Below are positions 1 to 64,000 of a stretch of 64,000 nt of DNA, one piece after another. The stretch covers positions 124,001 to 188,000 of the forward strand of contig CALUKE010000001.1 in NCBI GenBank assembly GCA_944321165.1, given 5' to 3'. A program made the position numbers and the translations under genes. The DNA is from an uncultured Odoribacter sp. (lineage in GTDB: Bacteria > Bacteroidota > Bacteroidia > Bacteroidales > Marinifilaceae). The notes below the pieces were generated by a model. The model had not been told where the DNA came from and ran no database searches. It worked only from the letters and a program-made list of their open reading frames with translations. Within the stretch, counting starts at the first letter, position 1. The number at the start of each line of letters is the position of its first letter.

Positions 1-2
1 TC

Positions 3-95
3 GGACACAATCTAAAAGCAGCTTACGATCCTTCGGGAGAAGATGCTGAGATCGAAGAAATCGTACAAAAAATCATTGCAGAAAACAAAAGGTGA
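3..95 (+). CDS. 3' end of an unidentified gene (partial)
   Basis: An open frame enters the window and ends at the TGA at 93-95. The visible 30 residues read GHNLKAAYDPSGEDAEIEE and then a short lysine-rich helix-like tail. This is too little to assign a family. It lies 47 bases before holA on the same strand, but a candidate promoter element lies between them, so it need not be in the same operon. Confidence 0.5.
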   Translation, partial: GHNLKAAYDPSGEDAEIEEIVQKIIAENKR

Positions 96-105
96 AAAGT
101 TTTCT

Positions 106-113
106 TACCTTTG
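106..113 (+). promoter_or_regulatory. -7 promoter element for holA
   Basis: TACCTTTG matches the Bacteroidota -7 consensus TAnnTTTG and sits 29 bases before the holA start. I see no convincing -33 TTTG at the usual spacing, so confidence is moderate. Confidence 0.45.
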
Positions 114-142
114 CATAAATACATTTCGTGCATAATTGAACC

Positions 143-1153
143 ATGACGTTTGAAGAGATCAGAAGAGACATAAAAGCCAGGAAGTACCAGCCAATTTATT
201 TTTTGTGCGGGGAAGAGCCCTTCTTTATAGACAGCTTGACTTCGTTGTTGGAAGATACCGTATTGCCGGAAGAGGAAAAAGCCTTCAACCAAGCCGTACT
301 GTATGGCAATGACGTATCCATGACCACGGTCACCGATACAGCCCGCCGTTTTCCAATGATGTCCGAACATCAGGTAGTCATCGTCCGGGAAGCCCAAAAT
401 ATCCGGGATTTCGATAATCTGTTGCCGTATATCGATCATTACCAACCTTCCACCATACTTATATTGGCATATAAAAACAAAAAACCGGACAAACGGAAAG
501 GCGTATTCAAGAAATTAAGCAGTACGGCACACTGTGTTTTTTTCGAATCAGCCAAATTGTACGACAACAAAGTTCCGGAATGGATTATCGCCTATTGTAA
601 AGAAAAATCTTACGGCATCACTACCAAAGCGGCCGCAATTCTGGCAGAAAGCTTGGGAACCGACTTGAGCCGGATTGCCAATGAAATCGACAAACTGGTG
701 TTGCTTTTACCTGCTGGAGGAGAAATTCAGGAGACATTGGTAGAAGAACATACCGGTATCAGCAAAGATTTTAACAGTTTTGAACTGTTGAATGCCCTGA
801 TCCGAAAAGATCATCTCAAAGCCAATCAGATCGTCAATTATTTCGAAGCCAATCCGAAAAACAACCCCCTGGTATTGACAATCGCAACCCTGTTTCGTTA
901 TTTTCTGAATTTATTGACCTATCACTATCAGAAAAAGACAACTCCCAATACACAGGAAATGGCCAAACTATTGGGCATCCATCCTTTTTTCATGAAAGAT
1001 TACCTCGACGGCAGTAAAATCTATAATGCCATGAAGTGTGCCACGACCATTTCCCTTTTGCGGGAATACGATCTGAAATCCAAAGGAGTCGGCAATGCCA
1101 ATATTTCCGAAGGAGAATTGCTCAAAGAGTTAATATTTAAAATCATGCATTAA
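143..1153 (+). CDS. holA: DNA polymerase III subunit delta
   Basis: The 336-residue protein matches HolA, the clamp-loader subunit that opens the beta sliding clamp and is essential for replication. The N-terminus has the typical MTFEEIRRDIKARKYQPIYF start followed by LCGEEPFFID, the degenerate AAA+ start of delta (about residues 20-30). The C-terminal half carries the helical domain that packs in the clamp-loader collar. Length is normal for the family (about 330-345). The ATG at 143 gives the usual N-terminus and follows a -7 element at 106. The next gene, gmhB, starts 10 bases after the stop, so the two are probably co-transcribed, although their functions are unrelated. Confidence 0.93.
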   Translation: MTFEEIRRDIKARKYQPIYFLCGEEPFFIDSLTSLLEDTVLPEEEKAFNQAVLYGNDVSMTTVTDTARRFPMMSEHQVVIVREAQNIRDFDNLLPYIDHYQPSTILILAYKNKKPDKRKGVFKKLSSTAHCVFFESAKLYDNKVPEWIIAYCKEKSYGITTKAAAILAESLGTDLSRIANEIDKLVLLLPAGGEIQETLVEEHTGISKDFNSFELLNALIRKDHLKANQIVNYFEANPKNNPLVLTIATLFRYFLNLLTYHYQKKTTPNTQEMAKLLGIHPFFMKDYLDGSKIYNAMKCATTISLLREYDLKSKGVGNANISEGELLKELIFKIMH

Positions 1154-1163
1154 ACGAAAACCT

Positions 1164-1700
1164 ATGAATAAGAAAAATAACTCTTCAACTTCGTCACAGG
1201 CTCTTCAGAAAGCCGTTTTTTTAGATCGGGACGGAACCATCAATTCGGACGAAGGACATTATTACATTTACAAACCGGAAGATTTCGTCTTTAATCCCGG
1301 AGTAATCGAAGGACTGAAACGTCTGCAGGACGCCGGCTACCTTTTGATTGTCATCACCAACCAGGGCGGTATCGCGAAAGGCATTTACACCCGGGAAGAT
1401 ATGATGAAAGTACATGAGAAGATGTGTACGGAACTGGCCGCCCACGGAGTGACAATTACCAAGATTTATTATTGTCCCCACCATGAGAGCGTCAAAACCT
1501 GCGTATGCCGGAAACCGTCGCCCTATATGGTGAATCTGGCTATCGAAGAATTCCACATCGACCGAAAGCGCTCCTGGTTTATCGGGGACAGTGCCAAAGA
1601 CATGAAGTGCGCGGAAGATGCAGGCGTAAAACCGATGCGTATTCATAAAAATCAGGACATTACGCCGATTGTCGACCAGATTCTCAAAGCGAAAAAATAA
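1164..1700 (+). CDS. gmhB: D-glycero-D-manno-heptose-1,7-bisphosphate 7-phosphatase (HAD family)
   Basis: A 178-residue HAD hydrolase of the GmhB/histidinol-phosphatase type. Motif I is FLDRDGTIN with the nucleophile and acid at Asp21 and Asp23; motif II is VITNQGGI; the last motif is FIGDSAKDM. The cluster CPHH followed by CVCRKP about 10 residues later matches the zinc-binding loop of GmhB. The enzyme removes the 7-phosphate from heptose bisphosphate on the way to ADP-heptose for lipopolysaccharide core or surface-glycan synthesis. The other heptose genes (gmhA, hldE) are not in the window. The first 15 residues are a low-complexity Asn/Ser-rich extension. A related sugar or histidinol phosphatase specificity cannot be excluded. 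Confidence 0.85.
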
Positions 1701-1761
1701 ACTACCGTTTTCTGGGTTCCGTTTTCGGATTCCAGGAAATAAAAAAAATAATGGATCGCTC

Positions 1762-1792
1762 TTGGGTTTTTATGCGGAATTGAGTAATTTCG
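1762..1792 (+). promoter_or_regulatory. candidate promoter of the IMP dehydrogenase gene
   Basis: TTG at 1762-1764, then 20 bases, then TAATTTCG at 1785-1792, one mismatch from TAnnTTTG. A start of transcription near 1798 would leave a leader of about 18 bases before the ATG at 1816, which supports that ATG over an in-frame extension upstream. Confidence 0.5.
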
Positions 1793-1815
1793 CTCAATTT
1801 TTAAAAATCCACAAT

Positions 1816-3321
1816 ATGGCTCATTACATTAAAGAAGTATCGCGTACATTTGGAGAATATCTGTTAATTCCCTCACTCACCACCAAAGAGTGTACTCCCG
1901 ACAATGTTTCCCTGAAGACTCCGGTTGTTAAATTCCGACAGGGTGAAACTTCAAAAATACAATTGAACATACCCTTCGTCTCTGCCGTCATGCAAGCGGT
2001 ATCCGATGACGGTCTGGCAATTGCATTGGCACGAAACGGAGGTTTATCCTTCATTTTCGGTTCTCAACCCATCGAAAGTCAAGCCGAAATGGTCAGACGG
2101 GTAAAGAAATTCAAAGCCGGATTTGTGGTCAGTGATTCCAATCTTCGCCCGGACTGTACCTTGCAGGATGTTGTTCGCCTGAAGGAAATCACCGGACACT
2201 CTACGGTAGCCATTACAGACGACGGTACTCCCAACGGTAAATTGCTGGGTATGGTCACCAGCCGCGATTACCGTTTGAAAACCAACCCTCTGGACAAACC
2301 GGTATCTGAATTCATGACCCCTTTTGAGAATCTGATTGTTGGAAAAGTCGGTTTGACCTTAAGCGAAGCCAACACGATTATTTGGGATCATAAATTAAAC
2401 TGCCTGCCGATTATTGATGACGAACAGCATCTTCAATATTTCGTATTCCGCAAGGACTATGACAATCACATCGAAAACCCGAACGAACTGCTGGACAGCC
2501 ATAAAAAATTGATGGTCGGAGCCGGAATCAACAGCCGTGATTACAAGGAACGGGTACCGGCCTTAGTCGATGCCGGTGTCGATGTATTGGTGGTTGACTC
2601 CTCGGACGGTTTCTCCGAATGGCAATACGACACCATCCGCTGGATCAAGGAAACCTATCACGACGAAGTGAAAGTCGGCGGTGGTAATGTGGTCGACAAA
2701 GAGGGATTTTTATATCTGGTCAAGGCTGGCGCTGATTTTGTGAAAGTCGGCATTGGAGGCGGTTCCATTTGTATCACCCGCGAACAGAAAGGCATCGGCC
2801 GCGGACAGGCGACAGCCCTGATTGAAGTATGCCAGGCCCGCCAGGAATATCTGGAACAGACCGGTATCTATATCCCCGTATGTTCGGACGGTGGACTGGT
2901 GCACGATTACCACATGACCCTGGCACTGGCCATGGGAGCCGATTTTCTGATGATGGGCCGTTATTTCGCCCGTTTCGACGAAAGTCCGAGCAAAAAACTG
3001 GCCATCGGCAACAGTTATGTAAAAGAGTACTGGGGAGAAGGCTCCAACCGGGCTCAAAACTGGCAACGATACGATATGGGCGGAAGTGGAAAAGCCGCAC
3101 TGAAATTTGAAGAAGGTGTCGACAGTTATGTTCCCTATGCCGGAAAAATGAAAGATAACCTGGAAATTACTTTGGGAAAAATCAAATCCACCATGTGCAG
3201 CTGCGGTTCCATTACCATCCCTCAACTGCAGGAAAGAGCCAAAATCACCCTGGTATCCTCGACCTCCATTGTCGAAGGCGGCGCCCATGACGTTATCCTG
3301 AAAGATACCAAGATTCAATAA
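1816..3321 (+). CDS. guaB: IMP dehydrogenase, Tritrichomonas foetus-like type
   Basis: This 501-residue enzyme oxidises IMP to XMP with NAD+, the committed step of GMP synthesis. Domains are a catalytic TIM barrel split by a CBS pair at about residues 100-225. The active-site loop reads [15 protein letters not shown] with the nucleophile at Cys319; the flap carries QRYD with Arg418-Tyr419. Both numbers equal those of the well-studied T. foetus IMPDH, and long stretches match that protein as I remember it (EYLLIP near the start; [11 protein letters not shown] at the end). The start was set at MAHYIKE, the family N-terminus; the frame stays open 147 bases upstream, but a promoter lies there. 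A strong terminator follows at 3373. Assignment as IMPDH is secure; the close relation to the trichomonad enzyme rests on memory of that sequence. Confidence 0.95.
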
Positions 3322-4493
3322 CAACGCACGGAAGCGACAAAATGCGTGGCTTCGGTGACGGGTGTCAGATTTAAATAACCGGATACAATCCGGTTATTTT
3401 TATATACCACCGGACAGGCCTGCTGCAAACGGTGCTGTTCCTTCCGGGCCTCTCCCGCCCCGGCATAATAATGAATGGAAAACTCCCCTTCGGTCGATTC
3501 TCCCAGATAGCGTCGGCTCAAACAAAGAGCTACGATTCCCATGTTATAGCGTAAATTGATTTCGACACAAGGATGTAAGGCATATTTCCCGGATTCATCG
3601 GCATACACCATCATGTCTACTCCCAAATATCCCTCATAAGCCGGTAATAATGCTGCCAACATCACCGGTAGTTGCCGTTTCATCCATTCGAGCCGCGACC
3701 AACCGACCTCTTCGGCCAGCCTTTCTTCCATCACCGACTGCCGCCCCAGATAATTTCCCCGATACTCCCCGTGCCCACCAGTGGTGAAAAGCGACCAACC
3801 GATAAATTCGACAGTTTCCGCCGTTTTCCGGAATTCCATGGCAAAATCGCGTAGCTTATTCCATTTTCTCTCCAACATAAGATATCCCTGAGATTTCAAT
3901 ATACCCGACAACCATTCTTTTTCCTTGACTGCCAAGGTTTTTTTGAGGGTTAATATTCCTTTTCCGGACGATGACCAGGGAGCTTTGGCCAAATAATCCC
4001 CATCCTTCATTTTCTGTTCCACATCGTCGATGGAATAACAGAGCTCCGGCAACATCATCGGATTCAGTTCGGAATTCCACTCGAGCAGTTGTGCCAATCC
4101 GTCTCTTGCCACTTTTCGGCTATACCACTCCTTTTGTTCCGGCCTCCACTCCTCACCCATTCCCCGCAAGCTACACCAATGACACATCTTCGGACTCCAT
4201 CCCCAAGGTTTTGGCACCCACCCCCCCTCCGTTCCCAGCTCTGTTTCCCGCACACAGCAAATCGATAAATCCAATTTTCGGTAAACCGAAGCCATAAATT
4301 CATCGTCAGGCAACTCTTTCACCAATACCCCATCTCCTTTTTCGGCCAGATAGGCCGGCAAAAAAGCCAATTCCTCTCCCATCCGGACTATACGGGCCGG
4401 CGGCATATAATAGGGACTGCCATTGGCTATCGCCATTTCACATTCCGGATGAAATACCCAGAGCCGTTTTCCTATTTTCATCAGTCTTTCCAT
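3315..4493 (-). CDS. ATP-grasp-like protein of unknown substrate
   Basis: A 392-residue soluble protein. The middle has [11 protein letters not shown] (about residues 170-180), typical of the ATP-grasp phosphate-binding loop, and the C-terminal part has [13 protein letters not shown], whose E-x-N-x-R pattern fits the magnesium-binding end of ATP-grasp ligases. A CHWC motif lies near residue 105, preceded by WVPKPWGWS. No signal peptide or membrane segment is visible. ATP-grasp enzymes join an acid to an amine or thiol using ATP; the substrate here cannot be told. The stop overlaps the convergent guaB stop by 7 bases, and codons near the end also form the guaB terminator. The start MERLMKIG overlaps a small upstream ORF by 13 bases; the in-frame Met5 is an alternative. 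Confidence 0.7.
3373..3402 (+). terminator. intrinsic terminator of guaB
   Basis: A perfect 12-bp stem (AAATAACCGGAT at 3373-3384, ATCCGGTTATTT at 3388-3399) with a 3-base loop is followed by TTATATA. It lies about 50 bases after the guaB stop and inside the 3' coding end of the convergent gene. On the minus strand it has no T-tract after it, so it should act only on guaB transcripts. Confidence 0.85.
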
Positions 4494-4708
4494 TTATCAT
4501 CAATGATACCAGCAGACAGGTCAATACAAGCCGATTCGCATTTGACAGGACTTTTTCTATTCTCTGACCAAACAATGTCATGTCCGATTTCATGAATAAA
4601 GTCGATGTACCCCAGGAAGATAAGATCAGAAACGCTCGTTATTTCCTCGTCGTACTTACAGACAAATCTCACTCTCTCTTTTATCACATCATTTGTTATA
4701 ACAGACAT
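4481..4708 (-). CDS. small hypothetical protein with HEIGH motif
   Basis: A 75-residue frame in front of the ATP-grasp-like gene, overlapping its start by 13 bases, which suggests translational coupling. Near residue 40 it has IHEIGHDI, an exact HExxH zinc-metallopeptidase pattern. The protein is far shorter than known zincins and no third zinc ligand is obvious, although an acidic DLSAGIIDD tail follows. It could be a genuine small protein or a remnant of a peptidase. There is no recognised family, and coding status is moderate. Confidence 0.45.
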   Translation of the reverse strand: MSVITNDVIKERVRFVCKYDEEITSVSDLIFLGYIDFIHEIGHDIVWSENRKSPVKCESACIDLSAGIIDDKWKD

Positions 4709-4784
4709 ATATTATAAATGACAAAATTTTTATGTTGCCAAGATACGGCATTTATCTGTTATCCGAATACTCCAAGAAAAAATA

Positions 4785-4825
4785 TTTGCTGAACAAGAAC
4801 ATATTTTGTAGATTTACCTACAAAA
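4785..4825 (+). promoter_or_regulatory. xyl promoter overlapped by a palindromic operator
   Basis: TTTG at 4785-4788, a 20-base spacer and TAGATTTA at 4809-4816 form a Bacteroidota-type promoter. An inverted repeat TTTTGTAG-N6-CTACAAAA (4804-4825) covers the -7 region and ends 10 bases before the xylB ATG. The placement is that of a repressor operator. No regulator gene is adjacent. Confidence 0.6.
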
Positions 4826-4835
4826 TTTTCACACA

Positions 4836-6344
4836 ATGTATCTAATAGGTTACGATATCGGTAGTTCTTCTGTAAAGGCCTGCCTGCTCGATGCCTTAAC
4901 GGGCCGGGTCGTGGCTTCTGATTTTTACCCGAAAACAGAGATGCCCATCCGGGCAGAACATCCAGGATGGGCTGAACAAGATCCCGAAATGTGGTGGACC
5001 AATTTGAAACAGGTTCACCAGGCTGTTTTACAACAGGCCGGTATCGACGGTAAGCAGATAAAAGCCATTGGCATTTCCTGGCAGATGCACGGTTTGGTCT
5101 TAGTCGACAAACAGCGACAAGTTTTACGCCCCTCCATTATCTGGTGCGACAGCCGGGCAGTCCCTTACGGAGAGAAAGCCTTTGAAGAAATCGGAAAAGA
5201 AAAATGTCTTTCTCAATTGTTAAATTCCCCCGGAAATTTTACAGCAGCCAAACTGGCATGGGTAAAAGCCAATGAACCCCAGGTATACGAACAGATTTAT
5301 AAATTCATGTTACCCGGTGATTACATCGCTCTCAAATTGTGCGGAGAAACAACAACGACACCGGAAGCTTTGTCTGAAGGAATCTTCTGGGATTTCCAGA
5401 AAAATGCACTTTCGGAAGAGATCATGCACTATTTTGGTTTCGATCGGAGTTTTGTGCCGGATCTTCGCCCCACTTTCGGTTATCAGGGGGAAGTGACCGC
5501 CCTGACAGCCTCCGAACTGGGACTGAAACCAGGCACTCCGGTTTGTTATCGAGCCGGAGATCAACCTAACAACGCTTTATCTTTAAATGTACTGAATCCA
5601 GGGGAAGTAGCCTCTACTGCCGGCACATCGGGAGTCGTATATGGAGTTCGAGATTGTCTTAATTTTGATCCGGAATCCAGAGTAAATACCTTCGCCCATG
5701 TCAATCATACCCCGGAACACCCCCGTTTGGGGACTTTGCTGTGCATCAACGGTACAGGCATTCTCTATGCCTGGTTGCGAAAAAACTTCGTTTCGGAAAA
5801 TACCACCTATCAGGAGATGAATATCCTGGCAGAGCAATCGATAGTCGGAGCCCAAGGAATCACGGTCATCCCATTTGGGAATGGAGCGGAACGCATGCTT
5901 CAAAACCTCGAGCCGAACTGTTCCATTCAGGGCATCAACTTCAACATACACGGTCGGGCAGACATACTGCGGGCAGCCCAGGAAGGAATCGTATTCTCTT
6001 TCCAATACGGCATGGAGATCATGCAACAAATGGGCATGTCCTTGAAAACCATTCGGGCTGGCCGATCCAACCTGTTTTTAAGTCCGATTTTCCGACAGAC
6101 ACTGGCCTCTACCAGTGGTGTCATGATCGAACTATACGAAACGGATGGGGCTGCAGGAGCCGCTCGAGGTGCTGGTATCGGTGCCGGCATTTACTCCTCG
6201 CCGGATGAAGCCTTTTCCACTCTGAAACGTATCCAGTTGGTCGAACCGGAACACTCAAAACAAATACAATACGAGGAAGCATATCTTCATTGGAAACAAC
6301 AGTTACAATTAAATTTACAGCACCTTAAATCTATCTCGGAATGA
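4836..6344 (+). CDS. xylB: xylulokinase
   Basis: A 502-residue FGGY-family sugar kinase phosphorylating D-xylulose to xylulose 5-phosphate, which enters the pentose phosphate pathway. The N-terminal ATPase fold begins with [26 protein letters not shown] and WCDSRA follow in the sugar-binding region; [12 protein letters not shown] carries the likely catalytic Asp; the C-terminal [14 protein letters not shown] is the adenosine-binding region. Length is typical of the family. Its TGA overlaps the xylA ATG (ATGA), so the two are translated together. The neighbouring xylose isomerase makes xylulose rather than another ketose the likely substrate. Confidence 0.93.
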
Positions 6345-7666
6345 AAACAAAAATAACCCCGGAATATTTTCCCGGAATCGGTAAAATTCCCTTCGAAGGA
6401 AAAGAAAGCAAAAATCCGCTGGCATTCCATTATTACGATGCCGAAAAAATGATACGTGGAAAAAAAATGAAAGACTGGCTCCGTTTTTCCATGGCCTGGT
6501 GGCACACCCTCTGCGCAGAGGGGAACGATCAGTTCGGCGGCGGCACCAAACAGTACCCGTGGAACAAAGCAAGCGATCCGTTAGAAGCTGCCAGACAGAA
6601 AATGGATGCCGGATTTGAATTCATGCAAAAATGCGGCATCGAATATTATTGTTTCCACGATGTGGATCTGGTTGCAGAAGCCGACAGTATCGAAGCCTAC
6701 GAAAACAACCTGCGGGAAATCGTAACCTATGCCCAGGAAAAACAAAAAGAAACCGGCATCAAACTGCTGTGGGGAACGGCCAATGTTTTCGGACATGCCC
6801 GTTATATGAACGGAGCCGCGACCAATCCGGATTTTAATGTTGTCGCCCGGGCTGCCGTACAAATCAAAAATGCTCTGGATGCCACGATCGCTCTAGGAGG
6901 AGAGAATTACGTCTTCTGGGGCGGTCGGGAAGGTTATATGTCTCTGCTGAACACCGATCAGAAACGGGAAAAAAATCACCTGGCCATGCTGTTGACCAAA
7001 GCCCGGGACTATGCTCGAGCCCAAGGATTCAAAGGCACCTTTTTGATCGAACCCAAACCGATGGAACCGATGAAACACCAATACGATGTGGATACGGAAA
7101 CCGTCATCGGCTTCCTGAAAGCACACGGTCTGGACCAGGACTTTAAAATAAATATCGAAGTCAACCATGCCACTTTAGCCGGGCATACCTTCGAACACGA
7201 ATTGGCCTGTGCGGTGGATGTCGGTATGTTGGGTTCCATCGATGCCAATCGGGGTGATTATCAGAACGGCTGGGATACCGATCAGTTCCCCATCGACAAT
7301 TATGAACTGGTACAAGCCATGATGCAGATTATCCGCAACGGCGGTCTGGGCAGCGGAGGTACCAATTTCGATGCCAAAACCAGACGGAATTCCACCGATC
7401 CGGAAGACATCTTCATCGCCCACATTGCCGGTATGGACGCTTTTGCCAGAGCCCTTGAAAATGCAGACCGCCTGTTGCGGGAATCTCCCATCTGCGATAT
7501 GGTGAAAAAAAGGTACGCCTCTTTCGACAGTGGAAAAGGCAAAGAATTCGAAGAAGGCAAGCTTTCCCTGGAAGATCTGCGCCAATATGCCCTTGCCCAC
7601 GGAGAACCGGCACAGACCAGCGGGAAACAGGAATTGTACGAAGCCATTGTCAATATGTATATTTGA
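6341..7666 (+). CDS. xylA: xylose isomerase
   Basis: A 441-residue class II xylose isomerase converting D-xylose to D-xylulose. Family landmarks are all visible: [19 protein letters not shown] near the start, the catalytic histidine in YCFHDVDLV (about residue 105), the metal ligands in [16 protein letters not shown] and [15 protein letters not shown], and [19 protein letters not shown]. Length (about 440) fits the Bacteroides/Thermoanaerobacter group, as opposed to the shorter Streptomyces type. It forms a two-gene operon with xylB and shares its operator-like promoter. No xylose transporter is adjacent. Confidence 0.96.
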
Positions 7667-7700
7667 ACGTATATTTGTGATCATCATTGAATAAGTATTT

Positions 7701-10661
7701 ATGTCTATCGAACTACACAAAATCTACAAACGGAAAAAAAGCGACCGCGATATCTTTCAGGAGCTGATGCCTTTCAAGATCAAGGAAATTCTTCTGATTG
7801 CCAATTATTACGATGCCTATACCATCGAACGGGAAGGACAGTTTACAGACAAAATCGTGGGGGAATACCTGCAGGTTAACCTGTATACAGCCCCTCGTTT
7901 CACCTCGGTTGCCAGTGAAACGGAAGCGTTGAAGATTTTAGCGGAAAGACATATCGATCTGATCATTATCATGGCCGGATTGGACAAAAAGACACCCGTC
8001 CAGATCAGTCGTCATCTCAAAGAACTCTATCCGGGTATTTGCCAGCTTTTGCTGGTAAACAACAACTCTGATCTGGCCTATTTCCATACCATAGAAGATC
8101 AATTGCACGAATCGATAGAACGACTGTTTGTCTGGAACGGTTCTACCAAGATTTTTCTGGTCATGGCCAAATACATCGAAGATAAAATGAACCTGGACCG
8201 GGATACGCACCTGGGAGATATCCGGGTGATTCTGCTGGTCGAAAATTCCGTGCGGTATTATTCCCGCTATCTGCCATTGCTCTACACCGAAGTGATGACC
8301 CAGACCCAGGAACTCATTTCCTCCGAACCGCAGGACAGCGATATGAGCCTCGTCATGAAGATCCGGGTACGCCCCAAAGTGATCCTGGCCACCAATTACG
8401 AAGAGGCGGTTTATATCATCGATCATTACCGGGAAAATCTGATCGGTGTCATCTCGGATGTTCGCTACAAACGGGCCGGTATCGAGGATGAAGAAGCCGG
8501 CATCCGGCTGATCCGCTATGTGGAAGAAACCGGAGGCAATATCCCCTGTATGCTCCAGAGTCAGGAACCAGAGAATGCTGCCAGGGCCAAAGCACTGCAT
8601 GCAGCTTTCATAAACAAAAATTCTCCGACGCTGGCACACGATATCAAAGACTTTATCAAAGGCTATCTGGGATTCGGCGATTTTATCTTCCGCAATAAAA
8701 ACGGAGAGCCCATCGATAAAGCGACCTCGATCGAAGAATTCAAGCAAAAACTGCTGAACATTCCAGACGAATCGCTGATTTACCATTCCATCCGGAACGG
8801 TATCTCCACCTGGTTGATGGCCCGTCGGGAAATCACCCTGGCCAAACACTTGCGCCGCTATCGCCTGGAAGATTTCCGTACTCCCGACGAAGTCCGGCAG
8901 TTCATACTCCGGGTTTTCGAAGCGGCAGAACTGAAAAAAATAAAAGGCCGGATCATTAATTTCAACCCCAAACTGGTCGATTCCAATCGCTACATTACCC
9001 GACTGGGAAAAGGTTCATTCGGCGGTAAGGGCCGGGGCATGGCCTTTCTGTCCAATTTCATCGAAAATGTCGATTTCAAAAAACTGATTCCCCAACTAAA
9101 AATCGAAATTCCCAAAACCGCGATCATCGGGGTCGATGAATTCGATAATTTTATCGACAACAATGAATTGAGTCATCTCATATACAGCAATCGCAGTTAC
9201 CAAGAAATCAAAAATGCGTTTGTTGCTGCTCCCCTGCCCCGGAAACTACGGGAGAAACTGCGTGACTACCTGGAGGTAATGCATAAACCACTGGCCGTAC
9301 GTTCTTCGGGATTGTTTGAAGATTCTCTCAGTCAACCGTTTGCCGGAGTTTATGCCACCTATCTGATACCCAATAATCATCCGGACATCGAACGTCGCAT
9401 TTCAGACTTGGAGACGGCAATCAAACTGGTGTATGCTTCCATCTTTACCGACAGTTCAAGAGCCTATTTCCAGGCCATCGGCAGTATGATCGAAGAGGAA
9501 AAAATGGGGGTGATTTTGCAGGAAGTCGTCGGTAATGAATGCAATGGCAAGTACTATCCCAATATCAGTGGAGTGGCCCAGTCCTACAATTTTTATCCCT
9601 TCTCGTACATCAAACCGGAAGACGGATTTGCAGTCATTGCCCTGGGATTGGGAGCTTATGTAGTGGGAGGAGAAAAAACCCACCGTTTCTGTCCCCGTTT
9701 CCCCAAATTGCAATTGGCCTCCATTCAGGACATGATCCGCGATTCTCAAAAATACTTTTATGCGGTCGACATGACCCGGACCGACTACAATCTGAGCGAG
9801 GATGGAGAGGATGCCGCCATAAAGTCCTACGACCTGAGAGACATCGAAGCAGACGGCAACTTGCAGCACTGTGCTTCCGTTTACGATTTTGTCAACGACC
9901 GGATCTGTTTCGATTTCAGCGTTCGTGGTCCCCGAATCGTCAACTTCCCGAACATATTGCAATATGACTATATTCCCCTCGCTTCCACCCTGGATATCCT
10001 GTTGGATATTTTTTCACAGGCCATGGGAGCTCCCGTTGAAATGGAATTCGCCGTCAACAAAGAAAACGAGGAATGGAAATTTTATGTACTTCAGATCAAA
10101 CCCCTGATCAAGAATGAATACAATCTGGACATTGAAAAAGAAAACATCGATTTCTCCAGAGCGGTCTTGCGGGCGGATAAAGGCATGGGAAACGGAAAAA
10201 TCACCGATATCCGGGATCTGATCTATGTCGATCCGGAGAAATTCGACCGGCTGCGCACCGAGGAGATGGCCGGGGAGGTGAAATATTTCAACGAACAGCT
10301 GAAAGCCACCGACACGCCTTACATTCTGATCGGTCCGGGACGGTGGGGCACCCGCGACAAACTGACCGGCATTCCGGTATTATGGTCCGACATTTCCAAA
10401 GCCAAAGTTATCGTTGAACAGGGACTTCGGGATTTTCCGCTGGATGCCTCTCTGGGATCACACTTTTTCCACAATGTCACCTCCATGCATGTCGGTTATT
10501 TTGCAGTTCCCTACGAATCAGAAAATTCATTCATCAACTACGACATCATCCGACAACAGGAAGTGGTGGAAGAAAAAGAATTCGTCCGACACATCCGTTT
10601 CAAGGATCCGGTTACGGTGTATATGGATGGGAAAAAACAGACATCGGTCATTGTATCTTAA
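7701..10661 (+). CDS. PEP synthase/PPDK N-domain protein with N-terminal receiver-like domains
   Basis: A 986-residue cytoplasmic protein. Residues about 20-140 and 170-330 look like two response-regulator receiver folds: the first has lost the phospho-acceptor (LIIIMAGLDKK), the second keeps one in VISDVRYKR (Asp253). The middle (about 430-840) is an ATP-binding domain of the pyruvate phosphate dikinase type, with GKGSFGGKGRGMAF and LAVRSSGLFEDS. The last 110 residues carry ILIGPGRWGTRDKL and GIPVLWSDIS. The phosphohistidine swivelling domain and the PEP/pyruvate barrel of true PEP synthase are absent, so it cannot make PEP alone. A phosphorylation-controlled nucleotide-dependent enzyme is plausible; the substrate is unknown. 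It starts 34 bases after xylA and may be read from the same transcript. Confidence 0.75.
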   Translation: MSIELHKIYKRKKSDRDIFQELMPFKIKEILLIANYYDAYTIEREGQFTDKIVGEYLQVNLYTAPRFTSVASETEALKILAERHIDLIIIMAGLDKKTPVQISRHLKELYPGICQLLLVNNNSDLAYFHTIEDQLHESIERLFVWNGSTKIFLVMAKYIEDKMNLDRDTHLGDIRVILLVENSVRYYSRYLPLLYTEVMTQTQELISSEPQDSDMSLVMKIRVRPKVILATNYEEAVYIIDHYRENLIGVISDVRYKRAGIEDEEAGIRLIRYVEETGGNIPCMLQSQEPENAARAKALHAAFINKNSPTLAHDIKDFIKGYLGFGDFIFRNKNGEPIDKATSIEEFKQKLLNIPDESLIYHSIRNGISTWLMARREITLAKHLRRYRLEDFRTPDEVRQFILRVFEAAELKKIKGRIINFNPKLVDSNRYITRLGKGSFGGKGRGMAFLSNFIENVDFKKLIPQLKIEIPKTAIIGVDEFDNFIDNNELSHLIYSNRSYQEIKNAFVAAPLPRKLREKLRDYLEVMHKPLAVRSSGLFEDSLSQPFAGVYATYLIPNNHPDIERRISDLETAIKLVYASIFTDSSRAYFQAIGSMIEEEKMGVILQEVVGNECNGKYYPNISGVAQSYNFYPFSYIKPEDGFAVIALGLGAYVVGGEKTHRFCPRFPKLQLASIQDMIRDSQKYFYAVDMTRTDYNLSEDGEDAAIKSYDLRDIEADGNLQHCASVYDFVNDRICFDFSVRGPRIVNFPNILQYDYIPLASTLDILLDIFSQAMGAPVEMEFAVNKENEEWKFYVLQIKPLIKNEYNLDIEKENIDFSRAVLRADKGMGNGKITDIRDLIYVDPEKFDRLRTEEMAGEVKYFNEQLKATDTPYILIGPGRWGTRDKLTGIPVLWSDISKAKVIVEQGLRDFPLDASLGSHFFHNVTSMHVGYFAVPYESENSFINYDIIRQQEVVEEKEFVRHIRFKDPVTVYMDGKKQTSVIVS

Positions 10662-10667
10662 TATACA

Positions 10668-10703
10668 GGGACGGAAGACTCCCGAAAAAAGGAGTTTCCG
10701 CCC
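10668..10703. terminator. imperfect hairpin between convergent genes
   Basis: The arms GGGACGGAAGACTCC and GGAGTTTCCGCCC pair with a few mismatches around an A-rich loop. It sits just after the stop at 10661 and before the convergent glmS stop. There is no clear T-tract, so it is a weak terminator candidate. Confidence 0.35.
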
Positions 10704-10787
10704 TTGTCCGTATTTCCCGGTCCTTTATTCCCCTTCCACCAGGGAGACGAGACGGACAGGAAGATAATAGCTGAAGCATAAAAGAGA

Positions 10788-12632
10788 TTATTCCACCGTG
10801 ACAGATTTGGCCAGGTTTCTCGGCTGATCCACATTGCGCCCCTTATTGACAGCAATATAGTAGGCCAGCAATTGCAAAGGAACGGAAGCGACAAGAGGCG
10901 CAAAAGGTTCCAACGTACGAGGAACCTCAATGCAATAATCGGCGATGCCGCGTACCATTTCATCCCCTTCGCTCACGATGGCGATGACCTTTCCCTGGCG
11001 GGCTTTGATTTCCTGTATATTGCTGATGGTTTTTTCATAAATGCTGTCAGTAGTTGCTATTGCAACAACCGGCATCTCCACATCAATCAAAGCGATCGGA
11101 CCATGTTTCATTTCTGCGGCCGGATATCCTTCGGCATGGATATAGGAAATTTCTTTCAGTTTCAAGGCTCCTTCCAAAGCGGCCGGATAATTATATCCCC
11201 GTCCTAAATAAATAAAATTACGGGCATAAGTAAATATCTTAGACAGCTCTTTCACCACCTCACTATTTTTCAGCACTTTTGACAATTTATCCGGTATACC
11301 TTGCAACTCTTTCACCATCTCTTCAAACCGGGTCTGGGAAAGAGTTCCTTTCTGCTGGGCAATTGTCAAAGCCAACATGGAGAGTACAGTCACCTGTCCG
11401 GTAAATGCCTTGGTCGAAGCCACTCCTATTTCCGGTCCTACATGGATATAGGAACCGGAATCTGTCGCCCTCGCAATGGAAGACCCCACCACATTACAGA
11501 TGCCATATATAAAAGCCCCCTTCGACTTGGCCAGTTCGATGGCTGCCAGGGTATCGGCCGTTTCTCCCGACTGGGAAATAGCGATTACGATATCCCCCGG
11601 ATGAATGACCGGATTCCGGTAACGAAACTCGGAAGCATATTCCACCTCTACCGGAATCCGGCACAAATCTTCAATCAGATGCTCTCCGATCAAAGCCGCA
11701 TGCCAGGAGGTGCCACAGGCAACAATGATAATACGATGGGCATTCAAAAACTTGTCCCGGTTGTCGATCACTCCGGAAAGGACCACCTGCGTCCCTTCTA
11801 TATTTATTCTTCCCCGAATGCAATCTTGCAGCGTACGAGGCTGTTCGAAAATTTCCTTTAACATAAAATGCGGATAGCCCCCTTTTTCCAACTGACTCAA
11901 ATTCATAGCCAACTTTTTTATTTCAGGAGTGATCTCTACATTGTTCAAGTTTACTACCTTTAAAGGTTCCCCCCGACGGATCACCGCAATCTCTTCATCG
12001 TTCAGATAGACAACCCGGTCTGTATATTCTACGATCGGAGTCGCATCCGAGGCCAGAAAAAACTCATCTTCTCCAATCCCGACTACCAATGGACTGCTTT
12101 TACGGGCCGCAATAATCTCATCCGGATTGTTCCGGTCGATCAGTGCAATGGCATAGGCTCCGATAACCTGGTGTAAGGCCAGCTGAACCGCCGTACATAA
12201 ATCCACCCGATTGGTCTGCATGATATATTCCACCAGATAGACGATCACCTCGGTATCCGTACGGCTTCGAAAGGTATATCCCTTACTTTCCAATTCTGTC
12301 CGCAACACCGTGTAATTTTCAATGATCCCGTTGTGAATCAATGCCAGTCCCTTGGACTGGGAATAATGCGGATGAGCATTTGCCTCATTGGGTTCACCGT
12401 GGGTTGCCCAACGGGTATGGGCGATACCGATACACCCGGAAACGTCCTTGGATTCGGCAAAACGTTCCAGATCAGCAACTTTTCCTTTGGTTTTATATAC
12501 ATTCAATTCCAGACGGTCTGATAGCAAAGCGATACCGGCACTGTCATACCCCCGGTATTCCAAACGGTGCAACCCTTTTATCAAAATGGGATAAGCAGCC
12601 TTTGATCCCATATATCCTACAATTCCACACAT
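10788..12632 (-). CDS. glmS: glutamine-fructose-6-phosphate aminotransferase
   Basis: A 614-residue enzyme making glucosamine 6-phosphate from fructose 6-phosphate and glutamine, the first step toward UDP-GlcNAc for peptidoglycan and lipid A. The start was set at MCGIVGYMG so that Cys2 becomes the N-terminal glutaminase nucleophile after Met removal; the frame extends 7 codons further upstream but that start would inactivate it. HTRWATHGEPNEANAHPH is the glutaminase glutamine-binding region; two SIS isomerase domains follow (SQSGETADT in the first), and the C-terminus ends LAKSVTVE as in the family. No glmS ribozyme is visible upstream. Confidence 0.97.
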   Translation of the reverse strand: MCGIVGYMGSKAAYPILIKGLHRLEYRGYDSAGIALLSDRLELNVYKTKGKVADLERFAESKDVSGCIGIAHTRWATHGEPNEANAHPHYSQSKGLALIHNGIIENYTVLRTELESKGYTFRSRTDTEVIVYLVEYIMQTNRVDLCTAVQLALHQVIGAYAIALIDRNNPDEIIAARKSSPLVVGIGEDEFFLASDATPIVEYTDRVVYLNDEEIAVIRRGEPLKVVNLNNVEITPEIKKLAMNLSQLEKGGYPHFMLKEIFEQPRTLQDCIRGRINIEGTQVVLSGVIDNRDKFLNAHRIIIVACGTSWHAALIGEHLIEDLCRIPVEVEYASEFRYRNPVIHPGDIVIAISQSGETADTLAAIELAKSKGAFIYGICNVVGSSIARATDSGSYIHVGPEIGVASTKAFTGQVTVLSMLALTIAQQKGTLSQTRFEEMVKELQGIPDKLSKVLKNSEVVKELSKIFTYARNFIYLGRGYNYPAALEGALKLKEISYIHAEGYPAAEMKHGPIALIDVEMPVVAIATTDSIYEKTISNIQEIKARQGKVIAIVSEGDEMVRGIADYCIEVPRTLEPFAPLVASVPLQLLAYYIAVNKGRNVDQPRNLAKSVTVE

Positions 12633-12684
12633 AGAATATAAATATAAATTCAAATTAATTCATTTCAAGTTTACGAATGAATAG

Positions 12685-12692
12685 CAAAAATA
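12685..12692 (-). promoter_or_regulatory. -7 promoter element for glmS
   Basis: On the minus strand 12692-12685 reads TATTTTTG, an exact TAnnTTTG match, leaving a leader of roughly 45-50 bases before the glmS ATG at 12632. The -33 box is not clear. Confidence 0.45.
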
Positions 12693-12747
12693 TTATTTTA
12701 TGTGTAGAAAATGATTCGAATTATGTATTTTTTAATTTTATTGGATT

Positions 12748-14550
12748 TTATCTGAATTTGATTACTTTCATAAAACAATTCTTACAATCGAAATCCAGCC
12801 GGAAACGATGCTTGTCATTGAATAGAAAAAGCGGGAATTCCAGATCTTCATTCCGATGCAGTTTCCGACAACGCCCCAGTTCATACAACAGACAATAACG
12901 GGTTCGCATCAGGTCCCTTTCCTCTGTCGATATCGGAGACTTTTCGAAACAGTTGTCGACGACTTTCGTGCCGCATGCTTCGTAAAAGGTCCGAGCATAT
13001 TGATTGGCAATGTTATAATGCCAATCGGCCTCTGTCGGCACCGTTTTCAGAAGCATCGGCGCTCCCGGCAACATTTTTTCCCGGAGCACCTCCCTTTCCT
13101 GCAGCAAACGTTCCAACAATTCACGTCGCAAGGCATTCGCTGCGGCAGCAGGAACAAACAATACTTCAGGTCCCTCCATTTCAACCTGTTTACAGTCGAA
13201 TACCGTTTCTCCACATTTGGCCAATTGTTGTGCAAGCCGTTCTGCTTGCAGAGGATTTTGCGCCTTTTCAAACCGTTCTTCCGACCGAATCCTAACCACT
13301 CCCCCATCTTCATCCATTACTTCCAGACACAGATGTCCGTATTCCGACCATACTTTCATGGAAATCTGAATTTTCCGAACAGAAGGGGATTTTTCCAATT
13401 GCTGGTTGAAACGATGATCATAATTCCGGTACAATTCCGTTCCGGGAGCTACTTTTACATTTTCGTTGCACACAATCCGGTCTGCCAATGCCTGATTGAC
13501 TTTTATCCCCTTCAGCTCTCCTCCTTCCAGGTAACAAAGTCCGTCCCCATTAGACAAAACTTCCTGTGAGCGAATGAAAACAGTATTTGCCCTCACCCCG
13601 TTGACGACCGCCACTTTTTTTCCCATTGATTTCGGAGTTTCCAAATTGACTAAGCCTCGATGCCTTCCCGTCATGAAATAATCCGAACTGCCCCGACTGA
13701 AACTGCGCTCCGGATCGGCTACGAAAGAAGAAACAACCTTACCAGAAGCGATCCGTTCAATATGGGGATTCTGGTTGATTAGCGAAGAGTAATAATTTGT
13801 TACATTTGCCACATAATTCTCATCCTTCAGACGTCCTTCTATTTTAAAAGAATCGACACCGGTATCTATTAAATCATTAATATAAGATGAAAGATTTAAA
13901 TCTTTGAGAGACAATACATATCTATCTTTTATCAATAGTCTTTTCCGGCTATCTTCCACCGACCATTTCATCCGGCAGGGTTGGGCACACTCGCCCCGAT
14001 TGGCCGAACGTCCGAACATGTATTGTGACAAGTAACATTGCCCACTTAGACTGACACACAGCGCCCCATGCACAAAGACTTCCAGTTCCGCTTTTACCGT
14101 TTGCCGGATCTCCCGGATCTGTTCCAGCGAAAGTTCCCGGGCCAGTACGATCCGCTGAAAACCGAGACTGTCCAAAAAACGAATCCTGTCGAGATCATAA
14201 TTATGCATCTGTGTACTGGCATGTAAGCAAATCGGAGGCAGATTCATCCGTAATATTCCCAAATCCTGAATGATAAGAGCATCTACCCCACGTTCGTACA
14301 ACTCCCAGATCATTTTTTCTGCTTCGGCCAACTCCGAATCGTACAGCAGAGTATTCAGCGTTACAAATACCCGTGCATAAAAACGATGGGCATATTTTAC
14401 CAAGGCCTCAATATCCTCCAGACTATTGGCAGCTGCCTTACGGGCGCCAAAAGCCGACGCCCCGATATAGACAGCATCCGCCCCGTTGTCGATCGCAATT
14501 TTCCCCACTTTCAAATCCCGGGCCGGAGATAATAATTCTATCTTTTGCAT
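12748..14550 (-). CDS. U32 family peptidase-like RNA hydroxylation protein
   Basis: A 600-residue member of the U32 (collagenase-like) family. The N-terminus IELLSPARDLKVGKIAIDNGADAVYIG and the signature FVHGALCVSLSGQCYLS followed by SANRGECAQPCR (about residues 160-190) are diagnostic; the cysteines there are proposed iron-sulfur ligands. Length and the extra C-terminal domain resemble E. coli RlhA (YdcP), required for hydroxylation of a 23S rRNA cytidine, more than the shorter TrhP (YegQ), which acts on tRNA. The C-terminal CKNCF adds two cysteines. It lies 23 bases downstream of bioD on the same strand and is probably co-transcribed. RNA hydroxylation is inferred from homologues; peptidase activity is doubtful. 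Confidence 0.8.
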   Translation of the reverse strand: MQKIELLSPARDLKVGKIAIDNGADAVYIGASAFGARKAAANSLEDIEALVKYAHRFYARVFVTLNTLLYDSELAEAEKMIWELYERGVDALIIQDLGILRMNLPPICLHASTQMHNYDLDRIRFLDSLGFQRIVLARELSLEQIREIRQTVKAELEVFVHGALCVSLSGQCYLSQYMFGRSANRGECAQPCRMKWSVEDSRKRLLIKDRYVLSLKDLNLSSYINDLIDTGVDSFKIEGRLKDENYVANVTNYYSSLINQNPHIERIASGKVVSSFVADPERSFSRGSSDYFMTGRHRGLVNLETPKSMGKKVAVVNGVRANTVFIRSQEVLSNGDGLCYLEGGELKGIKVNQALADRIVCNENVKVAPGTELYRNYDHRFNQQLEKSPSVRKIQISMKVWSEYGHLCLEVMDEDGGVVRIRSEERFEKAQNPLQAERLAQQLAKCGETVFDCKQVEMEGPEVLFVPAAAANALRRELLERLLQEREVLREKMLPGAPMLLKTVPTEADWHYNIANQYARTFYEACGTKVVDNCFEKSPISTEERDLMRTRYCLLYELGRCRKLHRNEDLEFPLFLFNDKHRFRLDFDCKNCFMKVIKFR

Positions 14551-14573
14551 AAGTCAATACCGACATGTTTCTA

Positions 14574-15251
14574 TCAAAATCCCCGGGTAAACAAATCCAG
14601 TTCGGGCCAATGATTTTCTTCCACTACCGGCAATTCCAACAGACGGCACTGGGGAAAATACTCTTCCAGATACTGCCGGATAATGGTAATGGAATCATTT
14701 TTGATCCATTCACTGTCGTTGGGAAAATCATTATAAACCACATAAGCCACCTCTATTCCACGCAAACGGCATAATTCCAGACTCATCAAGGTATGATTGA
14801 TACTCCCCAATTTGGAGGAGGTTACCAATATCAACGGATGGCGATATTCCTGGATATAATCGATTGTCAGGTAATGACGGGTAACCGGAACATATAATCC
14901 ACCCGCCCCTTCCAACAGCACCACATCATACATGGCTGCCAGTTTTTCCGTCGACCGGTGAATCCGTTTCACATCGATTTCTATCCGATCGATTTCTGCA
15001 GCCAAATGAGGGGAAGCCGGATAGGTCATCACATAAGGACAAGTGGTTCCGTCCCGATCGACCTCCTGAGGTTCAATTCCCATAATTTCCCGATGTTTCA
15101 GAATATCTTCCGAAATGCCTACACAACCGGTCTGGATAAATTTCTGGGTAATCACTCGAACCCCTTGCTTCTGTAATGTCCTGGCAATCACCCCGGTCAC
15201 AATCGATTTTCCGGCATCTGTATCAATGCCACTAACAAAATATACGGCCAT
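14574..15251 (-). CDS. bioD: dethiobiotin synthetase
   Basis: A 225-residue P-loop enzyme closing the ureido ring of dethiobiotin from 7,8-diaminopelargonate, CO2 and ATP. The N-terminus FVSGIDTDAGKSIVTG is the BioD Walker A variant; LEGAGGLYVPVTR is the second family motif, and LILVTSSKLGSINHTLMSL the third. The start was placed at MAVYFVSG; the frame is open 148 codons further upstream but that stretch is non-coding in character and crosses the promoters of both divergent genes. It is about 27 kb away from the bioB-A-F-G-C operon in this window. It heads a short operon with the U32 gene. Confidence 0.92.
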   Translation of the reverse strand: MAVYFVSGIDTDAGKSIVTGVIARTLQKQGVRVITQKFIQTGCVGISEDILKHREIMGIEPQEVDRDGTTCPYVMTYPASPHLAAEIDRIEIDVKRIHRSTEKLAAMYDVVLLEGAGGLYVPVTRHYLTIDYIQEYRHPLILVTSSKLGSINHTLMSLELCRLRGIEVAYVVYNDFPNDSEWIKNDSITIIRQYLEEYFPQCRLLELPVVEENHWPELDLFTRGF

Positions 15252-15281
15252 GATGTATTTTTTTGCTTTATTTATTTTGGA

Positions 15282-15289
15282 CAAAAATA
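15282..15289 (-). promoter_or_regulatory. -7 promoter element for bioD
   Basis: The minus strand at 15289-15282 reads TATTTTTG, an exact match to TAnnTTTG, 31 bases before the bioD ATG. This supports the chosen start at 15251. Confidence 0.5.
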
Positions 15290-15334
15290 GTAAATTCAAG
15301 AAGAAATCGATTTTATTTTCATCAGATTGTTTTT

Positions 15335-15342
15335 TAAATTCG
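15335..15342 (+). promoter_or_regulatory. possible -7 element for the OmpA-type lipoprotein gene
   Basis: TAAATTCG has one mismatch to TAnnTTTG and lies 25 bases before the ATG at 15367. No -33 box was found. Confidence 0.3.
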
Positions 15343-15366
15343 CACTTACAATATAAAACATAAATT

Positions 15367-16074
15367 ATGAAAATCAAGAATCTTTTTATTACGTCTCTAC
15401 TCGGAGGAAGTCTGATTTTTTCGGGTAGTGTCTTTTCGGGTTGTGCCAGTATGAATAACACAGGGAAAGGAGCCATCATCGGAGCCGGTGGCGGAGCTGC
15501 ATTGGGAGCTGGTGTCGGTGCATTGGCCGGTAAAGGGAAAGGGGCTGCTATAGGCGCCGCAGTCGGTGCTGCCATCGGTTCGGGAACCGGAGCCTTAATC
15601 GGTCGACGCATGGACCAACAGAAAAAAGAATTGGAAGCCATTGAAGGCGCAAAAGTGGAGACAGTCCAGGATATCAACAATCTGCAAGCCATCAAGGTTA
15701 CCTTTGATCAAAGTATTCTTTTTGCCACCAATCAAAGTGAATTAAATGCCAGTTCCAGAGATGCACTGACAAAATTCGCCGCCTCTTTGAAAAATTCTCC
15801 GGATACCGATATTACCATTTTTGGACATACCGACAATACCGGAACCCGGGAAGTAAATACTCGCATTTCCAAAGAAAGGGCCGAAGCGGTTGCCAATTTT
15901 CTGGTTGGCCAGGGTATCAGCCGTTCCCGTCTGACAACGGAAGGACTTGCTTTCGATCAACCGATAGCCGATAACAGTACTGCCGAAGGAAGAGCATTGA
16001 ACCGCCGTGTAGAAATCTACATTACGGCCAACGCCCAAATGATTCAAAAAGCTGAATCAGGAGAACTGAAATAA
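15367..16074 (+). CDS. OmpA-family lipoprotein with glycine-zipper segment
   Basis: A 235-residue exported protein. The signal peptide ends in a lipobox VFSGC with Cys26 as the lipid-bearing residue. Residues about 35-80 are a glycine zipper made of GAGGGAALGAG-type repeats, a helix pair that can insert in membranes. Residues about 110-220 form an OmpA C-terminal domain with the peptidoglycan-binding pattern FGHTDNTG, RISKERAEAVANFL and RALNRRVEIYI. The likely role is to tether the outer membrane to peptidoglycan. It is a single gene between divergent bioD and convergent ptb, with its own hairpin terminator. Confidence 0.9.
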   Translation: MKIKNLFITSLLGGSLIFSGSVFSGCASMNNTGKGAIIGAGGGAALGAGVGALAGKGKGAAIGAAVGAAIGSGTGALIGRRMDQQKKELEAIEGAKVETVQDINNLQAIKVTFDQSILFATNQSELNASSRDALTKFAASLKNSPDTDITIFGHTDNTGTREVNTRISKERAEAVANFLVGQGISRSRLTTEGLAFDQPIADNSTAEGRALNRRVEIYITANAQMIQKAESGELK

Positions 16075-16086
16075 ATCATACAACAA

Positions 16087-16111
16087 GGAGGTTGTCGACA
16101 AGACAGCCTCC
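16087..16111. terminator. hairpin between convergent genes
   Basis: GGAGGTTGTC and GACAGCCTCC pair (one G-T or mismatch position) around a 5-base loop, 13 bases after the lipoprotein stop and 25 bases before the convergent ptb stop. There is no strong T-tract on either strand. Confidence 0.5.
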
Positions 16112-16135
16112 CTGCATTATTAGGATATAGCAAAT

Positions 16136-17044
16136 TTATTCTGACAAAATAGCGGCCAAGGCGATTGAATTCAATTTTGTCTCAACGCTGTCGCCTCGAG
16201 AAGAAAGCACACTGGGGACCTTGGCTCCTACCAAAACAGCCCCTTGCTTGGAATATCCCAATTTCGTATTGGTCTTGTAAAAAACATTACCGGATTCCAG
16301 GTTGGGGAAAATCAAACAGTCGGCATCGCCCGCTACCTCTGAATACATTTTCTTGATTTCGGCAGCTTCTCTGTCGACAGCCACATCCAGTGCCATCGGT
16401 CCTTCAATGATACATCCCGGAATTTGTCCCCGTTCCCCCATCTTCGACAAAATCGCAGCGTCCACCGTCGATTGTACTTTCGGCAATACCTGTTCTGTCG
16501 GTGCAATCAGTGCAATCTTCGGTTTCTCAATTCCCAAAGCTTTGGCTGTAATAGTTACATATTTGATCATGGAAATTTTCTGATTCAAGTCAGGACAGGG
16601 AATCACAGCGACATCGCTGATGGTCAATAATTTGTGATAAGCCGGACACTCCATTACCGTCACATGCGATAAAATGGCATTCGGAGCTACCAACCCCCGT
16701 TCTTTATTTAAAATGGCCCGCATATACCGATCGGTGCTCACCAATCCTTTCATAATTACATCGGCCTCTCCATTCCGGATCATCTCGACAGCGGTCTCTG
16801 CCCCCTTGACATCATTCGGCTCATGGACAATCTTAAAACAAGAAACATCGTATCCATGTTCCTTACATATTCCTTTGATAATCTCGGTATCCCCTACCAG
16901 AATACCCTCTATTAATCCAGCCTTTACAGCCATATAAACAGCTTCGATCGAATGGCTGTCATTGGCAAAAGCCACCACCAGACGCTTTTTACGAGAATTT
17001 CCCTTTAACACCTCGTAAATGTCGCTAATCTTCTCGATTTTCAT
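16136..17044 (-). CDS. ptb: phosphate butyryltransferase-type acyltransferase
   Basis: A 302-residue member of the phosphate acetyl/butyryltransferase family. Length (about 300) and motifs favour the butyryl type: VVAFANDSHSIEAV near the start, ADVIMKGLVSTDRYMRAIL in the middle, ISDVAVIPCPDL, IIEGPMALDVAVD and FPNLESGNVFYK near the end. Ptb converts butyryl-CoA and phosphate to butyryl phosphate, which butyrate kinase then uses to make ATP and butyrate. No buk gene is adjacent; the gene appears monocistronic with a very good promoter at 17076-17105. A true phosphotransacetylase or a branched-chain acyl-CoA specificity remains possible. Confidence 0.82.
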   Translation of the reverse strand: MKIEKISDIYEVLKGNSRKKRLVVAFANDSHSIEAVYMAVKAGLIEGILVGDTEIIKGICKEHGYDVSCFKIVHEPNDVKGAETAVEMIRNGEADVIMKGLVSTDRYMRAILNKERGLVAPNAILSHVTVMECPAYHKLLTISDVAVIPCPDLNQKISMIKYVTITAKALGIEKPKIALIAPTEQVLPKVQSTVDAAILSKMGERGQIPGCIIEGPMALDVAVDREAAEIKKMYSEVAGDADCLIFPNLESGNVFYKTNTKLGYSKQGAVLVGAKVPSVLSSRGDSVETKLNSIALAAILSE

Positions 17045-17075
17045 AGTTTACCTATAATTTAGTTGTAATTTGAAA

Positions 17076-17105
17076 CAAAATTACATATTAATATTAAAAA
17101 TCAAA
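17076..17105 (-). promoter_or_regulatory. ptb promoter
   Basis: On the minus strand TTTG (17105-17102), an 18-base spacer and TAATTTTG (17083-17076) form one of the best Bacteroidota promoters in the window. The -7 box ends 31 bases before the ptb ATG. Confidence 0.65.
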
Positions 17106-17185
17106 ACATTCATGCACATTTTCTTTTTGTTTGTGCAATTTTCATACCAAAGCGTATAAACATCGAAAAAATCCTGAATCTTTGC

Positions 17186-17193
17186 TATCTTTG
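17186..17193 (+). promoter_or_regulatory. -7 promoter element for the MFS gene
   Basis: TATCTTTG is an exact TAnnTTTG match 23 bases before the GTG start at 17217. Confidence 0.45.
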
Positions 17194-17216
17194 TACACCG
17201 GATTTAGACAAATGCA

Positions 17217-18383
17217 GTGACCCCACTAAAACAAAATATCATCGCACTTTATTTGATCAAGGTTTCCAAATGGTTCACCTTGATTATGCCGATTATCGTC
17301 TTGTTTTATGAAGGGAATGGACTGGATCTCCAGGAGATCTTTCTTCTAAAGAGTGTTTATTCAATTGTTTTGGTAAGTCTGGATATTCCAACCGGTTATC
17401 TGGCAGACGCCTGGGGACGCCGGAATTGCCTGCTGACAGGCTGCCTTGTTGCTTTCGGCGGATATATCTGCTATTCTCTTTCCTCGACCTTTTATGCATT
17501 TTTTGTCGCTGAAATTCTGCTGGGTATCGGTCAAAGTCTGGTTTCCGGAGCGGACTCCGCGCTTTTATACGACACCATGCTCCATTACAACCGGGAAGAA
17601 GAGTACCTGAAATACGAAGGAAAAGTCACCATGATCGGCAATTTTTCCGAAGCCTTCGCCGGCATTATCGGTGGATTTTTGGCCAGTTTCTCCCTCCGGT
17701 TTCCTTTTTATGGTCAAATATTGATCGCTTTTATCGGCATTCCGGCAGCACTGTTCCTTCGGGAATTCAACATCAAACGCAAAATTGTCAATCCCTTGGC
17801 CAATATCTGGAAAATCATCCACTATTCCTTGTTTACCAACAAAAGCCTCTGTTATGACATCATGTTTTCCGGTATCATCGGAGCTGCCACCCTGACCATG
17901 GCCTGGTTCGTACAACCGGTGTTGATGAAGATAGAACTGCCGACGGCCCTGTTCGGTATCGTATGGACAATTTTAAATCTTACCGTCGGAATAGCCGCCC
18001 TGTATTCGGACAAACTGAACAGCCGTCTGGGTGAAAACCGTACCTATGCCCTGATATTGGTCTGCATCACGGGAGGTTACCTGGCCGTATCCTTTTGCCT
18101 GAATTATTTCAGTCTGTTGCTGTTTTTTCTCTTTTACATCATACGCGGTTTTGCCACTCCGCTCTTAAAAGGCTATATCAACCGCCAGACATTTTCTGAA
18201 ATGCGAGCCACCGTACTGTCCATCCGAAATTTCATCATCCGACTGATTTTCGCCGTTATGGCTCCTTTCCTCGGCTGGCTGAATGATACTTTCTCCCTGG
18301 CCCTGGCCCTCCAGATGACTGCAGTCGTAATTTTTATCCCGGGACTCATCTTCCTGATTCTGCAATGGAACAAAAAAAAATGA
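17217..18383 (+). CDS. MFS transporter
   Basis: A 388-residue hydrophobic protein with about 12 predicted membrane segments. The first cytoplasmic loop carries GYLADAWGRRNCLLTG, the major-facilitator signature between segments 2 and 3. The start is GTG at 17217; an ATG five bases earlier is out of frame and stops at once. The substrate is not evident; relatives include drug and sugar efflux carriers. It stands alone, upstream of the thiamine riboswitch operon but separated from it by an independent promoter, so a role in thiamine transport is not supported by arrangement alone. Confidence 0.85.
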   Translation: MTPLKQNIIALYLIKVSKWFTLIMPIIVLFYEGNGLDLQEIFLLKSVYSIVLVSLDIPTGYLADAWGRRNCLLTGCLVAFGGYICYSLSSTFYAFFVAEILLGIGQSLVSGADSALLYDTMLHYNREEEYLKYEGKVTMIGNFSEAFAGIIGGFLASFSLRFPFYGQILIAFIGIPAALFLREFNIKRKIVNPLANIWKIIHYSLFTNKSLCYDIMFSGIIGAATLTMAWFVQPVLMKIELPTALFGIVWTILNLTVGIAALYSDKLNSRLGENRTYALILVCITGGYLAVSFCLNYFSLLLFFLFYIIRGFATPLLKGYINRQTFSEMRATVLSIRNFIIRLIFAVMAPFLGWLNDTFSLALALQMTAVVIFIPGLIFLILQWNKKK

Positions 18384-18396
18384 AAATATAAAATAT

Positions 18397-18430
18397 TTCG
18401 ACGATAATTTCATGAGTTTTCTTATCTTTG
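18397..18430 (+). promoter_or_regulatory. promoter of the thiamine operon
   Basis: TTCG at 18397-18400, 22 bases, then TATCTTTG at 18423-18430 (exact -7 consensus). Transcription would start just before the riboswitch aptamer. Confidence 0.55.
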
Positions 18431-18444
18431 ATTCGAATTTCAAA

Positions 18445-18520
18445 AAGGGGTGCCTTAATACGACGGGCTGAGATTATACCCAATAACCTGATCCGGGTAA
18501 TGCCGGCGTAGGTAGAACGA
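18445..18520 (+). promoter_or_regulatory. TPP riboswitch (THI box)
   Basis: The conserved thi-box core is plain: GGGGTGCC at 18447-18454, GGGCTGAGATTATACCC at about 18465-18481, AACCTGATCCGGGTAATGCC at about 18485-18504, and GGCGTAGG following. It precedes thiS by about 70 bases and should switch off the operon when thiamine pyrophosphate binds. I see no strong terminator stem between it and thiS, so control may be by blocking translation or by a weaker hairpin. Confidence 0.95.
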
Positions 18521-18589
18521 GTTAAATTTCATATTCCAGTTTGCATAGTCTCCCCTTTGAAAAAATGTTCAACCTCAAATGCAATGACC

Positions 18590-22572
<3,983 letters not shown>

Positions 22573-22575
22573 ACC

Positions 22576-23343
22576 ATGAAAACGCTTAAAATTGCAGATC
22601 AAGTTTTCTCCTCCCGTCTGTTTACCGGAACAGGGAAATTCTCTTCCAACGAAGCGATGGAAAAAGCCATTGCCGCCTCCGGCAGCCAGCTGGTTACGGT
22701 TGCCATGAAACGAGTTCGCCTGGAAGACAAAAACGATGATATGCTGAAACATATCCTTCAGCCGGGCATTCAATTATTACCGAATACCTCCGGTGTAAGA
22801 GACGCCAAGGAAGCCATTTTTGCCGCCCAGCTCTCCCGGGAAGCTTTTGGGACCAACTGGCTGAAACTGGAAATACACCCGGATCCCCGCTACCTGCTCC
22901 CCGATCCGATCGAGACCCTGAAAGCCACGGAAGAACTGGCAAAAATGGGTTTTATCGTACTTCCTTACTGCCAGGCAGATCCGGTACTGTGCAAACGCCT
23001 GGAAGATGCCGGGGCAGCAACCGTCATGCCCCTGGGAGCCCCCATCGGTTCCAATCAGGGATTGCAAACCCGTGAGTTTCTGCGCATCATCATCGAACAA
23101 AGCAATATTCCGGTAGTCGTAGACGCTGGTATCGGTGCCCCCAGTCATGCAGCCGAAGCCATGGAAATGGGTGCAGATGCAGTCCTGGTAAATACGGCCA
23201 TAGCTGTCGCCAACGATCCGGTCGAAATGGCAAAAGCATTCAAGATGGCCGTCGAAGCCGGCAGAATGGCATACGAAGCCGGACTGGCAGGGAAAAGCAT
23301 GGCCGCAGAAGCCAGCAGTCCTCTGACTGCCTTTTTAAAATAA
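22576..23343 (+). CDS. thiG: thiazole synthase
   Basis: A 255-residue TIM-barrel enzyme that assembles the thiazole phosphate from deoxyxylulose phosphate, dehydroglycine and ThiS-thiocarboxylate. [17 protein letters not shown] contains the lysine that forms the imine with the sugar; [13 protein letters not shown] and [29 protein letters not shown] are the phosphate-binding end. It begins 3 bases after the fusion-protein stop. The adjacent radical SAM ThiH supplies dehydroglycine, the anaerobic route. Confidence 0.97.
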
Positions 23344-23360
23344 AACGAAATAGAAATCCT

Positions 23361-24467
23361 ATGTTTTCAGAAGAACTTGAAAAATATTCCTGGGAAGAAA
23401 CGACCCGGGAAATCTATTCGAAAACAGTTGCCGATGTCGAACGGGCTTTGGGAAAAAGCCAACCGGACATAGACGACTTCATGGCCCTGGTATCTCCGGC
23501 TGCAGAAAAATACCTGGAACCCATGGCAGCGTTAAGCCGGAAATATACCTTGCAACGGTTTGGGAAAACCATTTCAATGTATATTCCTCTGTACATTACC
23601 AACTCCTGTACCAATTTTTGTGTATACTGCGGATTCAACCACAATAACCCGTTGAAACGGGTCATTTTGACCGAAGAGGAAATCCTGAACGAACTGCATG
23701 CCATTAAAAAACTGGGAAATTTCGAAAATCTGCTGATCGTTACCGGAGAAAATCCCAAAGAGGCAGGAGTCGATTACCTGGAACGGGCCTTGCAACTGGC
23801 TCATCCCCTTTTTGCGAATCTTTCGATTGAGGTGATGCCGTTAAAAGCCGAAGAATATGAGCGGCTTACTCATGCCGGTTTAAATGGTGTTGTCTGTTTT
23901 CAGGAAACTTACAACCGGGATCGGTATACGGTGTACCATCCCAAAGGAATGAAATCGAAATTCGAATGGCGGGTAAACGGTTTCGACCGCATGGGACAAG
24001 CCAACGTCCACAAAATCGGCATGGGGGTTTTGATCGGCTTGGAGGAGTGGCGTACCGACGTCACCATGATGGCCCGGCATTTGCGTTACCTGCAAAAGCA
24101 TTACTGGCAAACCAAATACAGTGTCAATTTTCCCCGCATGCGTCCTTCGGAAGGACATTTCCAACCCAATGTCATTCTTCAGGATCGGGAATTGGCCCAA
24201 CTGATCTTTGCCTTCCGCATTTTCGACCACGACGTGGATATTTCCATTTCAACCCGGGAAGGGGCAGAATTCCGGAATAACATGCTTCCCCTGGGAATTA
24301 CCTCACTGAGTGCCGGTTCGAAAACGGAACCGGGAGGATATTACACCAACCCGCAGGCCCTGGAACAATTTCACATCAGCGACGAACGCTCTCCGAAAGA
24401 GGTTGCGGCCTGTATACGCCAAAGAGGTTACGAACCGGTCTGGAAAGATTGGGATATCTGGATGTAA
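23361..24467 (+). CDS. thiH: 2-iminoacetate synthase
   Basis: A 368-residue radical SAM enzyme that cleaves tyrosine into dehydroglycine and p-cresol for thiazole synthesis. The cluster motif CTNFCVYCGF (CX3CX2C, near residue 85) is intact, followed by EEEILNELHAIKKLG and VTGENPKEAG. The conserved C-terminal region includes SAGSKTEPGGY. Its presence in place of the oxygen-dependent glycine oxidase ThiO fits an anaerobe. It lies 17 bases after thiG. Confidence 0.96.
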   Translation: MFSEELEKYSWEETTREIYSKTVADVERALGKSQPDIDDFMALVSPAAEKYLEPMAALSRKYTLQRFGKTISMYIPLYITNSCTNFCVYCGFNHNNPLKRVILTEEEILNELHAIKKLGNFENLLIVTGENPKEAGVDYLERALQLAHPLFANLSIEVMPLKAEEYERLTHAGLNGVVCFQETYNRDRYTVYHPKGMKSKFEWRVNGFDRMGQANVHKIGMGVLIGLEEWRTDVTMMARHLRYLQKHYWQTKYSVNFPRMRPSEGHFQPNVILQDRELAQLIFAFRIFDHDVDISISTREGAEFRNNMLPLGITSLSAGSKTEPGGYYTNPQALEQFHISDERSPKEVAACIRQRGYEPVWKDWDIWM

Positions 24468-24485
24468 GTAAAGGTTTCAAAGCCC

Positions 24486-25187
24486 ATGACAATGGAAGAA
24501 AAAGAACGCTACGCAAGACATCTGATCCTGGAAGAAGTCGGTGAAAGCGGCCAGGAAAAACTGAGTAAAGCCAAAGTGCTGGTCGTCGGAGCCGGAGGCC
24601 TGGGTGCTCCGATCCTGCTCTATCTGACTGCAGCTGGCATCGGACAAATCGGTATCATGGACGACGACACCGTTTCGGAAAGCAATCTCCAACGGCAAAT
24701 CCTGTATGATACTCCATCCATTGGAGAGCTGAAAACAAAAGTGGCGGTTGCCAGATTGCAGGCATTGAATCCCCATGTCCGCTTCTGCTCCTATCCTTTT
24801 CGCCTCACAACGGAAAGGGCCGATCTAATAGCAGAGTATGATGTAGTCGTCGATGCAACCGACAATCTACCCTCCCGCTATCTGATCGACGAAACCTGCA
24901 TCCGCTATGGAAAGCCTTTTGTTTACGGGAGTATTTGCGAATTCAAAGGACAGGTTTCTGTTTTCAATTACCAGGGAGGTCCTTCTTATCGGGATCTGTA
25001 TGAATACCACGAATCGGTGGCAGAATTTACACAACCCCAAGGAGTAATCGGTGCCCTGCCCGGAGTCGTCGGTTCCATTCAAGCCAGTGAAACCATTAAA
25101 ATCCTGCTTGGATGCAAAAATATCCTTTCGGGAAAACTGCTGCTCATTGATCTGTGGCAAGGAAGTTTTCAGACACTGGTATTTTAA
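24486..25187 (+). CDS. thiF: ThiS adenylyltransferase, cysteine-poor variant
   Basis: A 233-residue E1-like enzyme expected to adenylate the C-terminus of ThiS. The nucleotide-binding VVGAGGLGAPILLYL, DDDTVSESNLQRQILY and DATDNLPSRYLID are intact. Compared with E. coli ThiF as I recall it, the two zinc-binding CxxC pairs are missing (SYRDLY where CxxC is expected, and the protein ends before the second pair), and the cysteine that forms a persulfide/acyl-disulfide is replaced in EFTQPQGVIG. Adenylation should remain; sulfur transfer would need another route. The start could also be Met3. Last gene before the operon terminator. Confidence 0.88.
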   Translation: MTMEEKERYARHLILEEVGESGQEKLSKAKVLVVGAGGLGAPILLYLTAAGIGQIGIMDDDTVSESNLQRQILYDTPSIGELKTKVAVARLQALNPHVRFCSYPFRLTTERADLIAEYDVVVDATDNLPSRYLIDETCIRYGKPFVYGSICEFKGQVSVFNYQGGPSYRDLYEYHESVAEFTQPQGVIGALPGVVGSIQASETIKILLGCKNILSGKLLLIDLWQGSFQTLVF

Positions 25188-25193
25188 ATCCCC

Positions 25194-25231
25194 AAAAAAA
25201 ATGGGACCTGTTTCCAAGTCCCATTTTTTTT
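25194..25231. terminator. bidirectional terminator after thiF
   Basis: AAAAAAATGGGAC, a 10-base loop and GTCCCATTTTTTTT form an A-stem-T terminator between the convergent thiF and the lipoprotein gene; it has T-tracts on both strands. Confidence 0.9.
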
Positions 25232-25244
25232 ATTCATTCTTTCC

Positions 25245-26438
25245 TCAATTGTTCATATACAATTTCAGATCAACTGGTTCTTCACCCAATTTCACCTCCA
25301 CTTCTTTCATTTTTCCGGAAGCATCGGCATATTTGATGGTATAAGTCTGGTTTTTCTCCAACATAAAAGTCAGCACATCGTTCATATCTTGCGTCGGACC
25401 GGCAGTACGACCTCCCCCCATCTGCAGTTTTCCGCAGAAAATATCCAGATTGGCTGCCACCCGGCCTTCAGAATGCTGGGTAGAAGATTTGTCTGTAAAC
25501 ATCATCACCCGCAACGGAACATGATTTCCATCGGCAGAGATGGATTCGAGATGCGAAGCGTATAGATTTGTGTAAAAATCCGTCACATTCTCAGCATACA
25601 CATACCGAATACTGGGATCCCATACCAAGGGAAAAGAAATCCCTGTCGGCTTAAAAGAAGAAGCATATATTGCTTTTCCTACATTGTCTTTTACCGCTTT
25701 ACCGGCATCGGCAAAAAACCAGGCATTGTTCAGCTGACCGGGGAAATAATATTCAGTAAAATACCATTTTCCATCAGCCCATACTTCTGTCCAGTTATGA
25801 TTTCCCCGTTCATCGTGCCAGTTTGGGGTACCAGCTACGCGGGAAGGGATTCCCACAGCCCGGAAAGCATCCGTCAATAAAATAGACAGTCCGGTACAGG
25901 AAGCCATGTGCTGACGCATGGATTCGGAAGGACTTTGATCGGGTTTTTCCCGTTTCGTATTATAATCCACCAACACCTCATCCCGAATATTCCGGTTTAC
26001 AGAATCGATGGCTTCAAAAATAGTCTGGCAAGACTGCACATATTTCCCGAAACGTTCAAAGAATTCTTTCCGCCAACCTTCCCGGGTTTCGTTCAAACTG
26101 GCATACGGCAATACATCATTCAAAAAAACACTGTCAGGAACCGACTTTGCCCAAGGATACTTTTCTCGGGCCTGATAGGCATAATCAGCATTCTCCAACA
26201 GAAAATCAGCCGTTAATTCCTGTAAATCACGTTCAGGCATATAAGCAATCAGAAAAGCAATTCCCTCCTTTTGTTGCTCAGGCGCCTCATTCAAGGCTTT
26301 GGTCAATTCTACTGCATTATCACCTGCTTTCATCAAAGCCTGATCCAGAAGTTCATGATACTTTTCGGGAACTCCCGCATACTTACTTCCTGTACAGGCA
26401 CACACACTCAAGGCTAAAAGCCACAATACATACTTCAT
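25245..26438 (-). CDS. transglutaminase-like lipoprotein
   Basis: A 397-residue exported protein. The signal peptide MKYVLWLLALSVCACTGS contains two cysteines; CTGS after VCA fits a lipobox best. The transglutaminase/protease-like core has the catalytic Cys in SCTGLSILLTDAFRAVGIPSR, the His in NHNWTEVW and the acidic partner near FTEYYFPG. A C-terminal domain of about 120 residues looks beta-rich and resembles carbohydrate- or Ig-like folds. Such proteins are thought to hydrolyse or cross-link peptides in the envelope; the substrate is unknown. Start at ATG 26438, six bases after the upstream stop; third gene of a minus-strand operon. Confidence 0.82.
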   Translation of the reverse strand: MKYVLWLLALSVCACTGSKYAGVPEKYHELLDQALMKAGDNAVELTKALNEAPEQQKEGIAFLIAYMPERDLQELTADFLLENADYAYQAREKYPWAKSVPDSVFLNDVLPYASLNETREGWRKEFFERFGKYVQSCQTIFEAIDSVNRNIRDEVLVDYNTKREKPDQSPSESMRQHMASCTGLSILLTDAFRAVGIPSRVAGTPNWHDERGNHNWTEVWADGKWYFTEYYFPGQLNNAWFFADAGKAVKDNVGKAIYASSFKPTGISFPLVWDPSIRYVYAENVTDFYTNLYASHLESISADGNHVPLRVMMFTDKSSTQHSEGRVAANLDIFCGKLQMGGGRTAGPTQDMNDVLTFMLEKNQTYTIKYADASGKMKEVEVKLGEEPVDLKLYMNN

Positions 26439-26444
26439 AATCAA

Positions 26445-27422
26445 TTATTTATGTTCACTAAAATATTTCATAAACTGTGCTCTTTCATAACGGTCGGCAT
26501 GATTGGCATCGGCATAGGAGAGTTTTCCCCGGAATTCCTCCACCTGTGCGAATCCTTTTTTCTCCATCCAACGACTCAAGAAATCATTCATGCTACGAAT
26601 GATTCCAATCCCCTGTTCGTACATCACCGAACAAACCTGTACCGTTGTAGCTCCGGCCAACAACAATTTCACCAAAGCCTCCCCCTGATGTACCCCGGTT
26701 GAAGAAGAAATCTCCAGACGTTTGTCTTTTCCTGACAAAATACCGGTCCAGCGTAAGGTCGTCCGCAAATCAGCAGGTCCGCTGAAGACAGAAGCAGCCC
26801 CGACAGTCATCCGTTCAATGTCGATATCCGGCTCGTAAAAACGATTGAACAACGTAACCGCATCCGCACCATAAGCTTTCAATTTACTGACAAAAGCAGA
26901 GAGATTCGTAAAATAATGGCTGATTTTTACTATGACCGGAATCTTCACCACCGCTTTTACATGTTTTACGATGGAAAAATACATATTCTCAATTTCCGCG
27001 CTTTCCATAAATTCATCCGTCGGCAAAATAAAGGCATTCAATTCCAAGGCATCGGCACCGGCTCTTTCCAACTCTCCGGCAAAACTGATCCATTCCCCAT
27101 CTTTCAAGCAATTGATACTGGCGATGACCGGGATGTCGATCTTTCCTTTCACAGTCTTCACCAAATCAATGTATTGTTGTATCGTATGAGCACGTACATA
27201 ATTCTGTATATAATCGACTTCTTCTGGATAACTACTATCAGACAATGACTTGGAAGCTTCCAATTGAATTTGTTCTTCAAAGATGGATTTCAGGATTACC
27301 GCTCCGACACCGTTCGCAGCCATCTCTTCTATTTTGCTCACCTCAGAAGTCAACCCGCAACTTCCGGCAATAATCGGACTTTTCAATTCCAATCCGATAA
27401 AGTTAGTTTTTAAGTCTACCAT
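26445..27422 (-). CDS. dihydroorotate dehydrogenase-like flavoprotein
   Basis: A 325-residue TIM-barrel protein of the PyrD superfamily. FIGLELKSPIIAGSCGLT at the start and VSKLKAYGADAVTLFNRFYEPDID in the middle fit an FMN barrel; SSSTGVHQGEALVKLLLAGATTVQVCSVMYEQG is the C-terminal phosphate-binding end. The catalytic loop differs from classical PyrD, and bacteria of this phylum usually carry a separate true pyrD, so the substrate is uncertain. It sits between the PLP-binding protein (23 bases upstream) and the transglutaminase-like gene. Confidence 0.78.
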   Translation of the reverse strand: MVDLKTNFIGLELKSPIIAGSCGLTSEVSKIEEMAANGVGAVILKSIFEEQIQLEASKSLSDSSYPEEVDYIQNYVRAHTIQQYIDLVKTVKGKIDIPVIASINCLKDGEWISFAGELERAGADALELNAFILPTDEFMESAEIENMYFSIVKHVKAVVKIPVIVKISHYFTNLSAFVSKLKAYGADAVTLFNRFYEPDIDIERMTVGAASVFSGPADLRTTLRWTGILSGKDKRLEISSSTGVHQGEALVKLLLAGATTVQVCSVMYEQGIGIIRSMNDFLSRWMEKKGFAQVEEFRGKLSYADANHADRYERAQFMKYFSEHK

Positions 27423-27445
27423 AAGTATCTATAATTAATCGTTGT

Positions 27446-28120
27446 TTACTTATATACCCGAGCTCCAAAAATAGAACTCCCGATCCTCACCATGGTACTG
27501 CCTTCTTCCACGGCAATCCGGTAATCCCCGGACATACCCATGGAAAGCTCTTTAAAACTTTCCTGCTGCTTGAAAAATTCAGCTTTCAACTGTTCGAAAA
27601 TCCGGTAAAGTTCTCGGAATTCTTTCCGGATCTGATCCCGATCTTCCGTATAAGTGGCAATCCCCATCACTCCGACAATCCGAACATGCGTCAATGCCTT
27701 GAATGCATCGCACCCTAAAATATCGCAGGCTTCCGACAACGTAAGACCGGATTTGCTTTCCTCCGCTGCAATATGAAATTCCAACAGACAATCAATTACT
27801 CGATCGTTCTTGACGGCCTCCCGATCAATTTTCTGCAACAATCTCAGGCTATCCACCGAATGAATCAATTTTACAAAGGAAGCAATGTATTTCACATTCT
27901 TTTCCTGCAACTGGCCGATCATGTGCCATTCGATATCCGAAGGCAATTGCGGATATTTGGAGGCCAATTCCTGCGGTCGGTTTTCTCCGAAAGCCCGCTG
28001 GCCCGCTTCGTAAGCCTCCCGAATATACTCTACCGGCTTGGTTTTCGATACTGCAATCAAATGTACCCCAGCCGGTAACGTTTTCACAATCTCCTGTATA
28101 TTTTCCCTGATACTCGACAT
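27446..28120 (-). CDS. YggS-family pyridoxal phosphate homeostasis protein
   Basis: A 224-residue single-domain alanine-racemase-like barrel. LIAVSKTKPVEYIREAYEAGQRAFGENRPQEL contains the PLP-lysine (in VSKTKP); IEWHMIGQLQEKNVKYI and LSMGMSGDYRIAVEEGSTMVRIGSSIFG are family signatures. The family (COG0325, PLPBP/YggS) has no known catalytic activity and buffers PLP, affecting amino-acid balance. It heads the three-gene minus-strand operon, with a -7 element 25 bases upstream. Confidence 0.93.
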   Translation of the reverse strand: MSSIRENIQEIVKTLPAGVHLIAVSKTKPVEYIREAYEAGQRAFGENRPQELASKYPQLPSDIEWHMIGQLQEKNVKYIASFVKLIHSVDSLRLLQKIDREAVKNDRVIDCLLEFHIAAEESKSGLTLSEACDILGCDAFKALTHVRIVGVMGIATYTEDRDQIRKEFRELYRIFEQLKAEFFKQQESFKELSMGMSGDYRIAVEEGSTMVRIGSSIFGARVYK

Positions 28121-28144
28121 AACTGTTCAATTCAAAAGCTCCGA

Positions 28145-28152
28145 CAAAAATA
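28145..28152 (-). promoter_or_regulatory. -7 element for the yggS-type operon
   Basis: The minus strand at 28152-28145 reads TATTTTTG, an exact consensus match close to the ATG at 28120. Confidence 0.45.
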
Positions 28153-28176
28153 CGTATTTTTTCGTTCTTTCAATAG

Positions 28177-28207
28177 TTCGCTCTCCGGGTTGTAAAAATT
28201 ATTTTTG
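28177..28207 (+). promoter_or_regulatory. promoter candidate for the sigma-factor gene
   Basis: TTCG at 28177-28180, about 19 bases, then TATTTTTG at 28200-28207. It would give a leader of about 55-60 bases before the sigma-factor ATG. Confidence 0.45.
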
Positions 28208-28270
28208 TCATCCCATGCAACATTTTATCCGTTGTAAACATCTATTACGATATAAAAAAATTGCATAAAT

Positions 28271-28795
28271 ATGGAAGAGACAGTACTGATTCAGGAATGT
28301 CGAAAAGGGAACCGGAAAGCACAAGAAGAATTATACCATCATTTTGCTGCCAAAATGATGGGAATCTGCATTCGCTACTCTCGCGACCGGGAAACGGCCA
28401 ATGATCTGCTGCAGGAAGGTTTCATCAAGGTTTTCATGAATCTGCACACATATAACGGAAACGGCAGTTTTGAAGGATGGGTCCGCAAAATTTTTATTCA
28501 TTGTGCACTGGAAAGAATACGCCAGGAAAAACTTTTCGAGCCGATTAGCGAAAACGAGGAAATTCATCGGGAAACCTCTATCCCCAGTGTGCTGGAAGAA
28601 TTGACCGCCCAGGAAATGGTCAGCCTGATTCGTCAACTACCACCGGGCTACCAGACTATTTTTAATTTGTTTGCCATAGAGGGATTCTCACACAAGGAGA
28701 TCGGACTACTGCTCCACATTACAGAAGGCACCTCCAGATCCCAATATGCAAGAGCACGATATACTTTACAACAGATGATTAAAAACAGATATTAG
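28271..28795 (+). CDS. ECF-type RNA polymerase sigma factor
   Basis: A 174-residue sigma-70 family protein with only regions 2 and 4. Region 2 (about residues 10-85) has DRETANDLLQEGFIKVFMNL and GSFEGWVRKIF; region 4 (about 115-170) has the helix-turn-helix LPPGYQTIFNLFAIEGFSHKEIGLLLHITEGTSRSQ. It would direct RNA polymerase to its own small regulon. It is followed after 2 bases by a membrane-anchored protein that is a likely anti-sigma factor, then by the lipoprotein and radical SAM genes. Confidence 0.93.
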   Translation: MEETVLIQECRKGNRKAQEELYHHFAAKMMGICIRYSRDRETANDLLQEGFIKVFMNLHTYNGNGSFEGWVRKIFIHCALERIRQEKLFEPISENEEIHRETSIPSVLEELTAQEMVSLIRQLPPGYQTIFNLFAIEGFSHKEIGLLLHITEGTSRSQYARARYTLQQMIKNRY

Positions 28796-28797
28796 CC

Positions 28798-29955
28798 ATG
28801 GATACAAGAGATCAATTGGAAACATTGTTCCAAAAACAGTTATATGACTGGGAAGATCAGCCGAATCCCGAAAACTGGGCTTATCTCTCTACTTGTCTGG
28901 ACAAAAAAGAAAAACGGTTATCCTTCTACTCCATCCGACGGATAGCAGCCGTTGCCTGCCTGCTTTTACTGCTCGGCAGCACTCTCCTGTTCGGACCGTT
29001 TTTCCGAAAACCGATACCGGATTCGTACTCCTATTCCCTCCAACCGTTTGCCTGCGATTCCTGTCTGCCGGTCACAGAAATCATACAACTGGCCTCTTCT
29101 CATGTCTCTCTTTCCCTTCCAATGGAAAAAAGGGGACAGGATATGTATCAGGAAACTATAAAAGATACCATTTATTTGATAAAAAATAACTTAAATACAT
29201 ATATTTCAAGTAAAATAACAACACCGGAGCTAAACATACCACCCACTTTGGAAAAACGGTCTCTTCCCTCCCAAACGGCAACACCGGCTACCCGTAAATG
29301 GCGCCTGGGCATGGGAGGCGGAAATTTCAACCTAATCGGCATTCCGACAGGAAACGGAACATATTTGGATCAAACATTCAACGATTTTGCCCCCGATCCG
29401 GGAGAACGACCTGAGACCAAAACCCGGGAAACACAAAGAGATCGATCCTCTTTATTATCGGAATACACGCCGGACAAAGTCAAACACAGTTGTCCCATCT
29501 CTTTCGGAATCGGTGTTTCCCGTCTGTTAACCGAACGCTGGAGCTTCAATACAGGAATTAGCTACAGCTTTCTGAAAAACCGCTGGAAATATGAAAATTC
29601 GAGACACGATGTCGTACAACAAAAATTGCATATGATCGGTATCCCGGTCTCTTTCAGTTACCGCTTGACCAACTGGGAAAAATTGTCCTGCTACTGGTCG
29701 GTCGGTCTCACCTGCGAATTCAACCTTCACAGCAAATGGATCACAGCCGATCAGATTCAACGGGAACGCATACGGGGAGCCCTTTGGCTGGCGAATACAC
29801 ATATCGGCATGGCATATCCCATTATTCGTTATGTTTCAGTCTATACAGAAGGTGGATTCCTGTGGAATTTGACAACGGATAGCAGAATACGTCAGGTTCG
29901 ATCGGAAGATTTTTTCAATATCACCGGTCAAATCGGATTTCGATTGAACTTCTAA
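28798..29955 (+). CDS. membrane-anchored barrel-like protein, candidate anti-sigma factor
   Basis: A 385-residue protein that I do not recognise as a single known family. Residues 1-45 are soluble and charged (DQLETLFQKQLYDWED, PENWAYL), residues 48-69 form one membrane helix, 70-160 a polar Thr/Pro-rich linker, and 165-385 a beta-rich region with alternating aromatic strands (FGIGVSRLL, WSFNTGISYSFL, GIPVSFSYRL, ITGQIGFRLNF) resembling an outer-membrane beta-barrel of the PorT/OmpW kind. The terminal Phe is typical of barrel proteins. The start overlaps almost directly with the sigma-factor stop. The cytoplasmic N-terminus could hold the sigma factor, but no standard anti-sigma motif is visible. 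Confidence 0.65.
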   Translation: MDTRDQLETLFQKQLYDWEDQPNPENWAYLSTCLDKKEKRLSFYSIRRIAAVACLLLLLGSTLLFGPFFRKPIPDSYSYSLQPFACDSCLPVTEIIQLASSHVSLSLPMEKRGQDMYQETIKDTIYLIKNNLNTYISSKITTPELNIPPTLEKRSLPSQTATPATRKWRLGMGGGNFNLIGIPTGNGTYLDQTFNDFAPDPGERPETKTRETQRDRSSLLSEYTPDKVKHSCPISFGIGVSRLLTERWSFNTGISYSFLKNRWKYENSRHDVVQQKLHMIGIPVSFSYRLTNWEKLSCYWSVGLTCEFNLHSKWITADQIQRERIRGALWLANTHIGMAYPIIRYVSVYTEGGFLWNLTTDSRIRQVRSEDFFNITGQIGFRLNF

Positions 29956-30061
29956 AAACAACGAATCAATATATCATTTCCTCTGTTCGTTCTCTGATCC
30001 GGACAGCAGAACAAACGGAGGATAAACTTTCAAATCAATTTTAATATTAAAAACCAAACAC

Positions 30062-30565
30062 ATGAAAATTTTACACGGAATACTTGCCACTTTATTAGGA
30101 CTCCTGGGCTTTTCTTCCTGCCTAAAGGAAGATCCGGACAATCCGATCATCTGCATGTACGGTACACCGACAGCCCATTATGTCATCAAAGGGAAAGTCG
30201 TCAATCCACAGGGAAAAGGCGTTTCCCGCGTTCAAGTCATTGTCAGCGAACAGGAATTTGCCTATGCCCCCCGTCCCGGAGTCATCTTGGACGAACCTCG
30301 GGGCATCCGACCGGTTCACGATACATTGTACACGGACGAACAAGGGAAATTCGAAACTTGGCAAACCTACTTTCCAATTGACACTATTCGCTACCGGTTA
30401 AAAATCAACGAAGACGGCTGCCATCCGCTCTATGAGTCCGATTCGCTGAAAGTTACCTTTTTGAAACAGGATCTGAGTAAAGGAGATGGTGTATGGAATC
30501 TGGGAAAAAACATCCAGGAAGTAAAAATTACCCTTCAACCTAAAAAAGAAGATTCTCATGAATAA
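30062..30565 (+). CDS. radical SAM-associated putative lipoprotein
   Basis: A 167-residue exported protein. The signal peptide ends in GFSSC with lipidated Cys20. A conserved-looking CMYGTPTAHY (Cys31) follows, then a beta-sandwich resembling a carboxypeptidase-regulatory domain (VIKGKVVNPQGKGVSRVQVIV; TDEQGKFET), and a late GCHPLY (Cys120). Its 3' end overlaps the radical SAM gene by 8 bases (CATGAATAA), so the two are translationally coupled. I recall NCBIfam families TIGR04134 (lipoprotein) and TIGR04133 (radical SAM partner) describing exactly this pairing in Bacteroidales; I could not check this. The lipoprotein may be the substrate of the enzyme. Function unknown. Confidence 0.82.
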   Translation: MKILHGILATLLGLLGFSSCLKEDPDNPIICMYGTPTAHYVIKGKVVNPQGKGVSRVQVIVSEQEFAYAPRPGVILDEPRGIRPVHDTLYTDEQGKFETWQTYFPIDTIRYRLKINEDGCHPLYESDSLKVTFLKQDLSKGDGVWNLGKNIQEVKITLQPKKEDSHE

Positions 30566-31643
30566 GCGAATCAGCCTTCGCAAACGCCTGGGACTCGAAC
30601 TTTTTCACCAGCAGGAACTGTTAGTCCGTCAAAAACACGAACTGCGTACTCTGTTTTGGGAATGCACGCTGCGCTGCAATGTCGCCTGTCGGCATTGCGG
30701 CAGCGATTGCCGAGTCGCCTGCCACCAACCGGACATGCCACAGGCCAATTTTCTCCAGGCCTTGGACAAAATCACCCCACAGGTGGATCCTCACCGGGTC
30801 TTTATCATTTTCACCGGAGGAGAGCCACTGATGCGAAAAGATTTGGAACAGTGCGGACTGGCCTGCTATCAGCGGGGATATCCCTGGGGAATTGTCACCA
30901 ACGGTCTGCTACTCTCCCGTTCCAGGTTGGATGCCCTGTTACAGTCCGGCATGCACAGCATTACCGTCAGCCTGGACGGTCTGGAAGAAACTCACAACTG
31001 GCTGCGTAGGCATCCGCAGAGCTTTCGACGGGCCAGCGAGGCAGTCCGCATGCTCAGCCAGGAAAAAGAGCTTGTATGGGATGTCGTCAGCTGCATCCAC
31101 CAACGCAATCTGAAAGAACTGCCGGCCTTCCGGGATTACCTCATCCAATCCGGCGTCCAACGGTGGCGACTGTTTACCATTTTTCCGGTGGGACGAGCCA
31201 AACAGACCCCGGAACTCCAACTCACCCCGGCACAATTTACCGAATTGCTGGATTTCATCCGACAGACCCGTACCGACGGACAACTTCACACCAATTTTGC
31301 CTGTGAAGGTTTCTTAGGTCCCTATGAAACAGAAGTGCGCGATTATTTTTTCCGCTGCCATGCCGGCATATCGGTCGGATCCATTCGCATCAACGGAGCC
31401 ATATCCGGTTGTCCCAGCATCCGATCCAATTACGACCAGGGAAATATCTACCAGGATGATTTCATGGAAGTCTGGAACCATCGTTTCGAAGTATTTCGTC
31501 ACCGGGAATGGGCTCGCCAGGGAATCTGTGCCGACTGTTCCATGTTCCGGTATTGCGAAGGAAATGGCATGCATCTGCACGACGAAAACGGTCGGCTGAT
31601 GACTTGTCACTACCATCGGTTACAAAGTAACATCGACCCATGA
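30558..31643 (+). CDS. radical SAM/SPASM enzyme of the lipoprotein system
   Basis: A 361-residue radical SAM protein. The cluster motif is C40-x3-C44-x2-C47 (ECTLRCNVACRHC), followed by IFTGGEPLMRKDL and SLDGLEETHNWLR. The C-terminal SPASM region supplies further cysteines in FRCHAGISVGSIRINGAISGCPSI, GICADCSMFRYCEG and MTCHYH, enough for auxiliary iron-sulfur clusters. SPASM enzymes usually modify peptides or proteins. It starts inside the end of the lipoprotein gene. Substrate and product are unknown; modification of the lipoprotein before export is the simplest hypothesis, but a separate small substrate cannot be excluded. Confidence 0.9.
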   Translation: MNKRISLRKRLGLELFHQQELLVRQKHELRTLFWECTLRCNVACRHCGSDCRVACHQPDMPQANFLQALDKITPQVDPHRVFIIFTGGEPLMRKDLEQCGLACYQRGYPWGIVTNGLLLSRSRLDALLQSGMHSITVSLDGLEETHNWLRRHPQSFRRASEAVRMLSQEKELVWDVVSCIHQRNLKELPAFRDYLIQSGVQRWRLFTIFPVGRAKQTPELQLTPAQFTELLDFIRQTRTDGQLHTNFACEGFLGPYETEVRDYFFRCHAGISVGSIRINGAISGCPSIRSNYDQGNIYQDDFMEVWNHRFEVFRHREWARQGICADCSMFRYCEGNGMHLHDENGRLMTCHYHRLQSNIDP

Positions 31644-31684
31644 TATTTTTTGACCCGGCAGCATAAAAATTCTGGGTTTTCGCT

Positions 31685-31692
31685 TATCTTTG
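31685..31692 (+). promoter_or_regulatory. -7 element close to the next start codon
   Basis: TATCTTTG, an exact -7 match, ends only 7 bases before the ATG at 31700, which would give an almost leaderless transcript. No clear -33 box. Confidence 0.4.
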
Positions 31693-31699
31693 TGGCCGT

Positions 31700-32035
31700 A
31701 TGGCAAAATTGAAATTCATATACTTTTTATTATGGATAACGGGTGTGGCCGTATTATTATCCCAACAGACGACCACATCTCTTTCCCCTTGGTGGCAGGA
31801 GATCACTACGGGTCAGGTAGCAGAATTAACTCTACCTTGTACGATAGACGAACAGGATGATGATTCGTGCCTATGTAATTCTATCTCCCGACATCGGAAA
31901 AATTTACCTTTTTCCTGGTCCGAAAAATTCAATTTTTCCACCAATATTCCATCTTTTCATAGGATCAATTCACCGTTCAATACTGTCGAACGTATTTTTA
32001 TATCCCGTTCCTTTTTATGCATTTATAGAATTTAA
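31700..32035 (+). CDS. small hypothetical membrane or secreted protein
   Basis: A 111-residue frame with one N-terminal hydrophobic segment (residues 5-22, FIYFLLWITGVAVLL) followed by TTTSLSPWWQEITTG and a cysteine-bearing acidic patch (LPCTIDEQDDDSCLC). No family recognised. The last 50 residues look less like real coding sequence and overlap another open frame, so the true protein may end earlier by frameshift or be a degenerate gene. It lies between the radical SAM gene and the P-type ATPase. Confidence 0.45.
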   Translation: MAKLKFIYFLLWITGVAVLLSQQTTTSLSPWWQEITTGQVAELTLPCTIDEQDDDSCLCNSISRHRKNLPFSWSEKFNFSTNIPSFHRINSPFNTVERIFISRSFLCIYRI

Positions 32036-32103
32036 TATTTATTTTTTATCCCATATGGTATAAAAAATGAAGGAAGATATAAAAAATACGATAATCATTA
32101 AAA

Positions 32104-34752
32104 ATGGAAACAAAACACTACTCTGGTTTAAACGATTCTGAAGTGGAGAAAAACCGTAAAAAATTCGGTCCAAACGTCATTACGCCTCCACCACGTACTC
32201 CCTTATGGAAACTATTTCTTGAAAAATTCAAAGACCCCATCATACGCATTCTACTAGTTGCTGCCGCACTATCCCTGATCATTTCCATCATACACAATGA
32301 ATATGCAGAAACCATCGGTATTTTTGCCGCCATATTTCTGGCAACAGGTGTGGGATTCTGGTTTGAAATGGATGCCAACAAAAAATTTGAACTCTTGAAT
32401 CAGGTCAATGATGACATACTGATCAAGGTATTTCGCAATGGCAATATCCATGAAATTCCGAAACGGGACATTGTCGTGGGAGACATTGTAATACTTGAAA
32501 CCGGAGAAGAAGTTCCTGCCGATGGAGAATTGCTTGAAGCCATCTCTCTCCAGGTAAATGAATCGACTCTTACCGGCGAACCCGTCATCGACAAAACAAC
32601 CGACCCGGCCGATTTCGACACGGAAGCCACCTATCCTTCCAACAAAATCATGCGGGGGACCACCATCGTCAACGGACATTGCATTTATCAAGTCGAGAAA
32701 GTCGGCGACGCAACGGAATTCGGCAAAGTAGCCCAAAAATCAACAGAAATCAATCAGGATAAAACTCCCCTCAGCAAACAACTGGAAGGTTTGGCCCAAT
32801 TCATCAGTATTGTCGGTTTTATTGTTGCAGGAGTTACTTTTCTTGGTCTTCTACTGAAAGATATTCTGGCAGGAGTCTTCACATCAGAAAATCTTCTGAC
32901 GTTGGAAACAGCCGGAAGAATCTTAAATTATTTCATGGTATCCGTTACCCTGATCGTCGTTTCCGTACCGGAAGGTCTCCCCATGAGCGTCACCTTAAGT
33001 CTTGCATTGAGCATGCGCAAAATGTTGCGTACGAATAATCTGGTCCGCAAGATGCATGCCTGCGAAACCATGGGGGCTACGACGGTTATTTGTACAGACA
33101 AGACCGGGACTTTAACCCAGAATCAGATGCAGGTACATCAAACCCGTTTTTATGCCCTGCCAGATCAACAATTACAAACCGAAGCTCCGATCGGCACTCT
33201 GATAAAAGAAGGTATCTCAGTCAATTCGACTGCTTACCTGGAATACGGTCCGGAAGGACAGGTGAAAACCCTGGGCAATCCGACCGAAGCCGCTCTTCTG
33301 CTCTGGCTGCATCGACAAAAGGTCGATTACCTGGACTATCGCAATCATACCGAAATCATACGGCAATTGACCTTCTCTACCGAACGGAAATACATGGCCA
33401 CGTTGGTCCGTTCGAACTGGGAGGGTAAAATCATTCTCTACCTGAAAGGGGCTCCGGAGATCGTATTTTCCAAATGCCGGCAGGTGGAAACATTAGAAGG
33501 ACTCCAACCGGCCACAGCCTACCGTTCCATCATAGAGGAAGAATTGCTGAACTTTCAGAATCAGGCCATGCGAACCTTAGGATTTGCCTACAAGATACTG
33601 GATGAAATACCAAAAGAAGAAATCACCGCCATTGCCAACGAAGGGATGACCTTTTTAGGCATTGCCGCCATTTCGGATCCGGTACGTTCCGATGTGCCGG
33701 CAGCCGTAAGCAAGTGCCTGAATGCCGGAATCGACGTAAAAATCGTGACAGGAGATACGCCGGCAACAGCCCGCGAAATCGGTCGACAAATAGGTATCTG
33801 GAAATCCGGCGATACGGAAGAACAACTCATTACCGGTACAGATTTTGAAAAACTCTCGGACGAAGAAGCGGCCCAGCGGGTATTAAAACTCAAAATCATG
33901 TGTCGAGCCCGTCCTACCGATAAACAACGGCTGGTCGAACTGCTGAAACGGGCGGGCGCTGTCGTTGCCGTCACAGGCGACGGGACCAATGATGCTCCGG
34001 CCCTGAATCATGCCGACGTCGGCCTTTCCATGGGATCGGGTACTTCCGTTGCCAAGGAAGCCAGCGACATCACCCTCTTGGACGATTCTTTCAACAGCAT
34101 CGCCACGGCTGTCATGTGGGGACGCTCTCTCTATCACAACATACAGCGTTTCATCTTATTCCAGTTGACCATCAACTTGTCGGCCCTGCTGATTGTATTG
34201 ATCGGATCCATGTTTGGCAAAGAACTTCCGCTGACAGTTACCCAAATGTTATGGGTGAACATGATCATCGATACTTTTGCTGCAGCGGCCCTGGCGTCTC
34301 TTCCACCCAGCCCCAAAGTAATGGAAGAGAAACCGCGTAAAACGACCGATTTCATCATTACTCCGAAAATGAAGAATTATATTTTGGGAATCGGTCTCTC
34401 TTTCACAGTTCTGCTATTGGGTCTGATGTACTGGTTCAGCAGCAATGACGGTTCCATCTCCCCCCGTGAATTGTCCATCTTTTTCACCACTTTTGTAATG
34501 TTACAATTTTGGAATATGTTCAATGCCAAAGCGTTCCTGTCACACGGTTCCGCTTTCAAGAATCTGAAAAAAAGCACCGGTTTCTTGATAGTCATGGCCA
34601 TCATTCCAATTGGACAATACCTGATCGTACAATTCGGCGGAGAAGTTTTCCGTACCGTTCCCTTAAGTTGGCAAGACTGGGGAATCATCGTGGGGAGCAC
34701 TTCCTGCGTATTGTGGATAGGCGAGTTGCTCCGACTGTTAAAAAAGGAATAG
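32104..34752 (+). CDS. calcium-type P-type ATPase (P2 family)
   Basis: An 882-residue inner-membrane cation pump. Order: an N-terminal cytosolic segment beginning YSGLNDSEVEKNRKKFG, membrane helices, an actuator domain with LTGEP, helix 4 with SVPEGLPM (the ion-binding PEGLP pattern of P2 calcium pumps), the phosphorylation motif DKTGTLTQNQ with Asp332, an N-domain, the hinge VTGDGTNDAPALNHADVG, and C-terminal helices. The closest type is the PMCA-like bacterial calcium pump, with no long C-terminal calmodulin tail. It would expel calcium or a similar divalent ion. No regulator is adjacent. Confidence 0.9.
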   Translation: METKHYSGLNDSEVEKNRKKFGPNVITPPPRTPLWKLFLEKFKDPIIRILLVAAALSLIISIIHNEYAETIGIFAAIFLATGVGFWFEMDANKKFELLNQVNDDILIKVFRNGNIHEIPKRDIVVGDIVILETGEEVPADGELLEAISLQVNESTLTGEPVIDKTTDPADFDTEATYPSNKIMRGTTIVNGHCIYQVEKVGDATEFGKVAQKSTEINQDKTPLSKQLEGLAQFISIVGFIVAGVTFLGLLLKDILAGVFTSENLLTLETAGRILNYFMVSVTLIVVSVPEGLPMSVTLSLALSMRKMLRTNNLVRKMHACETMGATTVICTDKTGTLTQNQMQVHQTRFYALPDQQLQTEAPIGTLIKEGISVNSTAYLEYGPEGQVKTLGNPTEAALLLWLHRQKVDYLDYRNHTEIIRQLTFSTERKYMATLVRSNWEGKIILYLKGAPEIVFSKCRQVETLEGLQPATAYRSIIEEELLNFQNQAMRTLGFAYKILDEIPKEEITAIANEGMTFLGIAAISDPVRSDVPAAVSKCLNAGIDVKIVTGDTPATAREIGRQIGIWKSGDTEEQLITGTDFEKLSDEEAAQRVLKLKIMCRARPTDKQRLVELLKRAGAVVAVTGDGTNDAPALNHADVGLSMGSGTSVAKEASDITLLDDSFNSIATAVMWGRSLYHNIQRFILFQLTINLSALLIVLIGSMFGKELPLTVTQMLWVNMIIDTFAAAALASLPPSPKVMEEKPRKTTDFIITPKMKNYILGIGLSFTVLLLGLMYWFSSNDGSISPRELSIFFTTFVMLQFWNMFNAKAFLSHGSAFKNLKKSTGFLIVMAIIPIGQYLIVQFGGEVFRTVPLSWQDWGIIVGSTSCVLWIGELLRLLKKE

Positions 34753-34756
34753 TCAC

Positions 34757-34796
34757 TTTCCCCCGATGGACAATTGAAAGCAACCCATCGGGGAAA
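34757..34796. terminator. long hairpin between convergent genes
   Basis: TTTCCCCCGATGG at 34757-34769 pairs with CCCATCGGGGAAA at about 34784-34796. It lies directly after the ATPase stop and just before the convergent stop at 34799. The stem is strong but has no external T-tract. Confidence 0.5.
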
Positions 34797-34798
34797 AA

Positions 34799-35641
34799 TC
34801 ATATGAAACCTTTTAAAAATTGAGTCCGTTCCTGACAAAAATGCTCTATGGCCCATTCGATTTTATAGGCCATTTCCATACAACGCCCGAGCAAATCCGG
34901 ACTCACAGAATACGGATAAGAAAAACGGGCTTTATAACCGAATGATTGTATCCGACCGAACAGACGCCATTCAGAGAAGGAGGTCCCATCTCCGTTCCAC
35001 AAATCAGCAATTTCCTCCGAACAAAAACGGATCTTCAAATACAAGGTGATTAAATCCTCCTTTTCCTTTGAAAAAAAACCATAATGAATCCCATTCCCTG
35101 CCCGTAAAAATTGTAAAACGGCCTGGTACAGATAATAAGCCGCCAAACGAGGTATGCCGCTGTCAAAATGCCGTTGCGCATCCTGCATCAATGCTTTTCC
35201 CAATGCCAGACACTGTCCGCTAAATCCGACAGCAAAATGATAACTCCGGGTTGCCTTGTAATGAATTTTTTTTAACTTAAAAAGCTTGTTTTCATACAGC
35301 AATACCCCTTCCTGTTGTATAATATAAAAGAAATAACTGAAAGAAGCATGGCGCTGCACAAAGTCCACCGTATAAATATGAAGATCGATATGCTTTTCCT
35401 GGCGTTTTTCAAGCCCCTCCCGTTCTTTCAAATAAGCAGTCAGCTCCCGGACGGAAACGGGACGGAGATCATTCACCAAAATCAACATCTCATATCCGCC
35501 TGAAACGTTCCGAAACGACATTCCGGCATAATATCCGAATAAAATCACCATCTCCGGATGGATATACTCACAAATAAGAGCAGTCAATCTTTGAAGTTCC
35601 ACCATATACTGACATGCCGGAACCATTGGAATAGTTTTCAT
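34799..35641 (-). CDS. nucleotidyltransferase/HEPN-type protein with degenerate active site
   Basis: A 280-residue protein. The N-terminal half (about 10-110) has the layout of a minimal nucleotidyltransferase, but GSxARG reads GYYAG (in VILFGYYAGMSF) and the acidic pair of SDxDL is replaced by YEMLILV, so catalysis is unlikely. The C-terminal half (about 140-275) is a HEPN-like helical bundle beginning FSGQCLALGKALMQDAQRHF with no obvious Rx4-6H nuclease motif. Fused pairs of this kind occur in Bacteroidales and resemble toxin-antitoxin parts. The start is ATG 35641; a TTG three codons earlier is less likely. Function unknown. Confidence 0.6.
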   Translation of the reverse strand: MKTIPMVPACQYMVELQRLTALICEYIHPEMVILFGYYAGMSFRNVSGGYEMLILVNDLRPVSVRELTAYLKEREGLEKRQEKHIDLHIYTVDFVQRHASFSYFFYIIQQEGVLLYENKLFKLKKIHYKATRSYHFAVGFSGQCLALGKALMQDAQRHFDSGIPRLAAYYLYQAVLQFLRAGNGIHYGFFSKEKEDLITLYLKIRFCSEEIADLWNGDGTSFSEWRLFGRIQSFGYKARFSYPYSVSPDLLGRCMEMAYKIEWAIEHFCQERTQFLKGFI

Positions 35642-35755
35642 AACCGTCAATTTATAGAAGTTACCTGATAAAGCATATAATCACTTGACAAATATACATC
35701 AATTTTCTATTATGACAATGCAATATTGTATTATTTTTATACTAATAAATAGGTA

Positions 35756-35786
35756 TTGCGCTCTACATGGGAAAAATCTATCTTCG
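35756..35786 (+). promoter_or_regulatory. promoter of the His-rich protein and TonB receptor
   Basis: TTG at 35756-35758, 20 bases, TATCTTCG at 35779-35786. It lies 21 bases before the ATG at 35808 and rules out a start further upstream. Confidence 0.55.
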
Positions 35787-35807
35787 CAATGCGTAAGAAA
35801 GATAAAA

Positions 35808-36152
35808 ATGGATGGTTTGAAAATCAAGAAAACAGGCCTGTTTTTGCTATTGCTGTTTTCTTTATACTGGTGCAGCATTACTCTCTTCACTCACTCGCAT
35901 GTGTTGAATGGAGCCATCATTGTACACTCCCATCCTTTCAAAGGCCAGCATTCCCATACGACCGCTCAATTCGAAACGATTTTTTTCCTTTCGCTCATAC
36001 TTACTACAGGAGAAATATTTCACTCCTTCTGTTTAACCGTCTGGCGTTCGTTGATTGCAATACTCTGTACAGAGTATATACCGGCAGCCCCAAACAGCCG
36101 CCAGCCTCAAGCTATCAGACTCCGGGCCCCCCCTTTGTTGGTCATTGAATAA
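35808..36152 (+). CDS. small histidine-rich membrane-associated protein
   Basis: A 114-residue protein with an N-terminal hydrophobic segment (KKTGLFLLLLFSLYWCSITLF), then a histidine-rich stretch containing THSHV, HSHPF and QHSHTT, then a second hydrophobic segment around residues 60-85. The cluster of histidines suggests binding of a metal such as zinc, copper or nickel, or of haem. It sits 37 bases before a TonB-dependent receptor on the same strand and shares its promoter. Small histidine-rich proteins next to TonB receptors are common in Bacteroidales, as I recall, but are uncharacterised. Confidence 0.65.
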   Translation: MDGLKIKKTGLFLLLLFSLYWCSITLFTHSHVLNGAIIVHSHPFKGQHSHTTAQFETIFFLSLILTTGEIFHSFCLTVWRSLIAILCTEYIPAAPNSRQPQAIRLRAPPLLVIE

Positions 36153-36189
36153 AAGCTGATTTATTTACAAACAAAAACTCTATTAAATT

Positions 36190-38508
36190 ATGAAAACCTT
36201 ATATTTCCTTATATGGGGAACAATGGTCTTATTGTTCCTGCAAAACACATATGCATATGAAATCAACGATTCAGATGCCAATCTGATCGGTCACGTCATC
36301 GATAAAAAAACAAAGGAACACCTTCCTTTTGTCAATGTATCTCTCAAAGGGACCACAATCGGTACATTTACCGACAATACCGGACACTATTTCTTGAAAA
36401 ATTTGCCAGCAGGCACATTCACAGTGGAAGTTTCTTCGGTTGGATATAAATCGATCCACCAGGAAGTAAAACTCGTCCGGGGAAAAACCATTGAACTGAA
36501 TTTTGAAATAGAAGAAGATCTTATTCAGCTGGAAGGCGTTGTCGTTTCGGCCAACCGCAATGAAACTACCCGCCGTCTGGCTCCCACTTTGGTCAGTGTT
36601 CTTCCGATGAAAACCTTCGAAATGACCAATTCCAACTGTCTGGCCCAGGGATTGAATTTTCAACCGGGTATCCGAGTGGAAAACAATTGTCAGAACTGCG
36701 GTTTCCAACAGGTACGCATCAACGGCTTAGACGGCCCCTACACCCAGATATTGATCGATTCCCGCCCTATCTTCAGTGCCCTGTCAGGAGTTTATGGCCT
36801 CGAACAGATTCCAGCCAACATGATCGACCGGGTAGAAGTGATGCGTGGCGGAGGTTCCGCACTGTTCGGTTCATCGGCCATTGCCGGAACCATCAACATC
36901 ATCACCAAGGAACCGACTTACAATTCCGCCCAATTTGCGCATACCCTAATGGGTATCGGCGACGGTAAAAGTTTTGAAAACAATACCACCCTGAATGCAT
37001 CACTCATCTCAGACAATCAAAAATCCGGCTTGACCGTATTCGGCCAAAACCGGGAACGGGCCGGCTATGATCACGACGGCGACGGATTTACCGAACTGCC
37101 CAAACTAAAAAATCAGGCAATAGGACTTCGTTCCTTCCTTAAAACCAGCCACTACTCACAATTGACGTTCGAATATCATCATTTGCAGGAATTTCGCCGA
37201 GGCGGAGATAATCTTTCCCGTCCCGCCCATGAAGCTTTGATCGCCGAACAAATCACCCACAGCATCAATACTGGCGGTCTGAAGTTCGATCTCTTTTCCC
37301 CCAATGAAAAACATCGTTTGGGAATGTATGCCTCCGCCCAACACATTCACCGGAACAGTTATTACGGAGGAGGAACGGACATGGACGAAAAGCTGAAATC
37401 TTTCGGAGCTACGACCGATATGACCTGGATCATCGGTTCCCAATACAATTATCATTTTGACCGTTGTCTGTTTATGCCGGCCGAACTCACGGTCGGTGCC
37501 GAATACAATCAGGATTATCTGAAAGATCATTTATGGGGACGTCAACGTCATATCCAACAAGAAGTACGCATCTTCAGTCTTTTTGCCCAGAATGAATGGA
37601 AGAACGAACGCTGGAGTCTGTTGCTTGGCGGACGTCTGGACAAACACAATTTATTACACAATCCGATCTTCAGTCCGCGAGCCAACCTGCGATTCAATCC
37701 AACGGAAAATATCAACCTCCGTGCCAGCTATTCGTTCGGATTCCGAGCCCCACAAGCCTTTGACGAAGACCTGCATGTAGACAATGTAAGCGGTACCGTA
37801 TCCATGATACAGCTGGCCAAAAACCTGAAAGAAGAAAAATCGCAGAGTTTTAGTCTTTCTGCCGACATGTACCACCACTGGGGAGACTGGCAGGTGAACT
37901 GGCTAATCGAAGGATTTTATACAGACATTTCCGACGTATTTACACTGACAAAAATCGGCAAGGATACAAATGACATCATTATTCAGCTTCGGGAAAATGA
38001 AAAAGGAGCTTCTGTTTACGGATTGACTTTGGAAGGAAAATTCGCCTGGCGAAACAAATGGCAACTTCAAGCCGGTCTCACCCTGCAAAAATCGGAATAC
38101 AAGGAAGCCCGTTCCTGGAGCGAAGATGATCCGAATATCGCCCTGGAAAAGCGTATGTTTCGAACGCCCAATGTCTACGGATATTTTACCATGAACTATC
38201 GTCCGACAACACCCCTCACCCTGGCCCTGTCGGGTACTTATACCGGAAATATGCTGGTTGAACACAACGAAGGATTCATTTCGGAAAATCGTACCGAAAA
38301 AACAAAACAGTTTCTGGACATCGGTTTCAAGAGCAGTTATGATTTCAAACTTTACAAAAGCATCGGCCTCCAGGTCAATGCCGGTGTCCAAAACATTTTC
38401 AATGCCTATCAGAATGATTTCGACAAAGGCAGCGAACGGGATTCCGGATACATATACGGTCCCACCCTCCCGCGTTCTTTCTTTGTCGGCCTGAAACTGA
38501 ACTATTGA
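36190..38508 (+). CDS. TonB-dependent outer-membrane receptor
   Basis: A 772-residue receptor. A signal peptide (about residues 1-22) is followed by a carboxypeptidase-regulatory-like domain (LIGHVIDKKTKEHLPFVNVSLKGT, about 32-115), a plug domain (about 120-235) with VVVSANRNETTRR, NCQNCGFQQVRINGLDG and VEVMRGGGSALFGSSAIAGTINIITKEP, then a 22-strand barrel ending in an aromatic-rich strand (FFVGLKLNY). No SusD partner is present, so it imports a small ligand by itself. The CxxC in the plug and the histidine-rich upstream protein suggest a metal or haem/metallophore ligand; this is inference. Confidence 0.9.
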   Translation: MKTLYFLIWGTMVLLFLQNTYAYEINDSDANLIGHVIDKKTKEHLPFVNVSLKGTTIGTFTDNTGHYFLKNLPAGTFTVEVSSVGYKSIHQEVKLVRGKTIELNFEIEEDLIQLEGVVVSANRNETTRRLAPTLVSVLPMKTFEMTNSNCLAQGLNFQPGIRVENNCQNCGFQQVRINGLDGPYTQILIDSRPIFSALSGVYGLEQIPANMIDRVEVMRGGGSALFGSSAIAGTINIITKEPTYNSAQFAHTLMGIGDGKSFENNTTLNASLISDNQKSGLTVFGQNRERAGYDHDGDGFTELPKLKNQAIGLRSFLKTSHYSQLTFEYHHLQEFRRGGDNLSRPAHEALIAEQITHSINTGGLKFDLFSPNEKHRLGMYASAQHIHRNSYYGGGTDMDEKLKSFGATTDMTWIIGSQYNYHFDRCLFMPAELTVGAEYNQDYLKDHLWGRQRHIQQEVRIFSLFAQNEWKNERWSLLLGGRLDKHNLLHNPIFSPRANLRFNPTENINLRASYSFGFRAPQAFDEDLHVDNVSGTVSMIQLAKNLKEEKSQSFSLSADMYHHWGDWQVNWLIEGFYTDISDVFTLTKIGKDTNDIIIQLRENEKGASVYGLTLEGKFAWRNKWQLQAGLTLQKSEYKEARSWSEDDPNIALEKRMFRTPNVYGYFTMNYRPTTPLTLALSGTYTGNMLVEHNEGFISENRTEKTKQFLDIGFKSSYDFKLYKSIGLQVNAGVQNIFNAYQNDFDKGSERDSGYIYGPTLPRSFFVGLKLNY

Positions 38509-38604
38509 ACGGATTATTCCTAACCTTAATTGAGTGCAAACCCCAATGATCTGCCCTTCAAAAATTAGACAATTATATTAATAACAAATTCCTGCTTGGA
38601 ACAA

Positions 38605-38634
38605 GAGGACGACCCAGACTGTTGAGTCGTCCTC
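38605..38634 (+). terminator. terminator-like hairpin after the TonB receptor
   Basis: GAGGACGAC and GTCGTCCTC form a perfect 9-bp stem around CCAGACTGTTGA, followed by GCTTTATTCG. It is 97 bases after the receptor stop. Confidence 0.6.
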
Positions 38635-38646
38635 GCTTTATTCGTG

Positions 38647-38711
38647 TCCCTATTGGAGACTGAAATTGAATATCCGACTCCAACGGGATGTTTTGACTGT
38701 TGAGTCATCCC
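38647..38711. other. two overlapping, mutually exclusive hairpins
   Basis: TCCC-TA-TTGGAG (38647-38658) pairs with CTCCAA-C-GGGA (38678-38688). The same GGGA also starts a second hairpin, GGGAT..GACT / AGTCATCCC (38685-38711), whose loop GACTGTTGAGTC repeats the loop of the terminator at 38605. Only one of the two can form at a time. Confidence 0.4.
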
Positions 38712-39040
38712 ATTCGTTTTAACACGTTTTCTCGCCCGAACAAAGCATCTTCTATCAGACTGTTTTGCTTATTGCAGATCCCTGACGATGTGAAGACCTC
38801 GTCCAGCTCACAGGAAATTCATCTGACAGTTTATCAATTCTTTCTCAACAATTAGTATTTACTAAATAATATCGTTCCGTAATCTGTTTCCAATAACTCA
38901 CAAATTCTCCACACAGCGATTTTTATTAACAGCTAAAAAATACAGTCTGTAACTTTATGTGTCTAATGAATCATTTAGCAAATGTATAACCCAAAGAAAT
39001 AAGAAAAAATATCTTAGTTCCATCACCTTGTAATTTCACC
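38712..39040. other. AT-rich non-coding stretch
   Basis: Between the hairpins and the GH127 stop there is no convincing coding frame, RNA gene or repeat. The sequence is AT-rich, contrasting with the GC-rich gene that follows. Confidence 0.5.
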
Positions 39041-41212
39041 TCATTCTGGTGCACCATATCTTGCACTCTCCAATTTCATGAATGCATCATTGTCAACCAG
39101 CGATTTGAAATCGAATGTTTTACCATCAGGCACCGTGACACTTGATGTTTTACCTTCTGTAGTATAATTTACAGTCAATACTTTAGTTTGTCCGGGACAA
39201 GGATCGCAATTGAACACACGACTTTCGACGGTAAAACTTAACTGTCCATTATTTATCATCTTTTTGATTATTTCAGTCACATCAGCTGCAAGGTCCAGCT
39301 GCTTGCCAAAAGGCAGATAGGGTCTGTTCCAGTCGCCATACAGTTTCCAGCTGTCTTTCGGGAAAGCGGAAAGCAGAAACAGCGGTTGCGAAATCCAGGT
39401 CACGAACACGTTGTCGGCCAGGAACTGGTTTCCGGCTGAAGGATAGTCGTAAAAGATCAAAGGCTCTGAAGGCGTGGGTGCTCCCGGCCCGTTGACGGTG
39501 TAGACCGGCACTTTGTAGGCCATCCATATATTTTCGGGCGCTTCCACCGTTTCCAGGTTGATATAGCCGTCGTCGTTCACATCCAGATACAAGGCCCTGA
39601 AGTCATCGGCCTTTACAGTCCGGTTGTCCAGCGACAAGAGGATGGGGCCACGGACGATGGCCAGGCTGTTGGCGTCGCCGGGTGCCTGTATCACTCTTCC
39701 GCGCATGTCGAAAGTCAGTTCCACCTTGTCGCCCTCTTTCCATTCGCGTTCCACCTCCGCATATTCTCCGGCCTGGCACTCCAGCTTTATGCCGTTCACA
39801 CGCAGCTCGGTACGTTGGCTCCAGGCGGGTATTCTCAGGCGCAGGCTGAACGATGCCGGCTTTGCGGGAGAGACTTCTATGGTCACTTTGTCACTGCGCG
39901 GATAGTCTCCCTTTTGTGTCAGCCGCACTTCCGTTCCGTCTTTCAACTGCTGCCGGGCGGTGCTTTCTCCATACAGGTTGACGACCAGGCCTTTCTCGTC
40001 CTGCATGAATGCCCACAGCGGTGTCAGCATCAGTCCTCTGGGTCCGCTTGCCACACAGCACGTCATGGCCTGCCGCCCGTGGTGCATCGGGCAGGGAACG
40101 CGCTCGGTGTTGAATCCCGAGAAGTATGCCCACCAATGTCCGTTGGGCAGCATGGCGCCTGCCAGTGCGTTGTACAAGGCCGTCTCCAGCAAGTCGGCCC
40201 ATTCGGGGCTGCCCGTCAGCTTCAGCATGTCATAGCATATAATCATCCATTCGGCAGTGGCACAAGTCTCGGTCGGCCTTTCCAGGAAAGCGCTTTGGCG
40301 GGTCTTGCCGTTGCACCAATATTCGTTGTTCGACAACGAGCCGTGGAGCATCAGTTCGTGTTCGCGAATTTGGTTCAGGAAAGCGGAAAGACCCTCCAGG
40401 TATGGGTACCGGCCGGTTGCATGATACAGCTCAAAGATACCTTCGTAGTTGGTCAGGACTTCGTAGGCCTTCAAGGACGACATTTCGGCAGGCAGTACCC
40501 CTTTCAGCGGGTCTGATATAAGTTTCAGCCCTCTGCGATTGATGGCATTCGGCTTTTCGCACTGGGCCAGGATGTTTTCGGCCACACGGCGGTAGCGTTC
40601 GTTACCCGTCCTTTCGTAGAGTTGCGAAAATTCGGTAATGATGGCTGTAGACTGTATGCCGCCGTGCCAGTCCACGCATTGTTCGGCTATGTTCATGCCC
40701 TTTTCCACCCGTTCGGCAATGTAGTCGGCGGCTTTCTGGGCGGCCTTCAGCGACTTCTTGTCTCCCGTCATGTCGTAATGGAGAATCAGTCCGTGCAGCG
40801 CATACTTTCTTCCCCAAAGGTCCCAGTTGCGTCCCAGCTGTTCTTCGGGCGCGAAGCCGGTGATTTGTCCGTCCTTGGTCTGTGTCTCAATGAGCTTGTC
40901 CACAGCCTCATCCATCTTTGCGCGATGGCTGTCGGTGGGCTGGTACCAGTAAGTGTAGGCCATGGACGTAAACCATTTTCCCCAATACTCCGTGTCCCAC
41001 GAACCGTTCTTTCTCTCCCTGAACGGAAAGACCAGTTTCTCAATGTCCTGTTCCATCACCCTGTTCTCCACGGTAATGTCCATCCGGTTGCCAATCCATC
41101 CTCCGACGTGGACTGCTCCGGGCGACAGGGAATAAAAAACGTCCTGGACTTTTTCTGCCTTCAGTACAATAAAAGAAAGACATAAAAAAAGAGTTGTAGC
41201 TGCCTTTTTCAT
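39041..41212 (-). CDS. GH127-family beta-L-arabinofuranosidase-like protein
   Basis: A 723-residue exported protein with a signal peptide (about residues 1-19) and no lipobox. It belongs to the DUF1680/GH127 group: GKWFTSMAYTYWYQPTD, CVDWHGGIQSTAIITEFSQLYERTG, SNNEYWCNGKTR, RPTETCATAEWMI and MTCCVASGPRGL are present. In characterised members a zinc-bound cysteine acts as nucleophile with a Glu acid; ETCATAEW and TCC carry such residues. It would release L-arabinose from plant glycans in the periplasm. The gene is markedly GC-richer than its neighbours and uses different codons (AGC, GTG, CGC), suggesting horizontal transfer. A divergent AraC gene lies next to it. Related GH families 137/146 cannot be excluded. 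Confidence 0.82.
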   Translation of the reverse strand: MKKAATTLFLCLSFIVLKAEKVQDVFYSLSPGAVHVGGWIGNRMDITVENRVMEQDIEKLVFPFRERKNGSWDTEYWGKWFTSMAYTYWYQPTDSHRAKMDEAVDKLIETQTKDGQITGFAPEEQLGRNWDLWGRKYALHGLILHYDMTGDKKSLKAAQKAADYIAERVEKGMNIAEQCVDWHGGIQSTAIITEFSQLYERTGNERYRRVAENILAQCEKPNAINRRGLKLISDPLKGVLPAEMSSLKAYEVLTNYEGIFELYHATGRYPYLEGLSAFLNQIREHELMLHGSLSNNEYWCNGKTRQSAFLERPTETCATAEWMIICYDMLKLTGSPEWADLLETALYNALAGAMLPNGHWWAYFSGFNTERVPCPMHHGRQAMTCCVASGPRGLMLTPLWAFMQDEKGLVVNLYGESTARQQLKDGTEVRLTQKGDYPRSDKVTIEVSPAKPASFSLRLRIPAWSQRTELRVNGIKLECQAGEYAEVEREWKEGDKVELTFDMRGRVIQAPGDANSLAIVRGPILLSLDNRTVKADDFRALYLDVNDDGYINLETVEAPENIWMAYKVPVYTVNGPGAPTPSEPLIFYDYPSAGNQFLADNVFVTWISQPLFLLSAFPKDSWKLYGDWNRPYLPFGKQLDLAADVTEIIKKMINNGQLSFTVESRVFNCDPCPGQTKVLTVNYTTEGKTSSVTVPDGKTFDFKSLVDNDAFMKLESARYGAPE

Positions 41213-41277
41213 ATTATCAAAATTTATTGATTAACGAATATTCTTCAAATTAGTCTTCCGAAACGCATCGTATATTA

Positions 41278-41285
41278 CAAATATA
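41278..41285 (-). promoter_or_regulatory. -7 element for the GH127 gene
   Basis: The minus strand at 41285-41278 reads TATATTTG, an exact -7 match about 65 bases before the ATG at 41212. A TTG lies 17 bases further upstream (41305-41303). Confidence 0.45.
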
Positions 41286-41382
41286 TCCACATCCTTTCAA
41301 AACAACTGATCGAATAACCTCTTTTTCATATCGAAAACCGAGATATACAATACGACTATGTAAAAGATAAAAATTGTTTTCA

Positions 41383-41390
41383 TATTTTTG
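41383..41390 (+). promoter_or_regulatory. -7 element for the AraC regulator
   Basis: TATTTTTG, an exact match, 25 bases before the ATG at 41416; it excludes an in-frame upstream start at 41374. Confidence 0.45.
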
Positions 41391-41415
41391 TCTTTACAAT
41401 AAAAGTGATGTGCAT

Positions 41416-42291
41416 ATGGATAAGAATGAGTATTTAAAACACTTCGACAATAGACGGGCAGAATTCAAACCTTACGGACTAACATGCGAAATGTGGGAAC
41501 CTTATCTGATGAAAAAATTTGACCGGCACAATGAAATAGAAATAAATTACCTTCCCAAAGGAAGGATAACATATCTTTTTCAAAACAACCAGATAACAAT
41601 ACCAGAAAAAAGGATGACTTTATTTTGGGGATTAATTCCCCATCGCATCATAGATATCCAAGGGAATAGTCCCTATTATGTATGTACAATCCCTCTGTCA
41701 CGTTTTTTAGGATGGAACATGCCTTCCTCCTTGGCCGAACATATTCTGAATTGTCAGATTATTATTGAAAAATCCGAAAAATATGCCATATACGATGAAT
41801 TTTTGCTGAACAACTGGTTCAAAGACGCCATCAACAATGGAGATTTGGAAACAACAGTATTGGAAATGGAAGCACGATTGCGAAGATTGGCCACAAACTA
41901 TACCAACGATGAAAAAACGAGAAGCACAACTCATTCAACAGAAGTAGATTTGGTCGCTCAAATCACCATATATATCACACGCAATTATATGAATCCTATC
42001 CAAATCAAAGATGTGGCCAATTCCGTCGGCCTTCATCCCGATTATGCAAATATGTTATTTAAAAAGGCATTTGGTAAATCCATATACAGGCAAATACAAA
42101 GTGAAAGGATAGATCATGCCCGACGAAAACTATTGTCAACAGATTCAAGTATCAGTGAAATTGCTTTTGAATGCGGATTTAATTCCATCAATCGTTTCAA
42201 TGCAACATTTCTTCAATACACGGGCTGTTCACCCAGAGAATTCAGAAAAAATACTCGAACAAACATTCCAGAAAAAAGTAAATCATTTTAA
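41416..42291 (+). CDS. AraC-family transcriptional regulator
   Basis: A 291-residue regulator. The N-terminal half (about 1-150) is a cupin-like sugar-sensing domain (HNEIEINYLPKGRITYLF); the C-terminal 100 residues hold two helix-turn-helix units of the AraC type (IQIKDVANSVGLHPDYANMLFKKAFGKSIYRQI; ISEIAFECGFNSINRFNATFLQYTGCSPREFRK). The start was set at MDKNEYLKHF because a -7 element lies at 41383-41390. It is AT-rich and divergent from the GH127 gene, so control of that gene in response to an arabinose- or rhamnose-type sugar is likely but not shown. Confidence 0.9.
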   Translation: MDKNEYLKHFDNRRAEFKPYGLTCEMWEPYLMKKFDRHNEIEINYLPKGRITYLFQNNQITIPEKRMTLFWGLIPHRIIDIQGNSPYYVCTIPLSRFLGWNMPSSLAEHILNCQIIIEKSEKYAIYDEFLLNNWFKDAINNGDLETTVLEMEARLRRLATNYTNDEKTRSTTHSTEVDLVAQITIYITRNYMNPIQIKDVANSVGLHPDYANMLFKKAFGKSIYRQIQSERIDHARRKLLSTDSSISEIAFECGFNSINRFNATFLQYTGCSPREFRKNTRTNIPEKSKSF

Positions 42292-42333
42292 CAATATCAA
42301 GTTTTCTACATATAAGTTAAGTATATTATTTTC

Positions 42334-42341
42334 TACCTTTG
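42334..42341 (+). promoter_or_regulatory. -7 element for the Nudix gene
   Basis: TACCTTTG, an exact match, 20 bases before the ATG at 42362. Confidence 0.45.
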
Positions 42342-42361
42342 TTCAAATCTAAAAGCAAAGC

Positions 42362-42997
42362 ATGAAAAAAATCAGAACCGCCCTATACAATGTACTTCCC
42401 GGAGAGAAAGCACATGCCACCATGGCCCCACAGCCCAAATACATCGAAGGGGTGGAAGGTATCCATGCCTCACCTCCGGTCAACAGTGCCGTATTGGTGT
42501 TAATCGTTCCCTACGAGAACGAACTGGCGATCCCTTTTATTCAACGCAGCCAACAGGGAAGATACCACAGAGGTCAAATCGCCTTTCCCGGAGGAAAAAT
42601 GGAAAAAGAAGATGCCGATGCCCTGCAGACTGCTTTGCGGGAATGCCATGAAGAAATCGGCGTACCGGAAGAGAAAGTATCTATTCTGGGGGTATTGAGC
42701 GATATTTACATTCCCTTGAGCAATTTCAACATCACCCCCATTGTCGGGACCACGCTGCAACTGCCCGCGTTTACCCTTTCCCAACAAGAGGTAGACCAGG
42801 TAATTTTAGTCAAATTAAGCGATTTATTCAATGATGCCAATAAAACCACTCACTCTTTCAATCGCCACAACCAGGAAATCATTGCCCCGGGCTATAAAAT
42901 AGGAGAACATTTTATTTGGGGTGCTACTGCCATGATTGTCGCAGAATTGGAGCAACTGATGAAAACCAATACTTTCAATCACCTGGGGAAATTATAA
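42362..42997 (+). CDS. Nudix hydrolase, CoA-pyrophosphatase type
   Basis: A 211-residue Nudix protein. FIQRSQQGRYHRGQIAFPGGKMEKEDADAL runs into the Nudix box ALRECHEEIGVPEEKV (about residues 80-105); the FPGGK-x-E-x-x-D arrangement and an N-terminal RxxxxxHxGQ-type region fit the NudL/CoA diphosphatase subgroup. It would cleave CoA or acyl-CoA to 3',5'-ADP and phosphopantetheine. Its stop overlaps that of convergent bioC by 6 bases. Other nucleotide substrates are possible. Confidence 0.82.
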   Translation: MKKIRTALYNVLPGEKAHATMAPQPKYIEGVEGIHASPPVNSAVLVLIVPYENELAIPFIQRSQQGRYHRGQIAFPGGKMEKEDADALQTALRECHEEIGVPEEKVSILGVLSDIYIPLSNFNITPIVGTTLQLPAFTLSQQEVDQVILVKLSDLFNDANKTTHSFNRHNQEIIAPGYKIGEHFIWGATAMIVAELEQLMKTNTFNHLGKL

Positions 42998-43756
42998 CCG
43001 TTCTTTTTTCCGACACACCATATAAATCGGATGATAGGTCAACGGACAAGTCCCCCCCTGTTGAAAACGCATTTTATAGGTCTCGGCAAATGTCTGCATA
43101 CGTCCCCGGGTCCATACAACATTCGTATCCGTAGCGTTCACTCCTGTTTTTTTCACATGTCGAAGGATTTCCAAGGGATCCTTGAAAGTCAGCACCTGGC
43201 ATGTCTCTTCCGAATACACCACCTCCAGTTCGGAGGGTAACAAGGTCTGCAATTCTGCCACAGAACGATACTCCAGCCCCTGCCCCGTAACCGATCGTAG
43301 CTCCTTGAAATTGTCTTTTCCAAAAGTGCTGAATACCAGCCATCCACCGGGCAACAGTTGTGCTGCCAGCTTGGCAAAGGTTGCCAATGGGTTCGCCAGC
43401 CACTGAAACGTAGAAGCCGAAACGATCAGATCAAAAGTTTCCGACAAAACAACTTGTTCAATGTCTCCCCGGATAACCCGGGTAGCAGGTAAATGACATC
43501 GACTTAAAGTCTTATCACACATTTCACCGACCAAATCGTTTATATAAAGATGATTATCCCTCCAAATCCGACCTATTTTTTCTGACAATAATCCCGTTCC
43601 GCACCCGATCTCCAAGGTACGGGAAGCCTGAGGAACATAGACCACAAGCAACTCCGCCAAATGCTGTACAATCTGTTTCTGTACCGTAGCATTTGCTTCA
43701 TAACTCTCTGTACTGCGTCGAAAACGACTTGCTATATCCTGTTTATCAATTCCCAT
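42992..43756 (-). CDS. bioC: malonyl-ACP O-methyltransferase
   Basis: A 254-residue SAM methyltransferase. ASRFRRSTESYEANATVQKQIVQHL is the typical BioC N-terminus; LEIGCGTGLLSEKI is the SAM-binding motif I; SASTFQWL follows. It methylates malonyl-ACP so that fatty-acid synthase can build the pimeloyl chain. It is the last gene of the biotin operon, 3 bases after bioG. The ending overlaps the Nudix stop. Confidence 0.92.
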   Translation of the reverse strand: MGIDKQDIASRFRRSTESYEANATVQKQIVQHLAELLVVYVPQASRTLEIGCGTGLLSEKIGRIWRDNHLYINDLVGEMCDKTLSRCHLPATRVIRGDIEQVVLSETFDLIVSASTFQWLANPLATFAKLAAQLLPGGWLVFSTFGKDNFKELRSVTGQGLEYRSVAELQTLLPSELEVVYSEETCQVLTFKDPLEILRHVKKTGVNATDTNVVWTRGRMQTFAETYKMRFQQGGTCPLTYHPIYMVCRKKERL

Positions 43757-43759
43757 ATC

Positions 43760-44413
43760 TCATCCCTCTATGATCTCTCTCCAACTGTTAAAACAATAAA
43801 AAGGATAATGCCCACCCGGCAAGGAAACAACAGGTATCTCCTGAACACGACACCAATTTTTCTGATTCTCTATCGGAAAAATCAAGTCCTTTTCAGAAAG
43901 GTAACATTTATTCCAGATGACATCCGAGGTGTGCGACTGCGATTCTTTTCTAATAAAAGACAACTCTTCGCACACTTCTAACAACAAACGATTCGGTTTT
44001 TGGCGAGCAAACCGCTCTTTTTCTTCCGAACAATCAAACATGCGAGAAAAGAATTTTTCCCGCCCTTTTTCATTCATTCCCTTCTCTGTCAATTCATACA
44101 CCTTAACCGGTATTCCAAAGCGGTTATCCACCGGCCGAGTCGTTCCATTCAGAGCAATAGAAATCTCCGGCAGTACTTTCAAGGAAGCGACGATCCGACT
44201 GGCAGCCCATACCCCCATCGACCAAGCCACCACCGCACAATGCCGATAAGCACTTAAGTCCGGACAAACGAAATCCCAGGAACGATAATCGCAAAACGAA
44301 AGTACATCCTCTTCCGCCTGCAAATGGGCCACCGCCGTAGCATCCATTCCCCAACCATTGAAAAAAAGGATGACGCGATCGGTATTGTTTTTATAAAGCC
44401 ATTCTACTCGCAT
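43760..44413 (-). CDS. bioG: pimeloyl-ACP methyl ester esterase, BioG type
   Basis: A 217-residue alpha/beta hydrolase of the DUF452/BioG group. ILFFNGWGMD near the start, the nucleophile serine in VAWSMGVWAA (about residue 75), IALNGTTRPVD, and the catalytic His in LPGGHYPFYCF at the end. BioG removes the methyl group added by BioC, releasing pimeloyl-ACP; it replaces BioH in many Bacteroidota. The ATG at 44413 overlaps the bioF stop; a GTG three codons upstream is an alternative. Confidence 0.88.
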   Translation of the reverse strand: MRVEWLYKNNTDRVILFFNGWGMDATAVAHLQAEEDVLSFCDYRSWDFVCPDLSAYRHCAVVAWSMGVWAASRIVASLKVLPEISIALNGTTRPVDNRFGIPVKVYELTEKGMNEKGREKFFSRMFDCSEEKERFARQKPNRLLLEVCEELSFIRKESQSHTSDVIWNKCYLSEKDLIFPIENQKNWCRVQEIPVVSLPGGHYPFYCFNSWREIIEG

Positions 44414-45570
44414 ACCAGACACTCCAGAAACTCAAACAGACATTCATAATCTTCTTGAGGAATAGAAGCGTTCAAAGAAAAACGAATCCGAGCCTCATTT
44501 TTCGGAACAGTCGGATATCTTACCGGTAAAACGAAAAAACCGTTATCCCGGAGCAGATCGGACATCTCCACACTGCTTTCATTCGATCCGCAAAGCATCG
44601 GTACAATGTGGGAATCCCCACGCGTTTCAAAGCCTTTTGCCGTCAAAACCCGCCGCAACTTCGAAGCGGTTTCCCTCAACTTGATCCGCAAGTCATAAAA
44701 ATCCGGCATCCGATTGAGAATAAACCTTGTCCAGGCCACATTTACCGGTGGCAGGGCCGTAGTAAAAATCAGACTCCGCTGCGTATTGATCAAATAATCC
44801 CGAAAAAGCTGTTCACACACGATAAAAGCCCCCATGGAAGCAAATGCTTTTCCAAAAGTACCGACAATAAAGTCGATTTCCTCCAGACATCCCTGTTCCT
44901 CACAACAGCCCAATCCATTCGTACCCCGAACACCCACGGCATGTGCCTCATCGACATACAGAAAAGCATCGAACTCCTTTTTCAATTCGCACAATTGCTG
45001 CAGATCTGCCACATCTCCATCCATACTGAAAATGGATTCCGTGACGATAAACACATTTTCATATTCTTCCCGGTGCTGGTTCAATATATTTCGCAAATGC
45101 TCATAATCCAAGTGGCGATAACGCAACATCTGCGCCTCACTCAAACGCAAACCGTCGATAATACTGGCATGCACCAGCTTATCGGCAACAATCAGATCTT
45201 TTTTACCGGTCAGGGCCGGCAAGATGCCGATATTGGCATGATATCCGGAATTGAATACCAGAGCGGCCTCTTTATCATAAAGATCGGCCAGATCATCTTC
45301 CAGCATTTTGTAATAGGAATGATTGCCGGACAACAGCCTCGAAGATACTGCGCTGTAAGGCAATGCCATCACATCCGTCTCTGCACGGAATTCTTCAATC
45401 AGTCTAGGATTAGAGGACAATCCCAAATAATCGTTGGAAGAAAGATTCAACATCTCCCGACCGTCATCATGGATCAGGAAACCGTTGTGCTCGATATTCC
45501 GGAGCCGACGATAATTGCCAGCCTCCCGGATTATTTCCAACTTATTGTAAAAACGTTCTTTATTCATCAT
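44404..45570 (-). CDS. bioF: 8-amino-7-oxononanoate synthase
   Basis: A 388-residue PLP enzyme condensing pimeloyl-ACP with alanine. SSNDYLGLSSNPRLIEE, NSGYHANIGILPAL, VDEAHAVGVRGTNGLG and the PLP-lysine in GTFGKAFASMGAF are present. The ATG at 45570 lies 6 bases before the bioA end in the transcript direction; a TTG at 45579 is rejected. The 3' end overlaps bioG, implying coupled translation. Related alpha-oxoamine synthases share the motifs, but the operon fixes the role. Confidence 0.94.
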   Translation of the reverse strand: MMNKERFYNKLEIIREAGNYRRLRNIEHNGFLIHDDGREMLNLSSNDYLGLSSNPRLIEEFRAETDVMALPYSAVSSRLLSGNHSYYKMLEDDLADLYDKEAALVFNSGYHANIGILPALTGKKDLIVADKLVHASIIDGLRLSEAQMLRYRHLDYEHLRNILNQHREEYENVFIVTESIFSMDGDVADLQQLCELKKEFDAFLYVDEAHAVGVRGTNGLGCCEEQGCLEEIDFIVGTFGKAFASMGAFIVCEQLFRDYLINTQRSLIFTTALPPVNVAWTRFILNRMPDFYDLRIKLRETASKLRRVLTAKGFETRGDSHIVPMLCGSNESSVEMSDLLRDNGFFVLPVRYPTVPKNEARIRFSLNASIPQEDYECLFEFLECLVCE

Positions 45571-45575
45571 AACTG

Positions 45576-46853
45576 TCAATTGTGAATTACCTTCAGCAAC
45601 CCCTGCGTCAAACGGCTCAATTCCGTCGGTTGGATAATGAACGGAGGCATAATGTATACCAGTTTACCAAATGGCCGCACCCAAATACCTTCTTCCACAA
45701 AACGGGCCTGTAATACAGCCATGTTCACCGGTTCTTTCATCTCGATCACGCCAATTGCCCCCAAAACCCGAACATCGGCTACAGCAGGATTCTCACTGGC
45801 AGGCTGTAATTCCGTTTTCAACTGTCGTTCAATGGCTCCGATCTTCTTTTCCAGATCGTATTCCAACACCAGTCCGACAGAGGCATTCGCCACAGCACAA
45901 GCCAAAGGATTTCCCATAAATGTCGGTCCATGCATGAAGACAAAAGGATCACGCGAACAGATCTGATCGGCAACCCGGCTGGTGGCCATCGTTGCGGCAA
46001 AACTCATATACCCGCCGGTAATGGCTTTTCCAATACACATGATATCAGGAGAAATACCGGCATGTTCTACCGCCCACAATTTACCGGTACGTCCGAAACC
46101 GGTCGCAATCTCATCGCAAATCAGCAACAGATCATAAGAATTACACAACTCCCGTACCTGTCGGAGATAGTCGGCGGAATAAAACCACATACCGCCAGCC
46201 CCTTGTACTATCGGTTCCAGAATGACTGCAGCAATATCTGCATGATGTTTCTCGATGCAATCTTTCAGTTCCCGGATATCTTCCTCCCGACAAGGAGCAC
46301 CGAAACGGCACTCCGGGCGGTTGACAAAATATTGTATCGGCAGACTGCCGTGAAAAATACCGTGCATACCGGTTACCGGATCGCATACAGACATGGCATT
46401 CCACGTATCTCCATGATACCCCTTGGTAATGGTCAGGAAATGCTTTTTCTCTTCCCTCCCGGCAGCATACCAATATTGCAACGCCATTTTCATGGCCACT
46501 TCCACAGCCACCGAACCGGAATCACAAAAGAAAATCTTATCGATGCCCTCCGGGGTCACCGAAAGTATTTTTTTAGCCAGTTCCACTGCCGGCCGATGGG
46601 TAAAACCGCCGAACATCACATGTGACATCTCTTTGAGCTGCTGTTCAACCGCTGCATTTAACACCGGGTGATTATAACCGTGCACCTCGCACCACCAGGA
46701 AGACATTCCGTCGATTAAACGACGCCCGTCTTCCAGTTCAATGTACACTCCCTCTGCTCTTTTCACCGGATATACCGGTAACGGATTGGTCGTAGAAGTA
46801 TAGGGATGCCAGATATGTTCCCGGTCAAATCTTAATAATTCCTCTGTATTCAT
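45576..46853 (-). CDS. bioA: adenosylmethionine-8-amino-7-oxononanoate aminotransferase
   Basis: A 425-residue class III aminotransferase making 7,8-diaminopelargonate with SAM as amino donor. [20 protein letters not shown] is the BioA N-terminal signature; [16 protein letters not shown], the PLP loop [13 protein letters not shown] and the Schiff-base lysine in [11 protein letters not shown] are intact. The start was set at MNTEELLRF, 10 bases after the bioB stop; the frame also opens 7 codons earlier inside bioB. Confidence 0.95.
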
Positions 46854-46863
46854 GATTTTTATG

Positions 46864-47820
46864 TTATATTTCAAAACCCAAAAGTTTCACTTTTTCCATA
46901 TCTTCCTTGACCTTGGACCCCAAAGTCGTCAGTAAATCTCCTACAATGGCCGCATTAATGCCAGCCTGAATAGCCTCCGTTTCCAGATGAGCGATCAGAC
47001 TTCTCCCTCCAGCAAAACGCAGATAGGCTTCCGGATGGATAAAACGGAACAGAGCGATCGTCGTCAGAATCTCCTCATCCCGCAAGGGAGGAGTTCCTTC
47101 CAACGGAGTTCCCGGAATCGGATTCAAGATATTGATGGGAATAGACTTGATTCCCAACTCCCTCAAGGTCAAAGCCAGATCGATCCGATCTTCCATATTC
47201 TCCCCCATGCCGATGATTCCTCCGGAACAGACCTCCATGCCGATCTCCTGAGCCACCCGAATGGTCGCAATCTTATCTTCCACCGAATGAGAGGAACAAA
47301 GAGTACCGAAATAACGGGCCGAAGATTCCAGATTACAATGATAGCGCGTTATACCAGCCGCTAATAATTTCTGTAATTGAGCTTTTTTTAACAACCCCAT
47401 CGAAGCACACAGGTGTAAATTCGATTCCGCCTTTATCTTCTGAGCATAAGCGCACAAACGGTCGATGAGCCGATCGGGCAAAGCCCGTCCACTGGTCACA
47501 AAAGAAAACTTATCCACCCCATAATCCGCATTCGAACGTGCCAAATCGAGGCAAGTCTTTTCATCCACCAGTTCATATTCGTCAATATGAGTCTTGAACA
47601 AGATCGATTGCGCACACCATTTGCAATTCTCCGAACATCGCCCGGAACGGGCATTGACAATCGAACAGGTATCAAATCTACGTCCGACCTTTTTATCCCG
47701 AATTTCCCCGGCAGCCTTATATAAGGCCGGCTTATCCTCAACTACACTCAAACGGACAGCTTCATCTCGTGTAATCTGTCCACCAGCCAAAACTCTCTTT
47801 TTCAATTCTTCTACGATCAT
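46864..47820 (-). CDS. bioB: biotin synthase
   Basis: A 318-residue radical SAM enzyme inserting sulfur into dethiobiotin. The motif [11 protein letters not shown] is the CX3CX2C cluster ligand set; [10 protein letters not shown] holds an auxiliary-cluster cysteine; [14 protein letters not shown] and RFAGGRSLI near the end are family-specific. It is the first gene of bioB-A-F-G-C. Only 17 bases separate its ATG from an intrinsic terminator, and no promoter is visible between, so expression may depend on readthrough from the small upstream ORF. Confidence 0.96.
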
Positions 47821-47836
47821 GGTCTTTTCTTCGACT

Positions 47837-47873
47837 AAAAAAGGGCATGTCTCTTATTTGGACACACCCTTTT
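47837..47873 (-). terminator. intrinsic terminator in front of bioB
   Basis: On the minus strand AAAAGGGTGTGTC, an 8-9-base loop and GACATGCCCTTTTTTAGTC: stems AAAAGGG/CCCTTTT and TGTC/GACA with a 2x2 internal mismatch and a run of six T. It overlaps the stop of the small ORF and ends 17 bases before the bioB ATG. Confidence 0.75.
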
Positions 47874-48174
47874 ATAAATTATATACACTAAACATCTCAT
47901 TTTTTCCAGGGCATACCTCTCCCTGGCGGTAACACACCAGCAACATTTCCTGCCGCTGTCTCTCCATTCTTTTTGCCTGTGACTCTTTCCAAACAGCAGC
48001 ACAATTGACAATCACCCCTTTCCGGGCTGACTTCAACAAAGCCAGCAAACAGATATGCAAAGCCAGAAAGGCAATTTGCACTTGCCTTCCCAAACCAGCA
48101 AATACGGCATATCCTTTCCCACTCCATTGAGAAAAGTACAGAATCTTTCTCGATAAATAGGCATTTGTTCTCAT
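47872..48174 (-). CDS. small conserved-looking hypothetical protein upstream of bioB
   Basis: A 100-residue frame starting MRTNAYLSRKILYFSQWSGKGYAVFAGLGRQVQI, then a hydrophobic stretch (AFLALHICLLALLKSA) and a basic C-terminal tail. The WSxKGYAVFxxLGxxVxI pattern reminds me of small proteins found near TonB receptor and vitamin loci in Bacteroidales, but I cannot confirm it. The ATG at 48174 is chosen over an upstream alternative start. It ends on the terminator before bioB. It may encode a protein or serve as a leader whose translation affects that terminator. Confidence 0.55.
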   Translation of the reverse strand: MRTNAYLSRKILYFSQWSGKGYAVFAGLGRQVQIAFLALHICLLALLKSARKGVIVNCAAVWKESQAKRMERQRQEMLLVCYRQGEVCPGKNEMFSVYNL

Positions 48175-48267
48175 ATCGGAGCGCAAGATAATCAAAATTC
48201 ACGACACACCGACTATTTTACCGCGAATAATTGTAACTTCGCAGCGGAAAAAGAGAATTGATTACAT

Positions 48268-48939
48268 ATGAAAAAAGCCATTGTTTTATTATCCGGAGGT
48301 TTGGACTCTACAACAGCCCTTTATTTAGCCAAAAGTCAGGGATTCGACGAAATCTATGCCCTGACTTTCGAATATGGACAAAAACACGATAAAGAACTGA
48401 AAAGTGCCATGGCCGTAGCCCGTGCGGCCGGAGTAAAGGAACATAAGATCGTCAACCTGTTGCTGAACCAATGGAATGGATGTGCCCTCACTGATCCAGC
48501 CATAGAAATAGAAAACGGAAATATCGAACGTCAAGAGATTCCGGCAACCTACGTCCCTGCCCGTAACATGGTATTTCTTTCGGTAGCAGCCTCCTGGGCC
48601 GATGCACTGGATATCACCGATATTTTTATCGGAGTCAGCGAAGTAGATTATTCCGGATACGTCGACTGCCGGGAGAACTTCATAAAGGCCATGGAAAAAG
48701 CCGTCAACCTGGGAACCGTACTCGGAGCAGAAAAAAAACAGCACATCACGATCCATGCTCCCTTCATGCACATGACCAAAGCAGAAGAGGTTAAACTGGG
48801 CGTAAAGCTCGGTGTCGATTTTGGATTGACCTGGACCTGTTACCGGGGAGGCGAACGTCCTTGTGGAACTTGTGACAGTTGCCTCTTACGAGCCAAAGCA
48901 TTCGCAGAAGCCAATGAAAAAGATCCTTTAGTATGCTGA
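48268..48939 (+). CDS. queC: 7-cyano-7-deazaguanine synthase
   Basis: A 223-residue ATP-pyrophosphatase that turns 7-carboxy-7-deazaguanine into the nitrile preQ0 with ammonia and ATP. The PP-loop [13 protein letters not shown] is at the N-terminus; the C-terminal zinc ligands are in [18 protein letters not shown]. It opens a queC-queD-queE operon and overlaps queD by 7 bases. The pathway leads to queuosine in tRNA or to deazaguanine DNA marks. No preQ1 riboswitch is seen upstream; a TAACTTCG element lies at 48234. Confidence 0.96.
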
Positions 48940-49475
48940 TCAGAAAACAATTCAAATTCGAGGGAGCACACATTGTCCGCAACTGTTCCTCCCAAAGATG
49001 CCGGGAAAATATCCATGGTCATTCTTATATTGTCGAAGTATTCATTTCTTCCGACACCCTGGACAAGGGATACATGGTCATGGATTTTTGCCGTCTGGAC
49101 AAAGTCAAAGAATGGATCGAAAGTTTCGACCATTCTTACTCCCTGTGGCAGCAGGAAACACCCGATCTGAAGGACTTTATATACCGCTATAACCGAAGAG
49201 TAGCCGAAATTCCCATCTCTCCGTCTGCAGAAGGATATGCGCTGATGTTTGCCTATGTCATTGACAAAATCCTGCAACAAACAGACAGAGTCAACGGAGA
49301 AGGAAATATCCAGCTTTTTTCCGTACGGGTACACGAAACGGCCACCGGATATGCGGAAGCCTTTCGTGAAGATCTGAAATTGGTCAAGTTTCAAATGAAA
49401 GATATCCACTTTTCCGAAGGAATCACAGCTGACTGGAAATCTACGGATTGGTGGGAAAAACTATTAATGGAATAA
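48933..49475 (+). CDS. queD: 6-carboxytetrahydropterin synthase
   Basis: A 180-residue QueD/PTPS-family enzyme making 6-carboxy-5,6,7,8-tetrahydropterin from dihydroneopterin triphosphate. [30 protein letters not shown] holds the zinc histidines and the catalytic Cys region; DHSYSLW and [12 protein letters not shown] complete the active site. It is longer than E. coli QueD (about 120) owing to an insertion in the middle and a C-terminal extension ending DWWEKLLME. Overlaps queC; 7 bases before queE. Confidence 0.9.
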
Positions 49476-49482
49476 GTTAAGT

Positions 49483-50286
49483 ATGTTACTGGCAAAAGAC
49501 GGCATCTTTCCCATAACCAAAGACAAAAACGGAAATCCTTTGCCCTTGCTTCCAGCCTCCGGCCTTCCTTTTGCCGGTACGATACAGGGAGAAGGAAAAT
49601 TGTGTGGCATACCTTCCTTATTTGTCCGGGTAGCCGGATGTAATCTGCACTGCTGCTGGCAAAGCGTCGATGGAAAAACAGCTCCCTGTGATACCACTTA
49701 TGCAGCTTATCAAATAGAGCAAACTCTATCGCTTCCGATAGAAGATATTTGTGCTATCCTGCTGCAAAACAGCGATACCATCCGACACATCGTTCTGACA
49801 GGAGGTGAACCTTTACTTCAAGCAAAAGAACTAACAACCTTGTGTCAGTTATTAAAAAAGAATCGTAACTTCCATTTCACTTTAGAAACGAACGCAACTT
49901 TATTCAACAGAGAATTGGCAGAATGTATCGATCTGTTCAGCTTATCTCCCAAACTGTCCAGCTCCCACACCACCTCCTTTCGTCCCTCTGTACCCCGGCT
50001 CAACCCGGTTTGCATCCAGTATTACATTCAATATGCCCGACAATGCCAAAAAGATTTTCAACTGAAATTTGTCTATGCCTGTGAAGAAGATATTACAGAA
50101 ATCCGGGAACTGCTTTCTGGGCTGCAAGGCTGGCAAAATGAAGATATCCTGCTGATGCCTTTGGGCGGTACTCCGGAAATGATGCGAACCAATGCACAGA
50201 AAACATTGGAATATTGCCTTCGGAATGGTTGGCGCTATTGCGACAGACTACACATTTCCCTTTTCGGTGATCGGATCGGAGTTTGA
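49483..50286 (+). CDS. queE: 7-carboxy-7-deazaguanine synthase with unusual cluster loop
   Basis: A 267-residue radical SAM enzyme contracting the pterin ring to 7-carboxy-7-deazaguanine. TIQGEGKLCGIPSLFVRVAGC and VLTGGEPLL are family motifs. The iron-sulfur ligand loop is atypical: C53-NLH-C57-C58-W, then nine extra residues (QSVDGKTAP), then C69-DT, where the usual enzyme has CxxxCxWCDT. QueE variants with lengthened cysteine spacing are known (Burkholderia CX14CX2C type), so activity is likely. Third gene of the que operon; its stop lies 3 bases from that of convergent recQ. Confidence 0.88.
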   Translation: MLLAKDGIFPITKDKNGNPLPLLPASGLPFAGTIQGEGKLCGIPSLFVRVAGCNLHCCWQSVDGKTAPCDTTYAAYQIEQTLSLPIEDICAILLQNSDTIRHIVLTGGEPLLQAKELTTLCQLLKKNRNFHFTLETNATLFNRELAECIDLFSLSPKLSSSHTTSFRPSVPRLNPVCIQYYIQYARQCQKDFQLKFVYACEEDITEIRELLSGLQGWQNEDILLMPLGGTPEMMRTNAQKTLEYCLRNGWRYCDRLHISLFGDRIGV

Positions 50287-50288
50287 TT

Positions 50289-52190
50289 CTATTTCCAAAG
50301 TCCCAATACTGTCGGTGATTTATAACAGATTTTACCTTCATCCAGCAAGTTGCGTATCCGTTCGGTAACCTCTTTGCCCGACTCTTCAAATTCATGCAGC
50401 AGCTCCCGGATCTCAAAATCTTTTTTCTCCAGCAGAGTTAGAATTTTTTCCTCTATTTTCCGTCCATTTCCCCGATGCAGCTTTTTCTGTCCCAGACACA
50501 AATCACAGATTCCACATACCTCTTTTTCAGCCTGGCCGAAATAATCCATCAGATATAACTGCCGGCAGGCATATTCCGACTCGATATATCCGACCATACT
50601 TTCCACTTTATCGGCATAAGCTTTTTTTCGGTCTTCATAAGCCTCTTTACCGATGTGTAGATAAGAGGCCGGAACCCGAGGTTGATGGTAAACCACATAA
50701 GGACGATCATTCCCGGGAATATAACTGATAATCCTCCGGCGAGCCAACAACAGCAGACAATTGTACACTTCCTGCCGACTGCATCCTAACTTTTCCGCCA
50801 ACCCCTCTTCATCGACATAAGCATATTGCACAAAAATACCGGGATAATTCCGCAGAATATATTCAATCAACCGTTCCTGTAAAACAGTCTCCATCGGGAT
50901 TTTGTACAATTGATCCCGCATTACCAGAAAACTGATCTGCGAGCGGGCATGGACTTCTGTTGTACACTCCAGATAACCAGCAACTTGCAATACCTTTATC
51001 GCCGACAATACAGGCATTAGTTCCAATTGATAAATCTTGACAAAATATTCCGGATCGAATTCAAAAGCCTTTCCGTTACCACTTCCTTCTTCTACCCCGA
51101 AGAAATCGCCTAACAGACGATAGATTTGCCGAATGTATTTTTTATCTGGAAATCCTTGTTCAATTCTTTTCTTTAAAGCTGTCAGCGAAGCCTCGTTGTA
51201 TAGCAAAACAGCATATGCCTTCTGGCCATCCCGTCCAGCCCTTCCCGCTTCCTGGAAATAGGCTTCCGGACTGTCCGGTATGTCGAAATGTACCACCATC
51301 CGTACATCCGGCTTGTCGATTCCCATACCGAAAGCATTGGTAGCAACAATGACCGGTACCTCACCCCGTTTCCAAGCATTTTGTTTTTGTTCCCTCTGAA
51401 AAGAAGTCAAGCCGGCATGATAAAAATCTGCCGAAATACCTTTAGCCTGTAAAAAACGAGTCAATTCTTCTGCCGTCGCTCTTTTACGCACATATACAAT
51501 AGCACTCTGCGGTACACTGGACAATATATGCAACAATTCCCCCAATTTATCGTTTGCCTTCCGCACCACATAAGAAATATTCTCCCGGCGGAAACTCTTC
51601 GAAAGAACATGAGGAACAGCAAATTTCAAATGTTGCTGAATGTCTGCCGCGACCCGAGGCGTAGCCGTTGCAGTCAAGGCCAAAACCGGAACCTTCGGAA
51701 AATGATCCCGAATCTCTGCAATCCGCAAATAGGAAGGACGAAAATCATATCCCCACTGCGAAATGCAATGGGCCTCATCGACCGCCAAAAGAGACAAGGA
51801 CATCTGTTTCAAGTAACGACGAAAATATTCCGAAGCCAAACGTTCCGGAGAAACATATAAAAAACGTATTCTCCCGGCCATGGCCTTGTGAATGATCGAT
51901 TCCGCCTGACGACTGTCCAAACCGGTATATATGGCGGCCGCATCTATGCCCCGTTTCTGCAATTCCTCCACCTGGTCCTTCATCAACGCAATCAAAGGGG
52001 TGATGACCAGACAAATTCCTTCCTTCAACAAAGCAGGCACTTGATATGTGATCGACTTGCCTCCCCCCGTCGGCATCAATGCCAACGTATCCCGTCCTTC
52101 CAATACGGAAAGAATGATATCCTCCTGCAAGCTACGAAATTCCTCGTATCCCCAATATTGTTTCAATATTTCCCGAATCCTGGTTTTCAT
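50289..52190 (-). CDS. recQ: ATP-dependent DNA helicase RecQ
   Basis: A 633-residue 3'-5' helicase. FRSLQEDIILSVLEGRDTLALMPTGGGKS holds motif 0 and Walker A; VDEAHCISQWGYDFRPSY is the DEAH-box and aromatic loop; GRAGRDGQ is motif VI. The zinc cysteines are in CRQLYLMDYFGQ..CGICDLC. The C-terminal tail is winged-helix only; an HRDC domain is not evident. The start was set at MKTRIREILKQYWGYEEF; a longer frame upstream crosses the promoter. It may act in recombination repair and is divergent from the PPIase cluster. Confidence 0.94.
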   Translation of the reverse strand: MKTRIREILKQYWGYEEFRSLQEDIILSVLEGRDTLALMPTGGGKSITYQVPALLKEGICLVITPLIALMKDQVEELQKRGIDAAAIYTGLDSRQAESIIHKAMAGRIRFLYVSPERLASEYFRRYLKQMSLSLLAVDEAHCISQWGYDFRPSYLRIAEIRDHFPKVPVLALTATATPRVAADIQQHLKFAVPHVLSKSFRRENISYVVRKANDKLGELLHILSSVPQSAIVYVRKRATAEELTRFLQAKGISADFYHAGLTSFQREQKQNAWKRGEVPVIVATNAFGMGIDKPDVRMVVHFDIPDSPEAYFQEAGRAGRDGQKAYAVLLYNEASLTALKKRIEQGFPDKKYIRQIYRLLGDFFGVEEGSGNGKAFEFDPEYFVKIYQLELMPVLSAIKVLQVAGYLECTTEVHARSQISFLVMRDQLYKIPMETVLQERLIEYILRNYPGIFVQYAYVDEEGLAEKLGCSRQEVYNCLLLLARRRIISYIPGNDRPYVVYHQPRVPASYLHIGKEAYEDRKKAYADKVESMVGYIESEYACRQLYLMDYFGQAEKEVCGICDLCLGQKKLHRGNGRKIEEKILTLLEKKDFEIRELLHEFEESGKEVTERIRNLLDEGKICYKSPTVLGLWK

Positions 52191-52206
52191 CTCTTGACTT
52201 TGTGAA

Positions 52207-52214
52207 CAAAGATA
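52207..52214 (-). promoter_or_regulatory. -7 element for recQ
   Basis: The minus strand at 52214-52207 reads TATCTTTG, an exact match 16 bases before the recQ ATG at 52190, supporting that start. Confidence 0.5.
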
Positions 52215-52269
52215 GTGAATATTGAAAATTATTTCGTACTTTCGTCCATCCAAAAGATAAAGTTGAAAC

Positions 52270-53106
52270 ATGAGATCGGCCGTATTTGTTATTCTGATTT
52301 TGATTCTTGCTGCCTGCAAACCGAAAAGAGAGCAGGAACCGCCGGTGGCACAAGTGTTCGAAAGTACCTTGTCACGCCACGAAATCATGGACTTTATCCC
52401 GAGCGGAACCTCCCGCGAAGACAGCCTGCTGATCGCCCAGAATTACATCCGAAATTGGATAACTCAAAAATTGCTGTTGCACAAAGCCATCGAAAACCTG
52501 TCCGATGAAGAAATGAACATTCAAAAACAAGTGGAAGACTACCGGACCTCCCTGTTGATCTACCGATACAAACAGAAACTGATCACCCAGCGTCTGCAGG
52601 ACGAAATCAAAACGGAAGACATTGAAAATTATTATAACCAAAACGAAAAGAATTTTATTCTTCCAACCCCCATCGTTAAAGCCGTATTTTTTATCCTCCC
52701 GAAAAATGCCCCCAATCTGAAAGAAGTAAAAAAATGGTTCAAATCGGACAAAGCCAACGACCTGGATAACCTGGAAGACTATTGCCTGACCCATGCAAAA
52801 AAATACGATAAGTTTAAGAACAAATGGATAGAAGCCAAATATATTCTGAACCTGATTCCCGGAGATTTCGATACCCTGGAAAAAGAAATCCTGGAAAAGA
52901 AAAACATTGAAAAAGAAGATGATGAAAATTATTATTTTCTGAAAATCAAAGAAATGTGCCGAGAACAGACCTTGGCTCCCCTGGAATATGTAGAGGAAGA
53001 GATTATTCTCATACTAAAAAATAAAAAGAAACTGCAATTCGAAAATGAACTCGAAAAACAGATTACGGAAGAGGGATTCCGCAAAAAGTATGTAAAAATT
53101 TACTAA
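52270..53106 (+). CDS. lipoprotein related to peptidyl-prolyl isomerase chaperones
   Basis: A 278-residue lipoprotein; the signal peptide ends LILAACKPK with Cys16 as lipid site. The helical N-terminal part (ENLSDEEMNIQKQVEDYRTSL and following) resembles the SurA chaperone domain, and the YYNQNEKNFILP region resembles the entry to a parvulin domain, though the domain itself (about 130-240) is diverged and may lack isomerase activity. First of three genes for outer-membrane biogenesis; it probably assists folding of envelope proteins. Confidence 0.72.
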   Translation: MRSAVFVILILILAACKPKREQEPPVAQVFESTLSRHEIMDFIPSGTSREDSLLIAQNYIRNWITQKLLLHKAIENLSDEEMNIQKQVEDYRTSLLIYRYKQKLITQRLQDEIKTEDIENYYNQNEKNFILPTPIVKAVFFILPKNAPNLKEVKKWFKSDKANDLDNLEDYCLTHAKKYDKFKNKWIEAKYILNLIPGDFDTLEKEILEKKNIEKEDDENYYFLKIKEMCREQTLAPLEYVEEEIILILKNKKKLQFENELEKQITEEGFRKKYVKIY

Positions 53107-53191
53107 ACTTGCAGCAGTCCTTCTCCATATGAAAGAAAAATAGTAGTTTAGAGGGCTCAAATTTTAATCGTGTAACAACAAACTAACACAT

Positions 53192-54529
53192 ATGAAAAAG
53201 TATTTATTATTACTTGTTCTATCTTTCACTTTCAGTTTTCTTTCTGCACAAAAAAATGTCGTAGACAAAATCGTAGCAATTGTCGGTGAAGAAATCATTT
53301 TACAATCAGACATTGAAAATGCCTATCTGCAACAGCAGGGACAGGGGCTGATTTCCTCTTCCTCCAACTACAAGGCAGAAATTCTGGAACAGCAACTGAT
53401 GCAGAAACTATTGATGGCACAAGCCCAGATAGACAGTATCGTCGTTTCGGATGAAGAGGTTGAAAATGCCATCTCCAACCAGATCGACTTTTTCATCAGC
53501 AATATCGGTTCGCAAGAACGTCTGGAGAAATACTTCGGCAAATCCCTGCAGGAAATCAGAGACGATATGCGTACTCCCCTCCGGGAACAATTGATTACCC
53601 AGCAAATGCAACAAAAAATCGTTGAAAAAATCCGGATCACACCATCTGAAGTACGGAATTATTTTAAACGTATCCCCAAAGACAGCCTGCCGGACATGCC
53701 CGATCGTTATGTATTACAACAAATCGTTTTACGTCCGGATGTCAGCGAAGCGGAAAAAGAGAGAATTCGCGAACAATTACGGTCTTTCCGCGAACAGATC
53801 CTGTCCGGAGAAAAAACATTCAATACCCTGGCAGTTTTATATTCTGAAGACGGAACTGCTCCCCGGGGAGGAGAACTGGGATACAAGTCAAAAAAGGAAT
53901 TAGACCCGGCTTTTGCTGAAGCAGCTTTCAGTCTGAAACCCGGAAGGATATCCAAGATCGTCGAGTCGGAATACGGATTTCACATCATCCAACTCATCGA
54001 CCGCCAAGGTGAAAAAATCAATGTCCGCCACATCATTCTTCAACCCAAAGTTTCCGAAACAGAAAAACAGGAGGCATTAAATCGGCTGGATACCATTCGG
54101 CAATACATCACCGACGGAAAAATGACTTTCGAAGAAGCCGCCTATTATTTTTCCACAGACAAAAAAACCCGGAACAACGGAGGATTATTTGCAGATCCCG
54201 AGACTGCCGAGGCCAAAATTGCTCGCGCCGATATTCCGGGCGACATGGCACGGGAAGTCAATAAACTGAAAACCGGAGAAATCTCCCAACCCTTCATCAG
54301 CCATTCCAATGGGCAGGAAGAATATAAAATCGTCAAGGTAAAAGAGTTTTATCCCCGTCACAAAGCCAATCTGGATGAAGACTGGCAAAACTTCGAACTG
54401 ATGCTGCAGCAGGAAAAACAAATGGAAAAACTAGAAAAGTGGATCAAGGAAAAACAGGCAGACACTTACATTCATATCGACGACAGTTATAAAGACAGCA
54501 AATTCCGTTATGACGGATGGATCAAATAA
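53192..54529 (+). CDS. SurA-like periplasmic peptidyl-prolyl isomerase
   Basis: A 445-residue secreted chaperone with signal peptide (about residues 1-20). The N-terminal SurA helices start KNVVDKIVAIVGEEIILQSDIENAYLQQ. Two parvulin domains follow: the first (about 170-275) with VLYSEDGTAPRGGELGYKSKKELDPAF and YGFHIIQLIDR, the second (about 280-385) with ISTDKKTRNNGG-type residues. It would escort outer-membrane proteins through the periplasm. The following OstA-like gene makes an LPS/outer-membrane assembly cluster. Confidence 0.9.
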   Translation: MKKYLLLLVLSFTFSFLSAQKNVVDKIVAIVGEEIILQSDIENAYLQQQGQGLISSSSNYKAEILEQQLMQKLLMAQAQIDSIVVSDEEVENAISNQIDFFISNIGSQERLEKYFGKSLQEIRDDMRTPLREQLITQQMQQKIVEKIRITPSEVRNYFKRIPKDSLPDMPDRYVLQQIVLRPDVSEAEKERIREQLRSFREQILSGEKTFNTLAVLYSEDGTAPRGGELGYKSKKELDPAFAEAAFSLKPGRISKIVESEYGFHIIQLIDRQGEKINVRHIILQPKVSETEKQEALNRLDTIRQYITDGKMTFEEAAYYFSTDKKTRNNGGLFADPETAEAKIARADIPGDMAREVNKLKTGEISQPFISHSNGQEEYKIVKVKEFYPRHKANLDEDWQNFELMLQQEKQMEKLEKWIKEKQADTYIHIDDSYKDSKFRYDGWIK

Positions 54530-54540
54530 ATAGCGGGAAA

Positions 54541-56067
54541 ATGTATTTAAAGCGCCTGTTCCTTTTATATTTCATTGGCATCGGATTTTCAGCACTCTCA
54601 CAACAAAAAGAGGTGATCGATATCATCCATGCAGATATATATGCGGTAAATACCAGAAGCAATATTGACAGTCTGCTCGGTAATGTCGAATTAAGGCATA
54701 AAAACATGCTCATGTACTGCGATCGGCTTTACAACCATCGCGACAGCAATTACGTGGAAGCTTTTGGCAATGTACACGTCATTCAAAACGATACCCTGCA
54801 AATGTGGGGAGATTTTATGGTTTACAACGGGAATACCGAACTGGCAAAAGTCAGACAGAACGTAATCATGAAAGATCCCAAAATTACCCTGACAACCAAT
54901 TTTCTGGATTACGACGCAGCCAACCGAATCGGACATTATTTCAACCAGGGAACCATCAAAGACAGTGTCAACACTCTGATCAGTGATATCGGCTACTACT
55001 ACCTGGCTGCCAATGAAATGTTCTTCAAAGACAGTGTCAAGGTATACACTCCCGATTATACCATGTATTCCGACACACTGAAATATCAAACGGAAAGCAA
55101 AATCATCACCATATTGGGACCCACCAATATTTATGGAGAGAACCGAACCCTTTATTCAGAAAACGGCTGGTACAATTCTTTAACTTCCCACGCTGAACTG
55201 TACAAGAACAACCGTCTAACCTACAATGAATACATCGGAAAGGCGGATACCTTGGTTGTCGACAGTATTTCCGGTACCGCCATCATGCACCAGAACATCC
55301 ATCTTTACGATACGGTCAATAACGTCATCGTCGAAGGCAATTACGGAGAAGTGCTGAAAAACAACGATTATGCTTTCGTCACCAAGCGAGCCTTGCTGAT
55401 TCTGGTCGGGCAGACAGATTCTCTCTTTGTACATGGAGATACCCTTTCCACCAGTAAGGATTCTTTGGGAAATAACATCATGAAAGCATATTACAATACC
55501 AGATTCTACAACCCGGAACTTCAGGGTTTGTGTGATTCCATGAGTTTTCCCGTCGTCGATTCAACGGTATACCTGTATGGGACCCCCATCGTATGGGCCA
55601 GCGGCAACCAATTGACAGGAACAACAATCGACATGCACATGAAAAACAACGAAGTGGATCTTTTTCATCTCAATGAAAAAGCCATGATCGTCAATCAGCT
55701 GGATAGCCTGAAATTCAACCAGATCAAAGGACGTAATATGACCGGTTACATCGATCAAAACGAGCTGCATCTGGTCTTGGTCGACGGTAATGGAGAATCG
55801 ATCTACTATCCGGACGATCAAGGTGTCATTATCGGTCTGAATAAAACTGTCAGTTCCCAGATCAAAATCCATTTAAAAGAGAAAAAAGTTCACCGTATCC
55901 TGTTCATCAACAAACCCGAAGGAACTTTAAATCCGATCTTTTTAGTCAAACCGGAAGAACGCTTTTTAAAAGATTTTGAATGGCATATCGAAAAACAACC
56001 GAAACAAAAAGAAGACATTTTTAAAGATTCTCCGAATAAACAAACTCAAACGGCTGCCTCCGAGTGA
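54541..56067 (+). CDS. OstA-like lipopolysaccharide-export protein
   Basis: A 508-residue exported protein with signal peptide (MYLKRLFLLYFIGIGFSALS). The rest is a repeated beta-strand pattern like the LptA/OstA fold: IHADIYAVNTRSNIDSLLGNVELRHKNM, EAFGNVHVIQNDTLQMWGDFM, repeated through the first 350 residues. It is longer than E. coli LptA and lacks an LptD barrel. It may bridge lipopolysaccharide across the periplasm. Start at Met 54541; an ATG at 54517 overlaps the upstream gene and adds an atypical extension. Confidence 0.8.
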   Translation: MYLKRLFLLYFIGIGFSALSQQKEVIDIIHADIYAVNTRSNIDSLLGNVELRHKNMLMYCDRLYNHRDSNYVEAFGNVHVIQNDTLQMWGDFMVYNGNTELAKVRQNVIMKDPKITLTTNFLDYDAANRIGHYFNQGTIKDSVNTLISDIGYYYLAANEMFFKDSVKVYTPDYTMYSDTLKYQTESKIITILGPTNIYGENRTLYSENGWYNSLTSHAELYKNNRLTYNEYIGKADTLVVDSISGTAIMHQNIHLYDTVNNVIVEGNYGEVLKNNDYAFVTKRALLILVGQTDSLFVHGDTLSTSKDSLGNNIMKAYYNTRFYNPELQGLCDSMSFPVVDSTVYLYGTPIVWASGNQLTGTTIDMHMKNNEVDLFHLNEKAMIVNQLDSLKFNQIKGRNMTGYIDQNELHLVLVDGNGESIYYPDDQGVIIGLNKTVSSQIKIHLKEKKVHRILFINKPEGTLNPIFLVKPEERFLKDFEWHIEKQPKQKEDIFKDSPNKQTQTAASE

Positions 56068-56081
56068 GACAGCCGTTTGAG
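56045..56081. terminator. 12-bp hairpin at the end of the OstA-like gene
   Basis: CTCAAACGGCTG (56045-56056) and CAGCCGTTTGAG (56070-56081) form a perfect stem; the stop codon lies in the loop. It serves both convergent genes. Confidence 0.65.
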
Positions 56082-56138
56082 GCATATTCCTGGCCATTCA
56101 TTCCAATTGTACAAGAAAAATATCCGAACTTTCCGTTT

Positions 56139-57314
56139 TTATTCCTCGAAATAAACCGAATAACGGTTCCAGAATTCATCATTTGCCTGAATATCTTCAT
56201 AATAGATCCGTCCTTCAATCGGAGTCGGAGCATTCATTTCAACCCGCGTTGTGATATATTCCAATTCTCCCTGAACTTCTTTTCCTTCTTCCCGATAAGA
56301 ATATTCCACCGTCACCCCGCTCAAGAAATATACAGATCTCACTTTTTTATAGGTTGTCGTAAGAGTCATTTTGACATCGCTTTTCGGTTTTTCATTGATT
56401 GCCACCAAATTGCGTCCTAAAATATTGAAGTTTCTGGAAGTGATATGGGTTACATTCTTCAGAACTGCCATATCTTTCCGATTGATGTAAATTTCTCCCT
56501 CATATGTTTGAACTGCCGGATCGCCAGTCGTCGATATGGAAGGCTGATTCGCCTGATAACTGATGACCTGCACAGAATCACCCTCATAAATCATTTTTGC
56601 CTTTCCTTTCAGTTTATAATCACGGGAATTCACAATATCCAGTACATTACGGGTATTCCGAACAATATCGGCAGTCAAAATATCATCAAAATTCATAAGT
56701 CCGTCCTTAACCGAAGTTGCTTCCCGATCCCGACGCACCTCGTTGAATCTGTAATTCAAATCCTTGAAAGCCGATGCCACATCATCCCGATGATACCCCT
56801 GCGCGTCATAGATTGTCACAGTAGCTTCCTTCATCCGTTGAAGAGTATCTTCCTGATGCCAATATTTGAAATAACCTTCATAATTATAAGGTTTATCTAT
56901 ATAATTTTTACTGATATTCGACACAACATTTTGCAACATTTTCTTATATACAAGCAACTGCCCGTATACATCCACCTCTCCGATCCCATAACTGACGGGT
57001 TGCAGGGAAATCTTCAGATTCGGTTTATCTTGCATTTCATATACTTTCATCTCTTTCGGTGCATAACCGACTGCCGAAAAACGAACCACATGCGTTGCAT
57101 AACGGTCGGGAATTACCAATTCGAACTGTCCGTCCATATCCGAAGCCACTCCGGCAACTGTTCCCAGCAATCCTAAATTGACAAAAGCTACCGGTTCTCC
57201 GGTTTTTCCATCCAAAACGGTTCCCTTTAACACAATTTTTCCGTCCTCTTGTGCCCGTCCTACAGACAAAGCGCCCCATATCAATAACGTCATTAACAGT
57301 AATTTTCTACCCAT
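56139..57314 (-). CDS. exported protein with carboxypeptidase-regulatory-like domain
   Basis: A 391-residue protein. After a signal peptide (about 1-22, ending GRAQ) residues 28-110 form a carboxypeptidase D regulatory-like beta-sandwich (LKGTVLDGKTGEPVAFVNLGLLGT; VVRFSAVGYAPKEM). The remaining 280 residues, beta-rich, are a domain common in Bacteroidota envelope proteins of this kind (YKKMLQNVVSNISKNYIDKPYNYEGYF; YEGEIYINRKDMAVLKN). No barrel or TonB box is present. Function unknown. Start at Met 57314 or two codons upstream (57320). Confidence 0.7.
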   Translation of the reverse strand: MGRKLLLMTLLIWGALSVGRAQEDGKIVLKGTVLDGKTGEPVAFVNLGLLGTVAGVASDMDGQFELVIPDRYATHVVRFSAVGYAPKEMKVYEMQDKPNLKISLQPVSYGIGEVDVYGQLLVYKKMLQNVVSNISKNYIDKPYNYEGYFKYWHQEDTLQRMKEATVTIYDAQGYHRDDVASAFKDLNYRFNEVRRDREATSVKDGLMNFDDILTADIVRNTRNVLDIVNSRDYKLKGKAKMIYEGDSVQVISYQANQPSISTTGDPAVQTYEGEIYINRKDMAVLKNVTHITSRNFNILGRNLVAINEKPKSDVKMTLTTTYKKVRSVYFLSGVTVEYSYREEGKEVQGELEYITTRVEMNAPTPIEGRIYYEDIQANDEFWNRYSVYFEE

Positions 57315-57373
57315 AATCATCAGTACTTTTAGTAATTCAAGCTTTTTTACGTTACGTTTCTATTTTATTTTTA

Positions 57374-57381
57374 TATATTTG
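57374..57381 (+). promoter_or_regulatory. -7 element for the coiled-coil lipoprotein
   Basis: TATATTTG, an exact -7 match, with a leader of about 60 bases before the ATG at 57448. Confidence 0.45.
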
Positions 57382-57447
57382 CCCCAAAGTAAGCAATTAT
57401 AATGCTTAAAACCAAAATGTGTCAATAAATAATTAGAATCACTCCAT

Positions 57448-58098
57448 ATGAGAAAAACTATTTTATACATCAGCGGATTTATTTTAATATCTTCTTTATC
57501 AGCATCTTGTGTTTCTAAGAAAAAATTTGAAGAATTAGCTCGGGCGAAAAGAGAAGTCGACAGGGATCTACTCGACCTGAAACGGGATAAAAAACAGCTG
57601 GAGGAACAATTACAGTCCACCAAAGATGAATTCAATACCATTCGTTATAAATTGACGGAAAACAACGCGGTAAAAGACAAAACCATCGACCAGTTGTATA
57701 CCAAACTCCGTTCGTTGGAAAGTAAACAAGTTGAATTGAAATCGGAATTGAGTGATGTAGCAGACCAGATCAAAACTACCACCCAATCAAGCAATGAACA
57801 GATTGCCTCTTTGGAAAGCAGCCTGCAAAAAGTTTCAAATGAACGAGATCAGTTGCGCAAACAACTGAATGAAGTGCAAACCAACCTGGAATTCGAAAAC
57901 CGGAAAATAAAGGCAGAATTGGCAACAGCCAATACCAAAATGCAAAGTCAGACCGGGGAAGTCGAAAAGCTTAAAGCCGAAAACGAAGAAATCAATAAAA
58001 AACTGAACTGGATCAGAAAAACCAAAGCAGATGCCGATGCAGAAATCAAAAAACTGACCAATCAGGTAAATTTACTGAAAAAAGAACTGAAACAATAA
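57448..58098 (+). CDS. coiled-coil lipoprotein
   Basis: A 216-residue lipoprotein; the signal peptide ends LSASC with Cys21. The rest is almost entirely charged heptad-rich helix (ARAKREVDRDLLDLKRDKKQLEEQL, QIASLESSLQKVSNERDQLRKQL), a long coiled coil, with no OmpA-type domain at the end. It could span the periplasm as a structural rod. The family is unrecognised, though similar N-terminal halves occur in OmpA proteins of the phylum. It is followed after 12 bases by the CCGxH-motif gene. Confidence 0.7.
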   Translation: MRKTILYISGFILISSLSASCVSKKKFEELARAKREVDRDLLDLKRDKKQLEEQLQSTKDEFNTIRYKLTENNAVKDKTIDQLYTKLRSLESKQVELKSELSDVADQIKTTTQSSNEQIASLESSLQKVSNERDQLRKQLNEVQTNLEFENRKIKAELATANTKMQSQTGEVEKLKAENEEINKKLNWIRKTKADADAEIKKLTNQVNLLKKELKQ

Positions 58099-58110
58099 CA
58101 GTTTCTGAAA

Positions 58111-58485
58111 ATGATCTATATCTTATGGGGACTAACAGGGCTACTGATCATAGTTGCCCTGTTTACTTTTATCAATAGACGGAAACATCCGGAAGAACCG
58201 GATACAACAGTCGCACCTCCGGCCGATTGTTGCGGGGCGCATGCAGTTTGTGAAAAAGGACTGAAAAAAGCAAATCCCCGGATTGACTATTTCGAAGATG
58301 AAGAATTGGATGCTTACCGACAAATTCCGGCAGATGCCTATACCGATGCACAAATAGAGGAATTTCGGGATATTCTGTATACTCTCCGTCCCGAAGAAGT
58401 AGAAGAATGGTTGATCAGTTTAGAAAAAAGAGAAATCAACCTGCCCTTGATATTGCGTCAAGAAGCCATTGAACTGATCCCGTGA
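58111..58485 (+). CDS. small membrane protein with CCGAHxVC motif
   Basis: A 124-residue protein: one N-terminal membrane helix (about 4-20), a short Pro-rich linker, the motif DCCGAHAVCEKG (about 39-50), then an acidic conserved tail (DYFEDEELDAYR, YTDAQIEEFRDILYTL, EVEEWLISLEKREINLP). The cysteine-histidine cluster suggests metal or iron-sulfur binding. Similar proteins in Bacteroidales are often annotated, without good evidence, as phospholipase. Function unknown. Confidence 0.65.
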   Translation: MIYILWGLTGLLIIVALFTFINRRKHPEEPDTTVAPPADCCGAHAVCEKGLKKANPRIDYFEDEELDAYRQIPADAYTDAQIEEFRDILYTLRPEEVEEWLISLEKREINLPLILRQEAIELIP

Positions 58486-58508
58486 ACAATGTCCAGTCTT
58501 CTATCTCT

Positions 58509-59777
58509 CTAACACACTTTCAGAATTTCCCGTCCCAAAGGACATTGCAGACATCGATGCCGTTCACAATATTCCCGAGTTAATTCTATGACAGCCTGAG
58601 TCTGAAGAGCTGAATCAAAAGTCAGATGGAGACTTTCCCATGCCCGAACGATGTAATTGTTTTCCGAAGGACACTCCTCCAGCCACCGCATAGCCTTTTC
58701 CACATATTTTTCCTCCCCTCTCACTTTGCCATACCAAAAAACAAACGGAATGACCGCATTGATAATGATCACTCTGCGTAACTGCCGCCCTAATTTTTTC
58801 GGTTGTTCAACAGCTTTCACCCCCAAACGGTAATGGTCTTTCCAATAGGAAGAAACTGAAACCTCCAACAGAGCCTCCAAATCCCTCAAAGCATCCACTT
58901 CCAAAATCCGGGAAAACAATGCTCTGTAATTTCGAATAAAGGAAGCCAACAAGGCCAGGCGTACGGTCGGAAAACTTCCCGGACGTATCCGCAAAAATTT
59001 CCATTGAGCCACATTCATCGAAGATAAATGATGCTTATTTTTAAAATAGTGAAATTCTTTTTTCAATTCCAAAACATACTCATCCTCAGAATCCTCCTCC
59101 AAAAAACCGGCACATCCCAATAGCAACGCTTCCAATATCTCCTGTCGATCCACGTAGCGAAGCAATACTCGATAAGGTACACAAAGAGACAACTGATAAA
59201 AAGATTCGGCATTGACATTGCCGGTCCAATACTTGCAAAGTTGCCGGTAAAAACATTCTTCCCAATCATTCTGTGTCTGTTCCAGCATCCAAGCAACATC
59301 CCGACACTTGCGCATCAGCCGCTCCACAGCCAACGCCGGCAGCAGCAAGAAAAAATAATCCCTGTCGATCCGGTCTATCCGCCTCCGGCACCCCGGTTTC
59401 ATTTGTCCGGCCGAAATATAAAGATACTCCTCATACAAACGATCCACCTCTCCCAGTACTATGGTTTCAATCTCCCGCCCCAGCCGATTGCGAATCGGCA
59501 TATCCGCATCCCGAACCACCGAAAGAATCACATTATCATAAGCAGCATCCTGCTGATGTCCGTGTCTGTACCAATCGCTGTTTCGCAAATGCACCTCTAC
59601 ATTCCCAGCCATCACAATTCCCTGACAGGCAATCCTCGCATTGAAAAAATCAGGTCCCGCATCCCGATTCAACTGTCCTACATTCAAGACCGTTATCCTT
59701 TGACCGGAAAGCGTGATAAATTCATTACTTTTAAACAATGAATTCGCCCATAAGTAATGTAAGAATTCCTCTTTCAT
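58509..59777 (-). CDS. DUF2851 family protein
   Basis: A 422-residue soluble protein of the DUF2851 family, widely conserved in Bacteroidota and uncharacterised. [42 protein letters not shown] is the family core; the D..E.H pattern and conserved acids resemble a nuclease-like fold. The C-terminus carries [12 protein letters not shown], four potential metal or iron-sulfur ligands. It is a single gene divergent from the coiled-coil membrane protein. Role unknown. Confidence 0.82.
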
Positions 59778-59892
59778 ACATCGGCGCTTTTGAATTATAC
59801 AATAATACGTTAAAAAATTGTAAATTCCAAGTTTCTTCTCATTTCAAGACATGCTTTTCGTTACACCTTTCTCCTTTTCTTTTAATTTTTTC

Positions 59893-59900
59893 TACCTTTG
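59893..59900 (+). promoter_or_regulatory. -7 element for the coiled-coil membrane protein
   Basis: TACCTTTG, an exact match, 44 bases before the ATG at 59945; it argues against a start further upstream. Confidence 0.45.
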
Positions 59901-59944
59901 CCAGAAGTCAGAATATAAAAATAAAAACGCAAACATATTACATC

Positions 59945-60832
59945 ATGGAAGAAAACTCTCTTATGAAGACCAAGAAAGACAAAATGTTAATGATCATCAT
60001 CGGTTGTCTCTCTGTCGTCCTGATCTTGTTATTTATCTTTTTCTTAGTAGAAAAGTCGGAAAACCGGAAACACATTGCTGCCATCCACGAGGAAAAACAA
60101 ATGCTGGAACAGGAATTGACCGATTTGAGTCACAATTACGATGATCTGAAAACCAATAATGATACCCTGAACGAAAAATTACAACTGGAGCAGGAAAAAA
60201 TTGCCACTTTGATGGAGCAGATGAAAAAATTTCGCGACAACTCCTATGCCGAAATCAACCGCTATAAAAAAGAAATCGGTACCCTGAAAAACGTTCTGAG
60301 AAGCTACGTCGTACAGATCGATTCCCTGAACCAGCTCAATCAAAAACTGGCCCAGGAAAATTCGGAAGTCCGGAAACAAATGAACTGGGTCAGAGAACGT
60401 AACCAAAAACTCGAAAACCAGCAAAAGGACATGAAAGAGGTCATCGCACGAGCCAGTGCCTTACGAACTGAAAATTTCACCGTCTACCCGGTCAACAAAA
60501 AAGACAAAGAAACCAATTGGAAAAAATGTTATAACCTGAAAGCGGAATTCGTCATTACCAAGAACGTCACTGCCAAACGCGGAGACCGGATCATTTACCT
60601 GCGTCTAAAACGTCCGGATGAAAAAGTCATCGCCTTCAGCGAAAAATCATTCTTCAAATACCAGAACGTATCGTTGACTTATTCGGCCAAACGAGAGATC
60701 AACTATGAAGGAGACCGCCTCGAAATGGCTATATACTGGCCGAATGACGGCAGTCTGATCAAAGGGAAGTATACCGCCGAACTATTCAGCGACAACGAAT
60801 TGATCGGTACAACCGAATTCATTCTCAATTAA
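59945..60832 (+). CDS. membrane-anchored coiled-coil protein
   Basis: A 295-residue protein with one N-terminal membrane helix (about 14-35), a long coiled coil (about 40-185; heptads such as EEKQMLEQELTDLSHNYDDL), and a C-terminal beta-rich domain (about 190-295) with LKAEFVITKNVTAKRGDRIIYL and NYEGDRLEMAIYWPNDGSL. It projects into the periplasm. The family is not recognised by name. The frame is open upstream to 59738 but a -7 element lies between, so ATG 59945 is chosen; Met7 is a further alternative. Confidence 0.68.
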   Translation: MEENSLMKTKKDKMLMIIIGCLSVVLILLFIFFLVEKSENRKHIAAIHEEKQMLEQELTDLSHNYDDLKTNNDTLNEKLQLEQEKIATLMEQMKKFRDNSYAEINRYKKEIGTLKNVLRSYVVQIDSLNQLNQKLAQENSEVRKQMNWVRERNQKLENQQKDMKEVIARASALRTENFTVYPVNKKDKETNWKKCYNLKAEFVITKNVTAKRGDRIIYLRLKRPDEKVIAFSEKSFFKYQNVSLTYSAKREINYEGDRLEMAIYWPNDGSLIKGKYTAELFSDNELIGTTEFILN

Positions 60833-60862
60833 CCCGCATGTGCCTATTCATACCTCATCACT

Positions 60863-62530
60863 ATGACAGATATTGAAATCGCAAACAGCATTTCCCTGAA
60901 ACCAATCACGGAAATTGCCCGAAAATTAGGAATCGATCCGGAAGTTATCGAACTGTATGGTAAATACAAAGCCAAGTTACCGCTGGAATTGATCCAGCCG
61001 GAAAAAATACAAGGCAAACACCTGATATTGGTATCAGCCATTTCTCCGACCCCTGCCGGAGAAGGAAAAACAACAATATCCATTGGTTTGTCGGAAGGCT
61101 TGAACCGAATCGGGAAAAAAACTACCGTGGTATTGCGCGAACCCTCCTTGGGGCCGGTATTCGGCATCAAAGGAGGAGCAACCGGAGGGGGATACTCTCA
61201 AGTATTGCCCATGGAAGATATCAACCTGCATTTCACCGGCGATTTCAATGCCATCGAAAAGGCACATAACCTATTGGCGGCATTGATTGACAATAACATT
61301 CAGAGCAAGACCTCTACCCTGGGACTCGACCCCCGTACCGTCACCTGGAAAAGGGTGATGGATATGAACGACCGTTCCCTGCGCCATATCATTGTCGGAT
61401 TGGGAGGAACTTCTTCCGGAATTCCCCGGGAAACGGGCTTCGACATCACCGCAGCCTCCGAAATCATGGCCATTCTCTGTCTTTCTGAAAGCTTCCCGGA
61501 CCTGAAAGAACGATTGGGGAGCATATTTATCGGATATACCTACGACAAACAGCCGGTCTACGCCAGGGATCTGAAAGCCCACGGGGCGATGGCGGCTTTG
61601 CTGAAAGACGCCATAAAACCGAACTTGGTACAAACCATCGAAGGTAATCCGGCTATTATTCACGGCGGTCCATTCGCCAATATTGCACAGGGGACAAATT
61701 CTATTCTGGCCACCAAAATGGGACTTTCCCTGTCTGATTTTGTTGTTACCGAAGCAGGGTTCGGGTTCGACCTGGGTGCAGAAAAATTCTTCGATATCAA
61801 ATGCGTAAAAGCAGGCCTATCACCCAGCGCTGTCGTTCTGGTAGCAACCGTTCGGGCATTGAAATACCACGGAGGCATGAAAATTGAAGATCTGAAGGAA
61901 AAGAATACCACCGCGTTGCGAGCTGGCATCGGCAATTTGGAAAAACAGATCGAAAACATGAAGAAATTCCACATTTGCCCGATTGTCGCCTTAAATAAAT
62001 TCATCACCGATACCGATGAAGAAATCCAGATCATTGCAGAAAAATGCAAGGAATTAGATGTCCCGATGGAAGTAGCCGAGGTATGGGAAAAAGGAGGTAA
62101 AGGAGCTGAAAGACTAGCAACACTGACCGCCAGAATCGCCGAACAGTGCACTTGTCAATGGCAACCCTTGTATGATTGGAATTGGAGCATTGAGAAAAAA
62201 ATAGAAACAATCGCGAAGGAAATATACGGAGCTGCCGCTATTGATTACACCGCACAGGCCAAAAGCGACTTGAAAAAAATCAAAGCATTGGGACTGGAAA
62301 AACTGCCGGTATGTATTGCCAAAACCCAAAAATCATTGTCCGATAATCCCAAACTATTGGGACGCCCGAAAGATTTCGTCGTAACCGTCCGACAAATCGA
62401 AATAGCTGCAGGAGCCGGATTCGTAATTCCGATTACCGGAGAAATCATGCGTATGCCCGGACTCCCGGACAAGCCGGCTGCAGAAAATATAGACATAGAC
62501 GAAAACGGCCATATCAGCGGACTATTTTAA
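60863..62530 (+). CDS. fhs: formate-tetrahydrofolate ligase
   Basis: A 555-residue enzyme forming 10-formyltetrahydrofolate from formate, THF and ATP. The P-loop TPAGEGKTT (about residue 65), EPSLGPVFGIKGGATGGGYSQVLPMEDINLHFTG and the later FVVTVRQIEIAAGAGFVIP are clear. Length is normal. The reaction supports one-carbon metabolism and purine synthesis in anaerobes. It is 30 bases after the coiled-coil gene and 15 before the metallophosphoesterase; co-transcription is likely though functionally unrelated. Confidence 0.97.
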   Translation: MTDIEIANSISLKPITEIARKLGIDPEVIELYGKYKAKLPLELIQPEKIQGKHLILVSAISPTPAGEGKTTISIGLSEGLNRIGKKTTVVLREPSLGPVFGIKGGATGGGYSQVLPMEDINLHFTGDFNAIEKAHNLLAALIDNNIQSKTSTLGLDPRTVTWKRVMDMNDRSLRHIIVGLGGTSSGIPRETGFDITAASEIMAILCLSESFPDLKERLGSIFIGYTYDKQPVYARDLKAHGAMAALLKDAIKPNLVQTIEGNPAIIHGGPFANIAQGTNSILATKMGLSLSDFVVTEAGFGFDLGAEKFFDIKCVKAGLSPSAVVLVATVRALKYHGGMKIEDLKEKNTTALRAGIGNLEKQIENMKKFHICPIVALNKFITDTDEEIQIIAEKCKELDVPMEVAEVWEKGGKGAERLATLTARIAEQCTCQWQPLYDWNWSIEKKIETIAKEIYGAAAIDYTAQAKSDLKKIKALGLEKLPVCIAKTQKSLSDNPKLLGRPKDFVVTVRQIEIAAGAGFVIPITGEIMRMPGLPDKPAAENIDIDENGHISGLF

Positions 62531-62545
62531 CTCGATCGTCCATCT

Positions 62546-63739
62546 ATGCGGAACAGTCACTTTATATTTATAGCAGGCCTGATTTTTATTTTATTGACAG
62601 ATACGATATTCTGGCTACAGATAAAACGTTATCTGAAAAAAAGACGGGCCTTGCTATTATTCGGATTACATACCCTCTTTTTTGTATCCGCTTTAGTGAT
62701 TTTCCAACTCCACATTTCCCGCTTGACGGGTCCGGATGGTTATTTCTGGAGTGGGAAATTTATCGGATTGCTGTTCCTGTTCTATACACCGAAGCTCACC
62801 TACATTCTCTTCAACGGAATCGGTTTGCTCATTCGGAAATGTTGTCGACTGTTAGCCAAAATCATCCGTCAATTCGCATTGATACTGTCCGTTTTTTTAT
62901 TCCTGGTATTGCTGTACAGCATTACCCTCGGACGTTACAACTACAAAGTAGAAAGTTTCCAGCTGTATTTGGAAAATCTGCCCCCAGCCTTCGACGGCTT
63001 TACAATTGTTCAGCTGTCCGACATTCATCTGGGCAGTTTTGGCGAAAGTTATCCCGGAATCCGGAAACTGATCGAAGAAGTCAAAAAATTACAACCCGAC
63101 TTAATCGTATTTACCGGAGATATGATCAATAACTTTGCTTCAGAAATGGATCCCTGGATTCCGGCATTTCAACAATTACAAGCCCCATACGGGAAATTCG
63201 CCATTACCGGCAATCACGATTATGGACATTACACCCGCTGGCCTGACGAGACCTCCCGGGAACAAAACCTGAAACAGTATTTTCAGAACATGGAAACCAT
63301 GGGCTTCCACCTGTTGAATAATACCCGCATTCCCCTCGTCCGAGAAAAAGATACGCTCTGGCTTGCCGGTGTTGAAAACTGGGGGAATCCGCCTTTCCCA
63401 CAATATGGCAAACTTTCACAAGCGGTCGATTCTCTCCCCGACCAAGCTTGTACCGTACTTCTCTCCCACGATCCATCCCACTGGCGTGCAGAAGTATGGC
63501 AATATCCACAAATCGCCCTGACTCTCTCGGGACATACCCATGCCATGCAATTTGGCATAAAAATCGGAGACAAAGAATGGAGTCCTTCCAGCTATCTTTA
63601 TCCGGAATACGATGGATTATACCAGCATCAAAAACAATACCTGCATGTCAACCGCGGACAAGGTTACATCGGTTATCCTGGACGAATCGGACTGCGCCCT
63701 GTCATAACAACCCTGATTCTCCACCCCTCCGGTAAATAA
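62546..63739 (+). CDS. membrane metallophosphoesterase
   Basis: A 397-residue protein of the YkuE/YkoQ type. Four N-terminal membrane segments (to about residue 135) are followed by a calcineurin-like phosphoesterase domain facing out: IVQLSDIHLGSFG, FTGDMINNF, GNHDYG, LLSHDPSHW and LSGHTHAMQFG supply the two-metal ligands. It probably hydrolyses a phosphoester in the envelope or at the membrane; the substrate is unknown. Confidence 0.9.
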   Translation: MRNSHFIFIAGLIFILLTDTIFWLQIKRYLKKRRALLLFGLHTLFFVSALVIFQLHISRLTGPDGYFWSGKFIGLLFLFYTPKLTYILFNGIGLLIRKCCRLLAKIIRQFALILSVFLFLVLLYSITLGRYNYKVESFQLYLENLPPAFDGFTIVQLSDIHLGSFGESYPGIRKLIEEVKKLQPDLIVFTGDMINNFASEMDPWIPAFQQLQAPYGKFAITGNHDYGHYTRWPDETSREQNLKQYFQNMETMGFHLLNNTRIPLVREKDTLWLAGVENWGNPPFPQYGKLSQAVDSLPDQACTVLLSHDPSHWRAEVWQYPQIALTLSGHTHAMQFGIKIGDKEWSPSSYLYPEYDGLYQHQKQYLHVNRGQGYIGYPGRIGLRPVITTLILHPSGK

Positions 63740-63773
63740 CAACACTACAACCAAACCCTAGCTACTACTAACT

Positions 63774-64000
63774 ATGAAAATAACTCAAAACATAAGTTTT
63801 TCCAAGCAACTGATAATTTACTTAATCCTTGTTTTATCTGTTGTATTTTTCTTAATCTCTTTATCCCTGGTTAATTCTCTGAAACAATTTATACACAACA
63901 ATGCTTATAGCCAGGCAAAAGCCATTTCCAACAATGTATTGCTTGCCTTCACACGTGAAATAAATAAACTCGAAGGTATCCCGCAATATTTTACCAATAT
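63774..64000 (+). CDS. 5' part of a membrane sensor-like protein (partial)
   Basis: The window ends in this gene. The ATG at 63774 starts a lysine-rich N-terminus (MKITQNISFSKQ) and one membrane helix (about 13-33), followed by SLKQFIHNNAYSQAKAISNNVLLAFTREINKLEGIPQYF, the start of a periplasmic sensor region. The layout fits a histidine kinase, a SpoIIE-type phosphatase or a methyl-accepting protein; the fragment is too short to decide. Confidence 0.55.
   Translation, partial: MKITQNISFSKQLIIYLILVLSVVFFLISLSLVNSLKQFIHNNAYSQAKAISNNVLLAFTREINKLEGIPQYFTN

Follow-up and report, generated by a model that had tools for sequence, protein, structure and literature searches.

A candidate stimulus-responsive operon for splicease-type modification of an exported lipoprotein in Odoribacter

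Introduction

PlpX, the radical SAM/SPASM enzyme of the PlpXY spliceases (IPR026482, which we take to be TIGR04103), excises tyramine at X-Tyr-Gly and leaves an alpha-ketoamide. MftC and PqqE are SPASM enzymes that also act on a Tyr of a partner peptide, a likeness to the activity proposed here; to our knowledge neither has a YG target motif. PlpXY accepts MYG and LYG sites, including those in ten-residue tags (e.g. PLYGLPI) in leaderless proteins (PMC10533398, PMC11002830), and spliceotides are protease inhibitors (PMC11117315). The NCBIfam descriptions of the enzyme family TIGR04133 and the lipoprotein family TIGR04134 give no function, and our literature search, with the survey of Scott et al. 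2022 outside its scope, returned no paper that names TIGR04133 or uses the product name of TIGR04134. Using a 64,000-nucleotide stretch of a contig from an uncultured Odoribacter sp. (the window), we describe a locus encoding both.

Results

The locus comprises four genes on the + strand, with the following features.

28216..28243, +: ECF-type promoter element TGCAAC-ATTT-...-CATCT, 27 nt upstream of the sigma start codon
28271..28795, +: ECF sigma factor gene, 174 aa; Sigma70_r2 and Sigma70_r4_2 above Pfam cut-offs
28798..29955, +: candidate anti-sigma/barrel gene
~28942-29004, +: single TM helix of the barrel protein, after an N-terminal cytoplasmic part (topology predicted from sequence)
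~29476-29955, +: C-terminal OMP_b-brl_2 domain of the barrel protein, 25.9 bits
30062..30565, +: lipoprotein gene, 167 aa, TIGR04134, 100.4 bits (cut-off 39.8); AlphaFold2 pLDDT 86
30119..30133, +: lipidated Cys20, invariant, then L-K-E-D, fitting the K-(D/E)2 surface export signal
30155..30169, +: M32-Y33-G34-T35-P36, xYGxP motif, proposed modification site by conservation
30558..31643, +: radical SAM/SPASM enzyme gene, 361 aa, TIGR04133, 577.5 bits (cut-off 425); AlphaFold2 pLDDT 94
30675..30698, +: CNVACRHC, radical SAM [4Fe-4S] motif (C40, C44, C47), invariant in 46 family members
31356..31607, +: SPASM cysteines C267, C285, C324, C327, C333 and C350

The barrel gene starts 2 bases past the sigma gene, and the enzyme gene overlaps the lipoprotein gene by 8 bases (30558-30565). 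The initial annotation had reported these four reading frames with this spacing and overlap and had pointed to TIGR04133 and TIGR04134 for the last two; all were recovered, and both proteins exceed the curated cut-offs. It had also called the genes one locus: they are adjacent, but the barrel-lipoprotein gap of 106 nt is wider than that wording implied. The same four-gene arrangement recurs in four further genomes and is therefore not due to chance; there the gap is ~110 nt (L046) or 10-17 nt (L041, L042 and L049). The source genome contains no further enzyme or lipoprotein copy above cut-off. A hairpin 3′ of the enzyme gene was not significant (z -0.78), a sigma-70 promoter scan gave no signal above shuffles, and terminator-like sites exceeded shuffles (11 vs 4.9) but fall inside genes.

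The sigma factor scores 80.8 bits against TIGR02937 (sigma70-ECF; cut-off 42.9), and HMM matches cover only sigma-70 regions 2 and 4, as in ECF factors. Its orthologs in the four sister units are 62-73% identical, and those of the barrel protein 32-49%. The OMP_b-brl_2 match of the barrel protein is slightly below the cut-off of 27 bits, while its L046 ortholog is slightly above (27.4). Together with its topology, linkage to the sigma gene suggests that the barrel protein may act as an anti-sigma factor. The promoter element is conserved in all five four-gene units, which points to autoregulation of the sigma factor from its own promoter. The copy at 28216..28243 has no second match in either the window (100 shuffles gave 0) or the 3.4-Mb genome (reversed control, 0). 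Among the genes compared, ECF-like elements were found at the 5 sigma genes, upstream of 10 lipoprotein genes, and at 0 of 379 others. Those 10 lipoprotein loci contain the pair and no adjoining sigma gene, so that the ECF-type control suggested initially is supported and its reach is broader than had been supposed.

The TIGR04133/TIGR04134 pair is present in 45 of 198 sampled genomes of the order (about one fifth), and we compared gene neighborhoods at 61 pair loci. In the lipoprotein model a beta-sandwich starts at residue 37; a fold search returned intradiol-dioxygenase-like and prealbumin-like beta-sandwiches, all weak matches that do not indicate a function. The consensus signal for surface lipoprotein export is K-(D/E)2 (PMC5080379), and the K-E-D read just downstream of Cys20 suggests a surface location. 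Across 23 divergent lipoproteins, invariance is restricted to the lipidated C20, Y33, G34, P36 and G95, with M32 joining them among the six closest. YGxP is also kept in architecturally unrelated lipoproteins, coiled coil or disordered, that adjoin the same enzyme family. A lipobox ORF with YGxP was found at 49 of the 61 loci by a strict pattern and by eye at three more (L073, L075 and L088). Some lipoproteins carry two or three copies (L062, L069, L072 and L074), and one operon, in L065, encodes several YG lipoproteins in a row. The residue preceding the Tyr is frequently Cys, Glu or Lys, with Cys at -2 in 10 and at -1 in 19 of 65 motif sites. Tyr-Gly-x-Pro is a well supported target motif, and the exported lipoprotein is, as proposed initially, the likely substrate. 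As with spliceases, the X-Tyr-Gly site lies in a partner protein.

A CX3C SPASM ligand of PlpX-like proteins is missing from the enzyme, whose invariant C249 and C51 may replace it. The enzyme model most resembles SkfB in the PDB, and its best fold matches also include SuiB, BlsE and PqqE. In a tree lacking a true AhbD or NirJ2 row, the enzyme groups with TIGR04103, the GDL/DUF1843 enzymes (TIGR03913) and Agathobacter-type radical SAM proteins with 98/96 support, and PqqE, MftC, NirJ and TIGR04053 fall apart from this branch. The TIGR04133 family sits on a long stem (1.94). An alternative grouping with NirJ/TIGR04053 is not favored (lnL 26 lower), though the test stops short of rejecting it (p-AU 0.061); it does reject an MftC clade (p-AU 0.016). 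HMM ranking was uninformative as to the nearest known enzyme: TIGR04103 ties with TIGR04053, AhbD and NirJ2, and its score of 111.3 bits against a cut-off of 725 places our enzyme outside that family as defined.

Peptides with xYG adjoin related radical SAM genes, including a Nostoc core (GGRGSIALYGLPPELF), other cyanobacterial cores (PLYGLPP and QPMYGVVI), a peptide beside an Agathobacter-type enzyme (...VMYGTGVRM), and six KYGYPC repeats close to a related enzyme (L210). The GDL/DUF1843 enzyme is 48% identical to the Nostoc TIGR04103 enzyme, and most DUF1843 peptides examined contain xYG; these substrates are small soluble peptides, unlike the lipoproteins here. We found no PlpY-like RRE partner next to the enzyme gene and no conserved third gene across the 61 loci.

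Discussion

The locus resembles PlpXY in its radical SAM/SPASM enzyme, which our tree places on the same supported branch, in a candidate substrate supplied by a small partner gene, and in an X-Tyr-Gly target often followed by Pro at +3 (LYGLPP in PlpX-type substrates, MYGTP here); the natural PlpX-type core ALYGLPP resembles the MYGTP of this lipoprotein. It differs in that the substrates would be exported lipoproteins without a Nif11/NHLP leader, PlpX uses an RRE partner that is absent here, TIGR04133 has one SPASM Cys fewer plus the extra C249 and C51, and position -1 is often Cys, Glu or Lys where PlpX-type cores favor Leu or Met. MftC and PqqE lie across the 98/96 branch and, unlike this enzyme, have dedicated chaperone genes next to theirs. 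Splicease activity of TIGR04133 is a prediction. Relative to the NCBIfam descriptions, the YGxP target, the multi-lipoprotein forms and the ECF promoter link are new here.

We propose a stimulus-responsive operon in which a splicease-type enzyme installs a ketoamide on an exported lipoprotein, a reading to which we give an even chance overall, and the same for tyramine excision as its chemistry. Probably restrained by the barrel protein in the membrane, the ECF sigma factor would transcribe the operon from its own promoter. The prelipoprotein, still unfolded and cytoplasmic, would be modified by the enzyme at M32-Y33-G34, without the leader and RRE partner on which PlpX relies. A tyramine equivalent would be cut from Tyr33, as in PlpX spliceases, and Met32 joined to the leftover Tyr carbonyl to give an alpha-keto-beta-amino amide, with a predicted mass change of -135.0757 Da per site. 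Sec export and lipidation at Cys20 would follow, and then flipping to the surface, as expected from the K-E-D signal. The displayed group, positioned in the linker that joins the beta-sandwich to its lipid anchor, would be a reversible electrophile, plausibly trapping or inhibiting proteases, so that the modified lipoprotein may serve as an inhibitor. Weighing against a splicease are the absent RRE partner and CX3C Cys, the long stem, the HMM ties, the p-AU of 0.061 for the alternative grouping in a tree lacking true AhbD and NirJ2 rows, and the frequent Cys, Glu or Lys at position -1.

The enzyme might instead modify the YGxP Tyr by other chemistry, either a C-C or ether crosslink to a neighbor or an MftC-like oxidative decarboxylation. 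Conservation of YGxP suits any Tyr-directed reaction, the nearest folds include the C-C-linking SuiB and PqqE as well as BlsE, and the SPASM cysteines are altered. However, an invariant Gly is more readily explained by XYG splicing than by a Tyr-X crosslink, for which the Pro at +3 is the sole invariant partner candidate, and the tree test rejects the MftC clade; we consider such chemistry unlikely, though worth serious attention. Rather less probable is that YGxP serves as a recognition or sorting tag and that the enzyme's target is a different substrate or another part of the lipoprotein. Conservation alone would fit a tag equally well, but the multiple copies per lipoprotein, the tandem genes, and the xYG cores of true RiPP precursors paired with related enzymes better suit a target site. 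The initial annotation had named Cys31 and Cys120 as candidate modification sites, which would imply Cys-based chemistry, a thioether for example. In favor of this, Cys31 occupies position -2 relative to Tyr33, Cys is common at -2 and -1, and the top fold match SkfB is a thioether-forming maturase. Both residues are present, but they are not conserved as the acceptor Cys of a sactipeptide or ranthipeptide would be: neither L042 paralogue has Cys31, Cys120 is not invariant, the only Cys near YG in short lipoproteins is the lipidated one, and Glu or Lys precedes many motifs. We regard this modification as very improbable.

The sigma factor and barrel protein could also be a separate signaling module that lies upstream of the pair by happenstance. 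They adjoin it in 5 of 61 loci, all within one family, and the promoter class also occurs upstream of other ECF and secreted-protein genes. The initial annotation had named unlinked sigma and barrel genes as evidence against its single system; across the order they are indeed unlinked (56 of 61 loci), and we reject them as a component of a general system. Within two related genera, however, the sigma-barrel pair is present in 5 of 5 genomes with the enzyme-lipoprotein pair and 0 of 9 without it, the spacing to the lipoprotein gene is 10-17 nt in three of the five units, and the same element directly precedes the lipoprotein gene where the sigma gene is not adjacent. We therefore find happenstance improbable: the sigma-barrel pair is lineage-specific, and its linkage to the pair holds inside the two carrier genera.

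Under the proposed splicease reading, the Bacteroidales, as well as a Treponema plasmid through transfer, would encode a widespread family of lipid-anchored proteins under ECF control in which a leader-independent radical SAM splicease rewrites the backbone, so that alpha-ketoamides are displayed in the envelope, a generalization that we advance tentatively and hold at somewhat below even. The analysis assigns a definite target site to an annotated but unexplained enzyme-lipoprotein pair and predicts the accompanying change in mass. If the proposal is true, backbone splicing would extend beyond secreted peptides to cell-envelope lipoproteins, the enzymes would be a source of leader-free spliceases for protein engineering, and gut bacteria would display a protease-reactive group under stress-type control.

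Gene content and spread of the locus

The four ORFs laid out in the initial annotation are all present on the + strand, and the families it named for the enzyme and the lipoprotein are correct, both proteins scoring above the curated cut-offs.

28216-28243, ECF-type promoter element upstream of the sigma factor gene
28271-28795, + strand, ECF sigma factor gene
28798-29955, + strand, barrel protein gene
30062-30565, + strand, lipoprotein gene (TIGR04134, 100 bits)
30558-31643, + strand, radical SAM/SPASM enzyme gene (TIGR04133, 577 bits)

In the barrel protein, a short N-terminal part is followed by a single TM helix and, at the C terminus, by an OMP_b-brl_2 domain that scores just below the Pfam cut-off in the window and just above it in one ortholog. 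The window's genome encodes a single TIGR04133 enzyme and one lipoprotein above the TIGR04134 cut-off. The flanks (23361-25187 and 32104-34752) hold a ThiH-like radical SAM gene with a ThiF/MoeB-like gene, and a cation P-type ATPase gene; these are ordinary neighbours, as identified by reading the sequence alone.

TIGR04133 is present in 45/198 sampled genomes of the order and 11/59 of the family. Across 61 loci (60 related loci and the window), we found that the constant part is the lipoprotein-enzyme pair. The sigma and barrel genes adjoin it in just five (the window and loci L041, L042, L046 and L049), which come from two genera of one family. Within these two genera, a barrel ortholog occurs in 5/5 genomes with the pair and 0/9 without it, and the four genes therefore form one unit in this lineage. 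The view of the four genes as one locus thus holds for the carrier genera and not elsewhere; the pair is the more widespread component, to which the sigma-barrel module has been added locally. A plasmid of Treponema saccharophilum carries a TIGR04134/TIGR04133 pair next to an Mpi-type serine recombinase (L110:4568-6044), which suggests transfer outside Bacteroidota.

A shared ECF-type promoter element

All five sigma genes share the element TGCAAC-x-TTT...CATCT, ~50-58 nt ahead of the start codon, and the window copy is the sole exact match in the 3.4-Mb genome. With a slightly relaxed pattern, the element precedes 10/71 partner lipoprotein ORFs in loci with no sigma gene beside the pair; nine of these copies lie at -43 to -55 and the copy in locus L055 at -94. 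One genus contributes four of the ten loci, leaving about seven independent cases. Among 387 other genes, matches were found only at the five sigma genes and at three orthologous sites inside coding sequence (0/379 for the remainder). Counting these eight against it, the lipoprotein enrichment has a Fisher p of 7e-5, an optimistic value since the pattern was relaxed after the sites were seen. At L055:5376-5403, in a genome from another bacterial family, the strict element is matched exactly upstream of a YGTP lipoprotein, and no sigma gene lies close by. Elements of this class also occur ahead of further ECF genes and of genes for secreted proteins in related genomes, at 16 sites against 2 in a reversed control, so this is a general ECF promoter type, used repeatedly by the lipoprotein-enzyme pair. 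The ECF-type switch proposed earlier gains stronger support from these lipoprotein sites than from gene linkage alone.

A YGxP motif in the partner lipoproteins

Cys31 and Cys120, put forward initially as modification sites, are not conserved among the six closest lipoproteins, which do conserve M32, Y33, G34 and P36. An alignment of 23 divergent lipoproteins leaves five residues invariant: the lipidated C20, plus Y33, G34, P36 and G95. In some loci differently built lipoproteins adjoin the enzyme, including coiled-coil proteins (L058, L062, L069, L072) and short tethers rich in Ser, Asp and Lys that bear the motif close to their C terminus (L065, L070, L074, L075); all carry YG, nearly always as YGxP. 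YGxP occurs in two copies in L062, L069 and L072, L074 has three YG sites (two of them YGxP), and some loci contain runs of several YG lipoproteins within one operon. By a strict pattern, 49/61 loci encode a lipobox ORF with YGxP, and the motif is also visible by eye in L073, L075 and L088; several of the remaining loci are either truncated at a contig end or have YG but no Pro (e.g. L078, L079, L095). The structure model places YG in a short linker, with the signal helix and lipid anchor on one side and the first beta-sandwich strand on the other. In L050, a candidate non-lipoprotein ORF with YGGPP, YGGP and YGPP lies 1.1 kb past the radical SAM start and overlaps an opposite-strand ORF.

Relatives of the enzyme

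Beyond TIGR04133, tblastn of the enzyme against plasmids returned a Nostoc nif11-class maturase 3 (TIGR04103), GDL-motif maturases and an Agathobacter radical SAM enzyme. We take IPR026482 (PlpX) to be the InterPro entry of TIGR04103. The Nostoc operon encodes a Nif11 precursor ending GGRGSIALYGLPPELF, the radical SAM enzyme and a 71-aa partner; cores from 80 further cyanobacterial loci include PLYGLPP, LMYGLPP and QPMYGVVI. Most GDL peptides (DUF1843) contain xYG, and since GDL and TIGR04103 enzymes are ~48% identical, these peptides may also be spliceotides. Two Bacteroidota loci (L113 and L206) combine DUF1843 peptides bearing xYG motifs with a GDL-type radical SAM enzyme and a class I methyltransferase. 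On the Agathobacter rectalis plasmid (L112, ~2812-2915, + strand), an unannotated 35-aa ORF ending VMYGTGVRM (LFGPVMYGTGVRM) lies directly upstream of the radical SAM gene. Downstream of an Agathobacter-type enzyme in a Bacteroidales genome, an ORF of six KYGYPC repeats (L210:3351-3599, + strand) is a candidate multi-core RiPP precursor.

HMM scores by themselves leave the nearest enzyme family undecided. In a maximum-likelihood tree, a 98/96 branch sets TIGR04133 and the xYG-associated enzymes apart from PqqE, MftC, NirJ, TIGR04053 and others. A constraint that groups TIGR04133 with MftC was rejected (p-AU 0.016); one that unites it with the NirJ group fell just short of rejection (p-AU 0.061).

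Proposed chemistry at the YG site

PlpX cuts a tyramine equivalent out of X-Tyr-Gly and the chain is rejoined as an alpha-ketoamide (PMC11002830). It accepts MYG and LYG sites and acts without a leader on ten-residue tags, e.g. PLYGLPI, within unrelated proteins (PMC10533398); spliceotide products inhibit proteases (PMC11117315). The TIGR04133 enzyme would act on Met32-Tyr33-Gly34 of the prelipoprotein ahead of export, and a PlpX-type reaction there would excise the tyramine equivalent and leave an alpha-ketoamide. Enzyme kinship and the target motif make a splicease-type reaction the best explanation. Counting against it, one SPASM Cys is missing from the enzyme, in which C249 and C51 are invariant instead, no RRE partner was found beside it, and the residue before Tyr is frequently Cys, Glu or Lys. 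We consider it quite probable that the YG motif is where the enzyme acts; that the reaction is tyramine excision, by analogy with PlpX, could go either way. Because C20-L-K-E-D fits K-(D/E)2, a signal for surface export known from Capnocytophaga (PMC5080379), the modified lipoprotein may face outward.

Among the papers searched, none mentions TIGR04133 or gives the TIGR04134 product name. On present evidence, the lipoprotein-enzyme system is splicease-like but differs from the PlpX spliceases in its lipoprotein substrates, the lack of a RiPP leader and an RRE partner, and ECF control.
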